IMG/VR virus record: IMGVR_UViG_3300044630_004371
Coordinates: 22,859 to 86,858 of that record
Direction: 5' to 3' (one strand)
Length of the DNA stretch: 64,000 nt
DNA from: a virus
Under the pieces are notes generated by a model. It had not been told where the DNA came from, did not search any database, and saw only the letters and a program-made list of their open reading frames with translations. Both the position numbers and the translations under genes were made by a program. Within the stretch, counting starts at the first letter, position 1, and every line of letters begins with the position of its first letter. Positions 1-64,000 of the stretch are shown in pieces.

Positions 1-2
1 TA

Positions 3-710
3 AAACAATTGGAGAGTGAAGCCAAGATAAATAACATTGTTGATAAAATGGTTAATAACGTAAATAAAAACCCTATTGGTGATTCTGCGTTTTCATTTAC
101 CAAAGAAGAAACTTATGCAAATCAAATAGAAGCTTTGAATAGAAAAAAAGGTTCTATTACGGTTGACGTTGCTAATAAAGTTCCATCAAGTGTGCCAATT
201 GATAGCCTAACCAATTTTAATACTGATATGTCGTTTGCAACTACATTGCTAGAAAAGAAAGATGCCTTAACCAGTAACTTGAATAAAATGGCTAATTTAA
301 GTGCTTTAAATATACCTAGCAAAATTGATATACCCACTGTAAAATTGGGTTTTATACAACAGATTATTAGCAGTATGATAAAATCTATTGTAAATATTTT
401 TTTATCACCAAAGATTATTTTTTCTTTTGTTATAAACTATAAAATAGTTTATGGTCCAACATCTACATTTACTGATGCAATAGATTTTATCAAAAAAAAT
501 AAAAATCTAATGAATTCAATTATGAAAGCTATCGCTGAAGAATTGATTAAAATTTTATTGACAATAGCTTTAAAAGAAATATCTTCTTTGGTATCCGAAG
601 CAATTGCAAAAAGACAAAAAGAAAAAGCCGTCAACAAATTGGCACAATTACAAAGTCTTGCTGGTATACCAATAGACACAATAAAGAAAATTTTAGAAAA
701 TTTAATATAA
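3..710 (+). CDS. Hypothetical protein upstream of the baseplate genes, 5' partial
   Basis: The frame is open at the left window edge, so the true start lies outside; the TTG at 9 is only the first start-like codon. About 235 residues are visible. There are hydrophobic stretches near residues 115-150 and 175-195 and a charged helical C-terminus. The stop overlaps the next ATG by one base (TAATG), which suggests translational coupling. I do not recognise the family. Its place just ahead of an OB-fold baseplate-hub-like gene suggests a tail or baseplate part, which is inference from position only. Confidence 0.75.
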   Translation, partial: KQLESEAKINNIVDKMVNNVNKNPIGDSAFSFTKEETYANQIEALNRKKGSITVDVANKVPSSVPIDSLTNFNTDMSFATTLLEKKDALTSNLNKMANLSALNIPSKIDIPTVKLGFIQQIISSMIKSIVNIFLSPKIIFSFVINYKIVYGPTSTFTDAIDFIKKNKNLMNSIMKAIAEELIKILLTIALKEISSLVSEAIAKRQKEKAVNKLAQLQSLAGIPIDTIKKILENLI

Positions 711-1141
711 TGTCAGATTCAAAACCAATCCCAATTTCTGGGTTTAATTTATCGTCAATAAATGGTGTTTTAAATATAATTTTAAGTGCCTTTTCAATAC
801 CACAAATACCAGTTGAACCATTGCCACCACCGTTGATTATGATTGGTGCTAAATTACGTCCTGGTATTTCAGCACAAAGCATCGCTGCTGAAATTATTAG
901 CAAACAATCCAATTCTGGTAGAGTTGTTGGTGATGTTTTCGCCGATGGTCCAAACTCGGAAGAGGCTATGGAAGTGATAAGAATTCAAGGAATTATTGAT
1001 GCAATATTAAACGAAGCCAGAGTTGATGTTGTTATTCAACCTGGTATTGCTGTATCAACCGTTGGTGCTTCACCACTTGGACCAGTTGTATCACAAGGTG
1101 CTACAACGGCTATGGGTATTGGTGATGGTATAATAAGATAA
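710..1141 (+). CDS. Hypothetical small structural protein
   Basis: 143 residues, ATG overlapping the previous stop. There is a proline-rich patch near residues 33-42 (PVEPLPPP) and a Gly/Ala/Val-rich C-terminal third (VSTVGASPLGPVVSQGA). No membrane segment or catalytic motif is seen. It lies in a tight plus-strand run with baseplate-type genes, so a virion role is likely, but the family is not recognised. Confidence 0.75.
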   Translation: MSDSKPIPISGFNLSSINGVLNIILSAFSIPQIPVEPLPPPLIMIGAKLRPGISAQSIAAEIISKQSNSGRVVGDVFADGPNSEEAMEVIRIQGIIDAILNEARVDVVIQPGIAVSTVGASPLGPVVSQGATTAMGIGDGIIR

Positions 1142-1155
1142 TAAAAACACAAATC

Positions 1156-1335
1156 ATGGAAGATTTAGAAAACAAATCAAATAATGAAATTCTTTTTGAG
1201 ATTAAACAAATGGAAGCCGATTATGAAGCATTGAAATTAAAAATGCTTAAAGATTATGATAAGATGGAAGAATTACAAATAAAATATGAAAGAGCACATA
1301 AAATAATATTTAAAAGGGTAAACAGTGGGCACTAA
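1156..1335 (+). CDS. Small coiled-coil protein (59 aa)
   Basis: ATG at 1156, 59 codons, almost entirely helical and charged (heptad-like EIKQMEADYEALKLKML, then EELQIKYERAHK). It fills the gap between two structural genes, and its stop overlaps the GTG start of the next gene by 11 bases, a typical coupling arrangement. It could be a small assembly factor or a tail-core component; no function can be assigned. Confidence 0.6.
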   Translation: MEDLENKSNNEILFEIKQMEADYEALKLKMLKDYDKMEELQIKYERAHKIIFKRVNSGH

Positions 1336-2320
1336 TAAAGCAGAAAGAAACGAAGAAAGTTTATATGACAAAATAAACATAACACCAAAAATAAGAATAG
1401 GTATTGTTAAAGAAATTGAACATAATTCTGGTCCTAAAAAAGATATGGGTCTTGGTAGAATAAAAGTTCATATCAAAGGTCCAAAGTCTCAAGGTGCTGA
1501 TGATGGCAAATTAGACATAGATTTACCATGGTGTTTTCCATTATTACCTAAACATTTGTCAGTAACACCTAAAATTGGTGAGGCCGTGCTTATTTTTGTG
1601 TTTAGTGATTATCAACAACATGTAGATAGACTTTACATAGGCCCAATTATTTCACAACTACCATTACTAGATAGAGACCCATTCGAATTTTCAGCTTTGG
1701 CTGGTTTTACTTTTGCTCCAGCCTACCCAGCTAAAAATCCAAAACTAATACCAGAACTAAACGGTGTTTTTCCAGAACCACACGACATATCTATTCAAGG
1801 TAGGTACAATACTGATATAACTCAAAAAAATAATGAGATTGTTATTAGAGCTGGTAAATTTGAAACATCTAAACCTAACGATAACAATCCTTATTCTTTT
1901 AAATTCAATACCAGAACACAAAGCTATATTCAAATTAAAAATGATGTGATTGTTGTACCCAAAACCAATAATCAAGATGAACTAAGAGGTTCAGTTACCA
2001 ACATTGTGGCCAGTAAAATAAATCTTATAACACATGCTGATGGTAGCCCTAGGTTCAATATAACAAATCAAGATAATTTGATTAGTGATGATGAATTGGC
2101 GAATATCCTAGACCAAGCTCATCAATTGCCATTTGGTGATGTTTTATTGCAGTATTTGATTCTTATGAAAGAAGCTTTGTTTAACCACGTACATAATGGA
2201 AGTGGAAACTTTCCAACTGATTTGACCTCAGATGGAAACAAACAATCTATAGCAATATTCAAAACCAAAGCTGACGATTTGGAAAAATCTATGCTTTCAA
2301 AAAACATTCGTATCAATTAG
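1325..2320 (+). CDS. Baseplate hub-like protein with gp5-type OB-fold
   Basis: 331 residues from a GTG at 1325; the next in-frame ATG is too far inside the domain. Residues ~20-115 look like the OB-fold domain of T4 gp5 and phage gpV/VgrG proteins: RIGIVKEIEH, then GRIKVHIKG, DLPWCFPLLP, PKIGEAVLIFVFS and a YIGPII strand. In that family the domain sits at the centre of the baseplate where the spike or tube attaches. No lysozyme domain is visible, unlike T4 gp5. It overlaps the preceding small gene. The fold assignment is fairly firm; the exact role is inferred. Confidence 0.7.
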   Translation: MGTNKAERNEESLYDKINITPKIRIGIVKEIEHNSGPKKDMGLGRIKVHIKGPKSQGADDGKLDIDLPWCFPLLPKHLSVTPKIGEAVLIFVFSDYQQHVDRLYIGPIISQLPLLDRDPFEFSALAGFTFAPAYPAKNPKLIPELNGVFPEPHDISIQGRYNTDITQKNNEIVIRAGKFETSKPNDNNPYSFKFNTRTQSYIQIKNDVIVVPKTNNQDELRGSVTNIVASKINLITHADGSPRFNITNQDNLISDDELANILDQAHQLPFGDVLLQYLILMKEALFNHVHNGSGNFPTDLTSDGNKQSIAIFKTKADDLEKSMLSKNIRIN

Positions 2321-2330
2321 TAGGCTGCTA

Positions 2331-2340
2331 TATATTTATA
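2331..2340 (+). promoter_or_regulatory. Late-type promoter box TATATTTATA
   Basis: Sits 15 bases before the ATG at 2356 and matches the ATATTTATA box found ahead of many virion genes here. No -33 element is seen. Confidence 0.45.
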
Positions 2341-2355
2341 GTAAAACAAATAACC

Positions 2356-3762
2356 ATGGTAATTAGAACCTTTTTTGATAAAAATAATACAATCGTTAGT
2401 AACCTAGACGTAAATACTGGTTTAAACCCAGTATCTGAACTATTTTATGGTGGTGCTATTGGTGAACAAAAATATAGTCGTTTATTATTTCATTTTGATG
2501 AAACAAGACTTAAAGACTTATATACAGGCGGTACTTTTACCGATTTAACCAAATTAAAACATACTCTTAGACTTACAAATACAGCTTCTTTTGATACAGC
2601 TTATTTGAATGGTACCATGGGTGGAAAAGATAGAGCAAGTTCTTTTGATTTGATAGCCTTTAAAATAAACCAATCGTGGGATAATGGTGTTGGTTATGAT
2701 TATGAAATACCAATTTTAATGTTTGGTGAAGGAGCTTTTTCCAATGGTGCGTCAAATTGGGTTGAAGCTCAAACAGGTGTTGCATGGGCCAACGGCACTG
2801 GCGTTTATTCTGGAAGTCCTTCTGGTATAACGGTTAGTACGCAACACTTTGACAAGGGTAATGAAAACCTAGAAATGGATATTACTAATTATGTAAATGG
2901 TTTACTAACTGGTAATACAAATTATGGGTTAGGTATTGCGTATAATAGACCTTTTGAATTAATGAATACAACAACATTACAATATGTTGGTTTCTTTACA
3001 AACAATACACAAACCTTTTATGAACCTTACATTGAAACAATCTATGATAATCATATAAGTGACGATAGAAACAATTTCTTCTTGGATAAACCTAACGAAC
3101 TATACCTATATGTAAACCTAGCTGGTAACCCAACCAATTTAGATACCCTCCCAAGTGTTTATATATATGATAATAACGGAACAGTAGTTCAAACATTCAT
3201 ACCTTCACAAGTTAATCATGTAACGCTAGGTGTTTACTCAATTGATATAACGGTAGCAACTACATCATCAAACATTGAAACAATGTACAACGATATGTGG
3301 GCTGGTATTGTTGTAAATGGTGTATCTAGAGATGATATTAGTTTAGATTTTGTACTTAAAGATTCAATGGGTTACTACAACATAGGTAACAACGATATGC
3401 TACCTAAAAAAATTGCTGTGTCTATTGGTGGTATTCAAAATAAAGAAAGAATCAAACGTGGTGATATTCGTAAGGTTATGGTTTCTGCTAGAATACCTTA
3501 TACTGTTGAACAAACTCAAGCAATTGATGGGATAAAATACAGATTGTATGTCTCTGAAGGTGTGCGTGAGCTTACAGTTATTGATTTTCAACCAATAGAA
3601 ATGGCCAACAATTATTACTATTTCTTATTGGATACAGCTAGTCTAATACCTAATACTTATTATTTGGATGTAATAGTCACTTCAAATTTAGAAGTAACAA
3701 CAATAAAGAACGCTGTTCAATTTGATATTATCAGCCAAGTAGAATTAAGAAAAGGTCAATAA
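2356..3762 (+). CDS. Virion structural protein, beta-rich (possible tail or baseplate appendage)
   Basis: 468 residues. The N-terminal ~220 residues (YSRLLFHFDETRLKDL, later KHTLRLTNTASFD and WVEAQTGVAW) resemble the beta-sandwich found in secreted DNRLRE-type and phage appendage proteins. The C-terminal half looks like two immunoglobulin-like strand sets (LYLYVNLAGNP...; KKIAVSIGGIQ...). No enzyme motif is seen. It starts a transcription unit behind a late-type box and ends two bases before the next gene. A structural role is likely; which appendage is unknown. Confidence 0.65.
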   Translation: MVIRTFFDKNNTIVSNLDVNTGLNPVSELFYGGAIGEQKYSRLLFHFDETRLKDLYTGGTFTDLTKLKHTLRLTNTASFDTAYLNGTMGGKDRASSFDLIAFKINQSWDNGVGYDYEIPILMFGEGAFSNGASNWVEAQTGVAWANGTGVYSGSPSGITVSTQHFDKGNENLEMDITNYVNGLLTGNTNYGLGIAYNRPFELMNTTTLQYVGFFTNNTQTFYEPYIETIYDNHISDDRNNFFLDKPNELYLYVNLAGNPTNLDTLPSVYIYDNNGTVVQTFIPSQVNHVTLGVYSIDITVATTSSNIETMYNDMWAGIVVNGVSRDDISLDFVLKDSMGYYNIGNNDMLPKKIAVSIGGIQNKERIKRGDIRKVMVSARIPYTVEQTQAIDGIKYRLYVSEGVRELTVIDFQPIEMANNYYYFLLDTASLIPNTYYLDVIVTSNLEVTTIKNAVQFDIISQVELRKGQ

Positions 3763-3763
3763 T

Positions 3764-4465
3764 ATGAAAAACTTTATAAAAAAATTACTACGTGAAGTAA
3801 TAAACGCCAGCGAAGCACAACGAGATGAAGATGCTTTAAAAACTGTTATAGACGGAAAGAGAGATTTGGGGTTCATAACCTTAAAAGCCGCAACAATCCC
3901 AGAAAAAACATTTTGGGATGAAATTAAAAAACATGGTTTAGGAACTATAAGTCTTCCATTGAATCGTTATAACGCTTTCATTTATTTTAGAAAAGGTGCT
4001 GAATTAAAAGCCCTTGAATTATCTAATATTGCAAATAAATATGGTGGTTATCTATCATATGAAGCAACCAGAGATGAGACAATAAGAATTGGGCAATTGC
4101 TAGGTTATAAAGAATCAGATATATCTGATTATATAAATAAAAAATACCCAGTAAATGAACAAATGATTGATGGTCAAGACATGAATCAAGGGACCCAAAC
4201 CCTGTGTAATAAAATGACCATAAACAGCTATCAAGAAGCCGCATTCTACGTCAAGAAGGCTCTAGAAGGTATGGATAAAACAACCAAAAATAGAATCATG
4301 CAAAAGATTCATGTGCCTTTGGAGAACCTTAGACAAGAACAAAATACAATCAATTCAGAAATCAAAAATAATGGTATGTCTGGAGATTCAATACCAGACG
4401 AAGCTGATACATATTGGCATCAAATTCAATCAACCATTTGTGAAATGGGTTCAGATTTTGAATAA
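3764..4465 (+). CDS. Tagged protein (class I N-terminal tag), function unknown
   Basis: 233 residues beginning MKNFIKKLLRE, the class I tag shared with proteins at 5567, 7557, 31357 and 46181. The tag carries an L-R-E site of the kind cleaved by gp21-type prohead proteases. The rest (residues 30-130) is a mixed alpha/beta domain without a recognised motif, followed by a helical region. It is closely coupled to the preceding structural gene. I infer a capsid-packaged or virion-associated protein; the body of the protein is unrecognised. Confidence 0.65.
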   Translation: MKNFIKKLLREVINASEAQRDEDALKTVIDGKRDLGFITLKAATIPEKTFWDEIKKHGLGTISLPLNRYNAFIYFRKGAELKALELSNIANKYGGYLSYEATRDETIRIGQLLGYKESDISDYINKKYPVNEQMIDGQDMNQGTQTLCNKMTINSYQEAAFYVKKALEGMDKTTKNRIMQKIHVPLENLRQEQNTINSEIKNNGMSGDSIPDEADTYWHQIQSTICEMGSDFE

Positions 4466-4470
4466 AATCA

Positions 4471-4501
4471 CTTGACAATTTTATAAGTTTTAGTATATTT
4501 A
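4471..4501 (+). promoter_or_regulatory. Middle-type promoter (CTTG-N19-TATATTTA)
   Basis: CTTG at 4471-4474, a 19-base spacer and TATATTTA at 4494-4501. A leader of about 95 bases follows before the ATG at 4606. It contains a small hairpin (GTTGT, loop TTCG, GCAAC), so post-transcriptional control is possible. Confidence 0.55.
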
Positions 4502-4605
4502 TTATTGCGTTGACTAATGTATTGGTCCCGACTGGTAAAACAGTTTAGAGTTGTTTCGGCAACAAAGGTATCGGTACAAATAACAAAAATTAAAAGTTAA
4601 TAAAA

Positions 4606-5514
4606 ATGAAACAAAACATCTGTGCACCAAGTGTGCCCACAGCAAACCTTGCTGTCAACAAATCTAGAGTAAAGCTCTATTCAAAGGGTCTGGATATGCC
4701 GACCTATTATCTCCAAAAAGGACAAGAGTTCCAATTTGAATTATTTAACCCAACATCAGACGTAGTACTGGCCAAGATTCAGTTAAATAGAAAGGTTATT
4801 TCCCAAGGAGGGTTAATAATAAATCCAGGTCAACGTTTATTCCTTGACCGTTATTTGGATGTTGCTCAAAAATTCTTATTTGATACCTATGAAGTGGGTG
4901 AAACCGATGAGGTTAAAAAAGCCATTGAAAACAATGGTGATATCAAAGTTGAATTTTATAAAGAACGTCAAGAAAACCCACCGATTAGAATAACACCAAA
5001 TTGGACTTATAGAACTAATATTTATTACAGCAATACAAGTATTGGTGGTTCTAATTTTACAGGTACTGACCCTCAGTTTTTACGTAATGGTACAATGTCC
5101 ACAAATAGTTTGACCAATGGTTCCGTAACAACTACAAACGTATCTACTGGTAATGCTAGTTTTACACCATCAGTGTCTTCTAATCTATTCAACCTTTCTA
5201 ATTCTAAGACAACGTTTGATTCTTTTATTGATGATTTTAATGCTATTAAGGACGTTAAAAGAACTCTAGCCAGAAACAAAAAATCAATAGAAACAGGAAG
5301 AGTTGAAAAAGGTTCACATTCTGAGCAAGAGTTCACCTATGTAAACAAATCATTTGAATATTCACCATTCCATATAGTAGAGTATAAACTCTTACCAGTT
5401 TCTCAAAAGGTTAATACCGTAGATGATATCAATGTAAAAAGATACTGTACCAACTGTGGTTCAAAATTTGGCAAGACCGATAAATTCTGTGCGAATTGTG
5501 GTCAAAAAGCCTAA
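4606..5514 (+). CDS. Structural-type protein with C-terminal zinc ribbon
   Basis: 302 residues. The N-terminal ~115 residues form a beta-rich domain (KLYSKGLDMPTYYLQKGQ, then GGLIINPGQRLFLDRYL). A Ser/Thr/Asn-rich linker covers ~150-200. The C-terminus is a zinc ribbon with two CxxC knuckles (YCTNCGSKF, then FCANCGQKA). The gene has its own promoter with a long leader, which sets it apart from the baseplate run. A virion or DNA-bound role is possible; I cannot name the family. Confidence 0.65.
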   Translation: MKQNICAPSVPTANLAVNKSRVKLYSKGLDMPTYYLQKGQEFQFELFNPTSDVVLAKIQLNRKVISQGGLIINPGQRLFLDRYLDVAQKFLFDTYEVGETDEVKKAIENNGDIKVEFYKERQENPPIRITPNWTYRTNIYYSNTSIGGSNFTGTDPQFLRNGTMSTNSLTNGSVTTTNVSTGNASFTPSVSSNLFNLSNSKTTFDSFIDDFNAIKDVKRTLARNKKSIETGRVEKGSHSEQEFTYVNKSFEYSPFHIVEYKLLPVSQKVNTVDDINVKRYCTNCGSKFGKTDKFCANCGQKA

Positions 5515-5536
5515 TCAAAAATAATAGTTAACGCAA

Positions 5537-5568
5537 TAAAAAAGGGGTTTTTAACCCCCTTTTTTTTT
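5537..5568. terminator. Bidirectional terminator
   Basis: GGGG/CCCC stem flanked by A6 and T9 runs, between the convergent genes ending at 5514 and 5567. Functional on both strands by appearance. Confidence 0.85.
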
Positions 5569-6325
5569 ATCTCATATTTTTACCTAATAACCCTTCTCTA
5601 TTCATTCTAATTTTTAAATCTCTTATCCATCTTTCTTTAAAATTACTTGGTAAACTATTATTTACAGTGTTTAAGGCTGGTGATATATTTAATATATCGT
5701 CAAATGTCAAGACATTCCAATTATTTTTATATTTATTGTATAATTGTTTAATATTATGAATTTGTCCTTGTATTTCCATTTTTGTTGCGTTAACTGGAAT
5801 TCCACCTATATCTCTTGTTTGTAATTCCACCTGTTTATTGATTCTTTTTTCTATGTGTCTATTATGAAACACATCATCAATCCAATGTGTTAATTCATGA
5901 TGAATAGAACCTTTAATTTTTTCTTCGGTAAATTCTATTTTAAATATCTTTTTTTGTTTGTAATCACTTAAATCATTAACAGCTTTAACAAAATCACCAC
6001 CATTCGATAACACATGAGCTAAAGCATTTTTATGTATACCAATACTTATTAATGATTTTTTTGGGTCGTAAAAATTACTACCCATATTAACCAAAATAGT
6101 ACATGGTTTTAATTGATTAGCAATGATACATTCCCCATCTTTAAAAATCCTCGTTGTTGTTTGATTTTCTTTAAACATATTTCTAGTTACAATATTGGTT
6201 CTTTCAATCTCATCAATATCATTTTTAAAATAAAGATTGTATAATAAATTAACATCTGATTCTATATTTGTTAATCTCTCAATTAACAAATTTTCTCTTA
6301 AAAGTTTTTTAATTAAATTTTTCAT
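5567..6325 (-). CDS. Tagged zinc metalloprotease-like protein
   Basis: 252 residues beginning MKNLIKKLLRENLL, the class I tag with an L-R-E site. Near residue 140 is a zincin motif, HHELTHWIDD (HExxH with His pair and Glu), within an otherwise helical region. The tag plus the prohead protease encoded at 12057 suggests packaging into the head and release by cleavage, so this may be a protease delivered with the DNA. The ATG lies 7 bases after a late-type ATATTTATA box. Fold assignment rests on the motif and context only. Confidence 0.7.
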   Translation of the reverse strand: MKNLIKKLLRENLLIERLTNIESDVNLLYNLYFKNDIDEIERTNIVTRNMFKENQTTTRIFKDGECIIANQLKPCTILVNMGSNFYDPKKSLISIGIHKNALAHVLSNGGDFVKAVNDLSDYKQKKIFKIEFTEEKIKGSIHHELTHWIDDVFHNRHIEKRINKQVELQTRDIGGIPVNATKMEIQGQIHNIKQLYNKYKNNWNVLTFDDILNISPALNTVNNSLPSNFKERWIRDLKIRMNREGLLGKNMR

Positions 6326-6332
6326 ATCAACT

Positions 6333-6341
6333 ATAAATATT
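6333..6341 (-). promoter_or_regulatory. Late-type promoter box ATATTTATA
   Basis: Seven bases ahead of the ATG of the metalloprotease gene at 6325; no -33 element seen. Confidence 0.45.
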
Positions 6342-6439
6342 TGTAATTTACAATAAGTTTTGGTATCTTTATAAAAATTAACCTATTATGACAACAAGAG
6401 AATGAATCAGCTGAATAGCTTAAAGACTTTGAGTGATTG

Positions 6440-7417
6440 TTAAGGTTGATGCAATGTTTTTATGATAGATTTTACACTATCGTCAATTGTTTTGATGGGT
6501 TCCCAACCCATTATATTTTTTGCTTTTGAACTATCTGAATATATTTTTTCAATATCACCATCCCTACGTGGACATATTTCATATGGTATTTCATAACCAT
6601 GTCTTTTAAAAGCTTCAAGTACATCCATAACGCTATACCCATTTCCAGAACCAATATTGATAACAGAAAATGTTTCTTTTTCAGTAACTGAAATTGATTT
6701 TACATGTGCATCGGCCAAATCATTGACATCAATATAATCCCTAATTGCCGTTCCATCATGTGTATTATAATCGTTGCCAAATATTTTTAAATTAAGATAT
6801 TTACCTTCTATCACACCCGTAATGTATGGTATAAGATTCTCTGGCACACCTTTAGGTTTTTCTGATATCAATCCAGATGGATGAGCTCCAATAGGATTAA
6901 AATAACGCAATATAACCACATTTAAACCACTTTTACTAACTTCTTGTAGGATTTCCTCACAAATCTGTTTTGTGAGCCCATATGGGCTTTTAGCTGGCTT
7001 TATTGGTGTATCTTCATTTACTGGAAACTTATCTGGTTCACCATATACAGTACATGATGATGAAAAGATAAACTTCTTTACACCCATGCTTTTTGCTGCT
7101 TGTAAAAGCTTGATTGTACTGGTAATATTATTATCAAAGTATTTTATTGGTTCCCTAACTGATTCAGAAACTGATTTATATGCCGCAAAGTGTATGATAC
7201 AATCAACATCTGTAAGCACATTCTCTATAGAAAAAACACTCAAGTCAATAAAATGACATTCTACTTCTTTACCTGTCAAGGTTTTTATGTTTTCAAGCAC
7301 ATCAATTGATGAGTTGGACAAATTGTCGACAATGATTGGGTTATGACCTTCTTCGATAAGTTTTACTACGGTATGGCTACCAATATAACCAAGACCACCT
7401 GTTACTAAAATATTCAT
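6440..7417 (-). CDS. galE: UDP-glucose 4-epimerase (extended short-chain dehydrogenase)
   Basis: 325 residues from the ATG at 7417, chosen because the Rossmann motif follows at once (MNILVTGGLGYIGSHT). Other family marks are the NAD-binding acidic residue in IIVDNLSN, the catalytic SSSCTVYG and YGLTK (Ser/Tyr-xxx-Lys), NPIGAH and RDYIDVNDLA. GalE interconverts UDP-glucose and UDP-galactose. In a phage it may feed sugar modification of host surface, virion or DNA; a glycosyltransferase lies at 39632. Length is normal for the family and no catalytic residue is missing. Confidence 0.9.
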   Translation of the reverse strand: MNILVTGGLGYIGSHTVVKLIEEGHNPIIVDNLSNSSIDVLENIKTLTGKEVECHFIDLSVFSIENVLTDVDCIIHFAAYKSVSESVREPIKYFDNNITSTIKLLQAAKSMGVKKFIFSSSCTVYGEPDKFPVNEDTPIKPAKSPYGLTKQICEEILQEVSKSGLNVVILRYFNPIGAHPSGLISEKPKGVPENLIPYITGVIEGKYLNLKIFGNDYNTHDGTAIRDYIDVNDLADAHVKSISVTEKETFSVINIGSGNGYSVMDVLEAFKRHGYEIPYEICPRRDGDIEKIYSDSSKAKNIMGWEPIKTIDDSVKSIIKTLHQP

Positions 7418-7440
7418 AAGTATAATATACGTATAAAACA

Positions 7441-7471
7441 AAAAAAGGCTAGAATAAATTCTAACCTTTTT
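7441..7471 (-). terminator. Terminator behind the capsid-gene remnant
   Basis: Stem GGcTAGAAT / ATTCTAaCC with A and T runs. It resembles, with the following TAAGTTT, the terminator region behind the intact capsid gene (8697-8724), so it was probably the original capsid terminator. Confidence 0.75.
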
Positions 7472-7492
7472 AAGTTTATATAAGAATATTAA

Positions 7493-7561
7493 TTATCTTA
7501 ATTCTGCTACGTTGAATGTAGGTACACCATCTACTCTTACATGCCCGTAAAACCTGTTATT
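7493..7561 (-). pseudogene. Remnant: last 22 codons and stop of a second major capsid gene 3' end
   Basis: Read on the minus strand this encodes NNRFYGHV...FNVAELR and a stop, identical in protein sequence to the end of the capsid protein at 8746. About 12 of the 22 codons differ, all synonymously. The homology starts inside the last codons of the gene at 7557 and continues past the stop into the terminator. It has no start and is not a gene in itself. It marks the old capsid-gene end displaced by the insertion of the genes at 7557 and 7961. Confidence 0.9.
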
Positions 7562-7958
7562 TGGTTAGAATAATTTGATATGTTAAATCAGCAACGTACT
7601 CCAACATGGTCTTTCCGTGTTGTTTTATGAATTTAATTCTATGTTTATTTACATTAAATGATTCTAATTTTGGTATTTCATTTACTTCACCCATAACATA
7701 TTTATGAGCCATTGGATAATTTATAGCAAAAACCTTAAAACCCACCGAATTCACCAGCTCAACATCTCTTTTATTACCACCCCATAATTCAAGCTCATTA
7801 ATATATTTATCTAAATCTTCTCGTAGGATACACCAACATTGAATGCCATCATAAGGTAATTTTCTAATGGTACCACGATTATCAAAATTCTTTGTTCGTA
7901 CAAAAATGATGTCATTATTAAGGTTTTCTCTTAATATTTTTTTTATCAACAACTTCAT
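7557..7958 (-). CDS. Tagged protein in the capsid-gene insertion
   Basis: 133 residues beginning MKLLIKKILRENLN, a class I tag with an L-R-E site. The remaining ~115 residues form a small alpha/beta domain (IIFVRTKNFDNRGTIRKLPYDG; CWCILREDLDKYINELELWGG) without a recognised family. It lies between an HNH endonuclease and the capsid remnant, so it seems to have moved in with the endonuclease. Its last codons overlap the remnant. The ATG lies 3 bases after a late-type box. Confidence 0.65.
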   Translation of the reverse strand: MKLLIKKILRENLNNDIIFVRTKNFDNRGTIRKLPYDGIQCWCILREDLDKYINELELWGGNKRDVELVNSVGFKVFAINYPMAHKYVMGEVNEIPKLESFNVNKHRIKFIKQHGKTMLEYVADLTYQIILTK

Positions 7959-7960
7959 AT

Positions 7961-8650
7961 CTATAAATATCTTGGTCCTTTAGAAAGATTATCTGGCCAC
8001 CATAATGGTTGAAGATTTTCCAATCGCCAACACTCTTTAAACTCTGGGTCTTCTGGTGATGTAAAATTAAAACTTGACATTGGTCTTATATGGTCAACAT
8101 GCCACTCACCATAATTATCCCACGTCATACCGTTTACAAATTGTTTTTCCAAATGATTCATCAATTCCTCAATCGTATACCCAAGCAATTCAAATGTTTT
8201 ATTTGTTTTTTTAATACCACGCTCTTTAAGCAATTGCCAAACAGCGGTACGGGTTCTAACACCTAAACGATACTTTGGGTCCTCAGAACGTCTTTTACGT
8301 TCATAATCACGCTTATATTTATTTACACGTTCTTTATTATCTTCCCTCCATTCAGTATGTTTTTCACGTAAATATTCTCTATTTTCTTTAGACCATTCTT
8401 TATAAAATTTGCTTCTTTTTAATTTTATATCTGGTTTAGATTCATATTTCTTTTGTGCAACTTGTCTACCTCCAATATTTCGTCTTCCAGATGACCCTAA
8501 TACAATTCCATTTTCTTTAAGTGTTCTAATAATGATTGTTTTATGTATACCCATTTTTTTGCTAATTGTTGTTGAACCTAATAGTTCTTCATTATACATA
8601 CGTAAACATTCATATGTTTGTTCTGGCGTTAATTCTATTTTTTTACTCAT
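7961..8650 (-). CDS. HNH homing endonuclease inserted at the capsid gene end
   Basis: 229 residues from the ATG at 8650 (MSKKIEL). The N-terminal ~50 residues look like a helix-turn-helix (ELLGSTTISKKMGIHKTIIIRTL). A very basic linker (~70-120) follows, then an HNH nuclease domain near 185-225: WHVDHIRPM, ECWRLENLQPLWW, DNLSKG. Such enzymes cut a target gene and copy themselves into it. The duplicated capsid 3' end on its far side shows the insertion. It has a middle-type promoter. Confidence 0.85.
   Translation of the reverse strand: MSKKIELTPEQTYECLRMYNEELLGSTTISKKMGIHKTIIIRTLKENGIVLGSSGRRNIGGRQVAQKKYESKPDIKLKRSKFYKEWSKENREYLREKHTEWREDNKERVNKYKRDYERKRRSEDPKYRLGVRTRTAVWQLLKERGIKKTNKTFELLGYTIEELMNHLEKQFVNGMTWDNYGEWHVDHIRPMSSFNFTSPEDPEFKECWRLENLQPLWWPDNLSKGPRYL
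7962..7970 (-). promoter_or_regulatory. Late-type promoter box ATATTTATA
   Basis: Inside the last codons of the HNH gene and only three bases ahead of the ATG at 7958, which would give a nearly leaderless message. Confidence 0.4.
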
Positions 8651-8654
8651 AATA

Positions 8655-8686
8655 TAAATATACAAACAATCTATTTAAAAGTCAAG
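8655..8686 (-). promoter_or_regulatory. Middle-type promoter (CTTG-N20-TATATTTA) of the HNH gene
   Basis: CTTG (8683-8686) and TATATTTA (8655-8662) with a 20-base spacer. The box ends only four bases before the ATG at 8650. Confidence 0.6.
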
Positions 8687-8696
8687 TACTAAAAAC

Positions 8697-8724
8697 AAAA
8701 AAGGTGAGAAAAATCTCACCTTTT
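8697..8724 (-). terminator. Terminator of the major capsid gene
   Basis: GGTGAGA / TCTCACC stem with A5 and T4 flanks, just downstream of the capsid stop. Confidence 0.8.
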
Positions 8725-8745
8725 AAGTTTTTATTTTAGAATTAA

Positions 8746-10635
8746 TTATCTTAATTCAGCTACATTGAAGGTTGGAACACCGTCTACACGCACGTGGCCG
8801 TAGAACCTATTATTCACAACTTTTTTAGCGTAACGAGTCATGATACCTTTAACTGGAGCAAAGTTAAAAGGATTGTACATTGTTGGAGTCAATTGCAATG
8901 GCACGTATGGTGCGTAAATGTAACCTGTATCCAATAATGATTTACCTTTGTGACCAACGACTACTGAGTAAGCTGGAGCATAAGGGTCACGGTACACTTG
9001 GTAACGTCCACTTAAAGTTCCGATTCTTTCAATACCCATGTTGTATTGGTCTTGCTCTGGGTTAGCATCTGATACGTGGAAATATTCCAAATCATCGAAA
9101 ATTGCAGAGATTTCAGAAGAAACCACGATGAAGTTAGCACCACCACGAAGAGTTGATTTATGAATTTGAGCACTCAATTGGTTAACTCTAGTAAGAAGAG
9201 TTTGGTTCCAGTCTTTTTGAGTGTATGGGCTAGCAGCAGAAGAAGCTTTTCTCCAACCGTTGTAGTCCCAACGTAATTGCCATGCAGCAGCTTTACGTAA
9301 ATCTCTAAGGATTTCACGGTCAATTTCCGCAGCAACTTGTTCTGACAACATAGCTGTCAATTCAGCTTCAGCATCAATGTTGTGGAATGCACTAACATCT
9401 TGAGCCAATTCTGGTGACCATGTTGCACGTAATTTTCTTTCTTCAACAGCAACTACAACTTCAGAAAGTGTGAAAGAAACCTCTCCCAATTCTGTTTCAA
9501 GTTCTAATGAAGAATATTCAGCCCATGCAAAACTTAAACTGTTAGTAACAGCTGAAGTTGAATAAGCAATACCACCAGTAGCACCAGTTGTACCTACATA
9601 ACCATCATAAGTTGAAGTACCAGCAAGGGCAGTACCACTAGCAGTTGTACCAACTGGATGACGGAAATCTAATTCAAGATAGATAAGACCAGTATCAGTT
9701 ACCAAGTTAGATGTTGGATTTTGAACGATAGCCTTGCCATATTGTTGAGTTACTACACGGAAAGGAATTTCTTTGTTAGTAGCAATAACTGTGTTACCAT
9801 CAGAATCTTTATAGTTACCACCAGCAACAACGTGCAATGAAGCCAAGAATGATTCAGTATCCATGTTGTTACCATCTGGACCAGTTAATACTTCACGTCC
9901 ATTAGAACCAGCACCACCAGAGAAACCAGAAAGACCTACGATTGCACTTCTAACTGAACCATCAGTAGATGTTGGCAATAAAGTAGCACCATAAGTAGGG
10001 GTTAATGAACCATCTGAATTAAATGTGAAGGTTGTGTAAGTTGTTTGTGTTTTGATAGTAAGAGTACCTTTTGAATTGTCGAATAAACCGTCATTGTAGA
10101 AGATATCATACATGTTTTTAGCTTGGAACTGAGTCAATGGAGTTGAAGCTTTAGTAGCAGCAACTGGCAACGCAGCAGCAGTAGCAACACCGTTGTGTTC
10201 ACCATTCAAACCAGTGTGAGCTGAGAATGTTGTACCATAAACGTCTGAACTTGGACTTAATGAATAATCATCACCAGCAACACCAGCAGAGTTTACACGG
10301 CTAGATGTTTGAGGGACAAAGAAGAACAATTTACCAATAGGCATGTTCATAGCTTGTACAGACACGATGTCGTTAGCTAATAATTTAGAGAAAACTCTAC
10401 GTACAATTGGGAATACAACTGTTTCGAAAGAACCAGAAGATTGTGCAGTTGTAGACTCAGTAAGTAATGTAGAAGCTTGGTTCTCATATAACTGAGCGAT
10501 ATTTTCTTTTACGTGGCCTTTAAGACCGTCAAGGAAGCCTAAGCTATCCCATTTTGATTGGGTTTCTTTACGGATAGCCTTCATGTGGTTCAATCCGATA
10601 TTACCCACTTGTCCAGATGTTAATAAATGTGACAT
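8746..10635 (-). CDS. Major capsid protein (T4 gp23-like)
   Basis: 629 residues, longer than T4 gp23 (521). Assigned from context (scaffold, protease, portal and terminase directly upstream in T4 order) and from features such as an N-terminal region for proteolytic trimming, ASTLLTESTTAQSSGSFE near residue 60, RRVFSKLLANDIVSVQAMN, and a C-terminal half with GYIYAPYVPLQLTP and FNFAPVKGIMTRYAKK. The middle (~130-370) is Gly/Thr/Ser-rich and may be a surface insertion domain. The last 22 codons are duplicated at 7493. GC content and codon use are higher than in neighbours, as expected for a highly expressed gene. Confidence 0.9.
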   Translation of the reverse strand: MSHLLTSGQVGNIGLNHMKAIRKETQSKWDSLGFLDGLKGHVKENIAQLYENQASTLLTESTTAQSSGSFETVVFPIVRRVFSKLLANDIVSVQAMNMPIGKLFFFVPQTSSRVNSAGVAGDDYSLSPSSDVYGTTFSAHTGLNGEHNGVATAAALPVAATKASTPLTQFQAKNMYDIFYNDGLFDNSKGTLTIKTQTTYTTFTFNSDGSLTPTYGATLLPTSTDGSVRSAIVGLSGFSGGAGSNGREVLTGPDGNNMDTESFLASLHVVAGGNYKDSDGNTVIATNKEIPFRVVTQQYGKAIVQNPTSNLVTDTGLIYLELDFRHPVGTTASGTALAGTSTYDGYVGTTGATGGIAYSTSAVTNSLSFAWAEYSSLELETELGEVSFTLSEVVVAVEERKLRATWSPELAQDVSAFHNIDAEAELTAMLSEQVAAEIDREILRDLRKAAAWQLRWDYNGWRKASSAASPYTQKDWNQTLLTRVNQLSAQIHKSTLRGGANFIVVSSEISAIFDDLEYFHVSDANPEQDQYNMGIERIGTLSGRYQVYRDPYAPAYSVVVGHKGKSLLDTGYIYAPYVPLQLTPTMYNPFNFAPVKGIMTRYAKKVVNNRFYGHVRVDGVPTFNVAELR

Positions 10636-10669
10636 GTTTTTATTTGTTTTAGTTTTTTGTTATTTGTTA

Positions 10670-11935
10670 TTATTTTCTTTCAACTCTATTAATCAAATCT
10701 AAGATTCGTTTAGTTGAAGGGTCTACATACGCAGTACTTTCGTTCAATTGTCTTGAAGAACTTGTTGTAGCTTCTTTAATGATTTTGTTTTCTACTGATT
10801 CAGAAATTGGTTTTCTAGTTTCCAATTCGTTGACAATAGTTTTGTACAACTTTTTAGATTCTTTAAGACTTAAAACATCTTCATCAAATCTTTTAATGAT
10901 GTTTTGTTTTTCAACCTTAGTAGTAGCGTGTTCGGTAAACAATTTAGTTACATAAGTAAGATTGCTATTAAACACTACAGTTTCTACCAATTTTGTTCTA
11001 AACTCTTTCAAAGCTGTTCTGAACTCTTGGTTCTCAGCTCTCAATTTGCTAGCTTCAGTCAATAAAAGGTTATATTTTTTGGTTGTTTCAGAAACAAGTT
11101 TCTTAGTGGCTTCAGTGATAGATTTAGGGTTTTCTGGAGCTCCAATTGATTTTGGTCCTTTACCACGATGTGTTCCCACGCTCATATTAGTACCAATACT
11201 AATTTTTTCTTCAATAGGTTCTTCTTCAGACTCTTCCTCTTCTTCTTCCTCTTCACCTTCTTCATCATCCACAGACATCAAATCAGTTGGTTCTTCACCA
11301 TCTTCTTCGTCACCCATTTCGATTTCATAATCTACGTCACCTTCTTCATCACCCATTTCTGGTTCCATTTCTGGTTCCATTTCTGGTTCCATTTCTGGTT
11401 CCATTTCTGTAGAACCTTTAAGGTCAGATGTTTTGATAACGTATTCTCCTGGTTCAGAGACACTAAGGTGAATTTCGTCACCCACGATTTCGATTTCATC
11501 ATCACCACTCAATTTCTTGTAGATTGCGATAACGTCATCATCTGATGCAGATGTCATGTCCAATTCTTCTGATGCACCTAAGTCATCCATTCCTTCTTCG
11601 TATGTCATGCCTTCAGCTTCCATACCTTCTGTGTCCATACCTTCTGTCATTTTTTTAGATTTAGCTTTTTCTTTCTTTTCAGAACCACCTTTGCCATGTT
11701 CAGCTTTTTCTTCTTTTTCAGATTCACCAGCTTCATGTTCTTCATGTGATTCTTCATTTACAGAACCAACTTCCTCTTCTTCATAAACCTCTCTAGTTAG
11801 AGATTCTTTCACAACACCATCAATTTCTTCTCTAGCTACGCTACGAAGTATTTCTTTTGTGTTGGCATTGAGAGCACTTTGAATATTTTTAATATCCAAT
11901 AAAGCTTCTTCAAGTATTGATTTTTTGTCTGCCAT
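10670..11935 (-). CDS. Prohead core scaffold protein (gp22-like)
   Basis: 421 residues, extremely acidic and low in complexity between ~50 and 250 (runs of Glu and Asp; four to five EMEP repeats near 180). The C-terminal ~160 residues are helical and charged (KLVSETTKKYNLLLTEASKLRAENQEF). Such acidic, coiled proteins directly upstream of the capsid gene and downstream of the protease act as the prohead scaffold, which the gp21 protease destroys during maturation. Sequence similarity to T4 gp22 cannot be judged by eye; the call rests on composition and gene order. Confidence 0.8.
   Translation of the reverse strand: MADKKSILEEALLDIKNIQSALNANTKEILRSVAREEIDGVVKESLTREVYEEEEVGSVNEESHEEHEAGESEKEEKAEHGKGGSEKKEKAKSKKMTEGMDTEGMEAEGMTYEEGMDDLGASEELDMTSASDDDVIAIYKKLSGDDEIEIVGDEIHLSVSEPGEYVIKTSDLKGSTEMEPEMEPEMEPEMEPEMGDEEGDVDYEIEMGDEEDGEEPTDLMSVDDEEGEEEEEEEESEEEPIEEKISIGTNMSVGTHRGKGPKSIGAPENPKSITEATKKLVSETTKKYNLLLTEASKLRAENQEFRTALKEFRTKLVETVVFNSNLTYVTKLFTEHATTKVEKQNIIKRFDEDVLSLKESKKLYKTIVNELETRKPISESVENKIIKEATTSSSRQLNESTAYVDPSTKRILDLINRVERK
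11353..11408. repeat. 12-bp tandem repeat in the scaffold gene
   Basis: Unit ccatttctggtt repeated four times plus a partial copy; encodes the Met-Glu-Pro-Glu repeat. Likely to vary in copy number between isolates. Confidence 0.9.
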
Positions 11936-12056
11936 TTTAGTGTTTGTTTATTTTTAATTTTTAGATAAATAAAATTATATTTACCTTATTTGATAATAAA
12001 TATATGTCTTTTGATGAAAAGACGAATACAAGTTAAAAAAAATGATTTTTTTTACT

Positions 12057-12779
12057 TTAATCGGTCAAAAAATTATCAAGTTTATCAGTTAGGTTCTCTT
12101 TGATGATAGATTTTTTAATTTCTACGTTCTCTACATAGGGTTTAGACTCTTCAACATTCCTAAAAATCCATGCGTCTGGTGTTGATGGAGCTGTTACTAC
12201 GTCCCAGCAGATAATCTCAAAATCATCTTGAACAATTTGTTCACCATTTCTACCTTCTTTCAATGAACCAACACCTCTAGATGATACACCAATCTTTATT
12301 CTATTTCTCAATAGATTAGCTACTTCATCACCTTTGGTTGAAACAATACCGTAATTGATAAAACCAGGTGTCATAAGGATTTCCATTTTACCCATAAGAG
12401 TATGAGCTTCCCACCATGTTTCGATAATATTATGTGAAATTCTATCACCAGCGATAATACTAGATTCTGGGTGGTCTAATTCACCAACAGCACTACGCTC
12501 TCTAATTGCTTTTTGATATAGTTCGTTTTGTCTTACAAGGATTTCTTTCGGATATATACGTCCATTACGGTTTAGGATACCGTATTTTTGGAGAATAACG
12601 TAAACTACTAGTGGTTCGGCAATAACCAATTTACCAGTTTCTAATTTTCTTAACTCATTGATAAAAGGCTGGTTTCTTGGTTCGTCTGGGCTTATATAGC
12701 CAGCATCGTGCTCAATCAATCCACCCCACCCACTTTCACCACGTTTTAGTACTTTAAAATCTTTATAATTTATATCCAT
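12057..12779 (-). CDS. Prohead maturation protease (T4 gp21-like, family S77 type)
   Basis: 240 residues. Catalytic marks are GELDHPE near residues 99-105 (catalytic His) and GVSSRGVG near 164-171 (catalytic Ser), in the spacing seen in gp21-type capsid proteases; ILNRNGRIYPKEI near 68-80 also fits the family. It would trim scaffold and capsid proteins after L/I-x-E sites and then leave the head. It explains the many L/I-x-E tags in this window. It lies between the scaffold and portal genes as in T4. Confidence 0.9.
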   Translation of the reverse strand: MDINYKDFKVLKRGESGWGGLIEHDAGYISPDEPRNQPFINELRKLETGKLVIAEPLVVYVILQKYGILNRNGRIYPKEILVRQNELYQKAIRERSAVGELDHPESSIIAGDRISHNIIETWWEAHTLMGKMEILMTPGFINYGIVSTKGDEVANLLRNRIKIGVSSRGVGSLKEGRNGEQIVQDDFEIICWDVVTAPSTPDAWIFRNVEESKPYVENVEIKKSIIKENLTDKLDNFLTD

Positions 12780-12796
12780 GTTTGCTAGTTTATAGA

Positions 12797-12805
12797 TATA
12801 AATAT
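12797..12805 (-). promoter_or_regulatory. Late-type promoter box ATATTTATA
   Basis: Eighteen bases ahead of the ATG of the prohead protease gene; no -33 element seen. Confidence 0.5.
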
Positions 12806-12820
12806 ATAAAATAAATAAAA

Positions 12821-12848
12821 AAAGCCCTACTTCAATAGTAGGGCTTTG
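12821..12848 (-). terminator. Terminator
   Basis: AAAGCCCTACT / AGTAGGGCTTT stem with flanking A and T runs, directly behind the gene at 12852. Confidence 0.85.
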
Positions 12849-12851
12849 TTT

Positions 12852-13295
12852 TTATTTTTTTTTCTTGTGGAAAATAAATGTGTCGTTGTTATCAAAAACA
12901 TTTTTAATCAAATAATTTGATACGTCAGTTAGTACGTTTGTCATATATTCTGAGTTTACTGGTGTTTCAATTTCAGAAAATAATGTAATGTCACAACTCA
13001 TAAAACTACGTTTTCCATATCTTATACCAGATTCTCTAATATCAAAATCTACAATTGTTTTTTCTTTTATAAAGTTTGAACTCTTGTCATCATTAAAAAA
13101 ATAATAAAGTTGTTGTTTTACTTTTTTATTGATGTTTCTGATAACCCTAGAATAATTTATATCTGTTTCGTGTTTGGGTTCGACCCATGCTGAAAGGTTG
13201 ATATAAACGGCTTTAGCTTTTTTGTTGTTTACACTTCCAAAGATTATATTATAATCTTTTGAAATATTAGTTTTTACTTCTTTTCCTGTTTTCAT
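12852..13295 (-). CDS. Hypothetical protein in the head cluster
   Basis: 147 residues with a basic N-terminus, a central region KAVYINLSAWVEPKHETDINYSRVIRNINKKVKQQLYYFF and a C-terminal KKKK tail. No family recognised. It has its own middle-type promoter and its own terminator, so it is a single-gene unit inside the head cluster. Confidence 0.7.
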   Translation of the reverse strand: MKTGKEVKTNISKDYNIIFGSVNNKKAKAVYINLSAWVEPKHETDINYSRVIRNINKKVKQQLYYFFNDDKSSNFIKEKTIVDFDIRESGIRYGKRSFMSCDITLFSEIETPVNSEYMTNVLTDVSNYLIKNVFDNNDTFIFHKKKK

Positions 13296-13312
13296 TTTAC
13301 CTGGTTTTTATA

Positions 13313-13344
13313 CAAATATAATGAAAATATTTCATAGTGTCAAG
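13313..13344 (-). promoter_or_regulatory. Middle-type promoter (CTTG-N20-TATATTTG)
   Basis: CTTG at 13341-13344, 20-base spacer, TATATTTG at 13313-13320, 18 bases ahead of the ATG at 13295. Confidence 0.65.
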
Positions 13345-13348
13345 TACT

Positions 13349-13687
13349 TTATTTTAACTTAACCCAAACAGCTACCACAATACCAATAGTTATTTGTACA
13401 AAGGTAATGATAGCTATTGCCGCTGCCCATCTATTCTTTTGATGATATAATTCATCTTTGGCTTCTTTCATTTGTGATGGCGACCATACATCATTAACCT
13501 TTTCAATCCATTTGGCTTGATTTTCAACTTTACCTTCAGTATTCTTAAATTCAGTAAGTTTTAAGTTAAGTTCTGAGAAACGACTATCCATATCGGTTCT
13601 CATTTTATCATAGTTATCGTTAAGGCGTTCTAATTCTTTGAGAACCAATTTACTGTAGTCCCCCCAAGTTCCTGTTTCTTCTGACAT
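13349..13687 (-). CDS. Coiled-coil protein with C-terminal membrane anchor
   Basis: 112 residues. Residues ~10-60 form a charged coiled coil (LVLKELERLNDNYDKMRTDMDSRF). Residues ~88-110 form one hydrophobic segment (WAAAIAIITFVQITIGIVVAV) ending in a short basic tail. This layout is common in phage holin or lysis-accessory proteins, but also in membrane-bound assembly proteins; no enzyme partner is adjacent. Packed two bases from the next gene. Confidence 0.7.
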   Translation of the reverse strand: MSEETGTWGDYSKLVLKELERLNDNYDKMRTDMDSRFSELNLKLTEFKNTEGKVENQAKWIEKVNDVWSPSQMKEAKDELYHQKNRWAAAIAIITFVQITIGIVVAVWVKLK

Positions 13688-13689
13688 GG

Positions 13690-13911
13690 TTAAAATTTAA
13701 TATTGATTAAAATGTTATTTATTTTTAGGCACATTTTCTCATAACACTTAATTTTGTTCTGTGATGTCAATTGTAAAGCTTCTTCTTCACATTCCTCAAC
13801 CACAGATTTTACATTTTTTAAAACTTTTTCGTAATCACCATCAGGATATTTACATATTTTATTGGTTAATTCTCTTAACTTTAAAATATTTTCGCTTGTA
13901 ACACTTGCCAT
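13690..13911 (-). CDS. Small helical protein
   Basis: 73 residues, all helical by composition, with two cysteines in KIKCYEKMCLKINN near the C-terminus. In tight order with the head genes; no family recognised. Confidence 0.65.
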   Translation of the reverse strand: MASVTSENILKLRELTNKICKYPDGDYEKVLKNVKSVVEECEEEALQLTSQNKIKCYEKMCLKINNILINIKF

Positions 13912-13923
13912 TGTTTATAACTT

Positions 13924-14721
13924 TTAGTTTTCTTTTAAATTACTTCTTAGTTCTACAATCTTTGAAATATTTTTTATGAAATCTTCATTGATATCTTGTT
14001 TATCGTTTAAAAGCTTATCTTTGACTCTTAAAAGTTTATCTTTAGCGTTTAAATCAGTTGTGTCAAGTTTCTCATCAATAAATGCGATACACTCTCTAAT
14101 TGTGTTTGAATAAACTTCTTTCTTTTCCTCATCTGTTGAATCAATCAAAGTTTTTAAAATTTTCCTTTCTGATTCATCCAATGAAGCATATTTTTCGTTG
14201 TATTTATCAACCATCATTGTACTTAACATACTGTTAGGTAATTCAATCGCCTCAGTTAAAGTTTTAGCTTTGTTGTTCACAATCCAATCAACAACCTTGC
14301 TTGTAGCTTCTACAATAGTATCAACTGTTTCTGGATTTTTGTTTGTGAAGATAAGGATTGAAACATTTTCATATAACTCTGTTTTACCGTCATAAAGTTC
14401 TGCTTCAAAAAGCTTTTTCTCTAAATTTATCAATTTTGTATTGGCTTCTAAAATATCTTTTTTGTTGAACTTAGAAAACAATTTAATGTTTTCCTTTACG
14501 AACATAGTGGCTTTGGTCACATCTGACTCTACCTTTTGTTCAATATTGGTATAAACCAAAAATTGAGTCTTAAGAATTTTGTTTTCTGCTATACATTTAA
14601 CGTAACTCTTAAATAACTCTTTTTTTGATTTATCATCTGACATAACGCTTTCAGCTAAAATTGTGTTATAAACACTCTTAATATGGCCGAAGTTTTTTGT
14701 TATTAATGTTAAATCTGTCAT
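13924..14721 (-). CDS. Helical head-cluster protein
   Basis: 265 residues, helical throughout and Lys/Glu-rich, without Cys-rich or catalytic motifs. It lies directly downstream of the portal gene, where T4 has small prohead-core genes (67, 68), so a prohead-core or head-completion role is plausible. Similarity cannot be judged by eye. Confidence 0.7.
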   Translation of the reverse strand: MTDLTLITKNFGHIKSVYNTILAESVMSDDKSKKELFKSYVKCIAENKILKTQFLVYTNIEQKVESDVTKATMFVKENIKLFSKFNKKDILEANTKLINLEKKLFEAELYDGKTELYENVSILIFTNKNPETVDTIVEATSKVVDWIVNNKAKTLTEAIELPNSMLSTMMVDKYNEKYASLDESERKILKTLIDSTDEEKKEVYSNTIRECIAFIDEKLDTTDLNAKDKLLRVKDKLLNDKQDINEDFIKNISKIVELRSNLKEN

Positions 14722-14735
14722 TATTACTGTTTAAT

Positions 14736-14745
14736 TAATAAATAT
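14736..14745 (-). promoter_or_regulatory. Late-type promoter box, variant (GATATTTATT)
   Basis: Variant of the ATATTTATA box, 14 bases ahead of the ATG at 14721. Confidence 0.35.
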
Positions 14746-14767
14746 CATTATTTACCACAAAAATTGA

Positions 14768-16831
14768 TTACTCATCCAACATTTTATCAATGTCGTTAAT
14801 CATTTCGTCAATTTCTTTATTTACCTTGACGTTTTTATCGTAAATTTTTATTTTTTCTACGTGTTCTTTTGGTGTTGATTTTACTGATTCGATAAGTCTT
14901 TCTACAAATCTACCTTGATATTTCTTGGTTCTTTCATTTAACTTCTTAGCCAAAACAACCTTTTGTTCTTTAAGTAATTTTTGTATTTTCTTTACTGATT
15001 CAGTTACTTCAGTTGGGGTTTCTTCAGCACCAGCTTCTTCAGCACCAGCTTCTGTTTCGGCAGCACCTTCTTCACCACCAGCTTCTGTAGCTGCTTCGCT
15101 TTCACCTTCATCACCAAAATCTAAATCTTCACCGCCAGTTCCACCTCCACCAAATGAACCGCCTAGGCCACCACCGCCACCGCCACCGCCGCCGCCACTG
15201 CTGCTTTCTCCACCACCTTCTTCACCACCACCATCTCCACCACCTTTAAGGGCAAGTTTAAAATCACCATAAACTCTATCTACAATATCAAACATACCAG
15301 TGTGTTTTATTACACTAGAAGAGTTGGCCAATTCAGCAGCTGCTGCTTTTTCCATACGTTGTTCAAGCAAGTCTTGTTTGATTTCATCATCAGACATACC
15401 CAAGATATCTCTCTTACCACGAGTCATTGACATAGCACCAAATCCGTTTCCAGAATCAGATACCGCATCTTTGTAAAGTGTAACCTTGGTTTGCATGTGT
15501 TCAATCTTAAGCATTTCAGCTTGAGTTGATGGATTGTTAAGGGTAAGTGTAAAATTATCAAAATCTTCTTCAAATCCTAACAAATACAGATGAATGATGG
15601 CAATCTTGTTAAATTCTTGTAACATAGCTTGTTGTATTCTGTTTATAGTTCTAGAAAAACGTATGTCTTGCAATGCAAGGTTTTTACCTTCACCAGTTGT
15701 ATCATCAAAACCCAAGAATGGCTTAGGAACTCTAAGAGCTGTAAATAAATTGCTTCTCAAATACTCAATATCCGCAATTTGGTCTAGGTTTGTAGCACCT
15801 GGCAAGGTATCAATTGGGTTGGGTGCGTCTTCAGAACGAACTGGGATAAAATAATCTTGGTCGTTTGAAAGTTGATTATAACGCAAGTCCATTTGACCAG
15901 TTTGTGAGTCAATAATAGGCATACGCTTGAATCTATCTGCAATTTGGTTTACATATGCTTCAACATCGGCATCATCAATATTACCAACATAGATTTTATA
16001 TACACGTCTTTCTGGTGCACGAGTTACACGATAAACCAACATTGAATCCTCAGAAAGGATAAGTTGTTTCCATATACGTCTAGCCTTTTCCAATACTGAA
16101 GTACCATAAGGTAAACGTCTGTCGTCTCCCAACAATCTGAAGTGAGCTATTTGCCATGAGTTGAACTCAACGTCACGTCCTCTCCAAAAAAATTTGGTTT
16201 TATCAGCTGTTGCTACTTGGCTGTTGACTGTCTCACGACCAGTAATCATATCAAACAAACCACTTTCTCTACGTTCCATTTCGTAGTTAGGCATTTGCTT
16301 GGCACCCAAGATACCATGTTTTTCATCAATATTTAAGTAAACGAAATTATCACCATACTTGCATGTGTTTCTTGTCCACATAGGCAAAGACACATGTAAA
16401 TCTAGTCTATTAAAAAATAAATCTTCAAGAATACCCTTTACACGTTTGCTATCTGAATATATGTTCATGATTCTACCCTTGTCATTTAGAGTAGAAGATT
16501 CTTCCATCATTACATCTAAAGCAGCTGCGATGGTTGGATAAAACTCCATGGCCTCAAAATCTGAATAAGAACCAATACGTGTTGTTTCATAGTTGATGGA
16601 TTGTTGAAATAATCCATTTTCAACCTTCTTCCACATTTGCCCTAGATACTTGTTTTGTTGTGCTTGTAACTTGGTTCTTTCAAATTCAGCCTTGTTGTCT
16701 GTTTTAAGCAGTACATCATTGCCAATATTGTATCTTTGTGGTTGCGGTTGGTTTTGTTTTACTTTAGGTCCATCTGGTCCGATAATTTGACCAAGCTTCT
16801 GGAAGACCGTTAACTTTTGTTTTTCTGCCAT
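14768..16831 (-). CDS. Portal vertex protein (T4 gp20-like)
   Basis: 687 residues against 524 in T4. It has the features of gp20-type portals: an N-terminal region with YETTRIGSYSDFEAMEFYPTIAAALDVMMEES, then FWRGRDVEFNSWQIAHFRLLGDDRRLPYGTSVLEKARRIWKQL, and YLRSNLFTALRVPKPFLGFDDTTG. Residues ~535-600 are a Gly/Ser/Glu low-complexity insert that T4 lacks, followed by a charged helical tail. The portal forms the dodecameric ring through which DNA is packaged and ejected. It is followed by head genes and preceded by the terminase. Confidence 0.93.
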   Translation of the reverse strand: MAEKQKLTVFQKLGQIIGPDGPKVKQNQPQPQRYNIGNDVLLKTDNKAEFERTKLQAQQNKYLGQMWKKVENGLFQQSINYETTRIGSYSDFEAMEFYPTIAAALDVMMEESSTLNDKGRIMNIYSDSKRVKGILEDLFFNRLDLHVSLPMWTRNTCKYGDNFVYLNIDEKHGILGAKQMPNYEMERRESGLFDMITGRETVNSQVATADKTKFFWRGRDVEFNSWQIAHFRLLGDDRRLPYGTSVLEKARRIWKQLILSEDSMLVYRVTRAPERRVYKIYVGNIDDADVEAYVNQIADRFKRMPIIDSQTGQMDLRYNQLSNDQDYFIPVRSEDAPNPIDTLPGATNLDQIADIEYLRSNLFTALRVPKPFLGFDDTTGEGKNLALQDIRFSRTINRIQQAMLQEFNKIAIIHLYLLGFEEDFDNFTLTLNNPSTQAEMLKIEHMQTKVTLYKDAVSDSGNGFGAMSMTRGKRDILGMSDDEIKQDLLEQRMEKAAAAELANSSSVIKHTGMFDIVDRVYGDFKLALKGGGDGGGEEGGGESSSGGGGGGGGGGLGGSFGGGGTGGEDLDFGDEGESEAATEAGGEEGAAETEAGAEEAGAEETPTEVTESVKKIQKLLKEQKVVLAKKLNERTKKYQGRFVERLIESVKSTPKEHVEKIKIYDKNVKVNKEIDEMINDIDKMLDE

Positions 16832-16887
16832 GTTGTATTTTTTATTAAATTATACTATTTTTTTATCAAAAATAAAGACTTTACACT

Positions 16888-18681
16888 TTATTTGCTTCCG
16901 CTAAATAACCACATATATTGACCAGTTGGGTCTTGCATGTTTTTAGAAACTATTGGGTTAAATTTAGGTTTTTGTGTTGGTAGTTTATTTCTATTTTCTT
17001 TGCTAACAAACCCAGTTCCTTTTTCAAGGTCTGTTTGTGTAGGGTTGGTATTGGCCCCAATCAACCAACTATTTAAAATAGCTTTGGTTTGTTTTTCTAA
17101 TTTCTCTAGATTTTTAAATGAATGTTCAACCACCCACAAAGCCATACCCAAAGCCATAAGCAAATCATCATGATAACCTTCCATATGGTCTGGTCTTCCG
17201 TTCTTATAGATAAAGGTTTTCATTTCTGAAGTCATTCTAGCTGAACGAATTTTGATACCATCAGTCCTAATCTTAAACTCAAGATTTGAAATCATTGGTA
17301 AACGAACAGAAGTTGCGTGAAAACCTGGAATTTTATTCTCCTTGTTGTAAGTCGCCAATTCTCTTTGTCTAGCTGATAAAATTTTACCGTTTTGATTATC
17401 ATAATGAAGCCTCTTGTAATCAAATTCGAGCAATTTCAATACGGTAGAAACACCCATACCACCAGTAACATCGACTACCGTATATGCTTTGTACATTTCA
17501 CCATATTCTTCTACCAATTGAGCCAACAAATCTGGTTGAATCTTACCTTGATATTCCATTACTTGTTCCATGGTAGTAAAGTCTACCACAACAATAGTAG
17601 AAGAATCCTCCCCATCACCTCTGGATACGTCAACGCCCATAACATATTGGTGTCCCTCTTGAGGAAGTTCCCATATCCATGTTTCGTTTTCACCTCCCTT
17701 GGTAATCACAGGGTCTTTTACGTTGTTTTTATTTTGTAAATCAATATACTGTTCGTCAATAACGTTACCACCAGAACCAATAAATGATACATCCAATTCT
17801 TGTGCAATCATCTTGGCATCGTTGTTCATACCACGACACATTTCTTCATACCATGATGAAGTAGGTTTCCACCCATCTTCTAGTCTGTTTTTATAAGATT
17901 GAAATGTAAATTCTACCTCTTCTTCAATTAACTCATCTTTCAACCACTTTAAATCTTTATTGTAACGCAAATCTTCATACCATTTCATTTCAATGATGTT
18001 GAAGTTGTTTTCTTTTTTCTTGGCTTGGTCGTATGTTTTGTAATACAAAGCATCCATACCACGTGGTGTAGAAATAAGAGTTGCTTTGCCACCAGTACCC
18101 AATGCAGTCAAAGCGGCACCGAATACTTCAGCACCATTATCAATATACGCAGCCTCATCCATTACAAGATATGTAGGTGTAAAACCACGCAACGCATCTT
18201 TTGATGTAGCAACCGCTTTTACACGACTACCGTTAGGGAGTTTAATCTCTTTTTTGGAATCTGTAAGGAAAATACTCTTGGATTCATTTTTAGCATTACC
18301 ATAATATTCATCACCCCAAACCCATCTTGGTAATTGAGATAGAAAATCTTTAATCTTGGCAAGGAATTCAAACGCCAATTCTTGTTTGTTGGCGATGATA
18401 AGAACCGCTTCTGGGTTTTCGGAATCAGCAAAACCAACCTTTATTGACATATATGCAGCTGTTGTAGTAGATACACCAGCCTGTCTAGGTTTTGTGATAA
18501 GGTTAAATCTATGTTTATCGTAAGCGTATATTATTTCTTTTTGTCTAGGAAATAGTCTGAAGGGAACAAAACCCTCTTGAGTTTTATCAAATGTTTCCAA
18601 ATAAGTTTCAATCGCATAGATTGGACTCGTCAAAGATTTGGCGTATTCTTTAAAAATCTCTTCTTTAGTTAAATTACTCAT
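16888..18681 (-). CDS. terL: Terminase large subunit (T4 gp17-like)
   Basis: 597 residues. ATPase: Walker A-like KPRQAGVST (64-72), Walker B YLVMDEAAYI (171-180), coupling motif ISTPRG (203-208). RNase H-type nuclease: MGVDVSRGDGEDSS near 350, VVDVTGGMG near 400, and HDDLLMALGMAL near 510 supplying the last metal-binding Asp. It packages DNA into the prohead through the portal and cuts the concatemer. No small terminase subunit is recognised in the window. The message may begin very near the ATG, since a late-type box ends five bases before it. Confidence 0.95.
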   Translation of the reverse strand: MSNLTKEEIFKEYAKSLTSPIYAIETYLETFDKTQEGFVPFRLFPRQKEIIYAYDKHRFNLITKPRQAGVSTTTAAYMSIKVGFADSENPEAVLIIANKQELAFEFLAKIKDFLSQLPRWVWGDEYYGNAKNESKSIFLTDSKKEIKLPNGSRVKAVATSKDALRGFTPTYLVMDEAAYIDNGAEVFGAALTALGTGGKATLISTPRGMDALYYKTYDQAKKKENNFNIIEMKWYEDLRYNKDLKWLKDELIEEEVEFTFQSYKNRLEDGWKPTSSWYEEMCRGMNNDAKMIAQELDVSFIGSGGNVIDEQYIDLQNKNNVKDPVITKGGENETWIWELPQEGHQYVMGVDVSRGDGEDSSTIVVVDFTTMEQVMEYQGKIQPDLLAQLVEEYGEMYKAYTVVDVTGGMGVSTVLKLLEFDYKRLHYDNQNGKILSARQRELATYNKENKIPGFHATSVRLPMISNLEFKIRTDGIKIRSARMTSEMKTFIYKNGRPDHMEGYHDDLLMALGMALWVVEHSFKNLEKLEKQTKAILNSWLIGANTNPTQTDLEKGTGFVSKENRNKLPTQKPKFNPIVSKNMQDPTGQYMWLFSGSK

Positions 18682-18685
18682 ATCC

Positions 18686-18694
18686 TATAAATAT
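18686..18694 (-). promoter_or_regulatory. Late-type promoter box ATATTTATA
   Basis: Four bases between the box and the ATG of the terminase gene. Confidence 0.45.
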
Positions 18695-18730
18695 GTTAAT
18701 ATACTATAAAGTGCCCTATTTTAAATAAAT

Positions 18731-18753
18731 AAGACCCCAATTTGGGGCCTTAT
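18731..18753 (-). terminator. Terminator
   Basis: Stem AAGgCCCC / GGGGtCTT behind the gene at 18775, separating it from the terminase promoter. Confidence 0.7.
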
Positions 18754-18774
18754 TGTGTCTATGTAAGTTCTATT

Positions 18775-20073
18775 TTAAAATAACTCATCAAACTTGAAAC
18801 CATCGGAATCACCATCGGAATCTTCATCCTTATCATTACCAAAAAGGTCTTTAAAATCAAACCCTCCATCGCTTTTAATACCATCGGAATTTGTTTCCAT
18901 CGAACCCTCACTATTTTTATTTACCTCATTCATTGCGTCATTAAATTCATCTTCTTGTAAACCAGTTTTAACTTCGCTAACAATTCCTTGGATTATCTTT
19001 TTACCTTCTTTGGTACCAGCCATAATCTCTCTCATTTTAACGTTGAATTCTCTAACTGGAAGTAAAGCCAATTCACTATAAATGTGATGTTTCAAATGAA
19101 AATCATCTGGTTCAATCATATTTGTAAATCTACTCCATAGACCTGGTCCTAGGCGCATATCCCATGGTTCAGCGGCCAAGAAATCAGCTTTGTTGATTAC
19201 ATATTCACCTAGTTTTTTATTTTTAGGTAAAGCATGTGCTGATAACAACTCCATTACACCCTTGACCAATTCATGGATAAGAACTGGGAATACCATCGCT
19301 TGTGCGTAGATAATGGCTTTTGGGTTTGATGTTGTTGGAAATTGAACCCTTACAACACCTCCATTTACACCATTTTCCATCTCTGGAATAATGTAATACA
19401 TATAATCAGCAGCTGCCATCATCTTAGAATATTTGTTTGGAAGTCTTGGGTCCAAATCTGTCAACTCATCATCAACCATGTGAAACATGTGGTTGCATTT
19501 TTTAGCAGCACCTTGTATCATGGCGTTCATAAACCTTCTTCTGTAAACCTCGTCCTTTGCGTTTACCATTTCATCATGGTTTTTAAACTGCATTTCACTT
19601 GTCATAGGTTTAGGATTCTTTTTGGTTGCAACCATATTTATTTCGGTAGTCAATTCAGCGTGAATTTCAACAACGTCTTTGCTCATATTAAATTCCTCAC
19701 GTATCATTTCTTCAGCCAATTTACAAAGAGCTTTTCTGTGTTTTGTCTCCAACCCTATGGTTTCATAAACCATGGGCATCATTTCACGCATAACATCTCT
19801 ATTTTCAATTGAATCAACATCAAACGTTCTTTTATAACGTTTGGCAACTTCGCTAAAACGTTCACCCATTATTTTTTCTTCAAACATAGCTTCATCCCCT
19901 TCTGGAAATACTGGATGTTTACCCAATGAATGGTTTCCATTAAGCAAATCCTCCTCAAGTTTCTTGTGCATTCTTTCAGACATACCTTCTGGATACACAA
20001 CACCCTCGTTCAAAGTTTTTGGGTTGTTGGCTTTTTTCAAAGCATTTTCAACTATTTTTTTGTAATCACTCAT
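18775..20073 (-). CDS. Virion-cluster protein, unknown
   Basis: 432 residues: a helical body with a Met-rich middle, and an acidic Asp/Ser/Gly tail (residues ~400-432, GNDKDEDSDGDSDGFKFDELF). No catalytic motif is convincing; the HELVKG near residue 285 lacks the second His of a zincin. It overlaps the upstream gene by TAATG coupling. Possibly a neck or vertex protein from its place between terminase and a structural gene; not recognised. Confidence 0.75.
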   Translation of the reverse strand: MSDYKKIVENALKKANNPKTLNEGVVYPEGMSERMHKKLEEDLLNGNHSLGKHPVFPEGDEAMFEEKIMGERFSEVAKRYKRTFDVDSIENRDVMREMMPMVYETIGLETKHRKALCKLAEEMIREEFNMSKDVVEIHAELTTEINMVATKKNPKPMTSEMQFKNHDEMVNAKDEVYRRRFMNAMIQGAAKKCNHMFHMVDDELTDLDPRLPNKYSKMMAAADYMYYIIPEMENGVNGGVVRVQFPTTSNPKAIIYAQAMVFPVLIHELVKGVMELLSAHALPKNKKLGEYVINKADFLAAEPWDMRLGPGLWSRFTNMIEPDDFHLKHHIYSELALLPVREFNVKMREIMAGTKEGKKIIQGIVSEVKTGLQEDEFNDAMNEVNKNSEGSMETNSDGIKSDGGFDFKDLFGNDKDEDSDGDSDGFKFDELF

Positions 20074-21101
20074 TATTTTATATCTTTTACTTTTACTACT
20101 TTTATTACTTTTGGTTTTGATAAACTTTCAGTTAATTCAGCTTTTGTTATAACTTTTTTTTCAGTTATTGGAGCTGCTGGTTCAACATCTTTAGTTTTAG
20201 ATAAAACTTTTAAACCGTTTATTAAATTAGGTAACCCTTGTCTCGGAACACCAATTAATTCAGCGAAAGCTGCTATTACTTCTCTTTTAGCAACAGGGGT
20301 TTTAATAGTTTGAATTATGTTTGTTGGGATTCTTTTAGATATCAATACCATAAGTTTTTTAGCTTTAGCATTCATTTCTTCATCGTTTTCTTCACCAGTA
20401 GGTGTCACCTCCACTAAACTTATTTTTGATTCTTTTTTCCCACCAAACACTCTATTTTCAAAGAATTTTCTAAATTCTTTGATTGTCATGTATTTTTCAT
20501 CTTCACTCATTACAGCAACAGCCAATTCAACAATGTTTTTAAATTTTCTGAATTTACCAGTTTTTTCATTAACTAAATAATGTTTAAATTCAGAAAGATT
20601 TAAAGAATCCATACCTTTAGATTCAAGTTTAATTTTTTCTTCAATATTACCACCAAACATATCTTCATGTTGTATCATTGTTTCTTTTTCCATCATAGGT
20701 TTGGCAATGTTTTCTTCAAAATAATCCATAGGGTAAATAATGTTTTCACCAGCTTCATCTGTTTCATCGTGACAAAATACAGCCAAACCAACCTCTCCGC
20801 TAGGGTGAATACCTCTAATCATTTGATATTTATTATTACCTATATCGAATGGGGCTGAAACCTCACCAGTATTTTCGTCTTTCACGTTGGAAAGATACTT
20901 GATAGTTGCTTTGTCTTGTGGTTCGATAAAAGCTTCTGGTGACACCATTTCATTTTCTTCCATCTTACTAGACATTGATGAAGATGATGCTCCTTTATCA
21001 ACTATTCTAACTGTATCTGTTGGTTTAAGATGTCCTCTTTGTTTATTCAATTCGTCACCTGTCAATTCTACTGTAATTTCGTTAACTTTTTTATTGTTCA
21101 T
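20073..21101 (-). CDS. Virion-cluster protein, unknown
   Basis: 342 residues with a Ser-rich segment near 40 (GASSSSMSSKMEE), a central mixed domain (KYQMIRGIHPSGEVGLAVFCHDE) and a basic C-terminal tail (KPKVIKVVKVKDIK). Coupled to both neighbours by overlapping start and stop codons, so the four genes from 21498 upward to 18775 are translated as a unit. Function unknown. Confidence 0.75.
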   Translation of the reverse strand: MNNKKVNEITVELTGDELNKQRGHLKPTDTVRIVDKGASSSSMSSKMEENEMVSPEAFIEPQDKATIKYLSNVKDENTGEVSAPFDIGNNKYQMIRGIHPSGEVGLAVFCHDETDEAGENIIYPMDYFEENIAKPMMEKETMIQHEDMFGGNIEEKIKLESKGMDSLNLSEFKHYLVNEKTGKFRKFKNIVELAVAVMSEDEKYMTIKEFRKFFENRVFGGKKESKISLVEVTPTGEENDEEMNAKAKKLMVLISKRIPTNIIQTIKTPVAKREVIAAFAELIGVPRQGLPNLINGLKVLSKTKDVEPAAPITEKKVITKAELTESLSKPKVIKVVKVKDIK

Positions 21102-21498
21102 GATTTTGTTTGTTATAATTTAGTATTAGGTCTTTTTCATATAGTTTACCTTCAACACTCTTCAAAGGCTCACCAAATTTAAAACAAAGTCTTTTATCTG
21201 GGTAAGAATCATAAACGTTTATGTTCTCCCACGCCAAAGCTATAACATCATCTACCGCATCCCAAACAGCGAACGTGTCACTATTTTGTATTACGTCCAA
21301 TTTTAATTCTGATTCCAAACGACCAACTTTTTTAATAAAGTGTTCGTGTGGTGCTTCTGGTCGGCCAGAGGCTGGGAAAGTATCCCATTCATTTCCATCA
21401 ATATTTTTGGTCGTATCAGAAAAGATAAATTCATAAAGATAATCACCTTTATAATCTTTACCAACCATGTTTACATATATTAAAAATAGGTCTTTCAT
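21091..21498 (-). CDS. Conserved phage protein, unknown function
   Basis: 135 residues: FLIYVNMVGKDYKGDYLYEFIFSDT, then ASGRPEAPHEHFIKKVG and DTFAVWDAVDDVIALAWEN. This pattern seems familiar from large T4-like phages, where it stands among virion genes with no assigned role. It overlaps both neighbours by 11 and 1 bases. Confidence 0.75.
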   Translation of the reverse strand: MKDLFLIYVNMVGKDYKGDYLYEFIFSDTTKNIDGNEWDTFPASGRPEAPHEHFIKKVGRLESELKLDVIQNSDTFAVWDAVDDVIALAWENINVYDSYPDKRLCFKFGEPLKSVEGKLYEKDLILNYNKQNHEQ

Positions 21499-24104
21499 TA
21501 ACCGATATACATGTTTAATTCATAGTTACCACCATCCATTCTATAAATTTGAATATTTAAAGACTTTCTTTGTGGCATACCATCCTTTGTTAGTTCTTTG
21601 TGTAATCTTTCTGTATGACCATAAGGTACGTGTTGAACATCGTTCATATCAAACTCAACCCCATCGTAACCTCTATTGATAGCATAACCTCTAACTGCAT
21701 CCAAAGCACTAGAAAGAGTCTTGTGGTATGTCTCATAATCAAATTTACCCTCTTTAACAGCTTTTGGGTCTGGTTGAGTGCTGGGCATTGGTAGGAAAGG
21801 TTTATCCTTTCTACTTGGTTGTCTTACAGGTTGTTCTGCTGGTTTAGTTGTTGGTTTTACAACTGGTTCTGTTACTGGTTGATTCATAGTGTCTTCTTGA
21901 TTAAAAGATTCATACATCTTCATTTTAATATAATTTTTATCAAATATACTACTTTTTTTTGATTCTGACAAGTCTTTTTCAACAATTTTAGACACTGGTT
22001 TTTTAGACCACATTCTACATGACCAATATTTAGGTGTTGTTCTATCTTTGGCTTGAGAACACTTGTGTCTTGCTCTAAAAGATTTTCTTCTTTTTGGATT
22101 GTCTCTTTTTATTTCCATATTGGGGTCACCAAAATTGACTTTTACAACCTTACCAGAACTATTTTTAACAAATACCTTGAATTTCTTAACATCACCTCTC
22201 ATTGGTTTACCCAATTTTACAGTTCTGCCTTTATATTCAGCTTCATTCATGGTTGTATTTTGAACACTACCGTATTCATCACTATAACCACCTTGAGTTT
22301 CACCATCATAAGAATCAACCTCGGTTTCAATAAAGTGATAAACTTCTTCAACATCATCAGCTGAAGTAGCCACATGGTCTAGTGCCCAACCATGACCATC
22401 AGATAGAATTGAATCAACTCTAGATGGGTCCATTTCTAACATTTCTTTGGCACCATGATGCATGGTTTTTAGGTTTTGCCAAAACATGTAATTATTTGAT
22501 TCATGTTCGTGTTCCATCATAGGTTCACCATCAGCACCTTCATAGTTTATTTGACCTTCCAAGAAATGATAAACTTCTTCAATGTCATCATTTGCAGTAG
22601 CCATATGGTCTAGTGCCCAACCATGACCATCAGATAGAATTGAATCCACTCTATTGCAATCCATTTTCATCAACTCACCAGTTGCATGAACAATTGTTTT
22701 AAGGTTAGACCAAAACATGTAATTATTTGTTTCACCCATATTTTCATTAAGTTCATCTGAAGTATCATAATGTTTTAAGTTTCCTATAGGATATCTTTCA
22801 CCAGTTTCAGCGTTATATAAAACAATCACCTCTTCACCATCTTTATTACCAATAAAATAGTGTATGTTATCATTGGTTAAACTCCAATATAAAGTTCTTC
22901 CATAATCATCTTCTTCTCTTTTTTGTACTTTATCACCAGAAGCAGACTCAATAGCTGATTTAACAAAATCAAAACTAATATTTTCATAAACGTTATATTT
23001 GGATTCATTTGTTGATTTTTTACCCCATGAATCACCTTTTCCTTTGGTTTTACAAGCACTAGGTGTTGGTCTGCATGAAGGATACTTGGCTCTGCTTTCA
23101 CCATCTTCTCTACCACATGGTTTACATTTTCCATCCCTACATGTATTGCAATCTACCCAACCCTTGCTACCTTCACCACCTCTTCTAGAAAACCAACCAT
23201 GCAATCCGCTTTCTTTTTCTTTAGAAAAATCAGTTTTTTTAGCGGCTTCTTCTATTGATTCATTATGTTTTTTTCTTCCTTGGCAATGTGCTTTTTGACT
23301 AAAACCCTTAGGGTTGTCACAATCAATACTTCTTTTATATTTTTGTGACCATTTTTCATCTAATTGTTCGTCAGTCATGGACTTATAATCACCCATTTCT
23401 TTTAAATCTTCCTCCTTAAGCCCTTTCCAAATCTTACCTTTTCTGCATCTAACAACAGCACCAGAAGCATAAGCAGATGGCCAAACATCATATTTGCTTT
23501 TAGCTATTCTTGTGCATCTGTCTGATTCATCTAAAATATCATTTGAACCATCTTGAAACATATTGTTTTTCTTAGGGTTAACAAATAAATTATCCATGTT
23601 TTCGTAAACATGCAATTCATCCAAACCTTCTTCGTCAGATGGTTCAGATTCTGGTTCTGGTTCTTCGCTAGGTGTTTCATCAGATGTTTCATCGCTTTCT
23701 GGGGCAACATCTTTATCTTTTTGACCAGCAGTTTTAACTTTGTTTATGATGTCTTTTTGGTCATCAACATCCATTTCAGAAGTGTGAGTTGCTGACAATA
23801 ACGAATTTATTGAGAACTTTTCTAGTTCAAAATCTGGTTGACCTTGTTCTTCAGTATATTTTCTTAGGGATTGTCCTAACTTTCCAGTTAGTTGCTCAAT
23901 AAATTTCTTTGGGTCTGTTTCTTCATTAGCATCAACACCAGCATCAAATGGTTCATCATCAAATGGTTTTTCATTTGAACTTGGTGTTTCACTATCAAAT
24001 GAAATATCTGCTGGTTCTGCTGGTTCTGCTGGTTCAGTTGTAGCTGCTGGTTCTGGGGTAGAACCAGCAACTTTTAACTTATATTTTGTTTCTTCAGTTA
24101 GACT
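21498..24104 (-). CDS. Large virion-cluster protein, C-terminal frame (joined to 24098-24823 by a -1 shift)
   Basis: 868 residues in one frame from the A-run. There is no ATG before residue ~110, although residues 1-110 look coding (acidic, then KKFIEQLTGKLGQSLRKY and FELEKFSINSLLSATHTSEMD). The first 10 codons continue the reading frame of the upstream gene. Regions: DVWPSAYASGAVVRCRKGK near 200; a Cys-rich stretch WVDCNTCRDGKCKPCGRE near 315, both resembling small domains of unknown function in phage proteins; a tandem pair of ~65-residue units near 460 and 538; FRARHKCSQAKD...YWSCRMW near 680; a separate C-terminal domain (780-868). Probably structural. Confidence 0.8.
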   Translation of the reverse strand, partial: SLTEETKYKLKVAGSTPEPAATTEPAEPAEPADISFDSETPSSNEKPFDDEPFDAGVDANEETDPKKFIEQLTGKLGQSLRKYTEEQGQPDFELEKFSINSLLSATHTSEMDVDDQKDIINKVKTAGQKDKDVAPESDETSDETPSEEPEPESEPSDEEGLDELHVYENMDNLFVNPKKNNMFQDGSNDILDESDRCTRIAKSKYDVWPSAYASGAVVRCRKGKIWKGLKEEDLKEMGDYKSMTDEQLDEKWSQKYKRSIDCDNPKGFSQKAHCQGRKKHNESIEEAAKKTDFSKEKESGLHGWFSRRGGEGSKGWVDCNTCRDGKCKPCGREDGESRAKYPSCRPTPSACKTKGKGDSWGKKSTNESKYNVYENISFDFVKSAIESASGDKVQKREEDDYGRTLYWSLTNDNIHYFIGNKDGEEVIVLYNAETGERYPIGNLKHYDTSDELNENMGETNNYMFWSNLKTIVHATGELMKMDCNRVDSILSDGHGWALDHMATANDDIEEVYHFLEGQINYEGADGEPMMEHEHESNNYMFWQNLKTMHHGAKEMLEMDPSRVDSILSDGHGWALDHVATSADDVEEVYHFIETEVDSYDGETQGGYSDEYGSVQNTTMNEAEYKGRTVKLGKPMRGDVKKFKVFVKNSSGKVVKVNFGDPNMEIKRDNPKRRKSFRARHKCSQAKDRTTPKYWSCRMWSKKPVSKIVEKDLSESKKSSIFDKNYIKMKMYESFNQEDTMNQPVTEPVVKPTTKPAEQPVRQPSRKDKPFLPMPSTQPDPKAVKEGKFDYETYHKTLSSALDAVRGYAINRGYDGVEFDMNDVQHVPYGHTERLHKELTKDGMPQRKSLNIQIYRMDGGNYELNMYIG
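22375..22648. repeat. Internal duplication in the large virion-cluster gene
   Basis: Two units of ~65 codons, both containing NYMFW.NLKT and RVDSILSDGHGWALDH. A stretch of 39 bases is nearly identical at 22375-22413 and 22610-22648, indicating a recent or gene-converted duplication. Confidence 0.85.
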
Positions 24105-24823
24105 TTTTTTTTTAACCCTTCAGTTAGGTTATTGATAAGTCTATCCATGTTTTTAATTGATGTTGAAATGCTAAGTTTTGATTCTTCCATACCTTTCTTT
24201 TCACCTCTTAACTTTTTGAAATCATCACTATCCAACTTGCCATTTTTATTCATGTCAAGTTTTGATTGATTTCCTTTAAGTTCTTCTCTAGTCATCATTT
24301 CATCTATGGCTTTTTCAGCTTCAGAAAGCTCATCTTCTTCTTCTTCTTCTTCTTCCCACATTGATTGTTGTCCTTCATTGTTTCCTTTACCAGAAAAACC
24401 ATTGGTTTTCATTTCAGAAAAACCACCAGCACTAGGCATGTTTTCTGAAATAAGGTTGTCGTTTTCAAATATGTTGATTTCACCTTCAAAGTTATAAGCT
24501 TCAGCTAGACTTTTGAATTTAAAACTTAAATGTTTGATGGCCTTGGCATATGAAGTGTAAACTTCATCTTTTTTGTTCATCAAACCTCCGATATATTTGA
24601 AATCTTCAGCAACCAAGTTAGAAGTTTTGGTGGTTTTTTTAATAAACCATTCGTGGTTTTCTCTTATGATAGCATAAGCGTTACCGTCTGGACCCATCTT
24701 GGTCAATTCAACAACAACATTAGATTGGTTTTCATTAATAGATTTGATACCCATTAATTCTTTCATACGTTCATTTATTTGTTGTCCCTTAAGACCAACT
24801 GGTGTGATTCTATTATTTTTCAT
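24098..24823 (-). CDS. Large virion-cluster protein, N-terminal frame
   Basis: 241 residues to a stop directly behind a run of ten A (24104-24113). Begins MKNNRITPVGLKGQQINERMKELMG. Has an acidic run (WEEEEEEEDE near 160) and an EF-hand-like DMNKNGKLDSDDFKKL near 200. Ends LTEGLKKKV. If the ribosome slips back one base on the A-run, or one A is added in the message, the product continues as LKKKSLTEETKYKL into the 868-residue frame. A sequencing error in the run would give the same picture. I regard 24823-21498 as one functional gene. Confidence 0.75.
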   Translation of the reverse strand: MKNNRITPVGLKGQQINERMKELMGIKSINENQSNVVVELTKMGPDGNAYAIIRENHEWFIKKTTKTSNLVAEDFKYIGGLMNKKDEVYTSYAKAIKHLSFKFKSLAEAYNFEGEINIFENDNLISENMPSAGGFSEMKTNGFSGKGNNEGQQSMWEEEEEEEDELSEAEKAIDEMMTREELKGNQSKLDMNKNGKLDSDDFKKLRGEKKGMEESKLSISTSIKNMDRLINNLTEGLKKKV

Positions 24824-24854
24824 GTTATATCCTTTTGTTTTTTGTTTATTTTAA

Positions 24855-24863
24855 TATAAATAT
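24855..24863 (-). promoter_or_regulatory. Late-type promoter box ATATTTATA
   Basis: About 30 bases ahead of the ATG at 24823; no -33 element seen. Confidence 0.45.
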
Positions 24864-24864
24864 G

Positions 24865-25122
24865 TTACTGCCCCAAATAGTAACCATTTGGTAAACCTTG
24901 AAATACATTTTGTTTTTCACCTAATAGATAACAACCAGTACCACCACTTACACTATTAACCCAAACCCTTAAATTTGATTGAGCCCCTACACTAACGGTT
25001 ACACCATTAAGTACTATTGTACAACCAGCAGAACCACCATATATTTCATTATATGTGTGTGCTGTCAAATTAGGTGACTGAGCTGGAACGATTATGCTAT
25101 GTACATCATTAATATTTGTCAT
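24865..25122 (-). CDS. Small Gly/Val-rich protein, probably virion
   Basis: 85 residues, beta-rich and hydroxyl-rich (IVLNGVTVSVGAQSNLRVWVNSVSGG), two cysteines. It looks like a small head-decoration or fibre-type protein by composition. Not recognised. Confidence 0.65.
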   Translation of the reverse strand: MTNINDVHSIIVPAQSPNLTAHTYNEIYGGSAGCTIVLNGVTVSVGAQSNLRVWVNSVSGGTGCYLLGEKQNVFQGLPNGYYLGQ

Positions 25123-25138
25123 TTTTATATTGTTTTCT

Positions 25139-25147
25139 TATAAATAT
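25139..25147 (-). promoter_or_regulatory. Late-type promoter box ATATTTATA
   Basis: About 16 bases ahead of the ATG at 25122. Confidence 0.45.
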
Positions 25148-25158
25148 CACTTAAAACA

Positions 25159-25182
25159 AAAAAAGCACCTCTAGGTGCTTTT
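25159..25182 (-). terminator. Terminator behind the thymidylate synthase unit
   Basis: Stem AGCACC / GGTGCT with A7 and T4 flanks, 23 bases past the stop of the C-terminal thyA gene. Confidence 0.8.
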
Positions 25183-25204
25183 ATATTATTATTTTAATTG
25201 GTAG

Positions 25205-26200
25205 CTAGTTGCTTAAAGGTGCTTTTATTGTTGGGTGTGATTGATAATCACCTAATTGTATATCTTCTTCTAATAAGCATCTACAAAATTCATCATTTTT
25301 AAATGAATCAAAAATAGCCGCTGCATCTAAAGGTCCTTCACCACACTCACCACCTTCATAAGGCCAAAACTCAGTGTTGATGTTTAGGGTTGGTAGTGGA
25401 TATGGTTCTCTTGCTCTGGTTGGAACCCCCCATGTATCTAAACAATATAATATTTTATCATCATCATTTTGTGTATGACCAAAATCTAATAATCCATCAT
25501 ATCCTAGTATATCAATACCATAATTAGTTCTTTCTTCCAAACTCAATTCTCTACCAATTTGTTCTTTGGCTTGTTCAACATGATTTGAATATAAATGCAC
25601 ATCACCTAAATTACCAATAAGCTCATCTGGAACCATATTAACTGCCTTGGCGATTATTTCAAGTAGCAATCCATAAGAAGCAATATTGAATGGTAAACCT
25701 AAGAATGTATCTACTGAACGTTGATTCCACATCAGTGAGATTGCTCTGGTTGGTATTGTATCTTTGTACTTTTCATAATCCATTCCAATATCTCCGTACT
25801 TTTTAATATATAAATCAACTCTTTCTCCTCTATTCAACTCTCTTGTATAAACTTGAAATCCATAATGACAAGGTGGAAGAACCATTTGGTCGAGCTCGGC
25901 TGGGTTCCAAGCTGACACAAGTAGGCGTCTTGAATCTGGGTTTGTTTTAAGGTCTTGGATTAGGTTTGCGATTTGGTCTGTGTGTGTGAACTCTGTTGAA
26001 TGTATTTTATAGATACCTTCCGTTTTATCTAATTCATCAACGTGAATAGTCTTAAATTGTTTCCAACTTCTCCATTGCTTACCATACACTGGCCCGAGGT
26101 TACCAAACCTATCAGCAAATTTTTTATCAGTTTTTATTTTTTCTACAAATTCTTCTTTTGTATAGGGTCTACCCTCTGGATGTAAATGTTCTTTATTCAT
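25205..26200 (-). CDS. thyA: Thymidylate synthase, C-terminal fragment
   Basis: 331 residues from the ATG at 26200 (MNKEHLHPEG), four bases after the stop of the endonuclease gene. It carries the catalytic Cys in LPPCHYGFQVY, GPVYGKQWRSW, SRRLLVSAWNPAEL, GDVHLYSNHVEQ and the normal C-terminus IKAPLSN. The enzyme methylates dUMP to dTMP with methylene-tetrahydrofolate. The fragment lacks the N-terminal dUMP/folate-binding part, which is the gene at 27005. Together they make a full enzyme; joining them at the shared Asn-Lys codons restores one frame. Confidence 0.93.
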   Translation of the reverse strand: MNKEHLHPEGRPYTKEEFVEKIKTDKKFADRFGNLGPVYGKQWRSWKQFKTIHVDELDKTEGIYKIHSTEFTHTDQIANLIQDLKTNPDSRRLLVSAWNPAELDQMVLPPCHYGFQVYTRELNRGERVDLYIKKYGDIGMDYEKYKDTIPTRAISLMWNQRSVDTFLGLPFNIASYGLLLEIIAKAVNMVPDELIGNLGDVHLYSNHVEQAKEQIGRELSLEERTNYGIDILGYDGLLDFGHTQNDDDKILYCLDTWGVPTRAREPYPLPTLNINTEFWPYEGGECGEGPLDAAAIFDSFKNDEFCRCLLEEDIQLGDYQSHPTIKAPLSN

Positions 26201-26204
26201 AACT

Positions 26205-26948
26205 TTATTTTTTTTTACAATTATCAAAATGATACCTGACCATATTTGCCGATTTTTTAGCGGATAAATTACAATGAGGACAAGTAATTATTTCACGATT
26301 TTTAATTGATTCTTTTTGTTTTCTAATGCTATCATCACTTCTTTTACTACCTAATTTTAATTCTGATAATATTTTTTTTGTTTTGTCCGTGTGGTGTTTT
26401 CCAAACATAGAGTTTTTTTCTCCTTTTGATGTACCATTAATTCTTTTAGTTTCCTTTTGTTTATTTATCTGTTCAATCGGTTTTGGAACCCCTTTTTGAG
26501 ATTCACTAATTTTTTTATTTCTTTCAAGTATGAAAGTGGGATTATTTAATCTTGTTTCATTCCACTTGTTTTTCATTGATTCGGAAATTTTTTTTATTCT
26601 ATTTTCTTTCTCATCTGTCGGTTTGTCACTTTCAGTTTTTCTTTTCCTTTCATAAATTTCTTTTTTTTGTGGATTATTAGAAATTGTATCTCCCCCATTT
26701 CCTCCTAATGCAATATTATAACCTTCTTTTATAGAATTAAAATAATTAATCCAATAAACTTCTCTTTCTAACCAAGTTTTTTCATTTTCACATTCTTCAA
26801 TCACTTCTTTAACAAAGTTATCTTTACCATATTTCACTATAGCTTGTTTCAATATTTTACCAGAACCAAGATACTTATCGTTGTTGTGTTTATCCTTACC
26901 TATATAAATTTTCCCGTTAATCAAATTTGTTGTTTTGTATATAATCAT
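26205..26948 (-). CDS. GIY-YIG homing endonuclease splitting thyA
   Basis: 247 residues. N-terminal nuclease: MIIYKTTNLINGKIYIGKD (GIY-YIG core), then the catalytic Glu-containing region EVYWINYFNS and YNIALGGNGG. A very basic linker (~90-200) leads to a C-terminal zinc-finger-like unit CPHCNLSAKKSANMVRYHFDNC. I-TevI of T4 belongs to the same class and sits in an intron of the same target gene. Here the space around the ORF (about 73 and 4 bases) is too small for an intron core, so it is a free-standing gene that cut thyA into two reading frames. Confidence 0.9.
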   Translation of the reverse strand: MIIYKTTNLINGKIYIGKDKHNNDKYLGSGKILKQAIVKYGKDNFVKEVIEECENEKTWLEREVYWINYFNSIKEGYNIALGGNGGDTISNNPQKKEIYERKRKTESDKPTDEKENRIKKISESMKNKWNETRLNNPTFILERNKKISESQKGVPKPIEQINKQKETKRINGTSKGEKNSMFGKHHTDKTKKILSELKLGSKRSDDSIRKQKESIKNREIITCPHCNLSAKKSANMVRYHFDNCKKK

Positions 26949-26963
26949 AATAATATCTTTATT

Positions 26964-26973
26964 AATAAATATA
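26964..26973 (-). promoter_or_regulatory. Late-type promoter box, variant (TATATTTATT)
   Basis: About 15 bases ahead of the endonuclease ATG; lies in the inserted DNA. Confidence 0.35.
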
Positions 26974-27004
26974 CAAAAAAACCAAAAAAACTCAATAAGA
27001 ATAG

Positions 27005-27322
27005 TTATTTATTTGAATTTTTTTCTAACTTTTCACACTCTTCCAAATAAGAACGGTAAGCGTCTCCTGTCCAGATATTACAGTCGTTTTCTAATAGATA
27101 CTCTATTGATGTATCACCGCGTAAAAACCAAATAAGTTCAGTAACCATTGTTTTAAACGCCATCTTCTTGGTAGTCAACAATGGAAAACCATCACTCATT
27201 TTATGACGAATTTGTCTACCAAATACCGATAGCACTTCTCCATTTCTGGTTTGTTTCTTTACTCCATTATCTAAGATGTCTTGGAGTAGGTCTGTGTAAC
27301 TTTTATCTAATGTGTTACTCAT
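27005..27322 (-). CDS. thyA: Thymidylate synthase, N-terminal fragment
   Basis: 105 residues with the thymidylate synthase N-terminus: [35 protein letters not shown] (phosphate-binding Arg) and [28 protein letters not shown]. It ends KNSNK and a stop where the GIY-YIG gene has entered. The C-terminal half is at 25205. Starts eight bases inside the previous gene. Confidence 0.92.
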
Positions 27323-27965
27323 AACTTTCTATTGTTTTATCGTTGTATGTTATTGTGATTAGTTTGGTTGGGATATTAAAATCATCTAAAAAGCGATGTG
27401 ATGGTAATGCCATTCTATCCCATGGAAATTGTTTATCTTTTGGATAATAATCAAAACGGATACGCCATCTTTCTTCTTCACTTAACTCTCTTTCCGCAAT
27501 CTTTAATCCCCACTTTTCACTGAACTCTGGATTGGTTTTACATTCAAAAACAAAAAGTTCTTTTGTGGGGATGTCATCACAACCTAAAAAATAATTGTGG
27601 TAATTATCGTAAGCCTTATCCAATAAATCACTTTCCTCAAGTGTATTTTTCTGAATAGTTTGTTTTTCTATAGCTTTAAAGATTGAAAATTTTTTATTGG
27701 TATGTTTTAAATTATTTAAAACACCGCTCTCTTCCCATTTTTTTAAAATTTCTTCTTTTTCCCTTATAATTTTATTTTGAATATTAATACCAGCACTCCA
27801 ATTTAACCACTTTATTACAAATAAATAAGTTATTTTATCATCTTCGGTTATCTTTCTCCAATCCAATTTTCGAAACCCAATAGTTGGGATTAAATAGCAT
27901 AATTCTTCTTCTCCGAAATGTAAGCTAATTTTATCTGTTAATGTAATATCGTAATTTTTTAACAT
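27315..27965 (-). CDS. Hypothetical protein
   Basis: 216 residues from ATG 27965 ([12 protein letters not shown]), four bases after the upstream stop; a GTG at 27980 is an alternative. Contains [61 protein letters not shown]. No family recognised. Overlaps the thyA N-fragment, so they share a message. Confidence 0.7.
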
Positions 27966-27969
27966 GGTT

Positions 27970-28449
27970 TTAAGCTTCACTTGTTTCTGGTTGAGGGTTA
28001 GTTACTTTATAGTAAGCGGCCATTTTGCTTTCCAATTTACGAAGGATATCATTATCAACTTTTCCAGTGCTTATGTAGTTGGCAACCATAGCAGCCATAA
28101 TTTCCATCATATTTTTAGAAACACCTTCAGTTGAAGCCTTTTCTTCAGCTACTTTCAGTTCATCAACTTCTTTTAAGATAGATTTAATAGTGTTTTCATC
28201 AAGCTTGTCCAATTTTTCAAAGTTGGTATATTTTTTCTTTATGTAAGTGCTAAATGTTATCCCATTACTATCAGATGTTTCAAATCTTGTGTAGTCAGTT
28301 AATTCAACATTAGGATATTTGTATTGCCCTCCATTGTTAAAGATTACTGTTAAGTCTTTGGTTAGTGTGTCAAATATTGAAGCGCAAATTGTTGAAGACG
28401 AATACATTGCCTTTATTTTTCCATTTTTTTCTTGTTTTTTAATAATCAT
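27970..28449 (-). CDS. KTSC-domain protein
   Basis: 159 residues. Residues ~15-75 match the KTSC domain pattern: MYSSSTICASIFD, LTVIFNNGGQYKYPNVEL, then SNGITFSTYIKKKY. The domain is common in phages and in fusions with nucleic-acid enzymes; its role is not established. The C-terminal part is helical (NMMEIMAAMVANYISTGK). Located upstream of the thyA unit. Confidence 0.75.
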   Translation of the reverse strand: MIIKKQEKNGKIKAMYSSSTICASIFDTLTKDLTVIFNNGGQYKYPNVELTDYTRFETSDSNGITFSTYIKKKYTNFEKLDKLDENTIKSILKEVDELKVAEEKASTEGVSKNMMEIMAAMVANYISTGKVDNDILRKLESKMAAYYKVTNPQPETSEA

Positions 28450-28472
28450 TTAATCATTTATTTATTTATTTG

Positions 28473-28709
28473 TTATTTTGAATGAGTTTTATAAGCAGCG
28501 ATATCCTTTAATGGGAAAATCTTACCAGTACTGGTCAAGGCATCTTTTATTTCATCTCTTTCATCTATTATTACTATAATATAATCACCAGTTATCATAA
28601 GTCCACAGTCTTCAAAACTTATATTTATTGTAGATGGAAGACTAGAATCGTCTGTTTTAAGTAATAATTCTACTTTTCCAAATTTGGGAGCCATGTTTGA
28701 TGTCATCAT
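28473..28709 (-). CDS. Small hypothetical protein
   Basis: 78 residues, mixed alpha/beta (KVELLLKTDDSSLPSTINISFEDCGLMITGDYIIVIIDE). Two adjacent ATG codons at 28709 and 28706. First gene of a minus-strand unit with a promoter immediately upstream. Not recognised. Confidence 0.65.
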   Translation of the reverse strand: MMTSNMAPKFGKVELLLKTDDSSLPSTINISFEDCGLMITGDYIIVIIDERDEIKDALTSTGKIFPLKDIAAYKTHSK

Positions 28710-28721
28710 TTACTTTTTATA

Positions 28722-28753
28722 CAAAGATACTAATATTTATTTAAAGAATCAAG
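28722..28753 (-). promoter_or_regulatory. Promoter (CTTG-N20-TATCTTTG), divergent
   Basis: Minus-strand promoter for the gene at 28473; ends three bases from the start of the opposite promoter for clpC, so the two compete or are co-regulated. Confidence 0.65.
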
Positions 28754-28755
28754 CA

Positions 28756-28787
28756 CTTGTTAGATTAAAAATAATGTAGTATATTTG
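28756..28787 (+). promoter_or_regulatory. Middle-type promoter (CTTG-N20-TATATTTG) of clpC
   Basis: CTTG 28756-28759, 20-base spacer, TATATTTG 28780-28787, 14 bases ahead of the ATG at 28802. Confidence 0.7.
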
Positions 28788-28801
28788 CATAAATTAAACC
28801 T

Positions 28802-31315
28802 ATGAATAGAGAGATTTACCCAAAGGTAAAATTGATAATTACCCAATCAATGAAGGAGGCCAAGTCTTTTGATGATGTTAAAGTTAGACCAGAACACATA
28901 GTTATGTCTATTTTATTAGACGATGACAATGAATGTGTTAAAATACTTAAAAAGTTGAATGTAAATACAATAGATTTGTATGATAAAATAAGTGAATATC
29001 TTAGGTTAAATGATTTAACACCTAGGGTTATTAATTCGACCAAAACCAAACTTCCTTTTTCTGATGAAACCAAATCGGTTATAAAAGACTTGGATAAAGA
29101 ATGTGAAAAAATGAATGATAATATGATAGACACAACACATATATTGTTATCTATCTTATCAAAAAAATTACCATCGACCAAAATATTGAATGAGGTTTAT
29201 GATATAAATTATAACAGTTTTATGAAAGAAATGAAAAAAATTAAAGATGGTTTTAAGGGCAACGTATACGGTGCGGCTTACGAAGGGGATGAAGGGGATG
29301 AACAAGAATCGTTAAAAAGAAAATCCAAACAAGTTGATGGAAAAAGCAAAACACCTGTATTAGATAATTTTTGTAGAGATATATCCAAGGCTGTGGATAA
29401 AGATGAAATAGACCCAGTTGTTGGTCGTAAAATAGAAATCAAACGTGTTTCACAAATTCTATCTAGAAGAAAGAAAAACAATCCAATATTGATTGGTGAA
29501 CCAGGGGTTGGTAAGAGTTCTATTGTAGAAGGTCTTGCTCAACTCATCAAAGATGGCAACGCACCCAGAACACTTATTGGTAAGAAAATATTCATGTTGG
29601 ACCTAGCATCACTGGTAGCTGGTACCAAATATCGTGGCCAATTTGAAGAAAGAATGAAAGCTGTTTTGGAAGAATGTAAAGCCAACCCAGACATCATTTT
29701 ATTTATTGATGAATTACACACAATCATTGGTGCTGGTAATGCGTCTGGTTCGCTAGATGCTTCAAACATATTTAAACCAGCGTTGGCACGTGGTGAAATA
29801 CAAATAATTGGTGCTACTACTCTTGATGAATATCGTGAGAATATTGAAAAAGACGGTGCTTTGACAAGACGTTTCCAACAAGTATTAGTTGAAGAACCTA
29901 CACTTGAAGAAACCAAAATTATCCTTATGAACATCAAGGATAAATACGAAAAACATCACAAGGTAAAATATACTGAAGAAGCTATTGATGAGTGTGTTAA
30001 ATTAGCAGACCGTTATATCACGGAAAGAAGTATGCCAGATAAAGCTATTGATATCATGGATGAAGCTGGTGCGTCAACCAATGTAACGCTTGAAAAACCA
30101 GAAGAAATGAAACAACTTGAAGCTAAAAAGCTTGAAATAAACGAAAGAAAGAAAGAAGTTGTTATAAAACAAAAATATGAAGAAGCTGCCAAGCTTAGAG
30201 ATGAAGAAAAAAAAGTAATTGAAGAGCTTCAAAATGTTATGAATAAATGGAACGAAAGACTTGAAAAGAAAACTACCGAAGTTGGTGTTGAATTGATTTC
30301 GGAGGTTGTGTCTATGATGACTGGTATTCCTTTGACCAAAATTTCTTCTCAAGAAAGCAAACGTCTGATGAATATGGACAAAGAACTCATGGGCAAAATT
30401 ATTGGCCAAGATGCCGCTGTTAGCAAAGTGGTTAAAGCGATAAAAAGAAGTAGATTGGGTCTTAAAGATAAAAACAAACCAACAAGCTTTATCTTTATGG
30501 GTGGTAGCGGTACTGGAAAAACCCTATTAGCTAAAAAAATAGCTGAAAAATTATATGGAGATGTTGATTCTTTAGTTAGATTTGATATGAGTGAATACAT
30601 GGAGAAACATTCCGTTTCAAAATTAATAGGTTCCCCAAATGGTTATGTTGGTTATGAACAGGGTGGTCAATTAACTGAAAAAATAAGAAGAAAACCGTAC
30701 TCAATCATTCTATTAGATGAAATTGAAAAAGCACACGAAGATGTTTTTAATATATTCTTACAAGTTTTTGATGAAGGTCATTTAACTGATGGATTAGGTA
30801 GGAAAGTTAATTTTAAAAATACCATTTTTATTATGACCTCTAATATTGGTGTTAAAGAATTAAATTCTTTCGGTTCATCTCTAGGTTTTCAAACTACAGA
30901 TACTATCTTAAACCAAGAAAATAGAAATAAAAATATACTAGAAAAAGCTTTAAAAAATAAATTTAAACCAGAATTTTTAAATAGAATTGATGAAATCATT
31001 ATATTTAAAGGTCTTTCATCAGAAGACATACATAAAATAATTTATCTTGAGATTGAAAACCTTGAAAAACGTTTATTAGAAATGAATTTTAAGTTAAAAA
31101 TTTCAAAAGAAGCTGTAGAATATTTAGCAAAACAAGGTTATGATGAAGCTTATGGTGCTAGACCAATAGCTAGGGCCATCCAACATTATGTTGAAGATGC
31201 AGTGGCCGATGAAATCCTTAACGGAAACATCAAAGAAGGTGAAACCATAACCATAGGATTTGAAGTTGAAAAAGAACAAATAACCATTAAATCAAACAAA
31301 ACAAAAACAAAATAA
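28802..31315 (+). CDS. clpC: ClpC-type AAA+ unfoldase
   Basis: 837 residues. Clp N-domain repeats at ~1-145; first AAA+ module with Walker [10 protein letters not shown] (~231), Walker [11 protein letters not shown] and sensor region [15 protein letters not shown]; a UVR-like helical motif near 450-475 typical of ClpC; second module with [10 protein letters not shown] (~566), [14 protein letters not shown] and IFIMTSNIG. Near residue 694 SSLGFQTTD matches the [LIV]GF loop that docks on ClpP, so it could feed host ClpP. ATPases of this class unfold proteins for degradation. A phage copy may redirect host proteolysis. It has its own promoter and terminator. Confidence 0.93.
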
Positions 31316-31316
31316 C

Positions 31317-31343
31317 AAAAGGCCCAATTTTTTGGGCCTTTTT
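31317..31343 (+). terminator. Terminator of clpC
   Basis: Stem AAAAGGCCCAA / TTGGGCCTTTTT immediately after the stop at 31315. Confidence 0.9.
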
Positions 31344-31344
31344 G

Positions 31345-31353
31345 ATATTTATA
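31345..31353 (+). promoter_or_regulatory. Late-type promoter box ATATTTATA
   Basis: Directly behind the clpC terminator and only three bases ahead of the ATG at 31357. Confidence 0.5.
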
Positions 31354-31356
31354 GTT

Positions 31357-31758
31357 ATGAAACCAATAATTAAACAACTTTTAAGAGAAAGATTGATGGG
31401 AAAAGAAGAGGCTGATTTAAGAGCAGTTGCTGATTTTGTCAACTTTGCCAAAGAATTTTTAGGTATTACAGATGATATAAAAATTAAATTGGCGTTTGAA
31501 AGAACATCAGACCTTAAAACAACAGCTTATTACAGCATGTTGGGTGAGTTGGTTGTCTACGCCAAAGATAGGGCTATTATCGATATCTGTCGTTCAATTG
31601 CACATGAATTGGTTCACCATAAACAAAACCTTGAAGAGCGATTGGTCAACGCTGTTAAAGACGGTGAAGACGGAAGTCCTATTGAAAACGAGGCCAACGC
31701 TGTAGCTGGTGTCATTATCAGAAAGTATGGCAAAATAAAACCAGAAATTTATATATAA
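31357..31758 (+). CDS. Tagged small zinc metalloprotease-like protein
   Basis: 133 residues from ATG 31357, which begins the class I tag MKPIIKQLLRERLMG (L-R-E site); an earlier in-frame start would add five residues and break the tag. Zincin motif SIAHELVHHKQ near residue 88 with a downstream Glu in PIENEANAVAG (third-ligand candidate). First gene of a four-gene plus-strand unit of probable packaged proteins. Small size suggests a minimal peptidase core. Confidence 0.75.
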   Translation: MKPIIKQLLRERLMGKEEADLRAVADFVNFAKEFLGITDDIKIKLAFERTSDLKTTAYYSMLGELVVYAKDRAIIDICRSIAHELVHHKQNLEERLVNAVKDGEDGSPIENEANAVAGVIIRKYGKIKPEIYI

Positions 31759-31809
31759 AAAATGTGGTACATATTAAAAACATAATATAAAAGTTAAAAC
31801 CAAAAATTT

Positions 31810-32685
31810 ATGTATAATACAAAGTTATTATTAAAAGAAGAATTGATGCTCAATGATAGAAAAAATCTATTATCCGAGCATTCTATTTCTTTAATTAATA
31901 ATCAAGCGTATGTAAACCATGTCTTGGGTATTGACTGTGTCTTAAATGAACACAATTCATTGAGCTTAAGACGAGCAATCATCAATGAACAATTGATTGC
32001 TGAGGCGATGCTGGATTCAATAAACAAATACATAGGTATTGCTTATGAAAAAGGCAAAGAAAAAACCCTAGAAGTTGTTGATAGCATAAAGAATTTAAAA
32101 GACATAGCAAAATTGGTGAAGGATTTAATGTTGGACCCAGACTTGATGCGGACAGCTCTTAATCACCTTCAAATAAGTTTGGTCGATACCATGAAACGCA
32201 TAACGGATAGTGTAACCAAGATATTAACCACTATAAAGTTTAATATAGAGGGGTTTACTGATAAATTTAGCAAGTTGATTGAACATATAAGCAATGTAAG
32301 TGAAAAACTACTTAGTGAATCAGGGTGGACAGGTTTTCTAATCATCCTATCCTTTACGACCTTATTGGCTTATTTAGAGAAAACTTATATTGATGGAATG
32401 TTAACAAAAGGATTGGACTTTATTACTAAAAATGCTGGTATGGTTTCTATGATAGCAAATATTTTTGATAAATTCAAAGAACTTAAAGGGTTGGTTTTAA
32501 GTGCAGTAGACATCAAACCAATTCTTTCTTGGTTTGCCAGTGTAGGTGTCGGAGCAGCAGCTGGGGCTACAGTCGGAGCAGCATTCGCAGCCGTAGATAT
32601 AATAAATTTAATGGGTAAAATATTAGCACCAGTTATCAAATCAATCGATTGGGGTAAAAAATTACAAAAAAAACCACAAGTTTAA
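31810..32685 (+). CDS. Membrane-active candidate ejection protein
   Basis: 291 residues. The N-terminus (MYNTKLLLKEELML...LLSEHS) has a degenerate tag with L-K-E and L-S-E sites. Long amphipathic helices follow (~95-165), then hydrophobic segments near 175-190 and 235-275 (VGVGAAAGATVGAAFAAVDII). Composition fits a protein stored in the head that enters the host membrane on ejection, but it could also be an ordinary membrane protein. Ends four bases before the next gene. Confidence 0.6.
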   Translation: MYNTKLLLKEELMLNDRKNLLSEHSISLINNQAYVNHVLGIDCVLNEHNSLSLRRAIINEQLIAEAMLDSINKYIGIAYEKGKEKTLEVVDSIKNLKDIAKLVKDLMLDPDLMRTALNHLQISLVDTMKRITDSVTKILTTIKFNIEGFTDKFSKLIEHISNVSEKLLSESGWTGFLIILSFTTLLAYLEKTYIDGMLTKGLDFITKNAGMVSMIANIFDKFKELKGLVLSAVDIKPILSWFASVGVGAAAGATVGAAFAAVDIINLMGKILAPVIKSIDWGKKLQKKPQV

Positions 32686-32689
32686 AAAT

Positions 32690-33904
32690 ATGCCATATAC
32701 TCATAGAAAAGTAGGAGACAAACAATGCGTCTATAAAAAATACACAGGTTCCAAGGTTGGTTGTACAAAAGGTGATGTGAATAAATATCTAGCCGCATTA
32801 CACGCCAATGCCAATGAATCAGTAACAGAATCCAACACTTTAAAAGGTGGCAGTGATACAAAATATCCATACCCTATTTATAAAGGTGATGTATCAACAT
32901 TAAAAACAGATGGTGAAGGGGTATCTTTTTTCACAAGAGATAAAGAAGCTGCCGATTACTATACTTCTTCAAGACAACAACAAGGAATAAGTCCTAAAAC
33001 AAATAGCACATTTAAGGGATATTTACATACAAAAAACCCTTTGATTGTAGATGCTTTAAAACCAAGTCCTATAGAATTAAAAGACGCAAATGGAAATGTA
33101 TTAGGTATTTTTGGACAGGGTGATTATATCCAAGCAGTAAAAGATGCTGGGTATGACGCAATCATAATAAATAAAAAATTCGGCACCCATTTAGATGGAT
33201 GGGAAATCATCTCGTTCGATAGGAAACAAATAATACCAAAAACAATGGATTCAATTACGGAAATTAACAAACTTAAAGGTGGCAAGTCTGATAAAATGTC
33301 TGTTGAAAATATAGCAAAAAAGTTTAAGGTATCAGTTGGTAAAATACAAGCTCAAATACAAAAGGGTATCAAGATTGAAATGGAACATACTTCCGATAAA
33401 GAAAAAGCGACAGAAATAGCCATGGACCACGTATCTGAATTCCCAGATTACTATGATAGACTTATTAAAATGGAAAAGAAAGCCGATAAAAAATGGGCTC
33501 TAGATGAAAATAAAAGTCTAATTAAACGTTTATTAAATGAAAATTTAAATAAGAGAGAATCTTTAAATAATTTATTATTAAATTTTGGAATGTTAACAAC
33601 GCTGGGTTTTTCACAAATAACTAAAATGGGTAAAGATGAAGAAGCAACCAAGGAATTAACTTTAATGATGCAAAACATTAGAAAACCAATAATAAATGGA
33701 ATGCCATATGTTAAATTAATAGAAAATATAAATGTATTGGTAAATAATCCAAAATTACTTTCAGCTGTTGTTAATAAAGTTAGAGAATTTTTAATCTACA
33801 TAAAACCAAGGATAATTAAATATGTTCAAGATAGTGATGTTAAAACTAATTGGTTGGGGAAAATTGAGAATTTAGAAAAACTATATTTGGAAGTAATAAA
33901 ATAA
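32690..33904 (+). CDS. ADP-ribosyltransferase-like packaged protein with internal tag
   Basis: 404 residues. N-terminus with a paired-Cys motif (CVYKKYTGSKVGCTKG). Residues ~60-190 resemble small phage and toxin ADP-ribosyltransferases: YPIYKGDVSTL, VSFFTRDKEAADYY, KGYLHTKNPLIVDA, AGYDAIIINKK and WEIISFDRKQI. Residues ~205-270 (IKIEMEHTSDKEKATEIAMDHVSEFPDYYDRLIKME) look like the DUF5661 type. At ~277 an internal class I tag, KSLIKRLLNENLN, precedes a separate ~115-residue helical domain. T4 packages its own ADP-ribosyltransferase Alt, a useful parallel. Catalytic residues cannot be assigned by eye. Confidence 0.6.
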   Translation: MPYTHRKVGDKQCVYKKYTGSKVGCTKGDVNKYLAALHANANESVTESNTLKGGSDTKYPYPIYKGDVSTLKTDGEGVSFFTRDKEAADYYTSSRQQQGISPKTNSTFKGYLHTKNPLIVDALKPSPIELKDANGNVLGIFGQGDYIQAVKDAGYDAIIINKKFGTHLDGWEIISFDRKQIIPKTMDSITEINKLKGGKSDKMSVENIAKKFKVSVGKIQAQIQKGIKIEMEHTSDKEKATEIAMDHVSEFPDYYDRLIKMEKKADKKWALDENKSLIKRLLNENLNKRESLNNLLLNFGMLTTLGFSQITKMGKDEEATKELTLMMQNIRKPIINGMPYVKLIENINVLVNNPKLLSAVVNKVREFLIYIKPRIIKYVQDSDVKTNWLGKIENLEKLYLEVIK

Positions 33905-33939
33905 AAGCTCAAATTAAAAAGGGTTGAAAAAAATGGGTA

Positions 33940-35670
33940 ATGAAAAAAAAAATAAATGAACGTGAAATTGATGGGGATATGGTTATTCATTTCATCAAAA
34001 TTTTGGAAAAATCAAATATAGTCCCACGTGATTCATATAAAAACACAAAATTAATAGAAACGATAACAGCAATCATATCAATGTCTGAAAACGATTTTTA
34101 TAATTATATAAAGGAAAACCCTAATCGTAATGTTCAAATGATTCGAACTGAATTCAATGATTGGAAACAAGTATATGGTAAGATTAGTGAAGGTGTGAAA
34201 AATTATCTTGCAACAGCAGCGTTAGGTTTAGGTTTAATGGGAACCCCTAACATCACAAAGGGTTCAAATTTAACACAAATAGTTCAAAATCAATCACATA
34301 AAATTTTAAACACGGTAAGTTTCGATGCTTATCAACCAACATCAAACCCAGATTTAGATTTGGTTCATGGTGCTTTAGGTTCAAATAGGTTACAAGATGA
34401 TTTTGAAAAAAGAGTTGAACAAGAATTGTCAAGGCAAGTAAAAAATGGCAATACACCTAGTGTGTCTAATATACAAGTAAAAACATATGTACAAGGTGAT
34501 AGAATAATAACCAAAGCATCTTGTGATATCATTCAATCTGAGGATGGAATTGCCTATACACATTTCACAACTAGGGGTTCAATAGGTTCCAATTATGATA
34601 AAAGACATGATATCCAAATAAATGGACTAATTAACAGATTAGAAAACTACTACGGGGGAGTTGCTAAACAAATTGGTAACCCTATTGATATTTCTTTTAC
34701 ATTAAACGGTAGTATTATAACCTATAGACAAAGTTTCTTTGTTGCATCCGATACCAAAAGTCTAATAAAAATAAATTTTGAAAGTAAAGAAATTATTGGT
34801 TCCGATATTAATGATTTGAGAAATAAATTAAATTCGGAAACGCAAAACATTTATATAGACGTTAACTCTATTAATGTTGATATGAATAATTATAAAATAT
34901 CCTACAAAATTGGTAATGTTAAAATATATAAAATTTCTTTATTATTTGACGATTCTGGTAATTTACAAAATAGATTGAAAAATGTAAAGATACAAAACCA
35001 AACCTTTAAAGAAATTAAAGTGGGCAAGGTAGGTAATTTAGAATGGGTTGTTGGTTTAATACCTTATGAAGAAAAAGTAAATGAAGGTACCAAATCTTTG
35101 ATTAAACGTATTATTCGTGAGAAATTTGAAATAGTTAAAAATGTCCTTGATATTCAAGAACCATTTGATTCTATGAAAATTATTAAAATTAACGGTAGAA
35201 ATGTTTATGTGTTATTTGGAAATGTTGATTATTATGAAAATAAAGAATCGATTCTAGCATTAAAAAGAAAATCTAATGATATCTCCATTAATCACGATAA
35301 TTATCATAAATTTTTAATAGAAGCAAAAAATAGATTTTTTAGTATTCCAGAATTAAAAAATGTTGGAACTGTTATCTCAATTGAAACGACAGCCCCGATT
35401 ACTGATGAATTATCTGATGCGCTTAACCTTCCTTATAAAAAACATGGGTTTTTAAAACAAAATTCAAATTTCAAAATGAAAGACGTACCCTTAGATAAAC
35501 GTTCAGAAGTTAAAAATTTATTTAACCTAAACTTTGATATCAAAAATAATGAATCAATATGTATTCTAGATGATTTTATAACGACTGGAACATCATTTAA
35601 AAATGCGTTTAGTCTATTACCAAACAATGTTGATTCTGTTGGTGTGTGTTTATTTATTTTAAAAAGCTAA
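33940..35670 (+). CDS. Two-part protein: unknown domain, internal tag, phosphoribosyltransferase-like domain
   Basis: 576 residues. Residues 1-380 are unrecognised (beta-rich; VKNYLATAALGLGLMG near 90 is weakly hydrophobic). At ~384 stands an internal tag, KSLIKRIIREKFEI, with an I-R-E site. Residues ~400-576 form a phosphoribosyltransferase-like domain, with the PRPP loop SICILDDFITTGTSFKNA near 535. This layout looks like two cargo proteins fused at a cleavable tag. Last gene of the cargo unit. Confidence 0.6.
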   Translation: MKKKINEREIDGDMVIHFIKILEKSNIVPRDSYKNTKLIETITAIISMSENDFYNYIKENPNRNVQMIRTEFNDWKQVYGKISEGVKNYLATAALGLGLMGTPNITKGSNLTQIVQNQSHKILNTVSFDAYQPTSNPDLDLVHGALGSNRLQDDFEKRVEQELSRQVKNGNTPSVSNIQVKTYVQGDRIITKASCDIIQSEDGIAYTHFTTRGSIGSNYDKRHDIQINGLINRLENYYGGVAKQIGNPIDISFTLNGSIITYRQSFFVASDTKSLIKINFESKEIIGSDINDLRNKLNSETQNIYIDVNSINVDMNNYKISYKIGNVKIYKISLLFDDSGNLQNRLKNVKIQNQTFKEIKVGKVGNLEWVVGLIPYEEKVNEGTKSLIKRIIREKFEIVKNVLDIQEPFDSMKIIKINGRNVYVLFGNVDYYENKESILALKRKSNDISINHDNYHKFLIEAKNRFFSIPELKNVGTVISIETTAPITDELSDALNLPYKKHGFLKQNSNFKMKDVPLDKRSEVKNLFNLNFDIKNNESICILDDFITTGTSFKNAFSLLPNNVDSVGVCLFILKS

Positions 35671-35710
35671 ATCAATTGTATAAACATATTCAAATGATTT
35701 TTATAAGTGT

Positions 35711-35983
35711 TTAAGCCAATTTAAATTCAAAATCATTTGCGTAAAATCTTTTCGAACCAAATTCAACAACATATTCACCACTAGTTTCCCTACCAATGTA
35801 TTCACCTTTCATACTTGGGGTAATCGTTTTATCACCAATTTGCTTTTCTTCACCAACCCAAACAATTTCATCACCTCTTTTTAATTCTACACTTTCTTTT
35901 ATTATCATTTTAGTTTTCAAGTATCTTTTTTCAACCAAAATATTGGTTTTACTTATGTTTAATTTTTTATCTGATTTTCTCAT
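35711..35983 (-). CDS. Small hypothetical protein, SH3-like barrel
   Basis: 90 residues. Basic N-terminus (MRKSDKKLNISKTNILVEKRYLK), then a compact beta region (ELKRGDEIVWVG; GEYIGRETSGEYVVEFGSKRFYANDFEF) like a small SH3-type barrel. An internal ATG at MIIKES is an alternative start; the late-type box favours 35983. Function unknown. Confidence 0.6.
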   Translation of the reverse strand: MRKSDKKLNISKTNILVEKRYLKTKMIIKESVELKRGDEIVWVGEEKQIGDKTITPSMKGEYIGRETSGEYVVEFGSKRFYANDFEFKLA

Positions 35984-35996
35984 AGTATCTTTTTAA

Positions 35997-36005
35997 TATA
36001 AATAT
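35997..36005 (-). promoter_or_regulatory. Late-type promoter box ATATTTATA
   Basis: About 13 bases ahead of the ATG at 35983. Confidence 0.45.
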
Positions 36006-36022
36006 CTTATGGTTGTTAAAAA

Positions 36023-36436
36023 TTACCCCCCAATATACTCATGACTACCACATAGTCTTTTATTATCAGCGTAATGACCCTTGAATATATTATTATGTGT
36101 TATGTCTAATCTAAGTTTTTTATTCTTACTTGTAGGTTTCCACAAAGGAGAATTCTCTCGATACCAAACCATTCGTGGATGTGCAGTACGACTAAAATAT
36201 CTATGACCTTGGTCTATGTGTATCTGACCTATTGCATCTGAAAATCTAACACCAATCCCCATACCTTGATAATCTGGAAGAATACAAGTTCGATGACCAC
36301 GCCATGCTTTTTTTAGTGCACCGTTGGGTAAGGTTAGTGTGGCCCCAAAAGCAACCACTTGGTCTCCCCAAACACCTATATAACATCTGGAAGCTTTGTT
36401 TATGTTGCCATCTAAATAGTGATGGTCTTTAAACAT
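36023..36436 (-). CDS. GNAT-fold acyltransferase, Mom-like
   Basis: 137 residues. The acetyl-CoA loop region reads RTCILPDYQGMGIGVRFSDAI (Q/RxxGxG/A type). It is followed by GHRYFSRTAHPRMVWYRENSPLW, a pattern reminiscent of Mu Mom-type proteins, which belong to the GNAT fold and modify adenine in phage DNA. It overlaps the ABC ATPase gene by 25 bases, so both are made together. A DNA-modification role is inference; an ordinary N-acetyltransferase is the alternative. Confidence 0.65.
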   Translation of the reverse strand: MFKDHHYLDGNINKASRCYIGVWGDQVVAFGATLTLPNGALKKAWRGHRTCILPDYQGMGIGVRFSDAIGQIHIDQGHRYFSRTAHPRMVWYRENSPLWKPTSKNKKLRLDITHNNIFKGHYADNKRLCGSHEYIGG

Positions 36437-37101
36437 TCGCCAACTATCATAGTTTGTCCGATATATTTTGATAGTGATTTCTGGTCGGACAAAAAAAAAC
36501 CGTGAAGTAATTCACCAGTATCCGTATTAAGAACCCAATCTGGTTCCAACCACTCTACAATATCATGATGACATGTTGATATAACAACATTATGTATATC
36601 ATTGCTTTTGATATACCTAGATAAAGATACACTGGCTGCTTTGGCCACCGTTCTATCAACAACACTGGTATACTCGTCAATAACAGTCCCTGTCTTAATT
36701 TTTCTAGCTAAATCAGCTCTAAATTTTTCACCGTTGGATAAAACATTGTAAGGTTTGTACCATGAAGGTATTGTGTTAAAACCAACAGAACCCAATCTAT
36801 TGATTCCTTCGTCTGGGGTGTCAAAATGTGAAATGATTGATTTGTTGGTATCCCAAATAGGATATTCTTCTTTTCCAAATTTTTTAAGTATGGTTGATTT
36901 ACCAGAACCACTAGAACCCACTATTACACCTATTTTAAACGTGTTTGGAAGACTAGTTGGCATCTTCCATGGGTAGAATCTTGATGTGCCATCAAAGGTA
37001 CAATCAAATGCTTTTTCACTAGCAGTTATAAATTCATCTCTAACAACACTTGAAATCAATGGTTCTGACTCTCTGACTAATTTTTCGATTATATTGTCCA
37101 T
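36412..37101 (-). CDS. ABC-type ATPase paired with the GNAT protein
   Basis: 229 residues. Walker A GSSGSGKST (~45), signature-like LSNGEKFRADLA (~125), Walker B-like GTVIDEYTSVVD (~143) and switch His in STCHHDIVEWL. No membrane segments and no transporter partner, so it is a soluble ABC ATPase like those acting on DNA or in modification systems. Starts the two-gene unit with the Mom-like GNAT. A weak TATCTTTA box lies just upstream. Confidence 0.8.
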   Translation of the reverse strand: MDNIIEKLVRESEPLISSVVRDEFITASEKAFDCTFDGTSRFYPWKMPTSLPNTFKIGVIVGSSGSGKSTILKKFGKEEYPIWDTNKSIISHFDTPDEGINRLGSVGFNTIPSWYKPYNVLSNGEKFRADLARKIKTGTVIDEYTSVVDRTVAKAASVSLSRYIKSNDIHNVVISTCHHDIVEWLEPDWVLNTDTGELLHGFFLSDQKSLSKYIGQTMIVGECLKTITI

Positions 37102-37141
37102 TGGATAAAGATACTGGGGAATAACCTTAAAGTAAATAAAA

Positions 37142-37172
37142 TAGCTAGGTTACCCTAAAAGATAACCTAGCC
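37142..37172 (-). terminator. Terminator
   Basis: Stem GGCTAGGTTA / TAACCTAGC behind the gene at 37192, followed by a T-rich stretch. Confidence 0.75.
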
Positions 37173-37191
37173 ATTGTATTTTTTGTTAAAA

Positions 37192-37401
37192 TTACTTCCT
37201 TTTTCCTTCAGTTAAAGCTTTGTATTGAGCTTCTAACTTAGCGATTTTACCTTCCAAAACAGTTGTTTTGTTAGTTTGTTTTTTTGCTTGTTCGTTAACC
37301 CACTGTTGTTTTTTTACTGCAACTGCTTCATTTACGATATTATCAATCAAGTCCACAAGGTCGTTTTCTTTAATTTTAACTGTTTTTTTTGTATTTGACA
37401 T
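37192..37401 (-). CDS. Small coiled-coil protein with tag-like N-terminus
   Basis: 69 residues. KTVKIKENDLVDLIDNIVNEA resembles the class II tags (I-K-E site, then an amphipathic helix). The rest is a basic coiled coil (KIAKLEAQYKALTEGKRK). Possibly a small packaged or core protein. Confidence 0.65.
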   Translation of the reverse strand: MSNTKKTVKIKENDLVDLIDNIVNEAVAVKKQQWVNEQAKKQTNKTTVLEGKIAKLEAQYKALTEGKRK

Positions 37402-37436
37402 GTCTTTAAGGTTTTAATAAAATCTTATTTATTACA

Positions 37437-37445
37437 TATAAATAT
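37437..37445 (-). promoter_or_regulatory. Late-type promoter box ATATTTATA
   Basis: About 36 bases ahead of the ATG at 37401. Confidence 0.4.
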
Positions 37446-37488
37446 GTTGGTATTCCCAAAAAGAATACAATAACTAAAAATAATTTGG

Positions 37489-37638
37489 TTATTCTTCTTC
37501 AACAATAAATATCATTAATAATGACTCAACGTCAAGTTTTTTTATGTTAGCGAAAAAATCTCTAGCCTCAAAAAGACTTTCAGCTTTGATTCTATAAATT
37601 ATCTCACCAGTTCTATTTTTTAATACGTATTTATCCAT
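37489..37638 (-). CDS. Small acidic-tailed protein (49 aa)
   Basis: ATG at 37638; begins MDKYVLKNRTGEIIYRIKAES and ends IVEEE. It looks like a beta-beta-alpha miniprotein (strand pair, then helix LFEARDFFANIKK). A late-type box lies 14 bases upstream, which supports it as a real gene. Confidence 0.6.
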   Translation of the reverse strand: MDKYVLKNRTGEIIYRIKAESLFEARDFFANIKKLDVESLLMIFIVEEE

Positions 37639-37651
37639 ATTTATGCTTTTA

Positions 37652-37660
37652 TATAAATAT
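37652..37660 (-). promoter_or_regulatory. Late-type promoter box ATATTTATA
   Basis: Ahead of the 49-residue gene at 37638. Confidence 0.45.
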
Positions 37661-37747
37661 ACAAAAACATCAGCAACAAATAAAGATTAACACTTATAGT
37701 TGATAACGTTTAATATCACATAAGCTTTTTAAAACTTGATATAAATA

Positions 37748-37775
37748 AAAAAGGCCCCAAATATATTGGAACCTT
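37748..37775 (-). terminator. Terminator
   Basis: Stem AAGGttCCAA / TTGGggCCTT followed by T6, behind the gene at 37780. Confidence 0.75.
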
Positions 37776-37779
37776 TATC

Positions 37780-39204
37780 TTAATTTATTTCAGTTTTTGG
37801 TAACAAAAGTTTTAATTTTTGATAGTTCTCTTCACCTATATCACCTTCTTTTATACCCAATCTATGTAGTGACCCACCGTTGCTTTTATCTAAATAGGTA
37901 ATTTCAAATGGAATATCTTTAATCGGGTTACCTGTAAGATTCAAAAACACAAGGTTTTTTAACGCACCTATTTCTTTAGGTAACGTTTTGATACGGTTAT
38001 CAGTCAAGACCAACATCTCCAAATTCTTCAAATCACCAATAGATGGATGTAGCTCAACCAATTTTGCCTTGGTGATAATAAACTGGTCAATGTTCTTAAA
38101 TCGACTTAAACTTGGTAATTTAGGTACGTCTCTATTCATAATTCTTATTGTTGGTGTGTCTTCTGGAAACATTTCGAATAAACTCTCTGCAAACCCAAAT
38201 TGAATCAAAAAATCCAAATATTTGTTGTTTTCTATTCCTTTTTTAAACTCTTTAGCCATTCCCATCAATTCCTCGTAAAAGTAATTGCTTAACCCTTCAC
38301 TCTCAGCAATTACATCCTCAAAAATACTAACGTTTTGGCTGTTTTTTCTATCTTTTAATTGGTTGGTTTCAAAGTGTATTTGATACATCTCTTCAGATTC
38401 ACCACTAAAAAATTTATTGTTTATTATAATATAGATATTTGAGTTTTTACCATTTGGCTTTTTATGGTTTTGAGTATAGTTTTTAAACATCCCATTACCA
38501 TCTTTTGCTGTACACCAGTTAGCAAACTTATCAAACACAACATTCGCTGCGGTTGTTTTAGGAATAAACAGTGTAAACTTTCTATCCTTGACTGGAATCT
38601 CAGCTTGTCCAGATTCCATAAATTTATTCATTGTCCTCTCAACCGCACTTGGTTCCCTCTCAATAAAAGGGTCAACAGCATCAAATAATTGTGATAACGA
38701 TTTGTATTGGTTGATATTGGTAGGGTCTTCCACATGTTTAAGACTATAACTGTTTTGACACAATTCCTTAAATTTACGCTTTCTTTTATTATCCTCAAAC
38801 AATAAAAGATAAACATTGGCTTGTGGCAAGTCCTCACTAACAAATCGTATAGCAGATAAAATGTCGTTTTCACCACCATTTTTTAATAGTCTAGTAAACA
38901 CGTTAAGCATCCATTGTAAATACATTTTATGTTCAGTTGGGTCAGCTACTATCATTTCTGAAAATACTTGAGAACAAACACTAACTTTTTTTAATATACG
39001 ATTTTTGTCATTGTTTTTCATGGAAAGAATACCAATTAAATTACCATTGGTGGTTGTAATCTTTTTGCTCTCATATCCATCAATTTTTAATTGTCCTAGT
39101 TTGGTATCAAGAGGGTCGCTATCTAAATTATCACTAACACACTCAAAAACATCAAATTGTTCAGCCAAGAATGATAATCTATCTGTAATATTTATTTCTT
39201 TCAT
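37780..39204 (-). CDS. Leucine-rich-repeat protein with N-terminal domain
   Basis: 474 residues from ATG 39204 (MKEINITDR), chosen because a promoter lies just upstream. Residues ~215-300 include FANWCTAKDGNGMFKNYTQ and NIYIIINNKF...YQIHFE, a pattern also seen in PcfJ-like phage proteins. Residues ~375-450 hold three to four leucine-rich repeats (LKNLEMLVLTDNRIKTLPKEIGAL, KNLVFLNLTGNPIKDIP). Such repeats bind proteins. Probably a host-directed protein; target unknown. Confidence 0.75.
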   Translation of the reverse strand: MKEINITDRLSFLAEQFDVFECVSDNLDSDPLDTKLGQLKIDGYESKKITTTNGNLIGILSMKNNDKNRILKKVSVCSQVFSEMIVADPTEHKMYLQWMLNVFTRLLKNGGENDILSAIRFVSEDLPQANVYLLLFEDNKRKRKFKELCQNSYSLKHVEDPTNINQYKSLSQLFDAVDPFIEREPSAVERTMNKFMESGQAEIPVKDRKFTLFIPKTTAANVVFDKFANWCTAKDGNGMFKNYTQNHKKPNGKNSNIYIIINNKFFSGESEEMYQIHFETNQLKDRKNSQNVSIFEDVIAESEGLSNYFYEELMGMAKEFKKGIENNKYLDFLIQFGFAESLFEMFPEDTPTIRIMNRDVPKLPSLSRFKNIDQFIITKAKLVELHPSIGDLKNLEMLVLTDNRIKTLPKEIGALKNLVFLNLTGNPIKDIPFEITYLDKSNGGSLHRLGIKEGDIGEENYQKLKLLLPKTEIN

Positions 39205-39215
39205 ATTATATTTAG

Positions 39216-39247
39216 CAAATATACTAAAAAATTTTGAACAAGACAAG
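39216..39247 (-). promoter_or_regulatory. Middle-type promoter (CTTG-N20-TATATTTG)
   Basis: CTTG 39244-39247, 20-base spacer, TATATTTG 39216-39223, 11 bases ahead of ATG 39204. Confidence 0.65.
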
Positions 39248-39249
39248 TA

Positions 39250-39594
39250 TTATAAGTAGAATCGTCTAAAATAATCATCTTCTAAATACTCCTCAACTCT
39301 TCTTTTAAAAAACCAAGTCGAACAATCAACATTTTCTGACTCTCTTTCAATAATATTTAAAATTACTTCATTTGGATTTTCACCATCTGATAACCTATAT
39401 TTTATCTCTTTTAAATAATTTCCTTTGCCCTGTCTAACCAACTGTTCTATTATTATACTATACGTTTCCCATCTAGTCTCTCCCTCTTCATCAATAGTGT
39501 TTAAAATGTTAAATAAGTGATTGTTATAAGCCTCGTCAAGTCTAGATTTTTTACTATGACTAGGGTTTAATAAAAAAATATTAGTTCCCATCAT
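39250..39594 (-). CDS. Hypothetical protein, paralogue of the gene at 40670
   Basis: 114 residues. Shares KEIKYRLSDGENPNEVILNIIE with KELQYKLTDDGNPNEIIIEAIE in the 40670 product, so the two are paralogues flanking the glycosyltransferase. Late-type box upstream. Function unknown. Confidence 0.7.
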   Translation of the reverse strand: MMGTNIFLLNPSHSKKSRLDEAYNNHLFNILNTIDEEGETRWETYSIIIEQLVRQGKGNYLKEIKYRLSDGENPNEVILNIIERESENVDCSTWFFKRRVEEYLEDDYFRRFYL

Positions 39595-39620
39595 TGTAGT
39601 TTAAGTTAAATGTTATTTAC

Positions 39621-39629
39621 TATAAATAT
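39621..39629 (-). promoter_or_regulatory. Late-type promoter box ATATTTATA
   Basis: About 26 bases ahead of the ATG at 39594. Confidence 0.45.
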
Positions 39630-39631
39630 CT

Positions 39632-40669
39632 TTAAACTACCAATAGGTCTAGTTTTAGGATGACATCTTCTACTTTTGTTTGACCCTCAGCATCATAATT
39701 TACACTGGTTAAATCATTGGCGCAAAACCTAGTAACATTGTTTTGAAATTCATGCCATTTTGGGCTAATATCGCTTATCATCACCACATGTTTACCCAAC
39801 GACCATGCCAGCCAACTCAACCCAGAACTAACACCCAAGTGAAATTCTGCGTTCAAAATATCAAAAATTCTATTGCTTAAATTGCTATCACCAGTCATAT
39901 CTATAACATTTTTTAATTGAGTTGGTTCTTTTGATATCACAACAACATCATAACCCTTGCCAACCAAAAAATCAACAATCTCTTGCCAGCCGTTTTCAAC
40001 TTTCCATGATTTGTTATCAGAACTACCAAATTCAGCCATTGTAACATATTTTTTGGTTATATTTGTTTTAATGCTTTGATAACCAATGGATAAATCTGGA
40101 CATAGTTCTTGCCAAGGTAAACCAAGGGTTGCGGACGCTACCATCTGCAATGGGACCTCAAAAGCTTTTACTGGTGTATAATATGGGTTCTCTTCTTCAC
40201 AGGCACCAATATAATATTGGGTGTAAACATTTTCAATGACTGTATTGGGGTTTACAAAAAGAATATTTGGATAAGCATTAACAAATAAATTGTTTTTAAA
40301 GGTTGAACAGATTACAGTACAATCATGTTTTTTTCTAAACTCTTCAACATAAGGAATCCACGCTATAGTATCACCCAAAGCATATGAGTCCATTTTAATA
40401 AACACAACTTTTTTACTTGGGTTGAAGTCATCAACAAAAACGATTATTCCATCGCTGTTCTCAACAATAACCCTCCATTCTGTATACCATTGTTTTGTCT
40501 TGGCAATTATGGTTTGATTGGTTTCACAATAACCAGAACTAATCAAACCTATATTCTTATCGTAAAATTTAACAAAATATTTATGCTGTATATCACCACT
40601 AATTATTACCCTAGGCGCATTGCCTTCTCTTGGCAATGTGGTAACATAATTTACCTTAAAACTATTCAT
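39632..40669 (-). CDS. Glycosyltransferase, GT-B fold (heptosyltransferase-like)
   Basis: 345 residues. N-terminal VVFIKMDSYALGDTIAWIPYVEEFRKKHD resembles the ADP-heptose:LPS and O-heptosyltransferase opening motif (GDxxxxxP). The C-terminal half has YVTMAEFGSSDNKSWKVENGWQEIVDFLVGKGYDVVVIS and EFHLGVSSGLSWLAWSLGKHVVMIS, the nucleotide-sugar-binding side. It probably transfers a sugar to host surface or a virion protein. It may cooperate with galE at 6440. Donor unknown. Confidence 0.7.
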   Translation of the reverse strand: MNSFKVNYVTTLPREGNAPRVIISGDIQHKYFVKFYDKNIGLISSGYCETNQTIIAKTKQWYTEWRVIVENSDGIIVFVDDFNPSKKVVFIKMDSYALGDTIAWIPYVEEFRKKHDCTVICSTFKNNLFVNAYPNILFVNPNTVIENVYTQYYIGACEEENPYYTPVKAFEVPLQMVASATLGLPWQELCPDLSIGYQSIKTNITKKYVTMAEFGSSDNKSWKVENGWQEIVDFLVGKGYDVVVISKEPTQLKNVIDMTGDSNLSNRIFDILNAEFHLGVSSGLSWLAWSLGKHVVMISDISPKWHEFQNNVTRFCANDLTSVNYDAEGQTKVEDVILKLDLLVV

Positions 40670-40990
40670 TTAAAAAGATTTAATCTTATAATATAACCTC
40701 TCAAGCTCTGGGGTAAAAGTTTTAACTTCCTCAATAGCCTCAATGATTATTTCATTTGGGTTACCATCATCAGTTAACTTATACTGTAACTCTTTAACTC
40801 TGAGCATGTCTTTTAAACTATGCTTTAACTCTAAAACAACTTGGTTATACGTTGCCCATTCTTCCCTTTTGGATGAGGGTCCTTCAATAAGGTTTTCAGT
40901 AAGTTTATGTTCATACTGGTGTTCTAATATGGTTTCAAAATTACCATATTCTTTGTTAAGAGCACACCTTATTTTTGCTTTCAAGTTCAT
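40670..40990 (-). CDS. Hypothetical protein, paralogue of the gene at 39250
   Basis: 106 residues, helical. Shares the K.L.Y.LTDDGNPNE motif with the 39250 product. Ends directly before the glycosyltransferase start, so they are probably co-expressed. Function unknown. Confidence 0.7.
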   Translation of the reverse strand: MNLKAKIRCALNKEYGNFETILEHQYEHKLTENLIEGPSSKREEWATYNQVVLELKHSLKDMLRVKELQYKLTDDGNPNEIIIEAIEEVKTFTPELERLYYKIKSF

Positions 40991-40994
40991 CTCA

Positions 40995-41336
40995 TTAATT
41001 CATGGGTGTGTTCTTTGATAGGCGATAATCATCGGTAATCTTGTCATACATCCAATCTCTGATTACTTGTTTGGTAAACTCTTCACCCATTTTATACTTG
41101 TATTTTAAATATTCGTATAACGATTTAGGTGTGATAACCTCTTGGTCGGCTTTAACCATAATCATCGGTTTTTCAGAATATTCACCACCCTCACGAACAA
41201 AATTTTCAATCGATTCATAATTCATATCCAAATCTTCTTTCATTTGTTTGACAATGTTAGAATGAATAGTGCCTTCTTTGAGATTCGATTTTAAACGCTC
41301 TAATTGACCTTCTGTTATGATTAGTTTCTTTTTCAT
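40995..41336 (-). CDS. Tagged protein (class II tag)
   Basis: 113 residues from ATG 41336 (MKKKLIITEGQLERLKSNL), chosen because it begins the class II tag with an I-T-E site. The remaining ~90 residues are a helical domain (PKSLYEYLKYKYKMGEEFTKQVIRDWMYDKI). A late-type box ends three bases ahead of the ATG. Probably packaged; function unknown. Confidence 0.7.
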   Translation of the reverse strand: MKKKLIITEGQLERLKSNLKEGTIHSNIVKQMKEDLDMNYESIENFVREGGEYSEKPMIMVKADQEVITPKSLYEYLKYKYKMGEEFTKQVIRDWMYDKITDDYRLSKNTPMN

Positions 41337-41339
41337 ATC

Positions 41340-41348
41340 TATAAATAT
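41340..41348 (-). promoter_or_regulatory. Late-type promoter box ATATTTATA
   Basis: Three bases ahead of the ATG at 41336; suggests a nearly leaderless message. Confidence 0.45.
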
Positions 41349-41376
41349 CGCTGCCAAAGAAAAAGACATATGTATA

Positions 41377-41700
41377 TTACGATAGCAAAGCGTTTATTTT
41401 TTCTTGTAATTCAGCTTTGCTTTTTAAACCGCTTACTCTATCAACAACATTACCACCTTTGATAAATAAAACTGTTGGGATACCTCTGATACCATATTTA
41501 ACAGCTGATGCTTTATTTTCATCAACGTTGACTTTTGCAATGTTAATTTTTTCATTGTTTTCGTTATCTTTTGATAATTCATCAATGATTGGTGATAACA
41601 TCCTACACGGAGCACACCAAGGTGCCCAAAAATCTAATACTGTTAATTCTTTTTCGCTCAACGCTATAGCGATATCTGCGTCTGTTATTTCTAATGCCAT
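41377..41700 (-). CDS. trxA: Thioredoxin
   Basis: 107 residues, the normal length. Active site FWAPWCAPCRMLSP, with Ala in place of the usual Gly of WCGPC. Further marks are VDENKASAVKYGIRGIPTVLFIKGG (cis-Pro) and the Gly-rich C-terminal part. A dithiol reductase; in T4-like phages such proteins supply electrons to ribonucleotide reductase or assist replication. No reductase gene lies in the window. Confidence 0.93.
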   Translation of the reverse strand: MALEITDADIAIALSEKELTVLDFWAPWCAPCRMLSPIIDELSKDNENNEKINIAKVNVDENKASAVKYGIRGIPTVLFIKGGNVVDRVSGLKSKAELQEKINALLS

Positions 41701-41728
41701 TTACTTGTTTTTTAATTTTTGTTATAGT

Positions 41729-41737
41729 TATAAATAT
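41729..41737 (-). promoter_or_regulatory. Late-type promoter box ATATTTATA
   Basis: About 28 bases ahead of the thioredoxin ATG. Confidence 0.4.
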
Positions 41738-41759
41738 AATCAAAACGCTACAATAATCA

Positions 41760-42011
41760 ATGTCTGACTCAGAAATAATTTGGAAATTTTTAATCCGTGA
41801 ATACAAAGATGACCATGTTGTCATATATTTATATTGTTGTGGCAACGTGAGAAGTCCACAAACAGCCATTGACCGTGTTTTTGAATTCACCAAACAAATT
41901 TTTTGCCCAGTAATCCCAGAATGTCTCTTAAAATCTACGGTAATTGCTTACCTAAATTTTAAGAAAAAACGATATCAAAGGGCTGAAATAAATATAAAAC
42001 CGATTTATTGA
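41760..42011 (+). CDS. Small hypothetical protein
   Basis: 83 residues, basic C-terminus (YLNFKKKRYQRAEINIKPIY), three cysteines. Divergent from thioredoxin and overlapping the end of the opposite gene at 42005 by seven bases. Not recognised. Confidence 0.55.
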   Translation: MSDSEIIWKFLIREYKDDHVVIYLYCCGNVRSPQTAIDRVFEFTKQIFCPVIPECLLKSTVIAYLNFKKKRYQRAEINIKPIY

Positions 42012-42322
42012 TATAAATCCCCTGTGTTTGGGTAAAACTCCTTGGTGGCTCTAACTATATTCTCAAATATTAGATACCTTTCTAAAATAAAATAGTTGGC
42101 TATGTAAATACCAGATGTTTCAGCATCCATGGTAAAGATATTATTAAGCATGTCTGATATGGTTGAGGTGTGATTTTTAACCAAATTTATAACCCTAGCA
42201 TCACTCAAACTAACACCCATCCATCTACAATAACTAACATGAGAATTAAAACCAGTTTGTTTATGAAGTTTTAATGTAATTTCACAAATTGTCAAATAAA
42301 TAAAATTATCGTATTTGGTCAT
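42005..42322 (-). CDS. Hypothetical helical protein
   Basis: 105 residues, helical (YLTICEITLKLHKQTGF; NLVKNHTSTISDMLNNIF). A TATAAATA sequence lies about 20 bases ahead of the ATG. No family recognised. Confidence 0.6.
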   Translation of the reverse strand: MTKYDNFIYLTICEITLKLHKQTGFNSHVSYCRWMGVSLSDARVINLVKNHTSTISDMLNNIFTMDAETSGIYIANYFILERYLIFENIVRATKEFYPNTGDLYQ

Positions 42323-42363
42323 TTTTTAATTAAAAACAAGGTATTTATAATAAATTAATTATC

Positions 42364-42468
42364 ATGGAAGACGAAATTATTGAACAAACAATCGTAATAC
42401 CTGAACCCATATCAACTCACGATGAATGGGATGAATGGGATGATTTTGGTGACCATTGTTGTTTTTAA
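42364..42468 (+). CDS. Very small acidic protein (34 aa)
   Basis: ATG 42364, 34 codons ending HCCF; contains DEWDEWDDFGD, strongly acidic. Its stop is one base before the ATG of the next gene. It may be a leader peptide or a real microprotein. Confidence 0.4.
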   Translation: MEDEIIEQTIVIPEPISTHDEWDEWDDFGDHCCF

Positions 42469-42469
42469 C

Positions 42470-42718
42470 ATGTATACTGAAGTAGACAAAAGACTTATGC
42501 TTAAATTCCTTGAACGTAATTATCCAGTAACTAGGGTTAAACATAACATGCGTTTTAGAAGAGCTATACTGTTAGACAACGGTCAAACATTTATCCTAAG
42601 TGAACAAGGTTCATGTGCTCAACTTAAATTTCAGTTGCTGGACATTCTACATCAAATTTTTGATTGTGATGACATTATTTGTAGAGTCGTTTTAGATAGT
42701 TTTCTACCAATAAAATAA
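42470..42718 (+). CDS. Small hypothetical protein
   Basis: 82 residues from ATG 42470; an earlier in-frame ATG at 42422 would overlap the upstream microgene, and the one-base spacing favours 42470. Contains RFRRAILLDNGQTFILSEQGS and a Cys/Asp-rich end. Convergent overlap with the gene at 42675. Confidence 0.6.
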   Translation: MYTEVDKRLMLKFLERNYPVTRVKHNMRFRRAILLDNGQTFILSEQGSCAQLKFQLLDILHQIFDCDDIICRVVLDSFLPIK

Positions 42719-42842
42719 ATACACCAAAACCCTTTTTTATATACACACCAAAAGTAATAATAGGTATAATTGTAAATAAATAAAATAAATTTGGATGGTT
42801 TTCACCACAACAACCTAATAGGTGTTTTAATACTTCTACCAT
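42675..42842 (-). CDS. Small membrane protein (55 aa)
   Basis: ATG 42842, 55 codons: MVEVLKHLLGCCGENHP, then two hydrophobic stretches (LFYLFTIIPIITFGVY; GVFILLVENYL) and a basic end. A well-formed promoter lies eight bases upstream. Overlaps the 3' end of the opposite gene by 44 bases. Confidence 0.55.
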   Translation of the reverse strand: MVEVLKHLLGCCGENHPNLFYLFTIIPIITFGVYIKKGFGVFILLVENYLKRLYK

Positions 42843-42850
42843 TTTTTATA

Positions 42851-42882
42851 CAAAGGTATGAAAAAAAATCTAAAATACCAAA
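42851..42882 (-). promoter_or_regulatory. Early-type promoter (TTTG-N20-TACCTTTG)
   Basis: Drives the 55-residue membrane protein; C variant of the -7 box. Confidence 0.6.
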
Positions 42883-42897
42883 TTTTAAACTGAAAAA

Positions 42898-43350
42898 TTA
42901 TAAAGAATAAACAATAACTTTGATTTCTTTAACCATAAGGTTACCATCAGAATCGTTAACCAGCTCAATTTCAACATCATCACCAACCGTAATAACACCC
43001 GTACCCTTCTCTTCTTCTGTTACTATCATTCCCCAATTTAATTTCATTGGAAGTGTCACCGTATCAGTATTGTCATTATCAATAAAGTATTCAACCTCAG
43101 CTTCTAGTTCTGTTGGACCCATAATTCCAGATAATGAAATACCTTTGACACCCCAGCTTCTACCCTCAAGCTCAATATCATAAGATAAACGAACCTTGAT
43201 AGGCAAAACATCATTGATTTCATAACCCTTATAGTTGGCACGATAAGGGTTAAAAGTTACATTAACCTCTCTGTTGTATCTGTTCCCACCTTGTTCGGTG
43301 ATTTGAGATTTGATTCTTTCTAATTGACCTTCGGTAATTTTTAATTTCAT
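42898..43350 (-). CDS. Tagged beta-rich protein (class II tag)
   Basis: 150 residues beginning MKLKITEGQLERIKSQITEQ, the class II tag with two I-T-E sites. The rest is a beta-sandwich-like domain (NREVNVTFNPYR; ELEAEVEYFIDNDNTDTVTLP). Follows another class II gene by five bases. Probably packaged; function unknown. Confidence 0.7.
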   Translation of the reverse strand: MKLKITEGQLERIKSQITEQGGNRYNREVNVTFNPYRANYKGYEINDVLPIKVRLSYDIELEGRSWGVKGISLSGIMGPTELEAEVEYFIDNDNTDTVTLPMKLNWGMIVTEEEKGTGVITVGDDVEIELVNDSDGNLMVKEIKVIVYSL

Positions 43351-43355
43351 AGTGT

Positions 43356-43727
43356 TTATTTTTGTTTTATTATAAGCTCGCCCAATACCTCTAATTTACC
43401 TAGCAATTCTTGAAACGCAATCTGATTGATATTCATATCACCCTTGGTAGCCGAATAAAACTTATCTAAAAGCTTATGATATTCTTTTTTGGCATCTTCC
43501 ATCTTTAACTTGCCATTCTTGGCTTTCTCGTAATAAGGTAATTTTACTTTGAAATGATGATAAGTCAACATCGCCAACCCACCTTTCTTTTCTGCATTGT
43601 CAACTATCTTCTCAGCACCACCCAAACGAGTATTGGCAAATTCCTCCATCTTTACATCAGTAGGCTTCGCTTCCATCAATGCATTCATTGTTCTCTTGTA
43701 CTGTTCTTCAGTGATTTTTATTTTCAT
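43356..43727 (-). CDS. Tagged helical protein (class II tag)
   Basis: 123 residues beginning MKIKITEEQYKRTMNALMEA, class II tag with I-T-E. The rest is helical and basic (LTYHHFKVKLPYYEKAKNGKLKMEDAKKEYHKLL). First gene of the pair with 42898. Function unknown. Confidence 0.7.
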   Translation of the reverse strand: MKIKITEEQYKRTMNALMEAKPTDVKMEEFANTRLGGAEKIVDNAEKKGGLAMLTYHHFKVKLPYYEKAKNGKLKMEDAKKEYHKLLDKFYSATKGDMNINQIAFQELLGKLEVLGELIIKQK

Positions 43728-43737
43728 ATGTTTTTTA

Positions 43738-43746
43738 TATAAATAT
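43738..43746 (-). promoter_or_regulatory. Late-type promoter box ATATTTATA
   Basis: Ten bases ahead of the ATG at 43727. Confidence 0.45.
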
Positions 43747-43781
43747 CGTTTATTTTTACAAAATACTTAGTACATTACAAC

Positions 43782-44390
43782 ATGGCCAAAAAGAAACCCA
43801 AATTATTAGTGGAACTCATCCCAACTACATGCCACTATAGCAACGTGAGAACAACGGTTAAACCATCTGAATGGGATAAGATTCGTTTTATTTCTTATGA
43901 AGCAGCTGGTCATAAATGTGAAATATGTGGTGAAGTGGGTAAAAACCAAGGATATAAACACAATGTTGAATGTCACGAAATCTGGGAATACGATGATGAA
44001 AATAAAATTCAAAAACTCATAGGTCTAATTTCATTATGTCCAATCTGTCACCAAGTTAAACACATAGGTAGAGCCATAGCAATGAAACGACACAAAATTG
44101 TTTACGACCAACTCATAAAGGTAAACAAGTGGACACAACAAGAAGTAGAACAACACGTATTGACCTCTTTTGAGCTCCATAAAGAACGTTCTAAGTTTGA
44201 GTGGGGCTTGGACCTATCCATACTAACAGAAGAACCCTATGGCATCAAATTAAAGGATTTCAAAACTAGGATATTCAAGGTCAGAAAATACAAGAAAAAA
44301 CGTAAACGCAAATCTACCAAAACAAAAACAGCTGCCAAGAAGACAGTTGCCAAGCGTAATGTAAATAAAAGACCACCTAAGAAACCCTAG
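43782..44390 (+). CDS. HNH-type nuclease-like protein with histone-like basic tail
   Basis: 202 residues. Residues ~40-100: HKCEICGEVG, VECHEIWEYDD and ISLCPICHQVKHIGRA, a zinc-bound HNH-like module (two CxxC knuckles and ECHE...H). Residues ~165-202 are almost only Lys, Arg, Thr, Ala and Pro (KKKRKRKSTKTKTAAKK), like a histone tail. The tail should bind DNA without sequence preference. It may be a free-standing endonuclease or a DNA-binding regulator. Confidence 0.75.
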   Translation: MAKKKPKLLVELIPTTCHYSNVRTTVKPSEWDKIRFISYEAAGHKCEICGEVGKNQGYKHNVECHEIWEYDDENKIQKLIGLISLCPICHQVKHIGRAIAMKRHKIVYDQLIKVNKWTQQEVEQHVLTSFELHKERSKFEWGLDLSILTEEPYGIKLKDFKTRIFKVRKYKKKRKRKSTKTKTAAKKTVAKRNVNKRPPKKP

Positions 44391-44420
44391 AACTATCTAG
44401 GTGATAAGTTCGCCAAGCAA

Positions 44421-44834
44421 TTACTTTACCTTAAACCTTTCCTTCCTTTCGTTAATCAAGCCAACAAAAAAAGATTCAAATTTTATCTTTGATTCATAAT
44501 CAATAGATGTTACCAACATGGCATGACGTATATCGTGAATCGAAATCAAAAATCTAGAATCACCCTTATATGAAGATAAATCATTCTTTGCAATGGGTTT
44601 ATCATCATCTTCTTCATGCTTAACAGATATGGGTTGACTATCTTTGGGTGCTTCCACAACATCACCCTTCAATTGCTTATACAAATCATAAATTGGTATC
44701 TCTACAGCTCCAGATTTCATTCCCTTTAGCTTCATGGAAATGGTTTGCTGTTCGGTCAAGGTAATCTGAATCTCACGCTCATCAAATCTTATAGTTGTTT
44801 CACGTGTTATGTCTTTGTCTAATATTGTAGCCAT
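44421..44834 (-). CDS. Hypothetical protein
   Basis: 137 residues. N-terminal region TRETTIRFDEREIQITLTEQQTISMKLKGM, acidic linker near 75 (EEDDDKPIAK), then FLISIHDIRHAMLVTSIDYESK. Not recognised. Early-type promoter just upstream. Confidence 0.65.
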   Translation of the reverse strand: MATILDKDITRETTIRFDEREIQITLTEQQTISMKLKGMKSGAVEIPIYDLYKQLKGDVVEAPKDSQPISVKHEEDDDKPIAKNDLSSYKGDSRFLISIHDIRHAMLVTSIDYESKIKFESFFVGLINERKERFKVK

Positions 44835-44850
44835 TTATTTACATTTTATA

Positions 44851-44882
44851 CAAAGGTACAAAAACTATTTGATATTTCCAAA
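44851..44882 (-). promoter_or_regulatory. Early-type promoter (TTTG-N20-TACCTTTG)
   Basis: Drives the gene at 44421. Its -33 element overlaps the start of the opposite late-type box at 44882. Confidence 0.6.
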
Positions 44883-44890
44883 TATTTATA
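44882..44890 (+). promoter_or_regulatory. Late-type promoter box ATATTTATA
   Basis: Twenty bases ahead of ATG 44911, divergent from the early-type promoter it overlaps. Confidence 0.45.
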
Positions 44891-44910
44891 AAGGAAATAC
44901 CAGCACATCA

Positions 44911-46179
44911 ATGAAATTTATAAGAATAAACCCAAAACTCATCAAGGAAAACCTTGCCCCAATCGCCCCAATTCAACATTTGGACGAAATAGATGCATTG
45001 GCCAATACCCTTGATGATAACCTAGGTAAAGAAGTCCATATCCCAAAAGATGTCCTAGATAGCTTCAAAATCAAAAATACACTTAACCCAGAAATCTGGC
45101 TAGAAGGTAATCTTAATCCAAAAGTACAAAAAAACCTTATCAAAATAGCCAATGGTTTTATCAAAGATATAAACCTACCCAAGGGTATAACAATCAAAGA
45201 TATTATCTTTACAGGTAGCCTTGCCAATTATAATTGGTCCAAATTCTCTGATATAGACCTACACGTTGTACTTGACTTTAATGAATTTGATGCCGACCCA
45301 GAAATAATTCAAAACTATTTCAACTCACAAAAAACTCTCTGGAACCAAGAACATGATATTACAATATTCAATTATCCAGTAGAACTCTATGTCCAAGATA
45401 CCAACGCTAAACTTGTAGCAACTGCCATATATTCTGTCTTGCGTAATCAATGGATTAAAAAACCTAAACGTGAAGAATTCAAATTGGATAAAGTCGCTAC
45501 CAAAGACAAAGCCCAATCATTTATTAGCCAACTCAAAGATATACGTGATGATTACAAAGATAAACAATATCAATCAGTTGTGGATAAGGTAACCAAGGTA
45601 AAAGCTAAAATAAAACAAATGAGAAAAGCTGGCCTAGAAAGCGGTGGTGAATTCTCTCTGGAAAACCTTGTGTTCAAGGTTCTACGTAGAACCCCTTTCA
45701 TCGATATCCTAGATAGCTTCAAAGCCAAGGCCTACGATAACCTTATGTCAGTTACAGAGAAAATGGAACCACTGGATGAAGATATAGAATACCCTAAATT
45801 TGGTACGTTGTTTATCAAAGGACCAGCACTGGAAGATGGTACACATAGATTATACGCAACCACCGTAAACAATGTAATCGTATTGGGTAGAAAAAAAATA
45901 GACGATACATCTGGTGAACCAGTTAAAATGGCTGTATTTGGAAACAATCAAGTATTTAGAGTGGGACTGATAGATGGAAAACTTAAAAATATAAAGGTTG
46001 GGTGGAAATCAAATCAATCCATGTTGGAGAAAATGGGACTCACCAAACCCAGCATTGGGCTTCATTACAACAAAACACCAAATCACGAAGATAGTCTTAA
46101 AATAACACAAGTACCTCAAGCCATCAATAGCTTGAGCTCAGAACTACAAAATATCCCAAACATTAGATGGGTCGGCTAA
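44911..46179 (+). CDS. Nucleotidyltransferase-fold protein, tagged
   Basis: 422 residues from ATG 44911 (MKFIRINPKLIKENLAP), a tag-like start with an I-K-E site. Residues ~95-190 show the nucleotidyltransferase core: IIFTGSLANYNWSKFSDIDLHVVLD (GS...D.D) and VELYVQD. The substrate is unknown; such folds include toxins and tRNA- or antibiotic-modifying enzymes. The C-terminal ~130 residues form a second domain (GTLFIKGPALEDGTHRLYATTVNN). Packaging into the head is inferred from the tag. Confidence 0.7.
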   Translation: MKFIRINPKLIKENLAPIAPIQHLDEIDALANTLDDNLGKEVHIPKDVLDSFKIKNTLNPEIWLEGNLNPKVQKNLIKIANGFIKDINLPKGITIKDIIFTGSLANYNWSKFSDIDLHVVLDFNEFDADPEIIQNYFNSQKTLWNQEHDITIFNYPVELYVQDTNAKLVATAIYSVLRNQWIKKPKREEFKLDKVATKDKAQSFISQLKDIRDDYKDKQYQSVVDKVTKVKAKIKQMRKAGLESGGEFSLENLVFKVLRRTPFIDILDSFKAKAYDNLMSVTEKMEPLDEDIEYPKFGTLFIKGPALEDGTHRLYATTVNNVIVLGRKKIDDTSGEPVKMAVFGNNQVFRVGLIDGKLKNIKVGWKSNQSMLEKMGLTKPSIGLHYNKTPNHEDSLKITQVPQAINSLSSELQNIPNIRWVG

Positions 46180-46180
46180 T

Positions 46181-46948
46181 ATGAAAAATTTTATAAAACA
46201 AAAACTATACGAAGCTCTAGAAGACAAAGGTTACAAGGTACTGCCTTATGACCCTAAACCAGAAATGAAAGCGGCTGGTACTTATCCTAGCCTTAGCAAC
46301 CCATCCTTTAAACTAGACCTTAATAAAATCAAATTTAGAATGGCCAAAGCAGCCAACCTAGCATCTGTTTATAAAGCTACCAACCCAGAAGATAACTACT
46401 TCTTGTCACCTACCGATGGAGATGGATTCTATCAAGTGGAATTTCGTCACGATGGTCAAATCAAAACCAAACACATTAGAGCCAGTGCCGATATGATGCA
46501 ACAAGGTGGTGCTTTTCAACCTAGTGATGTGGGTACTTGCAAGTCCTTCCAAAATATCGCTAGATATTGCTTTGTAAAGGCTGGAAAGAATGGTGGTGCT
46601 GTGGGTGTAAGTCCAGCAGATGATGCCGCTAACAAAGCCCTAATCATCTTTAAAAGTGAAATACTAGACTTCCTAGATAGTGGTAGTTATGATGATGGTA
46701 AAGCAGCTGAAATATCCGCCCAATCAATGAATGATAAAATGAAACTTCATAAACAAAAGAAAGACCTCGAAACCCAAATAGGTAGAAGACTTTCTGACTC
46801 AGAATGGCAAAACTTCTTGTCTACGGGTGAAACACCCAAAACCAAAAGTGGAATTGCCATGGACCCAGAAAAAGCAGCTGAAATAGAAAAAAGACAAGCC
46901 ATGGCTCAAGATAGAATAGCAGCAGCCAAAGCTAGAATGAATAAATAA
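46181..46948 (+). CDS. Tagged protein (class I tag), function unknown
   Basis: 255 residues beginning MKNFIKQKLYEALEDK, a class I tag with L-Y-E. Central domain (~60-165; DNYFLSPTDGDGFYQVEFRHDG) unrecognised; C-terminal ~80 residues helical and charged. Starts one base after the previous stop, so it is co-translated with the nucleotidyltransferase and may be its partner. Confidence 0.65.
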   Translation: MKNFIKQKLYEALEDKGYKVLPYDPKPEMKAAGTYPSLSNPSFKLDLNKIKFRMAKAANLASVYKATNPEDNYFLSPTDGDGFYQVEFRHDGQIKTKHIRASADMMQQGGAFQPSDVGTCKSFQNIARYCFVKAGKNGGAVGVSPADDAANKALIIFKSEILDFLDSGSYDDGKAAEISAQSMNDKMKLHKQKKDLETQIGRRLSDSEWQNFLSTGETPKTKSGIAMDPEKAAEIEKRQAMAQDRIAAAKARMNK

Positions 46949-46956
46949 ATGTAATT

Positions 46957-48402
46957 TTAAAAAGGCAAGATATTAACATCAAAAGCCATTAACATATCAT
47001 TAACTGTCCCTATATTGGTGTAGTTTTGATGATATGTTTCTTCACCCTTGGCCGTATTCTCAAACCCATTGGCATTGACAAAATCAATCATCATTTTATT
47101 GACCTCATCCACCAATTCTTGAGGTGCTTGTTCATTGAATTTGCCTTTGAATTGTGCATTTACCAAAGCCTTGTCATGACTTGGGTCTATCTTCTCATAA
47201 AGTCCTTTGTTGTTGTATGTTTCTGATATATGATGTGGATGAACCTTTTCTGTTCTGCTTTGATACGTATCCCAATTCAAAGATAATACGTTGACTTGAA
47301 GCGTATAGCCTTTGACATGGAAAATGGCACTTTGTCCCTTGTCCACTTGGTCAATATACGTACCAACACAATGATGCTGCAACATGCCCTCACCCAACAT
47401 ATCCTTGTTGGTTTTTAATAATCTATACCCAGAAAAATCAGCAAATGCCTTGTATATGGGTCTGATATTCAAATCATATTCAATCTCACAATCCAATACT
47501 ATACGTGTAATCTCCTTCGACCACTTGTCATGCTCCTCTCTTAATCTCTTGGCACCCCAAGCACAATTTATCTTTCTACCTAGCGTATTGGCCATCTTGC
47601 ATGTATCATAAAAAAGATGGTCATTCAATAACTCTGGAGTTACATTCTCAAGGTTGTCCAATACCTTGAGTATACTATGCCATCGCTTGATGGGTTCACC
47701 TTGATTCTTAAGAGTCTGAAAGGATTGGCTTTCCATAACTATCTTGGCAATGTTGTTGGGAACTTTCATAACATGTCGGTTCAAATCCTTCATCCCAAAT
47801 AATTTCTGCGTTTTGATAACATTCATATTGGCACCTAGGGATATATCCGATTCAGATAACATTAGCACCCAAGGAAAATGCTTATGAAAATATTTGAAGA
47901 CTTCAGATTTTTCAGTAAAACTACCAACCTCTTTATTCCAAGTATAAAGGTTTTCGCTTTCTTGAATGAAAGAAATGAAGCCTCCATAGGTCAATGGACG
48001 TATAGACTTGTTTTTGTTACGGTTGTTTATATACCAAAACTTGCCCTTCTTGTAAGATATACTGGCTAGTTTCTTCTGTGATGAATATATTCTATTAGTA
48101 GTGCTTATACCAAACTGTACACTAAATTGACATATCTCAAATTCATCGTTGTTAAACTCAAACAATACCAATCTGGTAAAATGAAAATACCCCTTGCCCT
48201 TGTTGTGATATTTGACCCTAGCCTTAAATGGGTCCTCTTTATATATACGAAACAACTCGTTGACCTCTTTTTTGTCAGATTCTTTTATAAGAGTATACTT
48301 TACCTCTTCAGTGGGGTCAATAGCCTTTTTCTTGAATCGTTTGGCTTTCTTTACTGGATGTGTAATATCCTTGGGAATTCTAGGTTGAGTTAATAATTTC
48401 AT
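46957..48402 (-). CDS. PcfJ-like protein
   Basis: 481 residues. The C-terminal third has LLKTNKDMLGEGMLQHHCVGTYIDQVDKGQSAIFHV, the His-Cys-Val-Gly pattern of PcfJ-like proteins known from conjugative elements and phages. The N-terminal half is basic and helical. The biochemical role of the family is not established. Own early-type promoter. Confidence 0.7.
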   Translation of the reverse strand: MKLLTQPRIPKDITHPVKKAKRFKKKAIDPTEEVKYTLIKESDKKEVNELFRIYKEDPFKARVKYHNKGKGYFHFTRLVLFEFNNDEFEICQFSVQFGISTTNRIYSSQKKLASISYKKGKFWYINNRNKNKSIRPLTYGGFISFIQESENLYTWNKEVGSFTEKSEVFKYFHKHFPWVLMLSESDISLGANMNVIKTQKLFGMKDLNRHVMKVPNNIAKIVMESQSFQTLKNQGEPIKRWHSILKVLDNLENVTPELLNDHLFYDTCKMANTLGRKINCAWGAKRLREEHDKWSKEITRIVLDCEIEYDLNIRPIYKAFADFSGYRLLKTNKDMLGEGMLQHHCVGTYIDQVDKGQSAIFHVKGYTLQVNVLSLNWDTYQSRTEKVHPHHISETYNNKGLYEKIDPSHDKALVNAQFKGKFNEQAPQELVDEVNKMMIDFVNANGFENTAKGEETYHQNYTNIGTVNDMLMAFDVNILPF

Positions 48403-48422
48403 AAGTATTATTTATTTTGATA

Positions 48423-48454
48423 CAAAGGTATGTAAAATATTTCAGACTTCCAAA
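48423..48454 (-). promoter_or_regulatory. Early-type promoter (TTTG-N20-TACCTTTG)
   Basis: Drives the PcfJ-like gene; the -33 element reaches to four bases from the end of the gene at 48458. Confidence 0.65.
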
Positions 48455-48457
48455 TAT

Positions 48458-48934
48458 TTAGGGTTTTTTTGTTGAATAATATCGCATATAACTCATAAGA
48501 CACTTGGACTTAAAATCTTGCCACTTCTTATCATCTATCCTTATATCCAATATAGAAGCCAATTTATAACCCTCATCCCATGCCTTGAACTCCTCCTCCA
48601 TACACGAAACATTATACTTGACCCTACGCTTGTATTTTGAATCATTCTTGAAAAAATGAACATGCTCAGCATATGCGGAAATTGGCAATACCCTTGTAAA
48701 CTCATCCCAATCCTTCCTCAATATGTGATGACCCAACTCATGCAATAATATGTAAACCTTGATTTCTATTGGATACTTGCCTTGTATCTTTATCTCCAAT
48801 GGAGTGTTGAGTGTCTTTGTCTTCCAATCAATATACGAAACATCATTGTGGTCAAAAATTATTTTCTCATAACCCTCATTATGACCCCAGTGTGTCAACT
48901 TGTCCAATGCTCGTGTATAATTGTATCGACCCAT
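48458..48934 (-). CDS. Zincin-type metallopeptidase-like protein
   Basis: 158 residues. YILLHELGHHILRKDWDEF near residue 85 is an HExxH zincin motif; EEEFKAWDEGYKLA near 130 may give the third ligand. It lacks an N-terminal tag, unlike the other two metalloproteases in the window. Might be a soluble phage peptidase of the ImmA or SprT type. Substrate unknown. Confidence 0.7.
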   Translation of the reverse strand: MGRYNYTRALDKLTHWGHNEGYEKIIFDHNDVSYIDWKTKTLNTPLEIKIQGKYPIEIKVYILLHELGHHILRKDWDEFTRVLPISAYAEHVHFFKNDSKYKRRVKYNVSCMEEEFKAWDEGYKLASILDIRIDDKKWQDFKSKCLMSYMRYYSTKKP

Positions 48935-48973
48935 ACCAATAAATATTCCATAAGGGTCTAAAAATCCCCAGAA

Positions 48974-49063
48974 AAATTTCTGGAAAAAATTTTTTTAAAA
49001 TAGGGGTGGCTGAATTTTTAAGTCGAAAATTTCTGGAAAAAAAATTTTTTTAAAATAGGGGTA
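48974..49063. repeat. Two direct repeats ending in AAAATAGGGGT
   Basis: Unit of about 36 bases (AAATTTCTGGAAAAAAA then T-run then AAAATAGGGGT) at 48974-49007 and 49026-49061; a decayed third piece follows at 49087. Non-coding, function unknown. Confidence 0.7.
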
Positions 49064-49094
49064 CCCCTTGACAAGGGTCAAAAAATTCCCAGAA

Positions 49095-49151
49095 AAAATT
49101 TCACGTATAGCATCATAGCCCCATATGGCACGGGTACGGGGGGGTATATAA
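49095..49151. repeat. Left flanking repeat of the HNH gene
   Basis: Imperfect direct repeat with 49871-49932: AATTTCACG, CATCATA, a C4-5 run, GGC, then ACGGGGGGG and TATATAA in the same order. Confidence 0.65.
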
Positions 49152-49167
49152 TTTTATAACAATATAC

Positions 49168-49200
49168 CTTGACTTTTTAATATTAATTAGTATATTTATA
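49168..49200 (+). promoter_or_regulatory. Middle-type promoter (CTTG-N19-TATATTTA)
   Basis: CTTG 49168-49171, TATATTTA 49191-49198, ahead of the HNH gene at 49213. Confidence 0.55.
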
Positions 49201-49212
49201 TAAAAACTAAAT

Positions 49213-49836
49213 ATGGAAAATAAATTTAAAAAAAAATTAAAACGTAGAGGTCAAGAAATATATTTAAGATATTTTGCTAATCCAGATAATGTTATTAATG
49301 ATATAATCAATCAATATGATAATAAAATGTTAATAAATGAAATTGATTGTGAAATTATTTTTAATGTACCAATTACATATGAAAAAGAAATATATGAATT
49401 ATTATTATTTTATCCAAATAAATTAAAAGAATTAAAAATTATTGGTGTTAACGAAATAATTACTTTATATGACGAATATGGTGAAACAATTGATATAATG
49501 AAAACATGTAGAAGTGGTGTTTCTAAAACTAACGCAAGAGGTAAAATATGTGCCAATGCTAGTAGCAACTCAAAAAAGATGGGTTGTTTTTTTAATTTGA
49601 TTAGTGAAGATATTAAATTAGTTAAAATTTGTCCAATATTAAATATTCCTTTAGTGTATGATAATAATATAGCACTTGATGATTCAGCATCTATAGATAA
49701 AATTAACCCTAAACTTGGTTATACTAAAGATAATATACAAATCATTTCTTTATTGGCTAATAAAATGAAAAGCTCAGCAACTAAAGAACAATTAATTTGT
49801 TTTGCTAAAAAAATATTAGAATTATATAAGATATAA
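49213..49836 (+). CDS. HNH-type endonuclease between direct repeats
   Basis: 207 residues. The C-terminal part reads KICPILNIPLVYD, DDSASIDKINPKLGYTKDNIQIISLLANKMKSSAT, a pattern of small phage HNH enzymes (SlDrI.p..GY...Ni..is..aN.mK). N-terminal ~130 residues unrecognised and very AT-rich in codon use compared with neighbours. Flanked by imperfect direct repeats, so it looks like a recently moved gene. Confidence 0.7.
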   Translation: MENKFKKKLKRRGQEIYLRYFANPDNVINDIINQYDNKMLINEIDCEIIFNVPITYEKEIYELLLFYPNKLKELKIIGVNEIITLYDEYGETIDIMKTCRSGVSKTNARGKICANASSNSKKMGCFFNLISEDIKLVKICPILNIPLVYDNNIALDDSASIDKINPKLGYTKDNIQIISLLANKMKSSATKEQLICFAKKILELYKI

Positions 49837-49870
49837 CATAAACCCTATTTTTAACCTTAAAATTTTTCCA

Positions 49871-49932
49871 AAAAAAAATTCACGAACATCATCATACCCC
49901 CTTTTTAAGGCTAGCACGGGGGGGCTATATAA
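49871..49932. repeat. Right flanking repeat of the HNH gene
   Basis: Partner of 49095-49151; it runs into the G-rich tract. Confidence 0.65.
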
Positions 49933-49985
49933 GGGGGGTAACAAGCCAAAACGGGGGGAGGGGTGGTATAGGGGGGGGTATAGGA
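49916..49985 (+). other. G-rich tract with quadruplex potential
   Basis: Runs of 7, 6, 6, 4 and 8 G on the plus strand within 70 bases, in DNA that is otherwise highly AT-rich. Could form G-quadruplexes on the plus strand. It lies at the border between the mixed region and the small-gene region. No ORF. Confidence 0.6.
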
Positions 49986-50029
49986 CAAAGATAAGCATTT
50001 ATATTGACATATCCATATAAAAAGGGAAT

Positions 50030-50062
50030 AAGTTACCCACATTTTTTAGGTGTGGGTAACTT
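50030..50062 (-). terminator. Terminator
   Basis: Stem AAGTTACCCAC / GTGGGTAACTT behind the gene at 50071. Confidence 0.85.
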
Positions 50063-50070
50063 AATTTGTG

Positions 50071-50619
50071 TTAGTATCTTATAACTTTGTAAGTTTCTCC
50101 TAACAAAGCAATTTCAAGTACATTTTTAAGGTACAATTTTCTCCAAAGTATTTCACGTTCAGTACCTTGATTGGTAGCTTTGTTTTCGGTAGGTAAAAAG
50201 TCAACAAGTGTTTTTTTATCAGTTTCCACACCATCAGCAAAGTATTTTGTTTGTGGGAATACATTATCATTAGGTCGGTATTGTAGTACAAATTCGCCAT
50301 TAAAGATACCTATAAATTGGTTATTTTCGCCAAAGGTAATAGGCATTGTATTTTCGCCTTTGATGTAGTCAGTAGCTTGTTTGCCCTCTTTTGCTAATTG
50401 ATTGGTAACTGCTTTCTCATATTCGCTATTAAGCAAAATAGATACCCTTGATTGCTTTAAGATAGATTGATAAGGATTTTTGATATCGTTATTGGTACGA
50501 CTTTTTACAAGGCATTTAGGTAGTGTTTGTTGCAATACACTTGCAAATGTAGGCATACCTTTGGTAATTTTTGCATCAAACAAAATTTGTGCAAGTTCTT
50601 TTTCAGTTACGTTTTTCAT
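50071..50619 (-). CDS. Hypothetical protein (Bacteroidota-phage type)
   Basis: 182 residues. Begins MKNVTEKELAQILFDAKITKG; central NPYQSILKQSRVSILLNSEYEKAVTNQLAKEGK and C-terminal GTEREILWRKLYLKNVLEIALLG. I associate this pattern with Bacteroidota phages but know no function. Own promoter and terminator. Confidence 0.75.
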   Translation of the reverse strand: MKNVTEKELAQILFDAKITKGMPTFASVLQQTLPKCLVKSRTNNDIKNPYQSILKQSRVSILLNSEYEKAVTNQLAKEGKQATDYIKGENTMPITFGENNQFIGIFNGEFVLQYRPNDNVFPQTKYFADGVETDKKTLVDFLPTENKATNQGTEREILWRKLYLKNVLEIALLGETYKVIRY

Positions 50620-50650
50620 TTTTATGTTTTTTAATGATTGATTGATGATA

Positions 50651-50682
50651 CAAATATAGGTATAATTTTTGAATTATCCAAA
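50651..50682 (-). promoter_or_regulatory. Early-type promoter (TTTG-N20-TATATTTG)
   Basis: Drives the gene at 50071; imperfect inverted repeat in the spacer. Confidence 0.65.
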
Positions 50683-50739
50683 TTTTTCTGCAATTATTTT
50701 TAATTGAAATTATCCACATATGGATTGTTGATAAGTTAG

Positions 50740-50800
50740 AATATAGTGTAGGTCGGAGTATACCTCCCGTTTCAACAACGTCCCGTTATCAATTGATAAC
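50740..50800 (-). ncRNA. Small structured RNA, family copy 1
   Basis: Begins about eight bases past an early-type promoter. Order on the minus strand: hairpin GTTATC-AATT-GATAAC (50785-50800), small hairpin CGTT-GTTGA-AACG, then GGGAGGTATACTCC (50755-50768), which can fold GGAG/CTCC. Four further copies exist (52770, 53375, 53944, 62864). No ORF. The 3' end is uncertain. Confidence 0.6.
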
Positions 50801-50804
50801 AAGA

Positions 50805-50836
50805 CAAAGATAAGGAAAAGTTTTCACTTTTCCAAA
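50805..50836 (-). promoter_or_regulatory. Early-type promoter with GAAA hairpin
   Basis: TTTG-N20-TATCTTTG ahead of RNA copy 1. The spacer is a perfect hairpin, arm GGAAAAGT, loop GAAA. Confidence 0.8.
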
Positions 50837-50847
50837 TCTTTTTATGA

Positions 50848-51012
50848 TTATTTTTCATCGTAATAAACACTTGTTGGTGGTATTCCTACTGCAACACAAA
50901 TTTCATCAATGATGCAATCCCCAAATTCTTCACTACCATAATCAATAAGAATACTTCTTATTTTTTCATGAGTTTCTTTCAAGGCTTCAATTTGTTCTTT
51001 AATTAATTCCAT
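50848..51012 (-). CDS. Small helical protein (54 aa)
   Basis: ATG 51012 (MELIKEQIEALKETHEKIRS); a longer frame upstream only reads through the promoter. Acidic, helical, with two cysteines. Unknown. Confidence 0.65.
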   Translation of the reverse strand: MELIKEQIEALKETHEKIRSILIDYGSEEFGDCIIDEICVAVGIPPTSVYYDEK

Positions 51013-51040
51013 TGGTATATGTTTTAAATTATTAATAAAA

Positions 51041-51072
51041 CAAAGATAAGGAAAAGTTTTCACTTTTCCAAA
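51041..51072 (-). promoter_or_regulatory. Early-type promoter with GAAA hairpin
   Basis: For the gene at 50848; perfect hairpin, arm GGAAAAGT. Confidence 0.8.
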
Positions 51073-51089
51073 TCTTTTTTCATTTATTT

Positions 51090-51251
51090 TTAACGATGTT
51101 TTACGTAGTTTTTCCAATTATGTTTTGGTTTCATCATTGCTTTGCCCCACCCTTTGCATTTTTTGTGATGATGTTTGCCATTGATATCAAGTGCATTGGC
51201 ATTGCATACAAAGGCTACTAATAAGATAACGATTACAAGGTACTTTTTCAT
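51090..51251 (-). CDS. Small exported protein (53 aa)
   Basis: ATG 51251. Signal peptide MKKYLVIVILLVAFVCNANA with an Ala-x-Ala cleavage site, then a short His/Lys-rich mature part (INGKHHHKKCKGWGKAMMKP). Probably exported to the periplasm. HHH plus Cys could bind metal. No family recognised. Confidence 0.7.
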   Translation of the reverse strand: MKKYLVIVILLVAFVCNANALDINGKHHHKKCKGWGKAMMKPKHNWKNYVKHR

Positions 51252-51280
51252 AATTATTTATTTTTAATTGATTAATAAGA

Positions 51281-51312
51281 CAAAGATAAGGAAAAGAATT
51301 GACTTTTCCAAA
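51281..51312 (-). promoter_or_regulatory. Early-type promoter with hairpin
   Basis: For the exported protein gene; 7-bp stem GGAAAAG/CTTTTCC with a TCAATT loop in place of GAAA. Confidence 0.75.
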
Positions 51313-51330
51313 TCTTTTTTTAATTATTTT

Positions 51331-51456
51331 TTAGTTGAATAACCACATTGAGATATAGAATAACATTGATAAGGTTGTTAAAAAAACGATACCACCATAA
51401 AATTCTGAAGGAATTTCTTTACGAGCTTGGTTTAGTGTTGAGAAGATTGCTTTCAT
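51331..51456 (-). CDS. Small membrane protein (41 aa)
   Basis: ATG 51456: MKAIFSTLNQARKEIPSEFYGG, then one membrane segment (IVFLTTLSMLFYISMWLF). Own promoter. Unknown. Confidence 0.65.
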   Translation of the reverse strand: MKAIFSTLNQARKEIPSEFYGGIVFLTTLSMLFYISMWLFN

Positions 51457-51485
51457 TTTGATTGATTTTTGATTGATTAATGATA

Positions 51486-51517
51486 CAAAGATAAGAATAA
51501 AAATTGAATTTTCCAAA
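51486..51517 (-). promoter_or_regulatory. Early-type promoter
   Basis: TTTG-N20-TATCTTTG for the gene at 51331; no stable spacer hairpin. Confidence 0.75.
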
Positions 51518-51524
51518 TTTATTT

Positions 51525-51596
51525 TTAAATAAAAATGAATACGCATAAAATAGTTATTGCTAAAAGGATTACTTTGAGAATGATAAGTTCTTTCAT
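51525..51596 (-). CDS. Membrane peptide (23 aa)
   Basis: ATG 51596, 23 codons forming a single membrane helix (MKELIILKVILLAITILCVF). The 5' flank is almost the same as that of the neighbouring membrane gene at 51331, which supports expression. Could be a toxin-like or modulator peptide. Confidence 0.5.
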   Translation of the reverse strand: MKELIILKVILLAITILCVFIFI

Positions 51597-51625
51597 TTTG
51601 ATTGATTTTTGATTGATTAATGATA

Positions 51626-51657
51626 CAAAGATAAGAATAAAAATTGAACTTTCCAAA
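51626..51657 (-). promoter_or_regulatory. Early-type promoter
   Basis: For the 23-residue peptide; almost identical to the promoter at 51486. Confidence 0.75.
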
Positions 51658-51663
51658 TTTATT

Positions 51664-51831
51664 TTAATCAAACATAACTTTTTTTGAGGTTTGTCTGTTG
51701 TAGTCTTTTTTTGTTTTGTGTACCTTGTGACTGAAGTTAGGAATTTTAGCGTCAATAGAAGCTTGTCTATTAGAGGCTTTATTCATTTTGATAATTTGTT
51801 CTTTGCTAATTTTGATAGTAAAAGCTTTCAT
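51664..51831 (-). CDS. Small basic protein (55 aa)
   Basis: ATG 51831 (MKAFTIKISKEQIIKMNKASNRQASID), with a very basic C-terminus (HKTKKDYNRQTSKK). Possibly nucleic-acid binding. Unknown. Confidence 0.65.
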   Translation of the reverse strand: MKAFTIKISKEQIIKMNKASNRQASIDAKIPNFSHKVHKTKKDYNRQTSKKVMFD

Positions 51832-51852
51832 TGTCTTGTTGTTTTGATAAGA

Positions 51853-51884
51853 CAAAGATAAAAAAAAGGCTTGAATTATCCAAG
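51853..51884 (-). promoter_or_regulatory. Promoter fused to a terminator (CTTG-N20-TATCTTTG)
   Basis: The spacer holds a true intrinsic terminator: GGCTTG / CAAGCC stem followed by T8 that runs into the TATCTTTG box. It ends the message from 51913 and starts the one for 51664. Confidence 0.8.
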
Positions 51885-51912
51885 CCTTTTTTTATAAAGT
51901 TATCAACATTTT

Positions 51913-52245
51913 TTAGTATGCACTTGTAGGCATATTTTGATTTTTTTCGTATGTTTGTCCCTCCCATTCAGTATCGGGGTTTGTAAGGCTGTGGAAGTAT
52001 TTTTTTAGTTGTTCGGCTATGTTGTCCAATTTAGCTTTTTGCTTATCGGTACAAGGCTTATTATAGGCTTGTATTGTGTTGTTGGCTTGTACCCTACCTA
52101 ATAGTCCACCACCCAAGTAGTTTTGGTATGCAGACATTTTTTCATTTTTAAAGCCTAGTGTGTCCAAGCTAATTTCTACACCACCACCACGAGAAGATAT
52201 TTCAGAACGTAGTGTAATGTTTTCAAAGTTGATTGCTTTTGCCAT
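51913..52245 (-). CDS. Hypothetical protein (110 aa)
   Basis: ATG 52245 (MAKAINFENITLRSEISSRGGG). Beta-rich start, then a Gly-rich loop (YLGGGLLGRVQANN) and a helical end. Ends NMPTSAY. Unknown. Confidence 0.7.
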   Translation of the reverse strand: MAKAINFENITLRSEISSRGGGVEISLDTLGFKNEKMSAYQNYLGGGLLGRVQANNTIQAYNKPCTDKQKAKLDNIAEQLKKYFHSLTNPDTEWEGQTYEKNQNMPTSAY

Positions 52246-52276
52246 GATTGTATTGATTTTTGATTGATTAATAAGA

Positions 52277-52308
52277 CAAAGATAAGGAAAAGTTTTCACA
52301 ATTCCAAA
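52277..52308 (-). promoter_or_regulatory. Early-type promoter, mixed hairpin
   Basis: For the gene at 51913. Arms GGAATTGT and ACTTTTCC do not match fully, as if two hairpin types had recombined. Confidence 0.7.
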
Positions 52309-52325
52309 TCTTTTTTCATTTATTT

Positions 52326-52634
52326 TTAATCATTTATTAAAAATTCGTCAGTAAGTTTGCCGTCCCATTCTAAGCTATTAAGATACCAAACACCTTTTTT
52401 AACTTGTATATGTACATTAGGCAAAGCGTTTAAGCGTTCTTTTGTTGTGTTGGTTTTATACCCACAAGTTGTGATAGCTAAGGTTTTTTCGGGGTTGTTA
52501 TACTTGTATGCTATTTCGTTGCCAAATAGCACCAAAACACTAACATTGGGAAATATTTTAACACTTGTATTACCACTATTAAAGGGTTCAGCGTTTAAAA
52601 ATTTTACTACTGCTTTTTTTGTAATTGTTCTCAT
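52326..52634 (-). CDS. Hypothetical protein (102 aa)
   Basis: Begins MRTITKKAVVKFLNAEPFNSGNTSV; beta-rich middle (VSVLVLFGNEIAYKYN) and C-terminal WYLNSLEWDGKLTDEFLIND. Small alpha/beta fold; unknown. Confidence 0.7.
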   Translation of the reverse strand: MRTITKKAVVKFLNAEPFNSGNTSVKIFPNVSVLVLFGNEIAYKYNNPEKTLAITTCGYKTNTTKERLNALPNVHIQVKKGVWYLNSLEWDGKLTDEFLIND

Positions 52635-52661
52635 TGTATTTTTTTTGATTGATTAATAAAA

Positions 52662-52693
52662 CAAAGATAAGCAATTTTATTTAATTATCCAAA
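52662..52693 (-). promoter_or_regulatory. Early-type promoter
   Basis: For the gene at 52326; no stable spacer hairpin. Upstream lies a divergent RNA gene. Confidence 0.75.
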
Positions 52694-52734
52694 TTTATTT
52701 TAAAAAATATTTTTTAAAAATAATCCAAAATAAA

Positions 52735-52766
52735 TTTGGTAGTGTCATTTTTTATTCTTATCTTTG
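52735..52766 (+). promoter_or_regulatory. Early-type promoter of RNA copy 2
   Basis: TTTG-N20-TATCTTTG on the plus strand; spacer begins GTAGTGTCA and has no hairpin. Confidence 0.75.
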
Positions 52767-52769
52767 TAT

Positions 52770-52870
52770 TGTTCAGTTGATGAACGTGACGGCTTGTAAG
52801 AGTCGGGAGGTATACTCCAACCTACCCCATATTTTTTTTAGAATAAATACCCTTATTTTTAAGGGTATTT
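52770..52870 (+). ncRNA. Small structured RNA, family copy 2
   Basis: Hairpin GTTCA-GTTGA-TGAAC (52771-52785), hairpin CGGCT-TGTAAG-AGTCG, then GGGAGGTATACTCC (52805-52818). Ends in a strong terminator at 52846-52869. Own promoter, no ORF, about 100 nt. The best-bounded copy of the family. Confidence 0.7.
52846..52869. terminator. Bidirectional terminator
   Basis: AATACCCTTA-TTTT-TAAGGGTATT, between RNA copy 2 and the convergent gene at 52884. Confidence 0.85.
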
Positions 52871-52883
52871 TAACGTGTTTAAT

Positions 52884-53306
52884 TTAATAACCACCTCTAC
52901 ATATTGGTCCGAGTCCAAACTCAATAGATTTGGCATCTGTGAGTGTTTTACCACATACCAAACAATTGCCTGTATGCATAACTTCAACCAAGCTATCCAA
53001 AAGACCAAAATTTTTGGTTTCAGCTTTGCCCAAAACATAAGCAATAGCCATAGCAGAAGGTGAATCAACTACATTACCCTTGTGTCGAATACAGCCATTA
53101 AAATATGTACCTAAACGAACAAAATTTTGATATTCAACCTCAACCTTAACGTGTGTATACCAAACACCATTGTACTCGCTACGAGATATCTTATAGGTAT
53201 AGTCCTTGCCAGTCTTAATCGACTTGATAGTAAAATCAGAACCATTGTTATTAGCTTTACGATTGATTACCTCATAAAGTGCAGAAGAAGAAATAACGTG
53301 TGACAT
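52884..53306 (-). CDS. DUF6011-like zinc protein
   Basis: 140 residues. C-terminal CLVCGKTLTDAKSIEFGLGPICRGGY matches a small zinc-binding pattern (C..C...LTD..S...G.GP.C), annotated as DUF6011 as far as I recall. N-terminal ~90 residues form a beta-rich domain (TYKISRSEYNGVWYTHVKVE). Function unknown. Confidence 0.75.
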   Translation of the reverse strand: MSHVISSSALYEVINRKANNNGSDFTIKSIKTGKDYTYKISRSEYNGVWYTHVKVEVEYQNFVRLGTYFNGCIRHKGNVVDSPSAMAIAYVLGKAETKNFGLLDSLVEVMHTGNCLVCGKTLTDAKSIEFGLGPICRGGY

Positions 53307-53334
53307 ATTGAATTATTTTGATTGATTAATAAAA

Positions 53335-53366
53335 CAAAGATAAACAATTAATTTGAATTATCCAAA
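53335..53366 (-). promoter_or_regulatory. Early-type promoter
   Basis: For the gene at 52884; no stable hairpin. Confidence 0.75.
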
Positions 53367-53374
53367 TTTATTTT

Positions 53375-53453
53375 AAAAAAAAACATGCATGGTTTATAGG
53401 CCTGGTCGGAGTATACCTCCCGTTTCAACAACGTCCCGTTATCATTTGATAAC
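53375..53453 (-). ncRNA. Small structured RNA, family copy 3
   Basis: Nearly identical to copy 1 over its first 50 bases: GTTATC-AAAT-GATAAC (53438-53453), CGTT-GTTGA-AACG, GGGAGGTATACTCC (53408-53421). A T9 run follows near 53377. No ORF. Confidence 0.65.
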
Positions 53454-53458
53454 AAGAC

Positions 53459-53490
53459 AAAGATAAGGAATTGTTTTCACAATTCCAAAT
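53459..53490 (-). promoter_or_regulatory. Early-type promoter with GAAA hairpin
   Basis: For RNA copy 3; perfect hairpin, arm GGAATTGT. Confidence 0.8.
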
Positions 53491-53506
53491 CTTTTTTCAT
53501 TTATTT

Positions 53507-53803
53507 TTAACTTAATATTTCTTCGATACTTGGCTTGTCCAACTCGGCTTTATAGTCAGCTAAAATCTTTTCAAATTGTGGTAGGCAGTCAGAAGCAGAA
53601 CGACCTTTCAAACCATAATAGCGTTTGATATCGCTAAATTTAACCCCTCTACAAGTCATACCACTTGCCATAATTTTAAGGTTAAAACGATGTACGGCTA
53701 ACTGATAACCAAAGTAATCAATTTGTTTACCACCATTGCTTACTGAAGGTGTTTGTAGTTTGCCCTCACGAACTTGTTCTTGGGCTTGTTCAAATTGTGT
53801 CAT
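53507..53803 (-). CDS. Hypothetical protein (98 aa)
   Basis: MTQFEQAQEQVREGKLQTPSVS..., central MASGMTCRGVKFSDIKRYYGLKGRSASDCLPQFEKIL. Helical, basic middle. Unknown. Confidence 0.7.
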   Translation of the reverse strand: MTQFEQAQEQVREGKLQTPSVSNGGKQIDYFGYQLAVHRFNLKIMASGMTCRGVKFSDIKRYYGLKGRSASDCLPQFEKILADYKAELDKPSIEEILS

Positions 53804-53835
53804 AATTTATTTGTTTTAATGATTGATTAATAATA

Positions 53836-53867
53836 CAAAGATGAGAATAAAAATCGACAATTCCAAA
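53836..53867 (-). promoter_or_regulatory. Early-type promoter, variant CATCTTTG
   Basis: For the gene at 53507; the first base of the -7 box is changed. Confidence 0.65.
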
Positions 53868-53908
53868 TATTTTGATAAAAATATTTTTTAAAAATAATTG
53901 AAAATAAA

Positions 53909-53940
53909 TTTGGTGGTCTCATTTTTTATTCTTATCTTTG
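53909..53940 (+). promoter_or_regulatory. Early-type promoter of RNA copy 4
   Basis: TTTG-N20-TATCTTTG, plus strand, no spacer hairpin. Confidence 0.7.
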
Positions 53941-53943
53941 TAA

Positions 53944-54005
53944 TGTTCAAATAACATAGCGGTCATAACGACCCTCAAGTATACTCCAACCTGGTTTTTA
54001 TCCTA
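53944..54005 (+). ncRNA. Small structured RNA, family copy 4 (divergent)
   Basis: Keeps the promoter spacing, GGTC-ATAAC-GACC (53961-53973) and GTATACTCC (53979-53987). The first hairpin is poor (GTTCAAATAACAT) and the GGGAG half of the third element is lost. It may be decaying or specialised. Confidence 0.5.
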
Positions 54006-54027
54006 AACAAAACTTTTTTAAAATAAA

Positions 54028-54059
54028 TTTGGTAGTGTCATTTATTATTCTTATCTTTG
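54028..54059 (+). promoter_or_regulatory. Early-type promoter
   Basis: TTTG-N20-TATCTTTG for the plus-strand gene at 54079; same GTAGTGTCA spacer start as RNA copy 2. Confidence 0.75.
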
Positions 54060-54078
54060 CTTTATAAAATCAATCAAT

Positions 54079-54309
54079 ATGTACAACTTCACATTCAAAA
54101 CAGACGCAGAATTATTCCAAGCAGAATCCAAAGGCTTTATTGAAAGCTATGACATGGTTCGCATGGTGGTTAAAACAGGCAATTTAAACACTTGTGACTT
54201 CCCTTGCAAATCAGAAGAAGAATACAATAGATGTATTAAAATCTATAGTATTAAAATCGAACGTGTTTACCAAGATACACACAGCTTTGACATCATGGAT
54301 TATAATTAA
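54079..54309 (+). CDS. Hypothetical protein (76 aa)
   Basis: MYNFTFKTDAELFQAESKGFIES..., with CDFPCKSEEEYNRC in the middle. The only small gene here on the plus strand. Own promoter and terminator. Unknown. Confidence 0.7.
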   Translation: MYNFTFKTDAELFQAESKGFIESYDMVRMVVKTGNLNTCDFPCKSEEEYNRCIKIYSIKIERVYQDTHSFDIMDYN

Positions 54310-54315
54310 AAAACT

Positions 54316-54338
54316 TGGGGAAACATTTGGTTTCCCCA
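54316..54338 (+). terminator. Terminator overlapping the tRNA-like promoter
   Basis: TGGGGAAA / TTTCCCCA stem with a T-rich tail; the -33 TTTG of the next promoter lies in the loop. Confidence 0.8.
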
Positions 54339-54357
54339 TTTATTTTTTGTATCTTTG
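54326..54357 (+). promoter_or_regulatory. Early-type promoter of the tRNA-like RNA
   Basis: TTTG-N20-TATCTTTG, with the -7 box ending four bases before the acceptor stem. Confidence 0.75.
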
Positions 54358-54361
54358 TATT

Positions 54362-54432
54362 GTCAAGGTGGTGAAACGGTAAACACAAAGGGCGTTGCTC
54401 TAAATGTACAGGTTCGAATCCTGTCCTTGACA
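54362..54432 (+). tRNA. tRNA-like RNA without a normal anticodon arm
   Basis: 71 nt. Acceptor GTCAAGG/CCTTGAC, D-arm GTG-AAACGGTAAA-CAC (Leu-like), and T-arm ACAGG-TTCGAAT-CCTGT are all intact. The 21 bases between D- and T-arm (54387-54407) cannot form a 5-bp stem with a 7-base loop. The best fold is AGGGC-GTT-GCTCT with a three-base loop, and the usual U before the anticodon is missing. No CCA is encoded. Own promoter and terminator. It could be a decayed tRNA, but the other arms show no decay. Confidence 0.65.
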
Positions 54433-54433
54433 C

Positions 54434-54464
54434 AAAAAAGGCTAGAGTTAATCTAGCCTTTTTT
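54434..54464 (+). terminator. Terminator of the tRNA-like RNA
   Basis: AAAAAAGGCTAGA / TCTAGCCTTTTTT, two bases past the acceptor. Confidence 0.9.
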
Positions 54465-54555
54465 GGTATAGGTTATGTACGCAATTGTGTATATAGGGGT
54501 TATCCTTTAGCATACTCCTTTTCAAGTTCTTGCTCGAATAGGTTGGTATCCAAAT

Positions 54556-54768
54556 TTATTTGCAATTTTCTATGGCTTCCGAGTGTTTCATTTGTTCCTC
54601 AATAGATAACTCAGCAACACACACGATTTCTTCATTAGGTTTTAACTTAAAACCATTGTTGATAAGTTCTACAATGCTCGTGTAATGATACACTATATCA
54701 TAGGAATCAATACTTTTTTTTGTTGTTTTATTAAAGATAACGTAATCTTCTTTGGATATGTTTTGCAT
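54556..54768 (-). CDS. Hypothetical protein (70 aa)
   Basis: MQNISKEDYVIFNKTTKKSIDSYDIVYHYTSI..., acidic C-terminal half. Unknown. Confidence 0.65.
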   Translation of the reverse strand: MQNISKEDYVIFNKTTKKSIDSYDIVYHYTSIVELINNGFKLKPNEEIVCVAELSIEEQMKHSEAIENCK

Positions 54769-54788
54769 AATGTTATTTGATTAGGATA

Positions 54789-54820
54789 CAAAGATAAGGA
54801 GAATTTTTCAATTCTCCAAA
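54789..54820 (-). promoter_or_regulatory. Early-type promoter with GAAA hairpin
   Basis: For 54556; perfect hairpin, arm GGAGAATT. Confidence 0.8.
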
Positions 54821-54837
54821 TCTTTTTACAATTATTT

Positions 54838-54987
54838 TTACAATCTATAAAACTTTTTTGTTCCATCTTTGTGAACAACGTTGAAGCAACGTCCCGAACC
54901 ATCTTCCATATCAATGCTTTGTACTTTGACTAGGTACTTGATTTCGATAAGTTGCTTTGCTAATTCTTTGATTGATTTTTCTAACAT
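54838..54987 (-). CDS. Small hypothetical protein (49 aa)
   Basis: ATG 54987: MLEKSIKELAKQLIEIKYLV, then GSGRCFNVVHKDGTKKFYRL. Helix followed by a beta pair. Promoter of the standard type upstream supports it. Confidence 0.65.
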   Translation of the reverse strand: MLEKSIKELAKQLIEIKYLVKVQSIDMEDGSGRCFNVVHKDGTKKFYRL

Positions 54988-55009
54988 AGTATTTTAATTT
55001 ATTAGAATA

Positions 55010-55041
55010 CAAAGATAAGGAGAATTTTTCAATTCTCCAAA
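55010..55041 (-). promoter_or_regulatory. Early-type promoter with GAAA hairpin
   Basis: For 54838; perfect hairpin, arm GGAGAATT, same as 54789. Confidence 0.8.
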
Positions 55042-55052
55042 TCTTTTTTTAA

Positions 55053-55265
55053 TTAAATTTTATGCTCCCCAAAGGTATCAAAGTCTTGCACCTCATCATC
55101 AGCACTCATTCTAATTTCATCGTCAATACTATCAGCGTATTTTATCTCATTAAAGATAGCGTCTATCTTATCTTTATCTTCTTGTGTAGCAGAATTGCTA
55201 TCTTCAAAAATAATAAGCAATTCACAAGCATTGTTTAATAATCGTTCTAGGGTTTCTTTTTTCAT
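55053..55265 (-). CDS. Small acidic protein (70 aa)
   Basis: ATG 55265 (MKKETLERLLNNACELLIIFED). Strongly acidic (SIDDEIRMSADDEVQDFD). Such acidic early proteins sometimes mimic DNA, but nothing specific shows that here. Confidence 0.65.
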   Translation of the reverse strand: MKKETLERLLNNACELLIIFEDSNSATQEDKDKIDAIFNEIKYADSIDDEIRMSADDEVQDFDTFGEHKI

Positions 55266-55292
55266 AACTATAATGTTTAATTGATTAGGATA

Positions 55293-55324
55293 CAAAGATA
55301 AGAATAAGTTTTGACACTACCAAA
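55293..55324 (-). promoter_or_regulatory. Early-type promoter
   Basis: For 55053; spacer without hairpin, because a separate terminator lies upstream at 55332. Confidence 0.75.
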
Positions 55325-55331
55325 TAAAAAA

Positions 55332-55350
55332 GGAGGAATTTTCATCCTCC
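55332..55350 (-). terminator. Terminator
   Basis: GGAGGAT / ATTCCTCC stem then T6, behind the gene at 55367. Confidence 0.8.
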
Positions 55351-55366
55351 AATTTTAATCAATCAA

Positions 55367-55570
55367 TCAACAAGGCACTACTGAACAATAGTCAGCAATA
55401 TCTTCTAAAGGTATTCTTCCACGATTGGAGGAATAATACCCTTGTCTTTCATATCTTTTGGCAAAGTCCTCAAGTTCTTTTGGGACTTGCTTTTCGGTAT
55501 AGTTTGCTTTGTCCATTCGGATATCAAAGCCATCGGGAGATAATATTCTAAATTTTTGTACTTTTGACAT
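55367..55570 (-). CDS. Hypothetical protein (67 aa)
   Basis: ATG 55570 (MSKVQKFRILSPDGFDIRMD), with EDFAKRYERQGYYSSNRGRIPLEDIADYC. Small alpha/beta protein. Unknown. Confidence 0.7.
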   Translation of the reverse strand: MSKVQKFRILSPDGFDIRMDKANYTEKQVPKELEDFAKRYERQGYYSSNRGRIPLEDIADYCSVVPC

Positions 55571-55594
55571 AACTTTATTGATTTGATTAGGATA

Positions 55595-55626
55595 CAAAGA
55601 TAAGCAATTAATTTTAATTTTCCAAA
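55595..55626 (-). promoter_or_regulatory. Early-type promoter
   Basis: For 55367; no stable hairpin although a gene ends directly upstream. Confidence 0.75.
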
Positions 55627-56012
55627 TCTTTTTCAAACTTTTTCACAAAAAAATTGCTAATAGAATTTAGTTTGGTTCTCATTTTGATTGCATCTTCATC
55701 TTGCCCATTATCCTCTAAATCATCAGCAACATCATAAAGGCTTGTCAGTTCTTCAAAAACTTTTTTTGGTGTTTTATCCAAATCTTTCATGTAAATTATT
55801 TCACCATTCCATTGTGGGTGTGCATACATTTCAAGACACAAATAACAATCATAACCTTTTTCTTCAAGGTCATCAATATATTGGTCATATTGGTCAGCCA
55901 AGATTTGAATGTGAGTTCCCTTGTCAAATATTCTTACTGGTGACTTATCGGTTTTATCTTCGTGTGCAGTATCCCAAGTGCCATTGATAAAGATGTTGAT
56001 TAATGTATTCAT
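55614..56012 (-). CDS. Hypothetical protein (132 aa)
   Basis: MNTLINIFINGTWDTAHEDK..., IQILADQYDQYIDDLEEKGYDCYLCLEMYAHPQW, acidic helical C-terminus. Unknown. Its last bases overlap the promoter of the next gene. Confidence 0.7.
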   Translation of the reverse strand: MNTLINIFINGTWDTAHEDKTDKSPVRIFDKGTHIQILADQYDQYIDDLEEKGYDCYLCLEMYAHPQWNGEIIYMKDLDKTPKKVFEELTSLYDVADDLEDNGQDEDAIKMRTKLNSISNFFVKKFEKDLEN

Positions 56013-56037
56013 TGTTTTGATTGATTTGATTATGATA

Positions 56038-56069
56038 CAAAGATAAGCAATTAATTTGAATTATCCAAA
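56038..56069 (-). promoter_or_regulatory. Early-type promoter
   Basis: For 55614; no stable hairpin. Confidence 0.75.
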
Positions 56070-56080
56070 TCTTTTTGTAT

Positions 56081-56284
56081 TTATTTTCTAAAATTTCTTG
56101 TGATGTCCTTGGGGTTGGAAGTTTGCCCATCAGCATATTCTAATACACTATGTAGGGTTTCATCTTCACCCATTTCATTTTTAAGGAAGTCTATTACCTC
56201 ATCTTTGGTATCGAAGTCATAAGATTCTTCAATATAATCCCCATCATTAAAGTGGTTTCTTGTTTCTACTGAATAGGTTGGCAT
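56081..56284 (-). CDS. Small acidic protein (67 aa)
   Basis: ATG 56284 (MPTYSVETRNHFNDGDYIEES); acidic, with YDFDTKDEVIDFLKNEMGEDE. Unknown. Confidence 0.65.
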   Translation of the reverse strand: MPTYSVETRNHFNDGDYIEESYDFDTKDEVIDFLKNEMGEDETLHSVLEYADGQTSNPKDITRNFRK

Positions 56285-56308
56285 ATGATATTTGTTTTGA
56301 TTATGATA

Positions 56309-56340
56309 CAAAGATAAGGAATTATTTTCACAATTCCAAA
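56309..56340 (-). promoter_or_regulatory. Early-type promoter with GAAA hairpin
   Basis: For 56081; arms GGAATTGT and ATAATTCC pair with one G-U wobble. Confidence 0.8.
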
Positions 56341-56356
56341 TCTTTTGTAAAGTTTT

Positions 56357-56485
56357 TTAATAACCTCCAGTAAATGTTATAACGATATTTGCATCTTCTT
56401 CGATAGCATCAAAGGTTACACCTGATGCAATAAGGTCGGATAACATTTTTGTAAAGGTTTCTTTGGTTACGATTAGTACTCTCAT
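56357..56485 (-). CDS. Small hypothetical protein (42 aa)
   Basis: ATG 56485: MRVLIVTKETFTKMLSDLIA..., ending ANIVITFTGGY. Beta-alpha-beta-like miniprotein with a standard promoter. Confidence 0.6.
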   Translation of the reverse strand: MRVLIVTKETFTKMLSDLIASGVTFDAIEEDANIVITFTGGY

Positions 56486-56509
56486 TGTTTTATTGTTTTG
56501 ATTATAATA

Positions 56510-56541
56510 CAAAGATAAGGAATTATATTGACACTACCAAA
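56510..56541 (-). promoter_or_regulatory. Early-type promoter
   Basis: For 56357; no spacer hairpin, separate terminator upstream at 56549. Confidence 0.75.
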
Positions 56542-56548
56542 TAAAAAA

Positions 56549-56568
56549 GGAGGAATTTTCATCCCTCC
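56549..56568 (-). terminator. Terminator
   Basis: GGAGGgAT / ATTCCTCC stem then T6, behind the gene at 56590; nearly the same as 55332. Confidence 0.75.
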
Positions 56569-56589
56569 AATCTTAATCAATCATTATTT

Positions 56590-56847
56590 TTATACTGCGA
56601 TTACCCAATCGGTAACACCCCAATTTACCGAAGACGATACTGAGTATCCTTTCTTTCTCAATCGGTCAGCCACAATCGGCATATACATATACTCCTCAAC
56701 GCTCCAACCATAAGACGGTGCACACGATGAAGTTGTAAATGTGGTGGTTAGAGCATCTCCCGATAACCAACCTTCTATTCTTTCTTGAAGGCTTTGGATA
56801 AAATTTTCTTTTCTTTCTTGTGGTGTAAGTGTTGCTGTTTCTAACAT
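56590..56847 (-). CDS. Hypothetical protein (85 aa)
   Basis: MLETATLTPQERKENFIQSLQERIEGWL..., Ser/Thr-rich middle, then YMYMPIVADRLRKKGYSVSSS and WVIAV. Unknown. Confidence 0.7.
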   Translation of the reverse strand: MLETATLTPQERKENFIQSLQERIEGWLSGDALTTTFTTSSCAPSYGWSVEEYMYMPIVADRLRKKGYSVSSSVNWGVTDWVIAV

Positions 56848-56882
56848 AATTTTATTTATTTTGATTGTTGATTAATATGATA

Positions 56883-56914
56883 CAAAGATAAGGAAAAGTT
56901 TTCACATTTCCAAA
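56883..56914 (-). promoter_or_regulatory. Early-type promoter with GAAA hairpin
   Basis: For 56590; one mismatch in the stem. Confidence 0.75.
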
Positions 56915-56932
56915 TATTTTTGTAATTAATTT

Positions 56933-57478
56933 TTATTCATCTTCACCCCATTCATCTTCATCTTCATCTTCTTCTGCTTCGATAAAAACTACTTGGAATG
57001 CCACATACTCACCATTGCTATCTTTTTGCCCAAATACCCGATAAGAGCCATCTCCAAAACCCGATGAAGATACAACACCATTAGGTAATACACCCCATTG
57101 TTCATCAGCCAAGGTAATATCAGCACAAGCACGATACCACTCATCACCTTCTTCCGTATCGTAATCATCACCAAAATTGTGTTTTTTTAACTCTTTTGCT
57201 TTCTCATCATTACGATAAAACTCTTTGTCAAAGAAGCCAAATTGCCCACTATCAACCCCAGCACTAAAAGGCATTTCTTCAAACTTACCCGATAGAAAAT
57301 GATTTACGTGGTTAATACGTAATTCAGCTATTCTACGACCCCAAGATTCATCTTCTTCAACGTCAGCAACCCAAGTGCCTTTCTTTACGTTTTCTACGAT
57401 ACCTTGACACCAAGTCGGAATTGAGTAGCAAGGGTCGGAACAAACAAGTGTTCCCGATACAATTTCAAATTTTTCCAT
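56933..57478 (-). CDS. DUF4241-like protein
   Basis: 181 residues. FEIVSGTLVCSDPCYSIPTWCQG, then SAGVDSGQFGFFDKEFY and SSSGFGDGSYRVFG fit the DUF4241-type pattern (AGvDSGqaGifD, GDGsY). C-terminus is a run of Glu and Asp. Known only as a domain of unknown function. Confidence 0.7.
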   Translation of the reverse strand: MEKFEIVSGTLVCSDPCYSIPTWCQGIVENVKKGTWVADVEEDESWGRRIAELRINHVNHFLSGKFEEMPFSAGVDSGQFGFFDKEFYRNDEKAKELKKHNFGDDYDTEEGDEWYRACADITLADEQWGVLPNGVVSSSGFGDGSYRVFGQKDSNGEYVAFQVVFIEAEEDEDEDEWGEDE

Positions 57479-57501
57479 AATTTATTTAATTGATTAGAAT
57501 A

Positions 57502-57533
57502 CAAAGATAAGGAAAAGTTTTCACATTTCCAAA
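57502..57533 (-). promoter_or_regulatory. Early-type promoter with GAAA hairpin
   Basis: For 56933; one mismatch in the stem. Confidence 0.75.
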
Positions 57534-57549
57534 TATTTTTTCAACTTTT

Positions 57550-57765
57550 TTAAATTGCTCTTGATTGCTCAATAAGTTTCAAAATTTCTTCAACTGATTC
57601 AACAACCTTATAACCACCATTGTTATGTGAATCGTGCTTTAATGTGCTACCTATACCATCTTCATGTGGATACATACCTTGAATACCATTGACACTTAAA
57701 ACCATTTTGGTTCCAATCATTTGGTTGTAATTGTTGGTTACTGTAATAAATCTAATATTGCTCAT
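57550..57765 (-). CDS. Hypothetical protein (71 aa)
   Basis: MSNIRFITVTNNYNQMIGTKMVLSVNGIQGMYPHEDG..., C-terminal helix SVEEILKLIEQSRAI. Small mixed fold. Unknown. Confidence 0.7.
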   Translation of the reverse strand: MSNIRFITVTNNYNQMIGTKMVLSVNGIQGMYPHEDGIGSTLKHDSHNNGGYKVVESVEEILKLIEQSRAI

Positions 57766-57788
57766 ATCTTTTGTTTTTGATTAGAATA

Positions 57789-57820
57789 CAAAGATAAGGA
57801 AAAGTTTTCACTTTTCCAAA
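57789..57820 (-). promoter_or_regulatory. Early-type promoter with GAAA hairpin
   Basis: For 57550; perfect hairpin, arm GGAAAAGT. Confidence 0.8.
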
Positions 57821-57829
57821 TCTTTTTTG

Positions 57830-58099
57830 TTAAAATTTGCTACACTTGTCAATCCACTCTGCCACTTCATTTGCCGAACAATAGCCTTTAACTTCATCAG
57901 TACCAAAGTCAAACCATTTATCGTCTTTATCCCACATGGCAATTTCTGCCGTTTTACTCTCCAAGTCCTTTGTGTTGTTCCATCCGTCTTGTGATATACT
58001 TCTATTATCACAATAGTTTCCATAACCCCATTGTACAGATATTGTCCACCCGTTTTCAAAAGTAATTTGAAAGCCTTTTCTTAATGTTGATTTGAACAT
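57830..58099 (-). CDS. Hypothetical protein (89 aa)
   Basis: MFKSTLRKGFQITFENGWTISVQWGYGNYCDNRS..., KTAEIAMWDKDDKWFDFGTDEVKGYCSANEVAEWIDKC. Aromatic-rich; this pattern occurs in small phage proteins of Bacteroidota and Gram-positive hosts as far as I recall. No known role. Confidence 0.7.
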   Translation of the reverse strand: MFKSTLRKGFQITFENGWTISVQWGYGNYCDNRSISQDGWNNTKDLESKTAEIAMWDKDDKWFDFGTDEVKGYCSANEVAEWIDKCSKF

Positions 58100-58122
58100 A
58101 GTTGTTTGTTTTGATTAGAATA

Positions 58123-58154
58123 CAAAGATAAGGAAAAGTTTTCACTTTTCCAAA
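58123..58154 (-). promoter_or_regulatory. Early-type promoter with GAAA hairpin
   Basis: For 57830; perfect hairpin, arm GGAAAAGT. Confidence 0.8.
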
Positions 58155-58172
58155 TCTTTTTTCAATTATTTT

Positions 58173-58448
58173 TTAGTGTACAAGATAATTTTCACCTTTG
58201 ATTGTTAGCCTTGTAATAGTGTCAAGGTTAATCATTCGCCATTCTTTGACTTGCATATCATACACTGGCTTTAACCCCTTAAGACTTGGATTGTAAGCCA
58301 TACCACTACCTGTTACACCTTTGGTTACACCCAAACGGCAATTCATTACTCGTGTGGTGTTGTCTTTCTTTCTGAATTCAGCGGTGAAGATTTTACCTTT
58401 GGATTGGTTGATAAGCTCAACTGCGGCTACTTTGCTAATAAATTGCAT
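58173..58448 (-). CDS. SH3-barrel-type small protein
   Basis: 91 residues from ATG 58448 (MQFISKVAAVELINQSKGK). NCRLGVTKGVTGSGMAYNP and VYDMQVKEWRMINLDTITRL resemble a small SH3-like beta-barrel protein found in Bacteroidota and crAss-like phages. Role unknown. Confidence 0.7.
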   Translation of the reverse strand: MQFISKVAAVELINQSKGKIFTAEFRKKDNTTRVMNCRLGVTKGVTGSGMAYNPSLKGLKPVYDMQVKEWRMINLDTITRLTIKGENYLVH

Positions 58449-58473
58449 AATGTTATTTGATTTGATTATGATA

Positions 58474-58505
58474 CAAAGATAAGGAAAATAAATGACTTTT
58501 CCAAA
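58474..58505 (-). promoter_or_regulatory. Early-type promoter with weak hairpin
   Basis: For 58173; 6-bp stem, larger loop. Confidence 0.7.
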
Positions 58506-58516
58506 TCTTTTTTCAA

Positions 58517-58777
58517 TTATTTTTCTAATGGTGTCCACTCTATATCGTAAAGGTCTTCATCTAATTCGGGGCTATAAGCTGAATAGCCCTCAACAACTGA
58601 TGGGTAAACATATTCACCACTACGATTACAATATCCAATGGGTTTTGTTGTTGATAAAATTACACTTTCTTCACTTCCATTAACCATGTGGATAAATGGC
58701 TGATTTTGTTCGTTTGTGATTACCATATCTTTAGGGTAAGCACTTAGTAATTCGATTAGTTTTCCTACTGTTGTCAT
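58517..58777 (-). CDS. Hypothetical protein (86 aa)
   Basis: ATG 58777 (MTTVGKLIELLSAYPKDMVITNEQNQ). The start resembles small phage proteins of the 'VgkLIe.L...P.d..V' type. Acidic end (ELDEDLYDIEW). Unknown. Confidence 0.7.
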   Translation of the reverse strand: MTTVGKLIELLSAYPKDMVITNEQNQPFIHMVNGSEESVILSTTKPIGYCNRSGEYVYPSVVEGYSAYSPELDEDLYDIEWTPLEK

Positions 58778-58799
58778 GATATTTGATTTGATTAGAATA

Positions 58800-58831
58800 C
58801 AAAGATAAGGAAAAGTTTTCACAATTCCAAA
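58800..58831 (-). promoter_or_regulatory. Early-type promoter, mixed hairpin
   Basis: For 58517; arms of two types, as at 52277. Confidence 0.7.
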
Positions 58832-58842
58832 TCTTTTTTCAA

Positions 58843-59235
58843 TTATTTTTTGTCAAACATACTTGATTTTTCTTCTAATAAAAGTTCAGTATCTGCAATT
58901 GTTTTTGTCATTATAAGTTGGCGGTGCATTTGGTCACTCATACCAACCTTTTCAAGGATATACTGCATTCTCTCTCCATCAATATCAATAGCTTTCAGTT
59001 TCTTGATGATTTCATTCACTTCTTCATAGTTATAAAAACCCCAAGTCAAAGATTCATTGCTTGTTAAATCACAGGCTATTTCGATGTTGTTAAGGTTCGT
59101 AAAGGCTTCATCTGATGTTGATGAACGCATTTGGAATGCCTCGGTTAAACCTCGTTGTGCGATGAATTTTCTGATTACTTTTAAATCGTCAGCTACCATG
59201 GCTAAACGATGTTCTAATTGTTGCTCTTTTGTCAT
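58843..59235 (-). CDS. Hypothetical helical protein (130 aa)
   Basis: MTKEQQLEHRLAMVADDLKVIRKFIAQRG..., helical throughout. No promoter of its own; 11 bases behind the small membrane gene at 59247, so co-transcribed. Unknown. Confidence 0.7.
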   Translation of the reverse strand: MTKEQQLEHRLAMVADDLKVIRKFIAQRGLTEAFQMRSSTSDEAFTNLNNIEIACDLTSNESLTWGFYNYEEVNEIIKKLKAIDIDGERMQYILEKVGMSDQMHRQLIMTKTIADTELLLEEKSSMFDKK

Positions 59236-59246
59236 GATTGATTAGA

Positions 59247-59339
59247 TTAAAATGTTACTGAATAAATGATTGCAATAGTACCTAAGATTGCTAATACCTT
59301 CAAAATATTTGCCCATTGTTGTATTGTTACTTTTTTCAT
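59247..59339 (-). CDS. Small membrane protein (30 aa)
   Basis: ATG 59339: MKKVTIQQWANILKVLAILG and one membrane helix to the end (TIAIIYSVTF). First gene of a two-gene unit behind a standard promoter. Confidence 0.6.
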   Translation of the reverse strand: MKKVTIQQWANILKVLAILGTIAIIYSVTF

Positions 59340-59362
59340 GATTGTTTGATTTGATTATGGTA

Positions 59363-59394
59363 CAAAGATAAGAAAAAAAAATGACATTACCAAA
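59363..59394 (-). promoter_or_regulatory. Early-type promoter with terminator around its -33 element
   Basis: TTTG-N20-TATCTTTG. Upstream GGCATTA / TAATGTC stem encloses the TTTG and is followed by T9 in the spacer, so a terminator for 59422 is built into the promoter. Confidence 0.75.
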
Positions 59395-59421
59395 TAATAA
59401 TGCCACTTTTTTTCAATCAAT

Positions 59422-59523
59422 CTAAAAGTTGTGAATACCATGCACAATCACATTGTAAACTATAAGACTTACTAATGTCAATGCAATACAACACATTAAA
59501 ATAACTTCTGATATTACTTTCAT
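59422..59523 (-). CDS. Small membrane protein (33 aa)
   Basis: ATG 59523: MKVISEVILMCCIALTLVSL, one membrane helix with two adjacent Cys, then a short polar end (HGIHNF). Own promoter. Confidence 0.6.
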   Translation of the reverse strand: MKVISEVILMCCIALTLVSLIVYNVIVHGIHNF

Positions 59524-59547
59524 CGTTTTTATTATTTGATTAGAATA

Positions 59548-59579
59548 CAAAGATAAGGAAAGTATTTCTACTTTCCAAA
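59548..59579 (-). promoter_or_regulatory. Early-type promoter with GAAA hairpin
   Basis: For 59422; perfect hairpin, arm GGAAAGTA. Confidence 0.8.
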
Positions 59580-59592
59580 TCTTTTTTCAAAT

Positions 59593-59913
59593 TTATTTTA
59601 TTTTAATTCCGTTTTGTATTAGGACTGCATCAATTAAAGTTTTTTCTTCGTTTGCATCTACTACAAAGTTATCACAAGCCTTTTGACTGAACCTTGCCAT
59701 ATCTTTTAAATGCTTTTTAAAGCCACTAAAAGCTGCATAACTTTCAGAATTTTCTGTTCTACTAACTGGCGACACAGATAATTTGATACCTCTAGATTCA
59801 ACGCCACCTGTAAAATAATTTGCACCACCTTTGTCATAATATACTTCAACTTTTAAATGTGTTGCTCTTGGATTAGGTTCTAATTCTAGATACTTTTTAC
59901 TAATTTTTGCCAT
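59593..59913 (-). CDS. Hypothetical protein (106 aa)
   Basis: MAKISKKYLELEPNPRATHLKVEVYYDKGGANYFTGGVESRG..., then AFSGFKKHLKDMARFSQKACDNF. Beta-rich then helical. Similar small proteins occur in Bacteroidota phages; no known role. Confidence 0.7.
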   Translation of the reverse strand: MAKISKKYLELEPNPRATHLKVEVYYDKGGANYFTGGVESRGIKLSVSPVSRTENSESYAAFSGFKKHLKDMARFSQKACDNFVVDANEEKTLIDAVLIQNGIKIK

Positions 59914-59937
59914 GGTTGATTGTTTTGATTAATAATA

Positions 59938-59969
59938 CAAAGATAAGGAAAAGTTTTCACTTTTCCAAA
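59938..59969 (-). promoter_or_regulatory. Early-type promoter with GAAA hairpin
   Basis: For 59593; perfect hairpin, arm GGAAAAGT. Confidence 0.8.
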
Positions 59970-59986
59970 TCTTTTTTCGTTTATTT

Positions 59987-60616
59987 TTAATCTTCTTTGA
60001 TAACATCAAAACTCTTGGTTATACTTAACGTAAGTACGTTATCTACAAGTTTCAACTCTTCACCCTCTTCATTTGTAGTATAGGTATGCCACTCATTTAT
60101 TTCACCCTTAACATCATTCGGTGTATAATCTTGGGCAAATTCGGATATTTTTTCTTCCAACCCTTTCAAAGTTTCTTCTTGCTCGTTGGTAAGGATAAAG
60201 TCCTTTTTGTAATTGGTTTGTATATCATCTTCACCACCATTGATATTCAGTACATAGTCAGCCACAAATTTAGCTTCTTCATCAGTAAGTTCAATTTCAG
60301 CTTCGTTTACTGAACTTTCACTCCATTCACTTGATGAAGATTTTGAGTAGGTAAAATCGTTTTCATCTTCATCAAACTCAATAGTTACCACTCCAAACTC
60401 ACCTTGATAATGTCCGTCAGAATTTACATAAAACTCTACGTTGTTGTAGGTTTTGTCATCAAAGTATGTTTCAAGTTCACTATCTTGTACCAACTCACCC
60501 TCTTTGTCAAAGATTTCAATACTTGTGTCATTCATACTATCACCACCACAACTAAAATTAAAATTAACGTGGTCAATGTTTTTTTCTTTCCAAATTTTGA
60601 TAATATTTTCTGCCAT
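59987..60616 (-). CDS. Acidic hypothetical protein (209 aa)
   Basis: MAENIIKIWKEKNIDHVNFNFSCGGDSMNDTSIEIFD..., then VEFYVNSDGHYQGEFGVVTIEFDEDENDFTY and a helical C-terminal half. Strongly acidic overall. Unknown; the N-terminal beta-rich half may be one domain. Confidence 0.7.
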   Translation of the reverse strand: MAENIIKIWKEKNIDHVNFNFSCGGDSMNDTSIEIFDKEGELVQDSELETYFDDKTYNNVEFYVNSDGHYQGEFGVVTIEFDEDENDFTYSKSSSSEWSESSVNEAEIELTDEEAKFVADYVLNINGGEDDIQTNYKKDFILTNEQEETLKGLEEKISEFAQDYTPNDVKGEINEWHTYTTNEEGEELKLVDNVLTLSITKSFDVIKED

Positions 60617-60641
60617 TTGTTTATGATTTTTGATTATGATA

Positions 60642-60673
60642 CAAAGATAAGTAATTAAATTGAGATTACCAAA
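60642..60673 (-). promoter_or_regulatory. Early-type promoter
   Basis: For 59987; weak imperfect hairpin. Confidence 0.75.
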
Positions 60674-61069
60674 TTATTGGCTAATTTTTTCTAAAAATTC
60701 TTTTGCAGTTTGTTCTGCTTCGGGATTGTCAATGTTTTTTACTGCATTGTTAAACCAGGGTTGAACTACAACGTGCTTCAAATAATCTTGTGGTGTTGGT
60801 ACAAATTTCATTCTAAAATCTTCTGCTATATGTAGCATAGCAATATCAACACTATCAACACTTCTGCCATCGGAATTGATTATATTATACCCAAAAATCT
60901 TTGGAATGATAGTGTATGCAAACCAAGTATTATGTGTTAATAACCTTGCTGAATTGTTGTTCATTGTAGCTTTTGGACTATCAATAAGTTCGTGGATAGC
61001 TAAATAATCTTCTACTTTTCCACCCCAACGCTTAACGCTGGATTTTGAATGTATCATTGGATTTGCCAT
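60674..61069 (-). CDS. DUF6915-like protein
   Basis: 131 residues: MANPMIHSKSSVKRWGGKVEDYLAIHELIDSPKA, ARLLTHNTWFAYTIIPKIFG, NSDGRSVDSVDIAMLHIAEDF and VPTPQDYLKHV match a phage and bacterial family I recall as DUF6915. Conserved His residues might bind metal. Role unknown. Confidence 0.75.
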   Translation of the reverse strand: MANPMIHSKSSVKRWGGKVEDYLAIHELIDSPKATMNNNSARLLTHNTWFAYTIIPKIFGYNIINSDGRSVDSVDIAMLHIAEDFRMKFVPTPQDYLKHVVVQPWFNNAVKNIDNPEAEQTAKEFLEKISQ

Positions 61070-61092
61070 AATTGATTGATTTGATTATGATA

Positions 61093-61124
61093 CAAAGATA
61101 AGGAAAAGTTTTCACTTTTCCAAA
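61093..61124 (-). promoter_or_regulatory. Early-type promoter with GAAA hairpin
   Basis: For 60674; perfect hairpin, arm GGAAAAGT. Confidence 0.8.
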
Positions 61125-61139
61125 TCTTTTTTCATTTTT

Positions 61140-61406
61140 TTAGTCCCAAATTTGACTAATTTTTTGGTCAAATGGATTGTACTCAACTTGTTTACCCATT
61201 ACCCAATTACCCTTTTCAACTGCAAGGGTTTGATGTTCGTTACTCCAAGAACCATTGGGCATTTCGTGTTTCAATAAGCTATCCTTTTTTACAACAAGGT
61301 CAGCAAAGTCGGTAGTTTCTTTTTCAATGGCAAATTCGCCATACAAGGTATGTTGGTTTGCACCCTCACCTTTCAATAGTGTTTGTTTTTTTACGTTACG
61401 TTTCAT
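61140..61406 (-). CDS. Hypothetical protein (88 aa)
   Basis: MKRNVKKQTLLKGEGANQHTLYGEFAIEKET..., then HQTLAVEKGNWVMGKQVEYNPFDQK. Mostly beta; phage-type small protein. Unknown. Confidence 0.7.
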   Translation of the reverse strand: MKRNVKKQTLLKGEGANQHTLYGEFAIEKETTDFADLVVKKDSLLKHEMPNGSWSNEHQTLAVEKGNWVMGKQVEYNPFDQKISQIWD

Positions 61407-61431
61407 TTGATATGATTTTTTAATTATGATA

Positions 61432-61463
61432 CAAAGATAAGCAATTTATTTGAAAAATCCAAA
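61432..61463 (-). promoter_or_regulatory. Early-type promoter
   Basis: For 61140; no GAAA hairpin, separate terminator upstream. Confidence 0.75.
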
Positions 61464-61472
61464 TTTTTTATG

Positions 61473-61503
61473 AAAAAAGGTGGAAAATAAATTTCCACCC
61501 TTT
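61473..61503 (-). terminator. Terminator
   Basis: GGGTGGAAA / TTTCCACC stem then T6, behind 61514. Confidence 0.85.
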
Positions 61504-61513
61504 TATCAATCAA

Positions 61514-62188
61514 TCAACTTTCAGCAACCAAAAGTTCCTTATATTCTTTTTCAGTCAAGTGTCTTGCACTATCCAAAGGTTTGTATTTGCCATTGGGTTT
61601 GATTAATACGCAATCACCTTGTCGGATAATCTTTTCAATGCTACCTTGTGGTACGTTGGTTTGGATAGTCCAAGCAATACATTGGATAGCATTGATTTTT
61701 TTAATATCATACTCCCAACGATTTTCATTATTGGTATTATAAACACTTTGTGGCTCAACCCAAATAAAATAGTTTCTATCAGTTGATGTATCTTTCAGTT
61801 TCACAAAGTAAGCATTTTCCATTTTATTCCAACCTTGCAACCCCTCGTTAAAATACTCACCACTTACCTCGTAAAGTTCATAGGTATCATTGAATTTTGT
61901 TGTAACAAGTTTTCCGTTTTCATCTACCCAATTAGTAGATTTTTTTAGTGTTTTTTTGCTCAATAATTTTGGTTGAACTTCACTTGCAAGTCGTTCCAAC
62001 CCCAAGCATAATACACCTACTCTACGTTGTTCCAAATTAGGTAGTTTGGCAATATCTTTGAATGTCAAAGGAACAATATCGTTCCAAATATCTTCAAGTT
62101 CAGCCATTGGGCAATCTTTGTGTTTCAACTTCAACAAACGACAACCCATATCGTAAGGAAACTTTTGATTGTTGATAATGATTTGCAT
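61514..62188 (-). CDS. Hypothetical protein (224 aa)
   Basis: MQIIINNQKFPYDMGCRLLKLKHKDCPMAELEDIW, then PLTFKDIAKLPNLEQRRVGVLCLGLERLASEVQP, and NRNYFIWVEPQSVYN. Alpha/beta; GDCVLIKPNGKYKPL near the end resembles a beta barrel. Unknown. Confidence 0.75.
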   Translation of the reverse strand: MQIIINNQKFPYDMGCRLLKLKHKDCPMAELEDIWNDIVPLTFKDIAKLPNLEQRRVGVLCLGLERLASEVQPKLLSKKTLKKSTNWVDENGKLVTTKFNDTYELYEVSGEYFNEGLQGWNKMENAYFVKLKDTSTDRNYFIWVEPQSVYNTNNENRWEYDIKKINAIQCIAWTIQTNVPQGSIEKIIRQGDCVLIKPNGKYKPLDSARHLTEKEYKELLVAES

Positions 62189-62211
62189 ATTTTTATTATT
62201 TGATTAGAATA

Positions 62212-62243
62212 CAAAGATAAGGAAAAGATTTGGTATTTCCAAA
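62212..62243 (-). promoter_or_regulatory. Early-type promoter with weak hairpin
   Basis: For 61514; 5-bp stem only. Confidence 0.7.
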
Positions 62244-62246
62244 TTT

Positions 62247-62489
62247 TTATTTAGAATTTTTTAAAACTTCATCAATAGCTGTCTTTAAATCTTTTAGCTG
62301 TTCTCTCGTCATTAGTGGTATCATCATTGAACTAAACCCTAAATCACGTCTTTCAGTACGACTATCACTATCGGGATAAAGGTTATTATCAGTTATACTC
62401 ACATAACCTATATTACCTGTTAAACCTACACTTATTGTGTGTCCATTGGTACTGATTTGTCTTTGTGCTAGTTTATGTTGGTTAGCCAT
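62247..62489 (-). CDS. Hypothetical protein (80 aa)
   Basis: MANQHKLAQRQISTNGHTISVGLTGNIGYVSITDNN..., helix MTREQLKDLKTAIDEVLKN. Unknown. Confidence 0.7.
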   Translation of the reverse strand: MANQHKLAQRQISTNGHTISVGLTGNIGYVSITDNNLYPDSDSRTERRDLGFSSMMIPLMTREQLKDLKTAIDEVLKNSK

Positions 62490-62512
62490 TGTTATTTGAT
62501 TTGATTAGAATA

Positions 62513-62544
62513 CAAAGGTAAGGAAAGTATTTCTACTTTCCAAA
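62513..62544 (-). promoter_or_regulatory. Early-type promoter with GAAA hairpin
   Basis: For 62247; TACCTTTG box; perfect hairpin, arm GGAAAGTA as at 59548. Confidence 0.8.
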
Positions 62545-62555
62545 TCTTTTTGCAA

Positions 62556-62732
62556 TTATTTTTTCATAATGACTTTGTTTTCTATCATACCTTGTCCTAT
62601 CACATCAAAACGTTCACCCAAAGATAAGTTTTCATACCCCTCAAATGGATAAACAACTCTAAAGTTGCAACGAGGATTGGTTTCACAAGTAATTTCTTTT
62701 TTGCTAAAAACACTTAATAGTAATGCTAACAT
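62556..62732 (-). CDS. Small hypothetical protein (58 aa)
   Basis: ATG 62732: MLALLLSVFSKKEITCETNP, then CNFRVVYPFEGYENLSLGER and VIGQGMIENKVI. Looks like a small beta barrel behind a hydrophobic start. Standard promoter upstream. Confidence 0.65.
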   Translation of the reverse strand: MLALLLSVFSKKEITCETNPRCNFRVVYPFEGYENLSLGERFDVIGQGMIENKVIMKK

Positions 62733-62755
62733 AATTATTTTATTTGATTAGAATA

Positions 62756-62787
62756 CAAAGATAAGGAATTAATTTGACACTACCAAA
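62756..62787 (-). promoter_or_regulatory. Early-type promoter
   Basis: For 62556; no hairpin. Upstream is a divergent RNA gene, so no message needs ending here. Confidence 0.75.
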
Positions 62788-62828
62788 TTTATTTTTGATT
62801 ATTTTTAAAAAATATTTTTGTATAAAAG

Positions 62829-62860
62829 TTTGGAAATGTCAATTCTTTTTTCTATCTTTG
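62829..62860 (+). promoter_or_regulatory. Early-type promoter of RNA copy 5
   Basis: TTTG-N20-TATCTTTG, plus strand, no hairpin. Confidence 0.75.
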
Positions 62861-62863
62861 TAT

Positions 62864-62925
62864 TGTTCAATTGATGAACGAGACGATGATGAATCGGGAG
62901 GTATACTCCACTATGCCCCTACTTT
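62864..62925 (+). ncRNA. Small structured RNA, family copy 5
   Basis: GTTCA-ATTGA-TGAAC (62865-62879), CGAT-GATGA-ATCG (62884-62896), GGGAGGTATACTCC (62896-62909). The stem of the second hairpin differs from the other copies but still pairs. No ORF. Confidence 0.65.
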
Positions 62926-62936
62926 AACCTAACACC

Positions 62937-62971
62937 AAAAAGCAAAGGAGCCAATAGGCCCCAATTGCTTC
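62937..62971. terminator. Terminator between RNA copy 5 and the gene at 62980
   Basis: AAGCAA..GGaGCC / GGCcCC..TTGCTT stem; T-run on the minus strand. Confidence 0.75.
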
Positions 62972-62979
62972 ATCAATCA

Positions 62980-63177
62980 TCAAGCGTTTACCAAACTTGA
63001 ATGTTTGGCTATAAATTCTTTATAAACGACATATGGGTCAACTTCGGTGTTGGTATCTTTGTAATTCAGTACCAAGTACTTGACAAAGTTGATACGTGTG
63101 TTTGTCTGTGGGGCTGTCAAATCTTCTTGTATATCTGACAAGTGGCTTAGAATAATCATGCTTACTTTTACTTTCAT
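62980..63177 (-). CDS. Hypothetical protein (65 aa)
   Basis: MKVKVSMIILSHLSDIQEDLTAPQTNTRINFVKYLVLNY... helical. Unknown. Confidence 0.7.
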   Translation of the reverse strand: MKVKVSMIILSHLSDIQEDLTAPQTNTRINFVKYLVLNYKDTNTEVDPYVVYKEFIAKHSSLVNA

Positions 63178-63197
63178 TGTTTTTGATTTTGTTAAGA

Positions 63198-63229
63198 CAA
63201 AGATAAGGAATTGTTTTCACAATTCCAAA
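63198..63229 (-). promoter_or_regulatory. Early-type promoter with GAAA hairpin
   Basis: For 62980; perfect hairpin, arm GGAATTGT. Confidence 0.8.
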
Positions 63230-63246
63230 TCTTTTTTAAAGTTTTT

Positions 63247-63525
63247 TTAGATTATCCAAAACATTATTGTTCCGCAATCATGCCATTCAGCAAACCAACC
63301 ATGCTTCTCTAAAAAGTTGTAGATTTCAGTATGCACTCCCAACTCGTAACGTTTGCCTTCACCATAGTGGTTGAATAATGGGTAGCCATCTTTGGCTGGT
63401 AATCTATCTTCACCACTTGACCAAATTCCACCCTTCCAACCACCGAATTCTTCAGTTGTGCGTAAGAACATTTTAGGGTATTTCACCTCTAATAGTTCAA
63501 TCATTTGTTCTCTTGTCTTTACCAT
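63247..63525 (-). CDS. Hypothetical protein (92 aa)
   Basis: MVKTREQMIELLEVKYPKMFLRTTEEFGGWKGGIWSSGED..., LGVHTEIYNFLEKHGWFAEWHDCGTIMFW. The Trp/Gly-rich pattern recurs in large phages; role unknown. Confidence 0.7.
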   Translation of the reverse strand: MVKTREQMIELLEVKYPKMFLRTTEEFGGWKGGIWSSGEDRLPAKDGYPLFNHYGEGKRYELGVHTEIYNFLEKHGWFAEWHDCGTIMFWII

Positions 63526-63548
63526 TGTTTTATTGTTTGATTATAATA

Positions 63549-63580
63549 CAAAGATAAGAATAAGTTTTCACACTTCCAAA
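63549..63580 (-). promoter_or_regulatory. Early-type promoter
   Basis: For 63247; hairpin poor. Confidence 0.75.
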
Positions 63581-63593
63581 TTTATTTGCAACT

Positions 63594-63998
63594 TTATTTT
63601 ATTCTTTTGATAATTACCAAAGTCATCGGATACGTATCTTGGTAGTAAAAGAATTCAACCACTTCGTAGTTCCAACCTGTAACCTTGTTAAAATAAGCCT
63701 CAATAGCCCTGTCTGACATACATCTGTCATCTGCATTATTGATAGCCGCAAGCCCTTTTAATTTTTCAGCCTGTGGCGTTGTGCCTCTCATTGGTTTGGC
63801 AAACGTAACACACATACAACCACCAACCACAACCAAATCATTGGTAATAGCATATTCAACTTCTTTGCTTATTGTATGCAATTCACCACAATAATCCATA
63901 ATAAGATGTGCATAACTATTTTCAATTTTGCCATAGACTTTATCGCCAAAGTAACCCAAATACGTTTCAGCATTTAAGCCTGTATTTTTAAGGTTTGA
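63594..63998 (-). CDS. Hypothetical protein, 5' partial
   Basis: The frame stays open to the right edge, so the start lies outside the window; about 134 residues are visible. Contains YVADLT-free, Cys-containing core LVVVGGCMCVTFAKPMRG, then LKGLAAINNADDRCMSDRAIEAYFNKVTGW and FFYYQDTYPMTLVIIK. Small alpha/beta protein; not recognised. Confidence 0.65.
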   Translation of the reverse strand, partial: SNLKNTGLNAETYLGYFGDKVYGKIENSYAHLIMDYCGELHTISKEVEYAITNDLVVVGGCMCVTFAKPMRGTTPQAEKLKGLAAINNADDRCMSDRAIEAYFNKVTGWNYEVVEFFYYQDTYPMTLVIIKRIK

Positions 63999-64000
63999 AC

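Follow-up and report, generated by a model that had tools for sequence, protein, structure and literature searches.

Five small RNA copies and their promoters

The window, a 64,000-nucleotide stretch of a virus record (IMGVR_UViG_3300044630_004371), holds five copies of a short promoter-linked element, four with an exact GGGAGGTATACTCC and one divergent copy with GTATACTCC (Table 1), the same number as proposed in an earlier sequence-only reading. Numbered in order of position, the divergent copy is copy 4. Copy 1 falls outside the interval 52735-62925 given in that reading. As had also been proposed, every copy begins a set distance downstream of a Bacteroidota-type promoter, and the arrangement TATCTTTG-N30..45-GTATACTCC was matched five times in the window compared to 0 times in 100 dinucleotide shuffles. 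The long A/T-flanked hairpin that follows copy 2 is consistent with the terminator claimed at this site.

Table 1. Features of the five copies in the window and the cores of phage Larrie
Feature	Position	Strand	Elements	Evidence or remark
Promoter, copy 1	50805..50836	-	TTTG ... TATCTTTG	
Copy 1 small RNA, conserved part	50740..50801	-	hairpin 1 50785-50800; hairpin 2 50768-50780; GGGAGGTATACTCC 50755-50768; invariant GTATACTCC 50755-50763	CM R1 E=1.9e-25 (copy in model)
Promoter, copy 2	52735..52766	+		
Copy 2 small RNA	52771..52833	+	hairpin 1 52771-52785; hairpin 2 52790-52805; GGGAGGTATACTCC 52805-52818; GTATACTCC 52810-52818	CM R1 E=7.4e-19 (copy in model)
Hairpin AAATACCCTTA/TAAGGGTATTT after copy 2	52845..52870	+		probable (bidirectional) terminator, from sequence
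Promoter, copy 3	53458..53489	-		
Copy 3 small RNA	53393..53454	-	hairpin 1 53438-53453; hairpin 2 53421-53433; GGGAGGTATACTCC 53408-53421; GTATACTCC 53408-53416	CM R1 E=1.5e-23 (copy in model)
Promoter, copy 4	53909..53940	+		
Copy 4 small RNA, divergent	53944..54000	+	short hairpin 1 53944-53956; hairpin 2 GGTC/GACC 53961-53973; GTATACTCC 53979-53987; without GGAG half	no CM R1 match at E<10
Promoter, copy 5	62829..62860	+		
Copy 5 small RNA	62865..62925	+	hairpin 1 62865-62879; hairpin 2 62884-62896; GGGAGGTATACTCC 62896-62909; GTATACTCC 62901-62909	CM R1 E=6e-21 (copy in model)
Larrie cores (ON950054.1)	16966, 17026, 18815, 19447			predicted starts ~5 nt after TANNTTTG upstream

The statement that none of the copies has an ORF does not hold for copies 2 and 5, which carry chance ATG frames through the core. 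Across the family, an ATG frame crosses the core in only 13 of 55 members and in three different frames, which argues that the family is non-coding; a small protein gene was rejected on the same ground. The next downstream gene lies on the opposite strand in 16 of 43 intergenic members, which marks the members as independent transcription units. Judged from sequence, they very probably form a family of trans-acting RNA genes.

Two covarying hairpins and an invariant core

We assessed the structure of the element by folding energy and by covariation. Single-copy MFE z-scores were modest for copies 1, 2, 3 and 5 (-1.1 to -2.0), so the evidence for an RNA comes from covariation and not from folding energy; copy 4 folded no better than its own shuffles (z -0.04). 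Among 64 distinct members, the proposed stem changes with kept pairing were borne out for hairpins 1 and 2, which covary strongly. In hairpin 1, 96% of cells were paired, with GC, AU, CG and UA pair types, and in hairpin 2 double changes were found in all four pairs. The covariation score was 0.256, compared to 0.110±0.008 when shuffled and at most 0.097 when slid. With each hairpin anchored individually, hairpin 2 gave 4.70 pairs versus at most 3.96 after partner swapping, and hairpin 1 gave 4.0 versus at most 3.42 after shuffling. The covariance test thus supported these two stems but not the GGAG/CTCC fold, which in the same 64 members showed 0 double changes, 33 broken cells and an invariant 3′ side; as compensatory changes were absent, we rejected this hairpin as the conserved core. 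A closing helix that would pair the 5′ linker with the 3′ tail was also rejected (8.0 observed versus 8.6 on swapping). The two-hairpin architecture is present in copies 1, 2, 3 and 5, and copy 4 has only a 4-bp TGTT/AACA stem together with GGTC/GACC.

The truly conserved element is GUAKACUCC (DNA GTAKACTCC) rather than the GGAG/CTCC hairpin, with an invariance that was partly built into the searches that gathered the members. The linker before the core varies (GGAG, GAGA, GGAA, AAGA, TAGA, GACA, etc.). Because GUAKACUCC is the invariant element, copy 4, which retains the invariant GTATACTCC, is a true family member and not the truncated outlier it had been taken for. The core is partly unpaired in computed folds. 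At the SSU and LSU loci checked, pairing of the core with rRNA gave chance-level matches and no consistent complement; one 14-nt rRNA match was dismissed, as it lies on the antisense strand.

Distribution in phages and the neighboring DUF932 gene

In total, ~68 distinct members were gathered from >45 uncultured-virus records and from Tenacibaculum phage Larrie. The RNA was found in 30 virus records and then in 16 more, which contained 66 core matches compared to 3 for a reversed control. Carriers range from 40-kb fragments to a 635-kb genome and represent several phage lineages, with a maximum of 13 copies in 40 kb. Larrie, a cultured, lytic phage of Tenacibaculum larymnensis LAR25, carries four unannotated copies. 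It was matched, together with the 635-kb phage, by blastn with a GTAGA-type member, while blastn of named phages with two GTATA-type members and one generalized consensus returned nothing convincing. Plasmid records gave no match, and Cellulophaga phage phiST, of the same genus as Larrie, is without the core pattern. The core pattern GGRRRGTAKACTCCRMCMYRY was found in 0 of 396 and 0 of 45 genomes from samples centered on a genome of the Flavobacteriales (∼440 in all); in a pattern scan of 85k cellular genomes, GC-rich chance matches swamped the signal among the matches listed.

Scans with Rfam 15 (4227 models) at gathering scores returned only tRNAs from the window and nine related loci, in agreement with the view that the element lies outside the described families, and scanning the copies by E-value likewise turned up nothing plausible. 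By sequence comparison, this is a previously uncatalogued family of phage small RNAs, and a real RNA. CRISPR-repeat mimics (Racr, or solitary repeat units) are likewise phage-encoded small RNAs of modest size. The suggestion that the element is such a mimic was not supported: the core was found in none of the ∼440 sampled Flavobacteriales-centered genomes, an indirect test, and no CRISPR repeat-like sequence was seen.

We also examined the genes next to the RNA copies. All nine DUF932 genes in RNA-bearing records adjoin RNA copies, with a region-matched chance of 0.12 to 0.53 per gene and a product of 8.7e-7 for 9/9, the genes not being independent. This link was not noticed in the sequence-only reading, and the window itself is without DUF932; in a record of the same species, the gene is present with two RNA copies flanking it. 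A search by protein only placed an RNA copy within 600 nt at 21 of 27 DUF932 loci, and at 13 of the 19 loci that lie in records not returned by the RNA searches. By hand count, the protein-found loci had 31 copies within 600 nt versus 8 further out, a ∼14-fold density. The linkage holds across divergent DUF932 subfamilies, including one of 22% identity (L488-L491) and the genes of G009 and G024, with the RNA on either side and in differing relative orientation. Five loci had DUF932 without RNA nearby (L482, L484, L485, L487, L492), and in the L486 record RNA copies lie only several kb away. No DUF932 was detected in RNA-bearing G017, G003 and G019, and none is named in the portion of the Larrie annotation examined. 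DUF932 also occurs away from the RNA in crAss002, where gp43 shares an operon with an adjacent Gam-like gene.

The linked protein is assigned to DUF932 by Pfam PF06067 (70.0, 27.2, 67.9, 67.1, 57.4 and 52.3 bits against a cut-off of 23; E 3e-19), with fold neighbors in agreement, and falls below the cut-off of TIGR03299 (97.7 versus 110.7 bits), which sets it apart from the LGT_TIGR03299 phage-plasmid proteins. Among solved nucleic-acid-binding folds, none matched the DUF932 model significantly; a RAD52-like fold was set aside (E ∼0.1, TM ∼0.1). A defense library gave no match for DUF932 or the neighbors tested, and the titles and abstracts of 10 papers that mention DUF932 name no RNA partner.

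Proposed function and alternative explanations

Taken together, these data lead us to propose, tentatively, that the element encodes a phage small RNA that stands alone, acts in trans and offers GUAKACUCC to a conserved partner, which may be DUF932. Each copy would be its own gene, with a conserved part of ∼60 to 75 nt followed by a U-rich or terminator tail, and would be transcribed from a canonical Bacteroidota promoter by the RNA polymerase of the host. The predicted RNA has, in order, a 5′-terminal hairpin, a second hairpin that varies with pairing conserved, a purine-rich linker, GUAKACUCC and a degenerate RMCMYRY. The hairpins may make the RNA stable and hold the invariant stretch in place; if accessible, this stretch would be the recognition site bound by the partner. 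DUF932 is the best partner candidate because most phages with this gene carry it beside RNA copies. Such a number of copies could provide ligand in stoichiometric amounts for a complex of RNA and protein, or the copies could regulate DUF932.

By analogy, the RNA could instead be a paralogous base-pairing regulator whose GUAKACUCC seed pairs with phage or host mRNAs, the copies being redundant siblings. The precedent is FopS of Bacteroides (with RbpB), multi-copy paralogous sRNAs in Bacteroidaceae that share a common seed and are transcribed from sigma-ABfr promoters, with a member sequence reported in a Caudovirales phage (PMC11697453). The phage family resembles FopS in its multiple copies and canonical Bacteroidota promoters, and its core is partly unpaired. 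FopS, however, is cellular and has a single-stranded 5′ seed and a terminator hairpin, whereas the phage family has two covarying 5′ hairpins before the core, matches no Rfam family and was found only in phages. No FopS match appeared in the Rfam scans of the window, copies and related loci, in a model set that may not include FopS. We consider this regulator rather unlikely, since the core is constant across phages with very different genes, where mRNA seeds usually drift, and alternates between U and G at position 4 without a common pairing partner. Besides the inconsistent rRNA matches, DUF932 mRNA has no conserved complement of the core apart from the neighboring convergent sRNA itself.

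A decoy that titrates a host RNA-binding factor, such as an RRM protein or a defense nuclease, would fit 13 phage-borne copies in 40 kb with near-consensus promoters and absence from sampled cellular genomes. Mimicry of a host sequence nevertheless predicts the core in host genomes, in conflict with 0 of ∼440 sampled, and the GGAGG half, a possible Shine-Dalgarno mimic, is not conserved among members, so an anti-Shine-Dalgarno decoy was rejected and a decoy of any kind appears improbable. The close-to-dyad core, always promoter-linked, would also suit a DNA element, with the near-palindrome GGAGnTATACTCC serving as an operator or a site of recombination and the RNA structure being incidental. 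This is highly improbable given that many members have lost the GGAG half while hairpins 1 and 2 covary, and that the other, mRNA promoters of the same phage are without the core. The position directly after a promoter and the two adjacent hairpins recall the put RNAs of phage HK022, which act in cis on the downstream operon. For a leader or antiterminator of this kind we see hardly any likelihood: many copies are not followed by a gene on the same strand, gene order rules out put-type antitermination for the 16 of 43 with an opposite-strand gene next, and in the window the neighboring genes are served by promoters of their own.

For the DUF932 link alone, with the RNA taken as real, synteny without functional meaning is possible, if on balance improbable. 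In its favor, copies cluster among small promoter-bearing genes and the phages are partly related. Against it stand the 9/9 adjacency at the region-matched chance given above and its recurrence in divergent subfamilies, on either side and in varied orientation. From these genomic comparisons we lean toward a functional linkage. That DUF932 binds the RNA is a more doubtful step, and equally doubtful is the reading of phage DUF932 as an RNA-binding protein with the multi-copy RNA as its cognate ligand, which would constitute an undescribed ribonucleoprotein system in lytic Bacteroidota infection.

Little is known about structured small RNAs in lytic phages that infect less-studied hosts. The present family has been conserved in several lineages of phages, with as many as 13 copies. 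Since the cultured pair of Larrie and Tenacibaculum larymnensis LAR25 carries the RNA, the family is directly testable. The linkage points to a possible partner for DUF932, a common phage and plasmid protein family of unknown function; if the ribonucleoprotein reading is true, this would be the first function for that widespread family.

Promoter-linked RNA genes and their relatives

The virus of the window (bases 22859-86858 of an 86.9-kb record) is a tailed phage, since terminase, portal, and major head protein are encoded among its proteins. From about 50 to 63.6 kb of the window extends a run of ~40 promoters (TTTG-N17..23-TAnnTTTG, then a short A-rich leader), nearly every one of which precedes a single small gene. 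Five promoters of this run have no gene, and each drives the small RNA element instead. These five promoter-linked copies had been claimed in the sequence-only reading, and the combined pattern TATCTTTG-N30..45-GTATACTCC was indeed found five times in the window and not once in 100 shuffles. In many promoters, the spacer from the -33 to the -7 box is a palindrome, e.g., GGAAAAGTGAAAACTTTTCC, and the terminator of an upstream gene may overlap the promoter of the next. A tRNA, detected by Rfam and missed by ARAGORN, has its own promoter, an arrangement shared with the small RNA genes.

Most IMG/VR matches to the 14-mer core were due to chance, but a clear set shared the promoter-hairpin-hairpin-core layout. 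A covariance model built on 11 members (rough E-values) found 1 to 9 copies per record in 30/30 records, which had been preselected for a visible core and some of whose copies were in the training set. By motif count, one 39.9-kb record (G027) holds at least 13 promoter-linked copies. All but one of the GT[AG][TG]ACTCC sites in ~280 kb of these regions lie downstream of such a promoter (for two script-flagged "-", the promoter is just beyond the tested interval), and 16 further records contain 66 GTRKACTCCRNC sites (reversed control, 3). The collection, from mostly metagenomic, possibly fragmentary records, comes to about 68 distinct members: of 70 sequences with one of the three main core forms, two have CCTTTTT downstream of the core and resemble chance terminators.

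The RNA is common to groups sharing few proteins (records G000/G009/G017/G024 versus G003/G019 versus G022). Among 50,697 phage records, two GTATA-type members and one generalized consensus as queries yielded nothing convincing; a GTAGA-type member matched Tenacibaculum phage Larrie, a cultured, exclusively lytic siphovirus (PMC10013915). The core pattern was not found in its relative phiST. In 396 + 45 genomes around a Flavobacteriales MAG, whose phylum is inferred from that MAG at the sample's center, there were 0 matches to GGRRRGTAKACTCCRMCMYRY.

Coordinates of features in the window and in compared records
Feature	Position	Remark
Palindromic promoter spacers, examples	window 50814-50833, 51050-51069, 53467-53486	terminator score on both strands
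tRNA	window 54362-54432	promoter end at 54357
RNA copies in phage Larrie (L529)	16966 (+), 17026 (-), 18815 (+), 19447 (+)	all four in unannotated gaps
Converging Larrie copies	L529:16880-17100	opposite strands
Copies with extra AGTTGTTAACA/TGTTAATAACT hairpin	L423:4730-4805, L423:5785-5859	relatives L010, L019, L038

Conserved structure of the RNA

In an alignment of 64 distinct members, 96% of hairpin 1 cells stayed paired (GC, AU, CG, and UA types), and hairpin 2 showed double-sided changes at 4/4 pairs, a mismatch being tolerated at the third. The whole-structure covariation score was 0.256, versus 0.110 ± 0.008 when shuffled and ≤0.097 with partners slid. Because this alignment was fitted to the model, both hairpins were also analyzed with only the core as anchor, against swapped or shuffled controls, from which each stood out. 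The pairing-preserving stem changes reported for these hairpins are thus borne out. The third hairpin proposed with them is not: it had 0 double changes and 33 broken cells, and its 3′ side is invariant. The near-invariant element is instead GUAKACUCC, which has a purine-rich linker before it and RMCMYRY after it; its invariance arises partly by construction, as the 9-mer formed part of the search and favored the known core. A 635-kb phage record has UUAGACUCC in the family's layout. Therefore, the window's fourth copy, earlier described as keeping only part of the last element, fits the family although GGGAGG is absent and its folding is weak; GGGAGG is not part of the conserved element.

Judged from its sequence, the element is an independent, non-coding unit. 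The next gene lies on the opposite strand after 16/43 intergenic members. Only 13/55 members have an ATG frame across the core, spread over three frames, in keeping with a non-coding unit; the earlier statement that no copy has an ORF needs amending for copies 2 and 5, whose frames through the core are chance ones. A T5 run occurs within 45 nt past the core in 32/70 members, and one lineage has an extra strong terminator hairpin and T-run after the core. In Larrie, the 3′ parts of two converging copies overlap antisense, since their cores sit ~40 nt apart.

Linkage to DUF932 genes

A ~300-aa protein recurrent among the gene neighbors was assigned to DUF932 by Pfam. In the records found through the RNA, 9/9 DUF932 genes (eight records) directly adjoin a copy; region-matched adjacency chances were 0.12-0.53 per gene, with a product of 8.7e-7, which is no strict probability because the phages are related. 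In a second search by protein alone, a copy lay within 600 nt of the DUF932 gene at 21/27 loci, the six exceptions being L482, L484, L485, L486, L487, and L492, and at 13/19 in records new, by contig name, to all earlier RNA searches. At DUF932 loci, a hand count placed 31 copies inside 600 nt of the gene and 8 beyond it, a ~14-fold density difference; the adjacency figures of both searches are uncorrected for phylogeny. In the close subfamily, a copy usually converges on the gene from 80-540 nt (mostly 130-170) beyond the stop codon, often with a further copy upstream; in the subfamily of ~22% identity (loci L488-L491), a same-strand copy lies ~170-200 nt upstream. The crAss002 gene is in an operon, beside a Gam-like gene. 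No DUF932 gene was found in the window. Record G012, in which four of the window's RNA copies recur exactly and at identical spacing, carries one flanked by two copies; the AlphaFold model of the encoded protein is confident (pLDDT 90.5) and matched only other DUF932-type viral models, with no match to a solved fold.

Other neighbors were also seen. One lineage without detected DUF932 (L423, L019, L038, L080, L231) has a ~366- to 376-aa protein downstream of a copy, RadA/Sms-like in L423. An 85-aa WYL_2 (Sm-like) gene directly adjoins a copy in L423, and L019 has an 85-aa gene at the equivalent position. In G017, the neighbor is a UvrD-type helicase.

Candidate partners of the RNA

Comparative sequence analysis establishes the promoter, two conserved hairpins, the invariant stretch, the independence of the units, and the DUF932 linkage. 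Host polymerase would transcribe the RNA during infection, and the invariant stretch would be the site recognized by a partner. If that partner is DUF932, the complex may regulate DUF932 itself or serve another role. The main rivals are a sponge for a host factor and a FopS-like base-pairing RNA family, FopS and the phage RNA having been compared by text and Rfam scan only. Distant phages share the invariant stretch although the remainder of the RNA diverges, which favors a conserved protein as partner over a varying set of mRNAs. For such a protein partner, DUF932 would be the best candidate, given its gene position.
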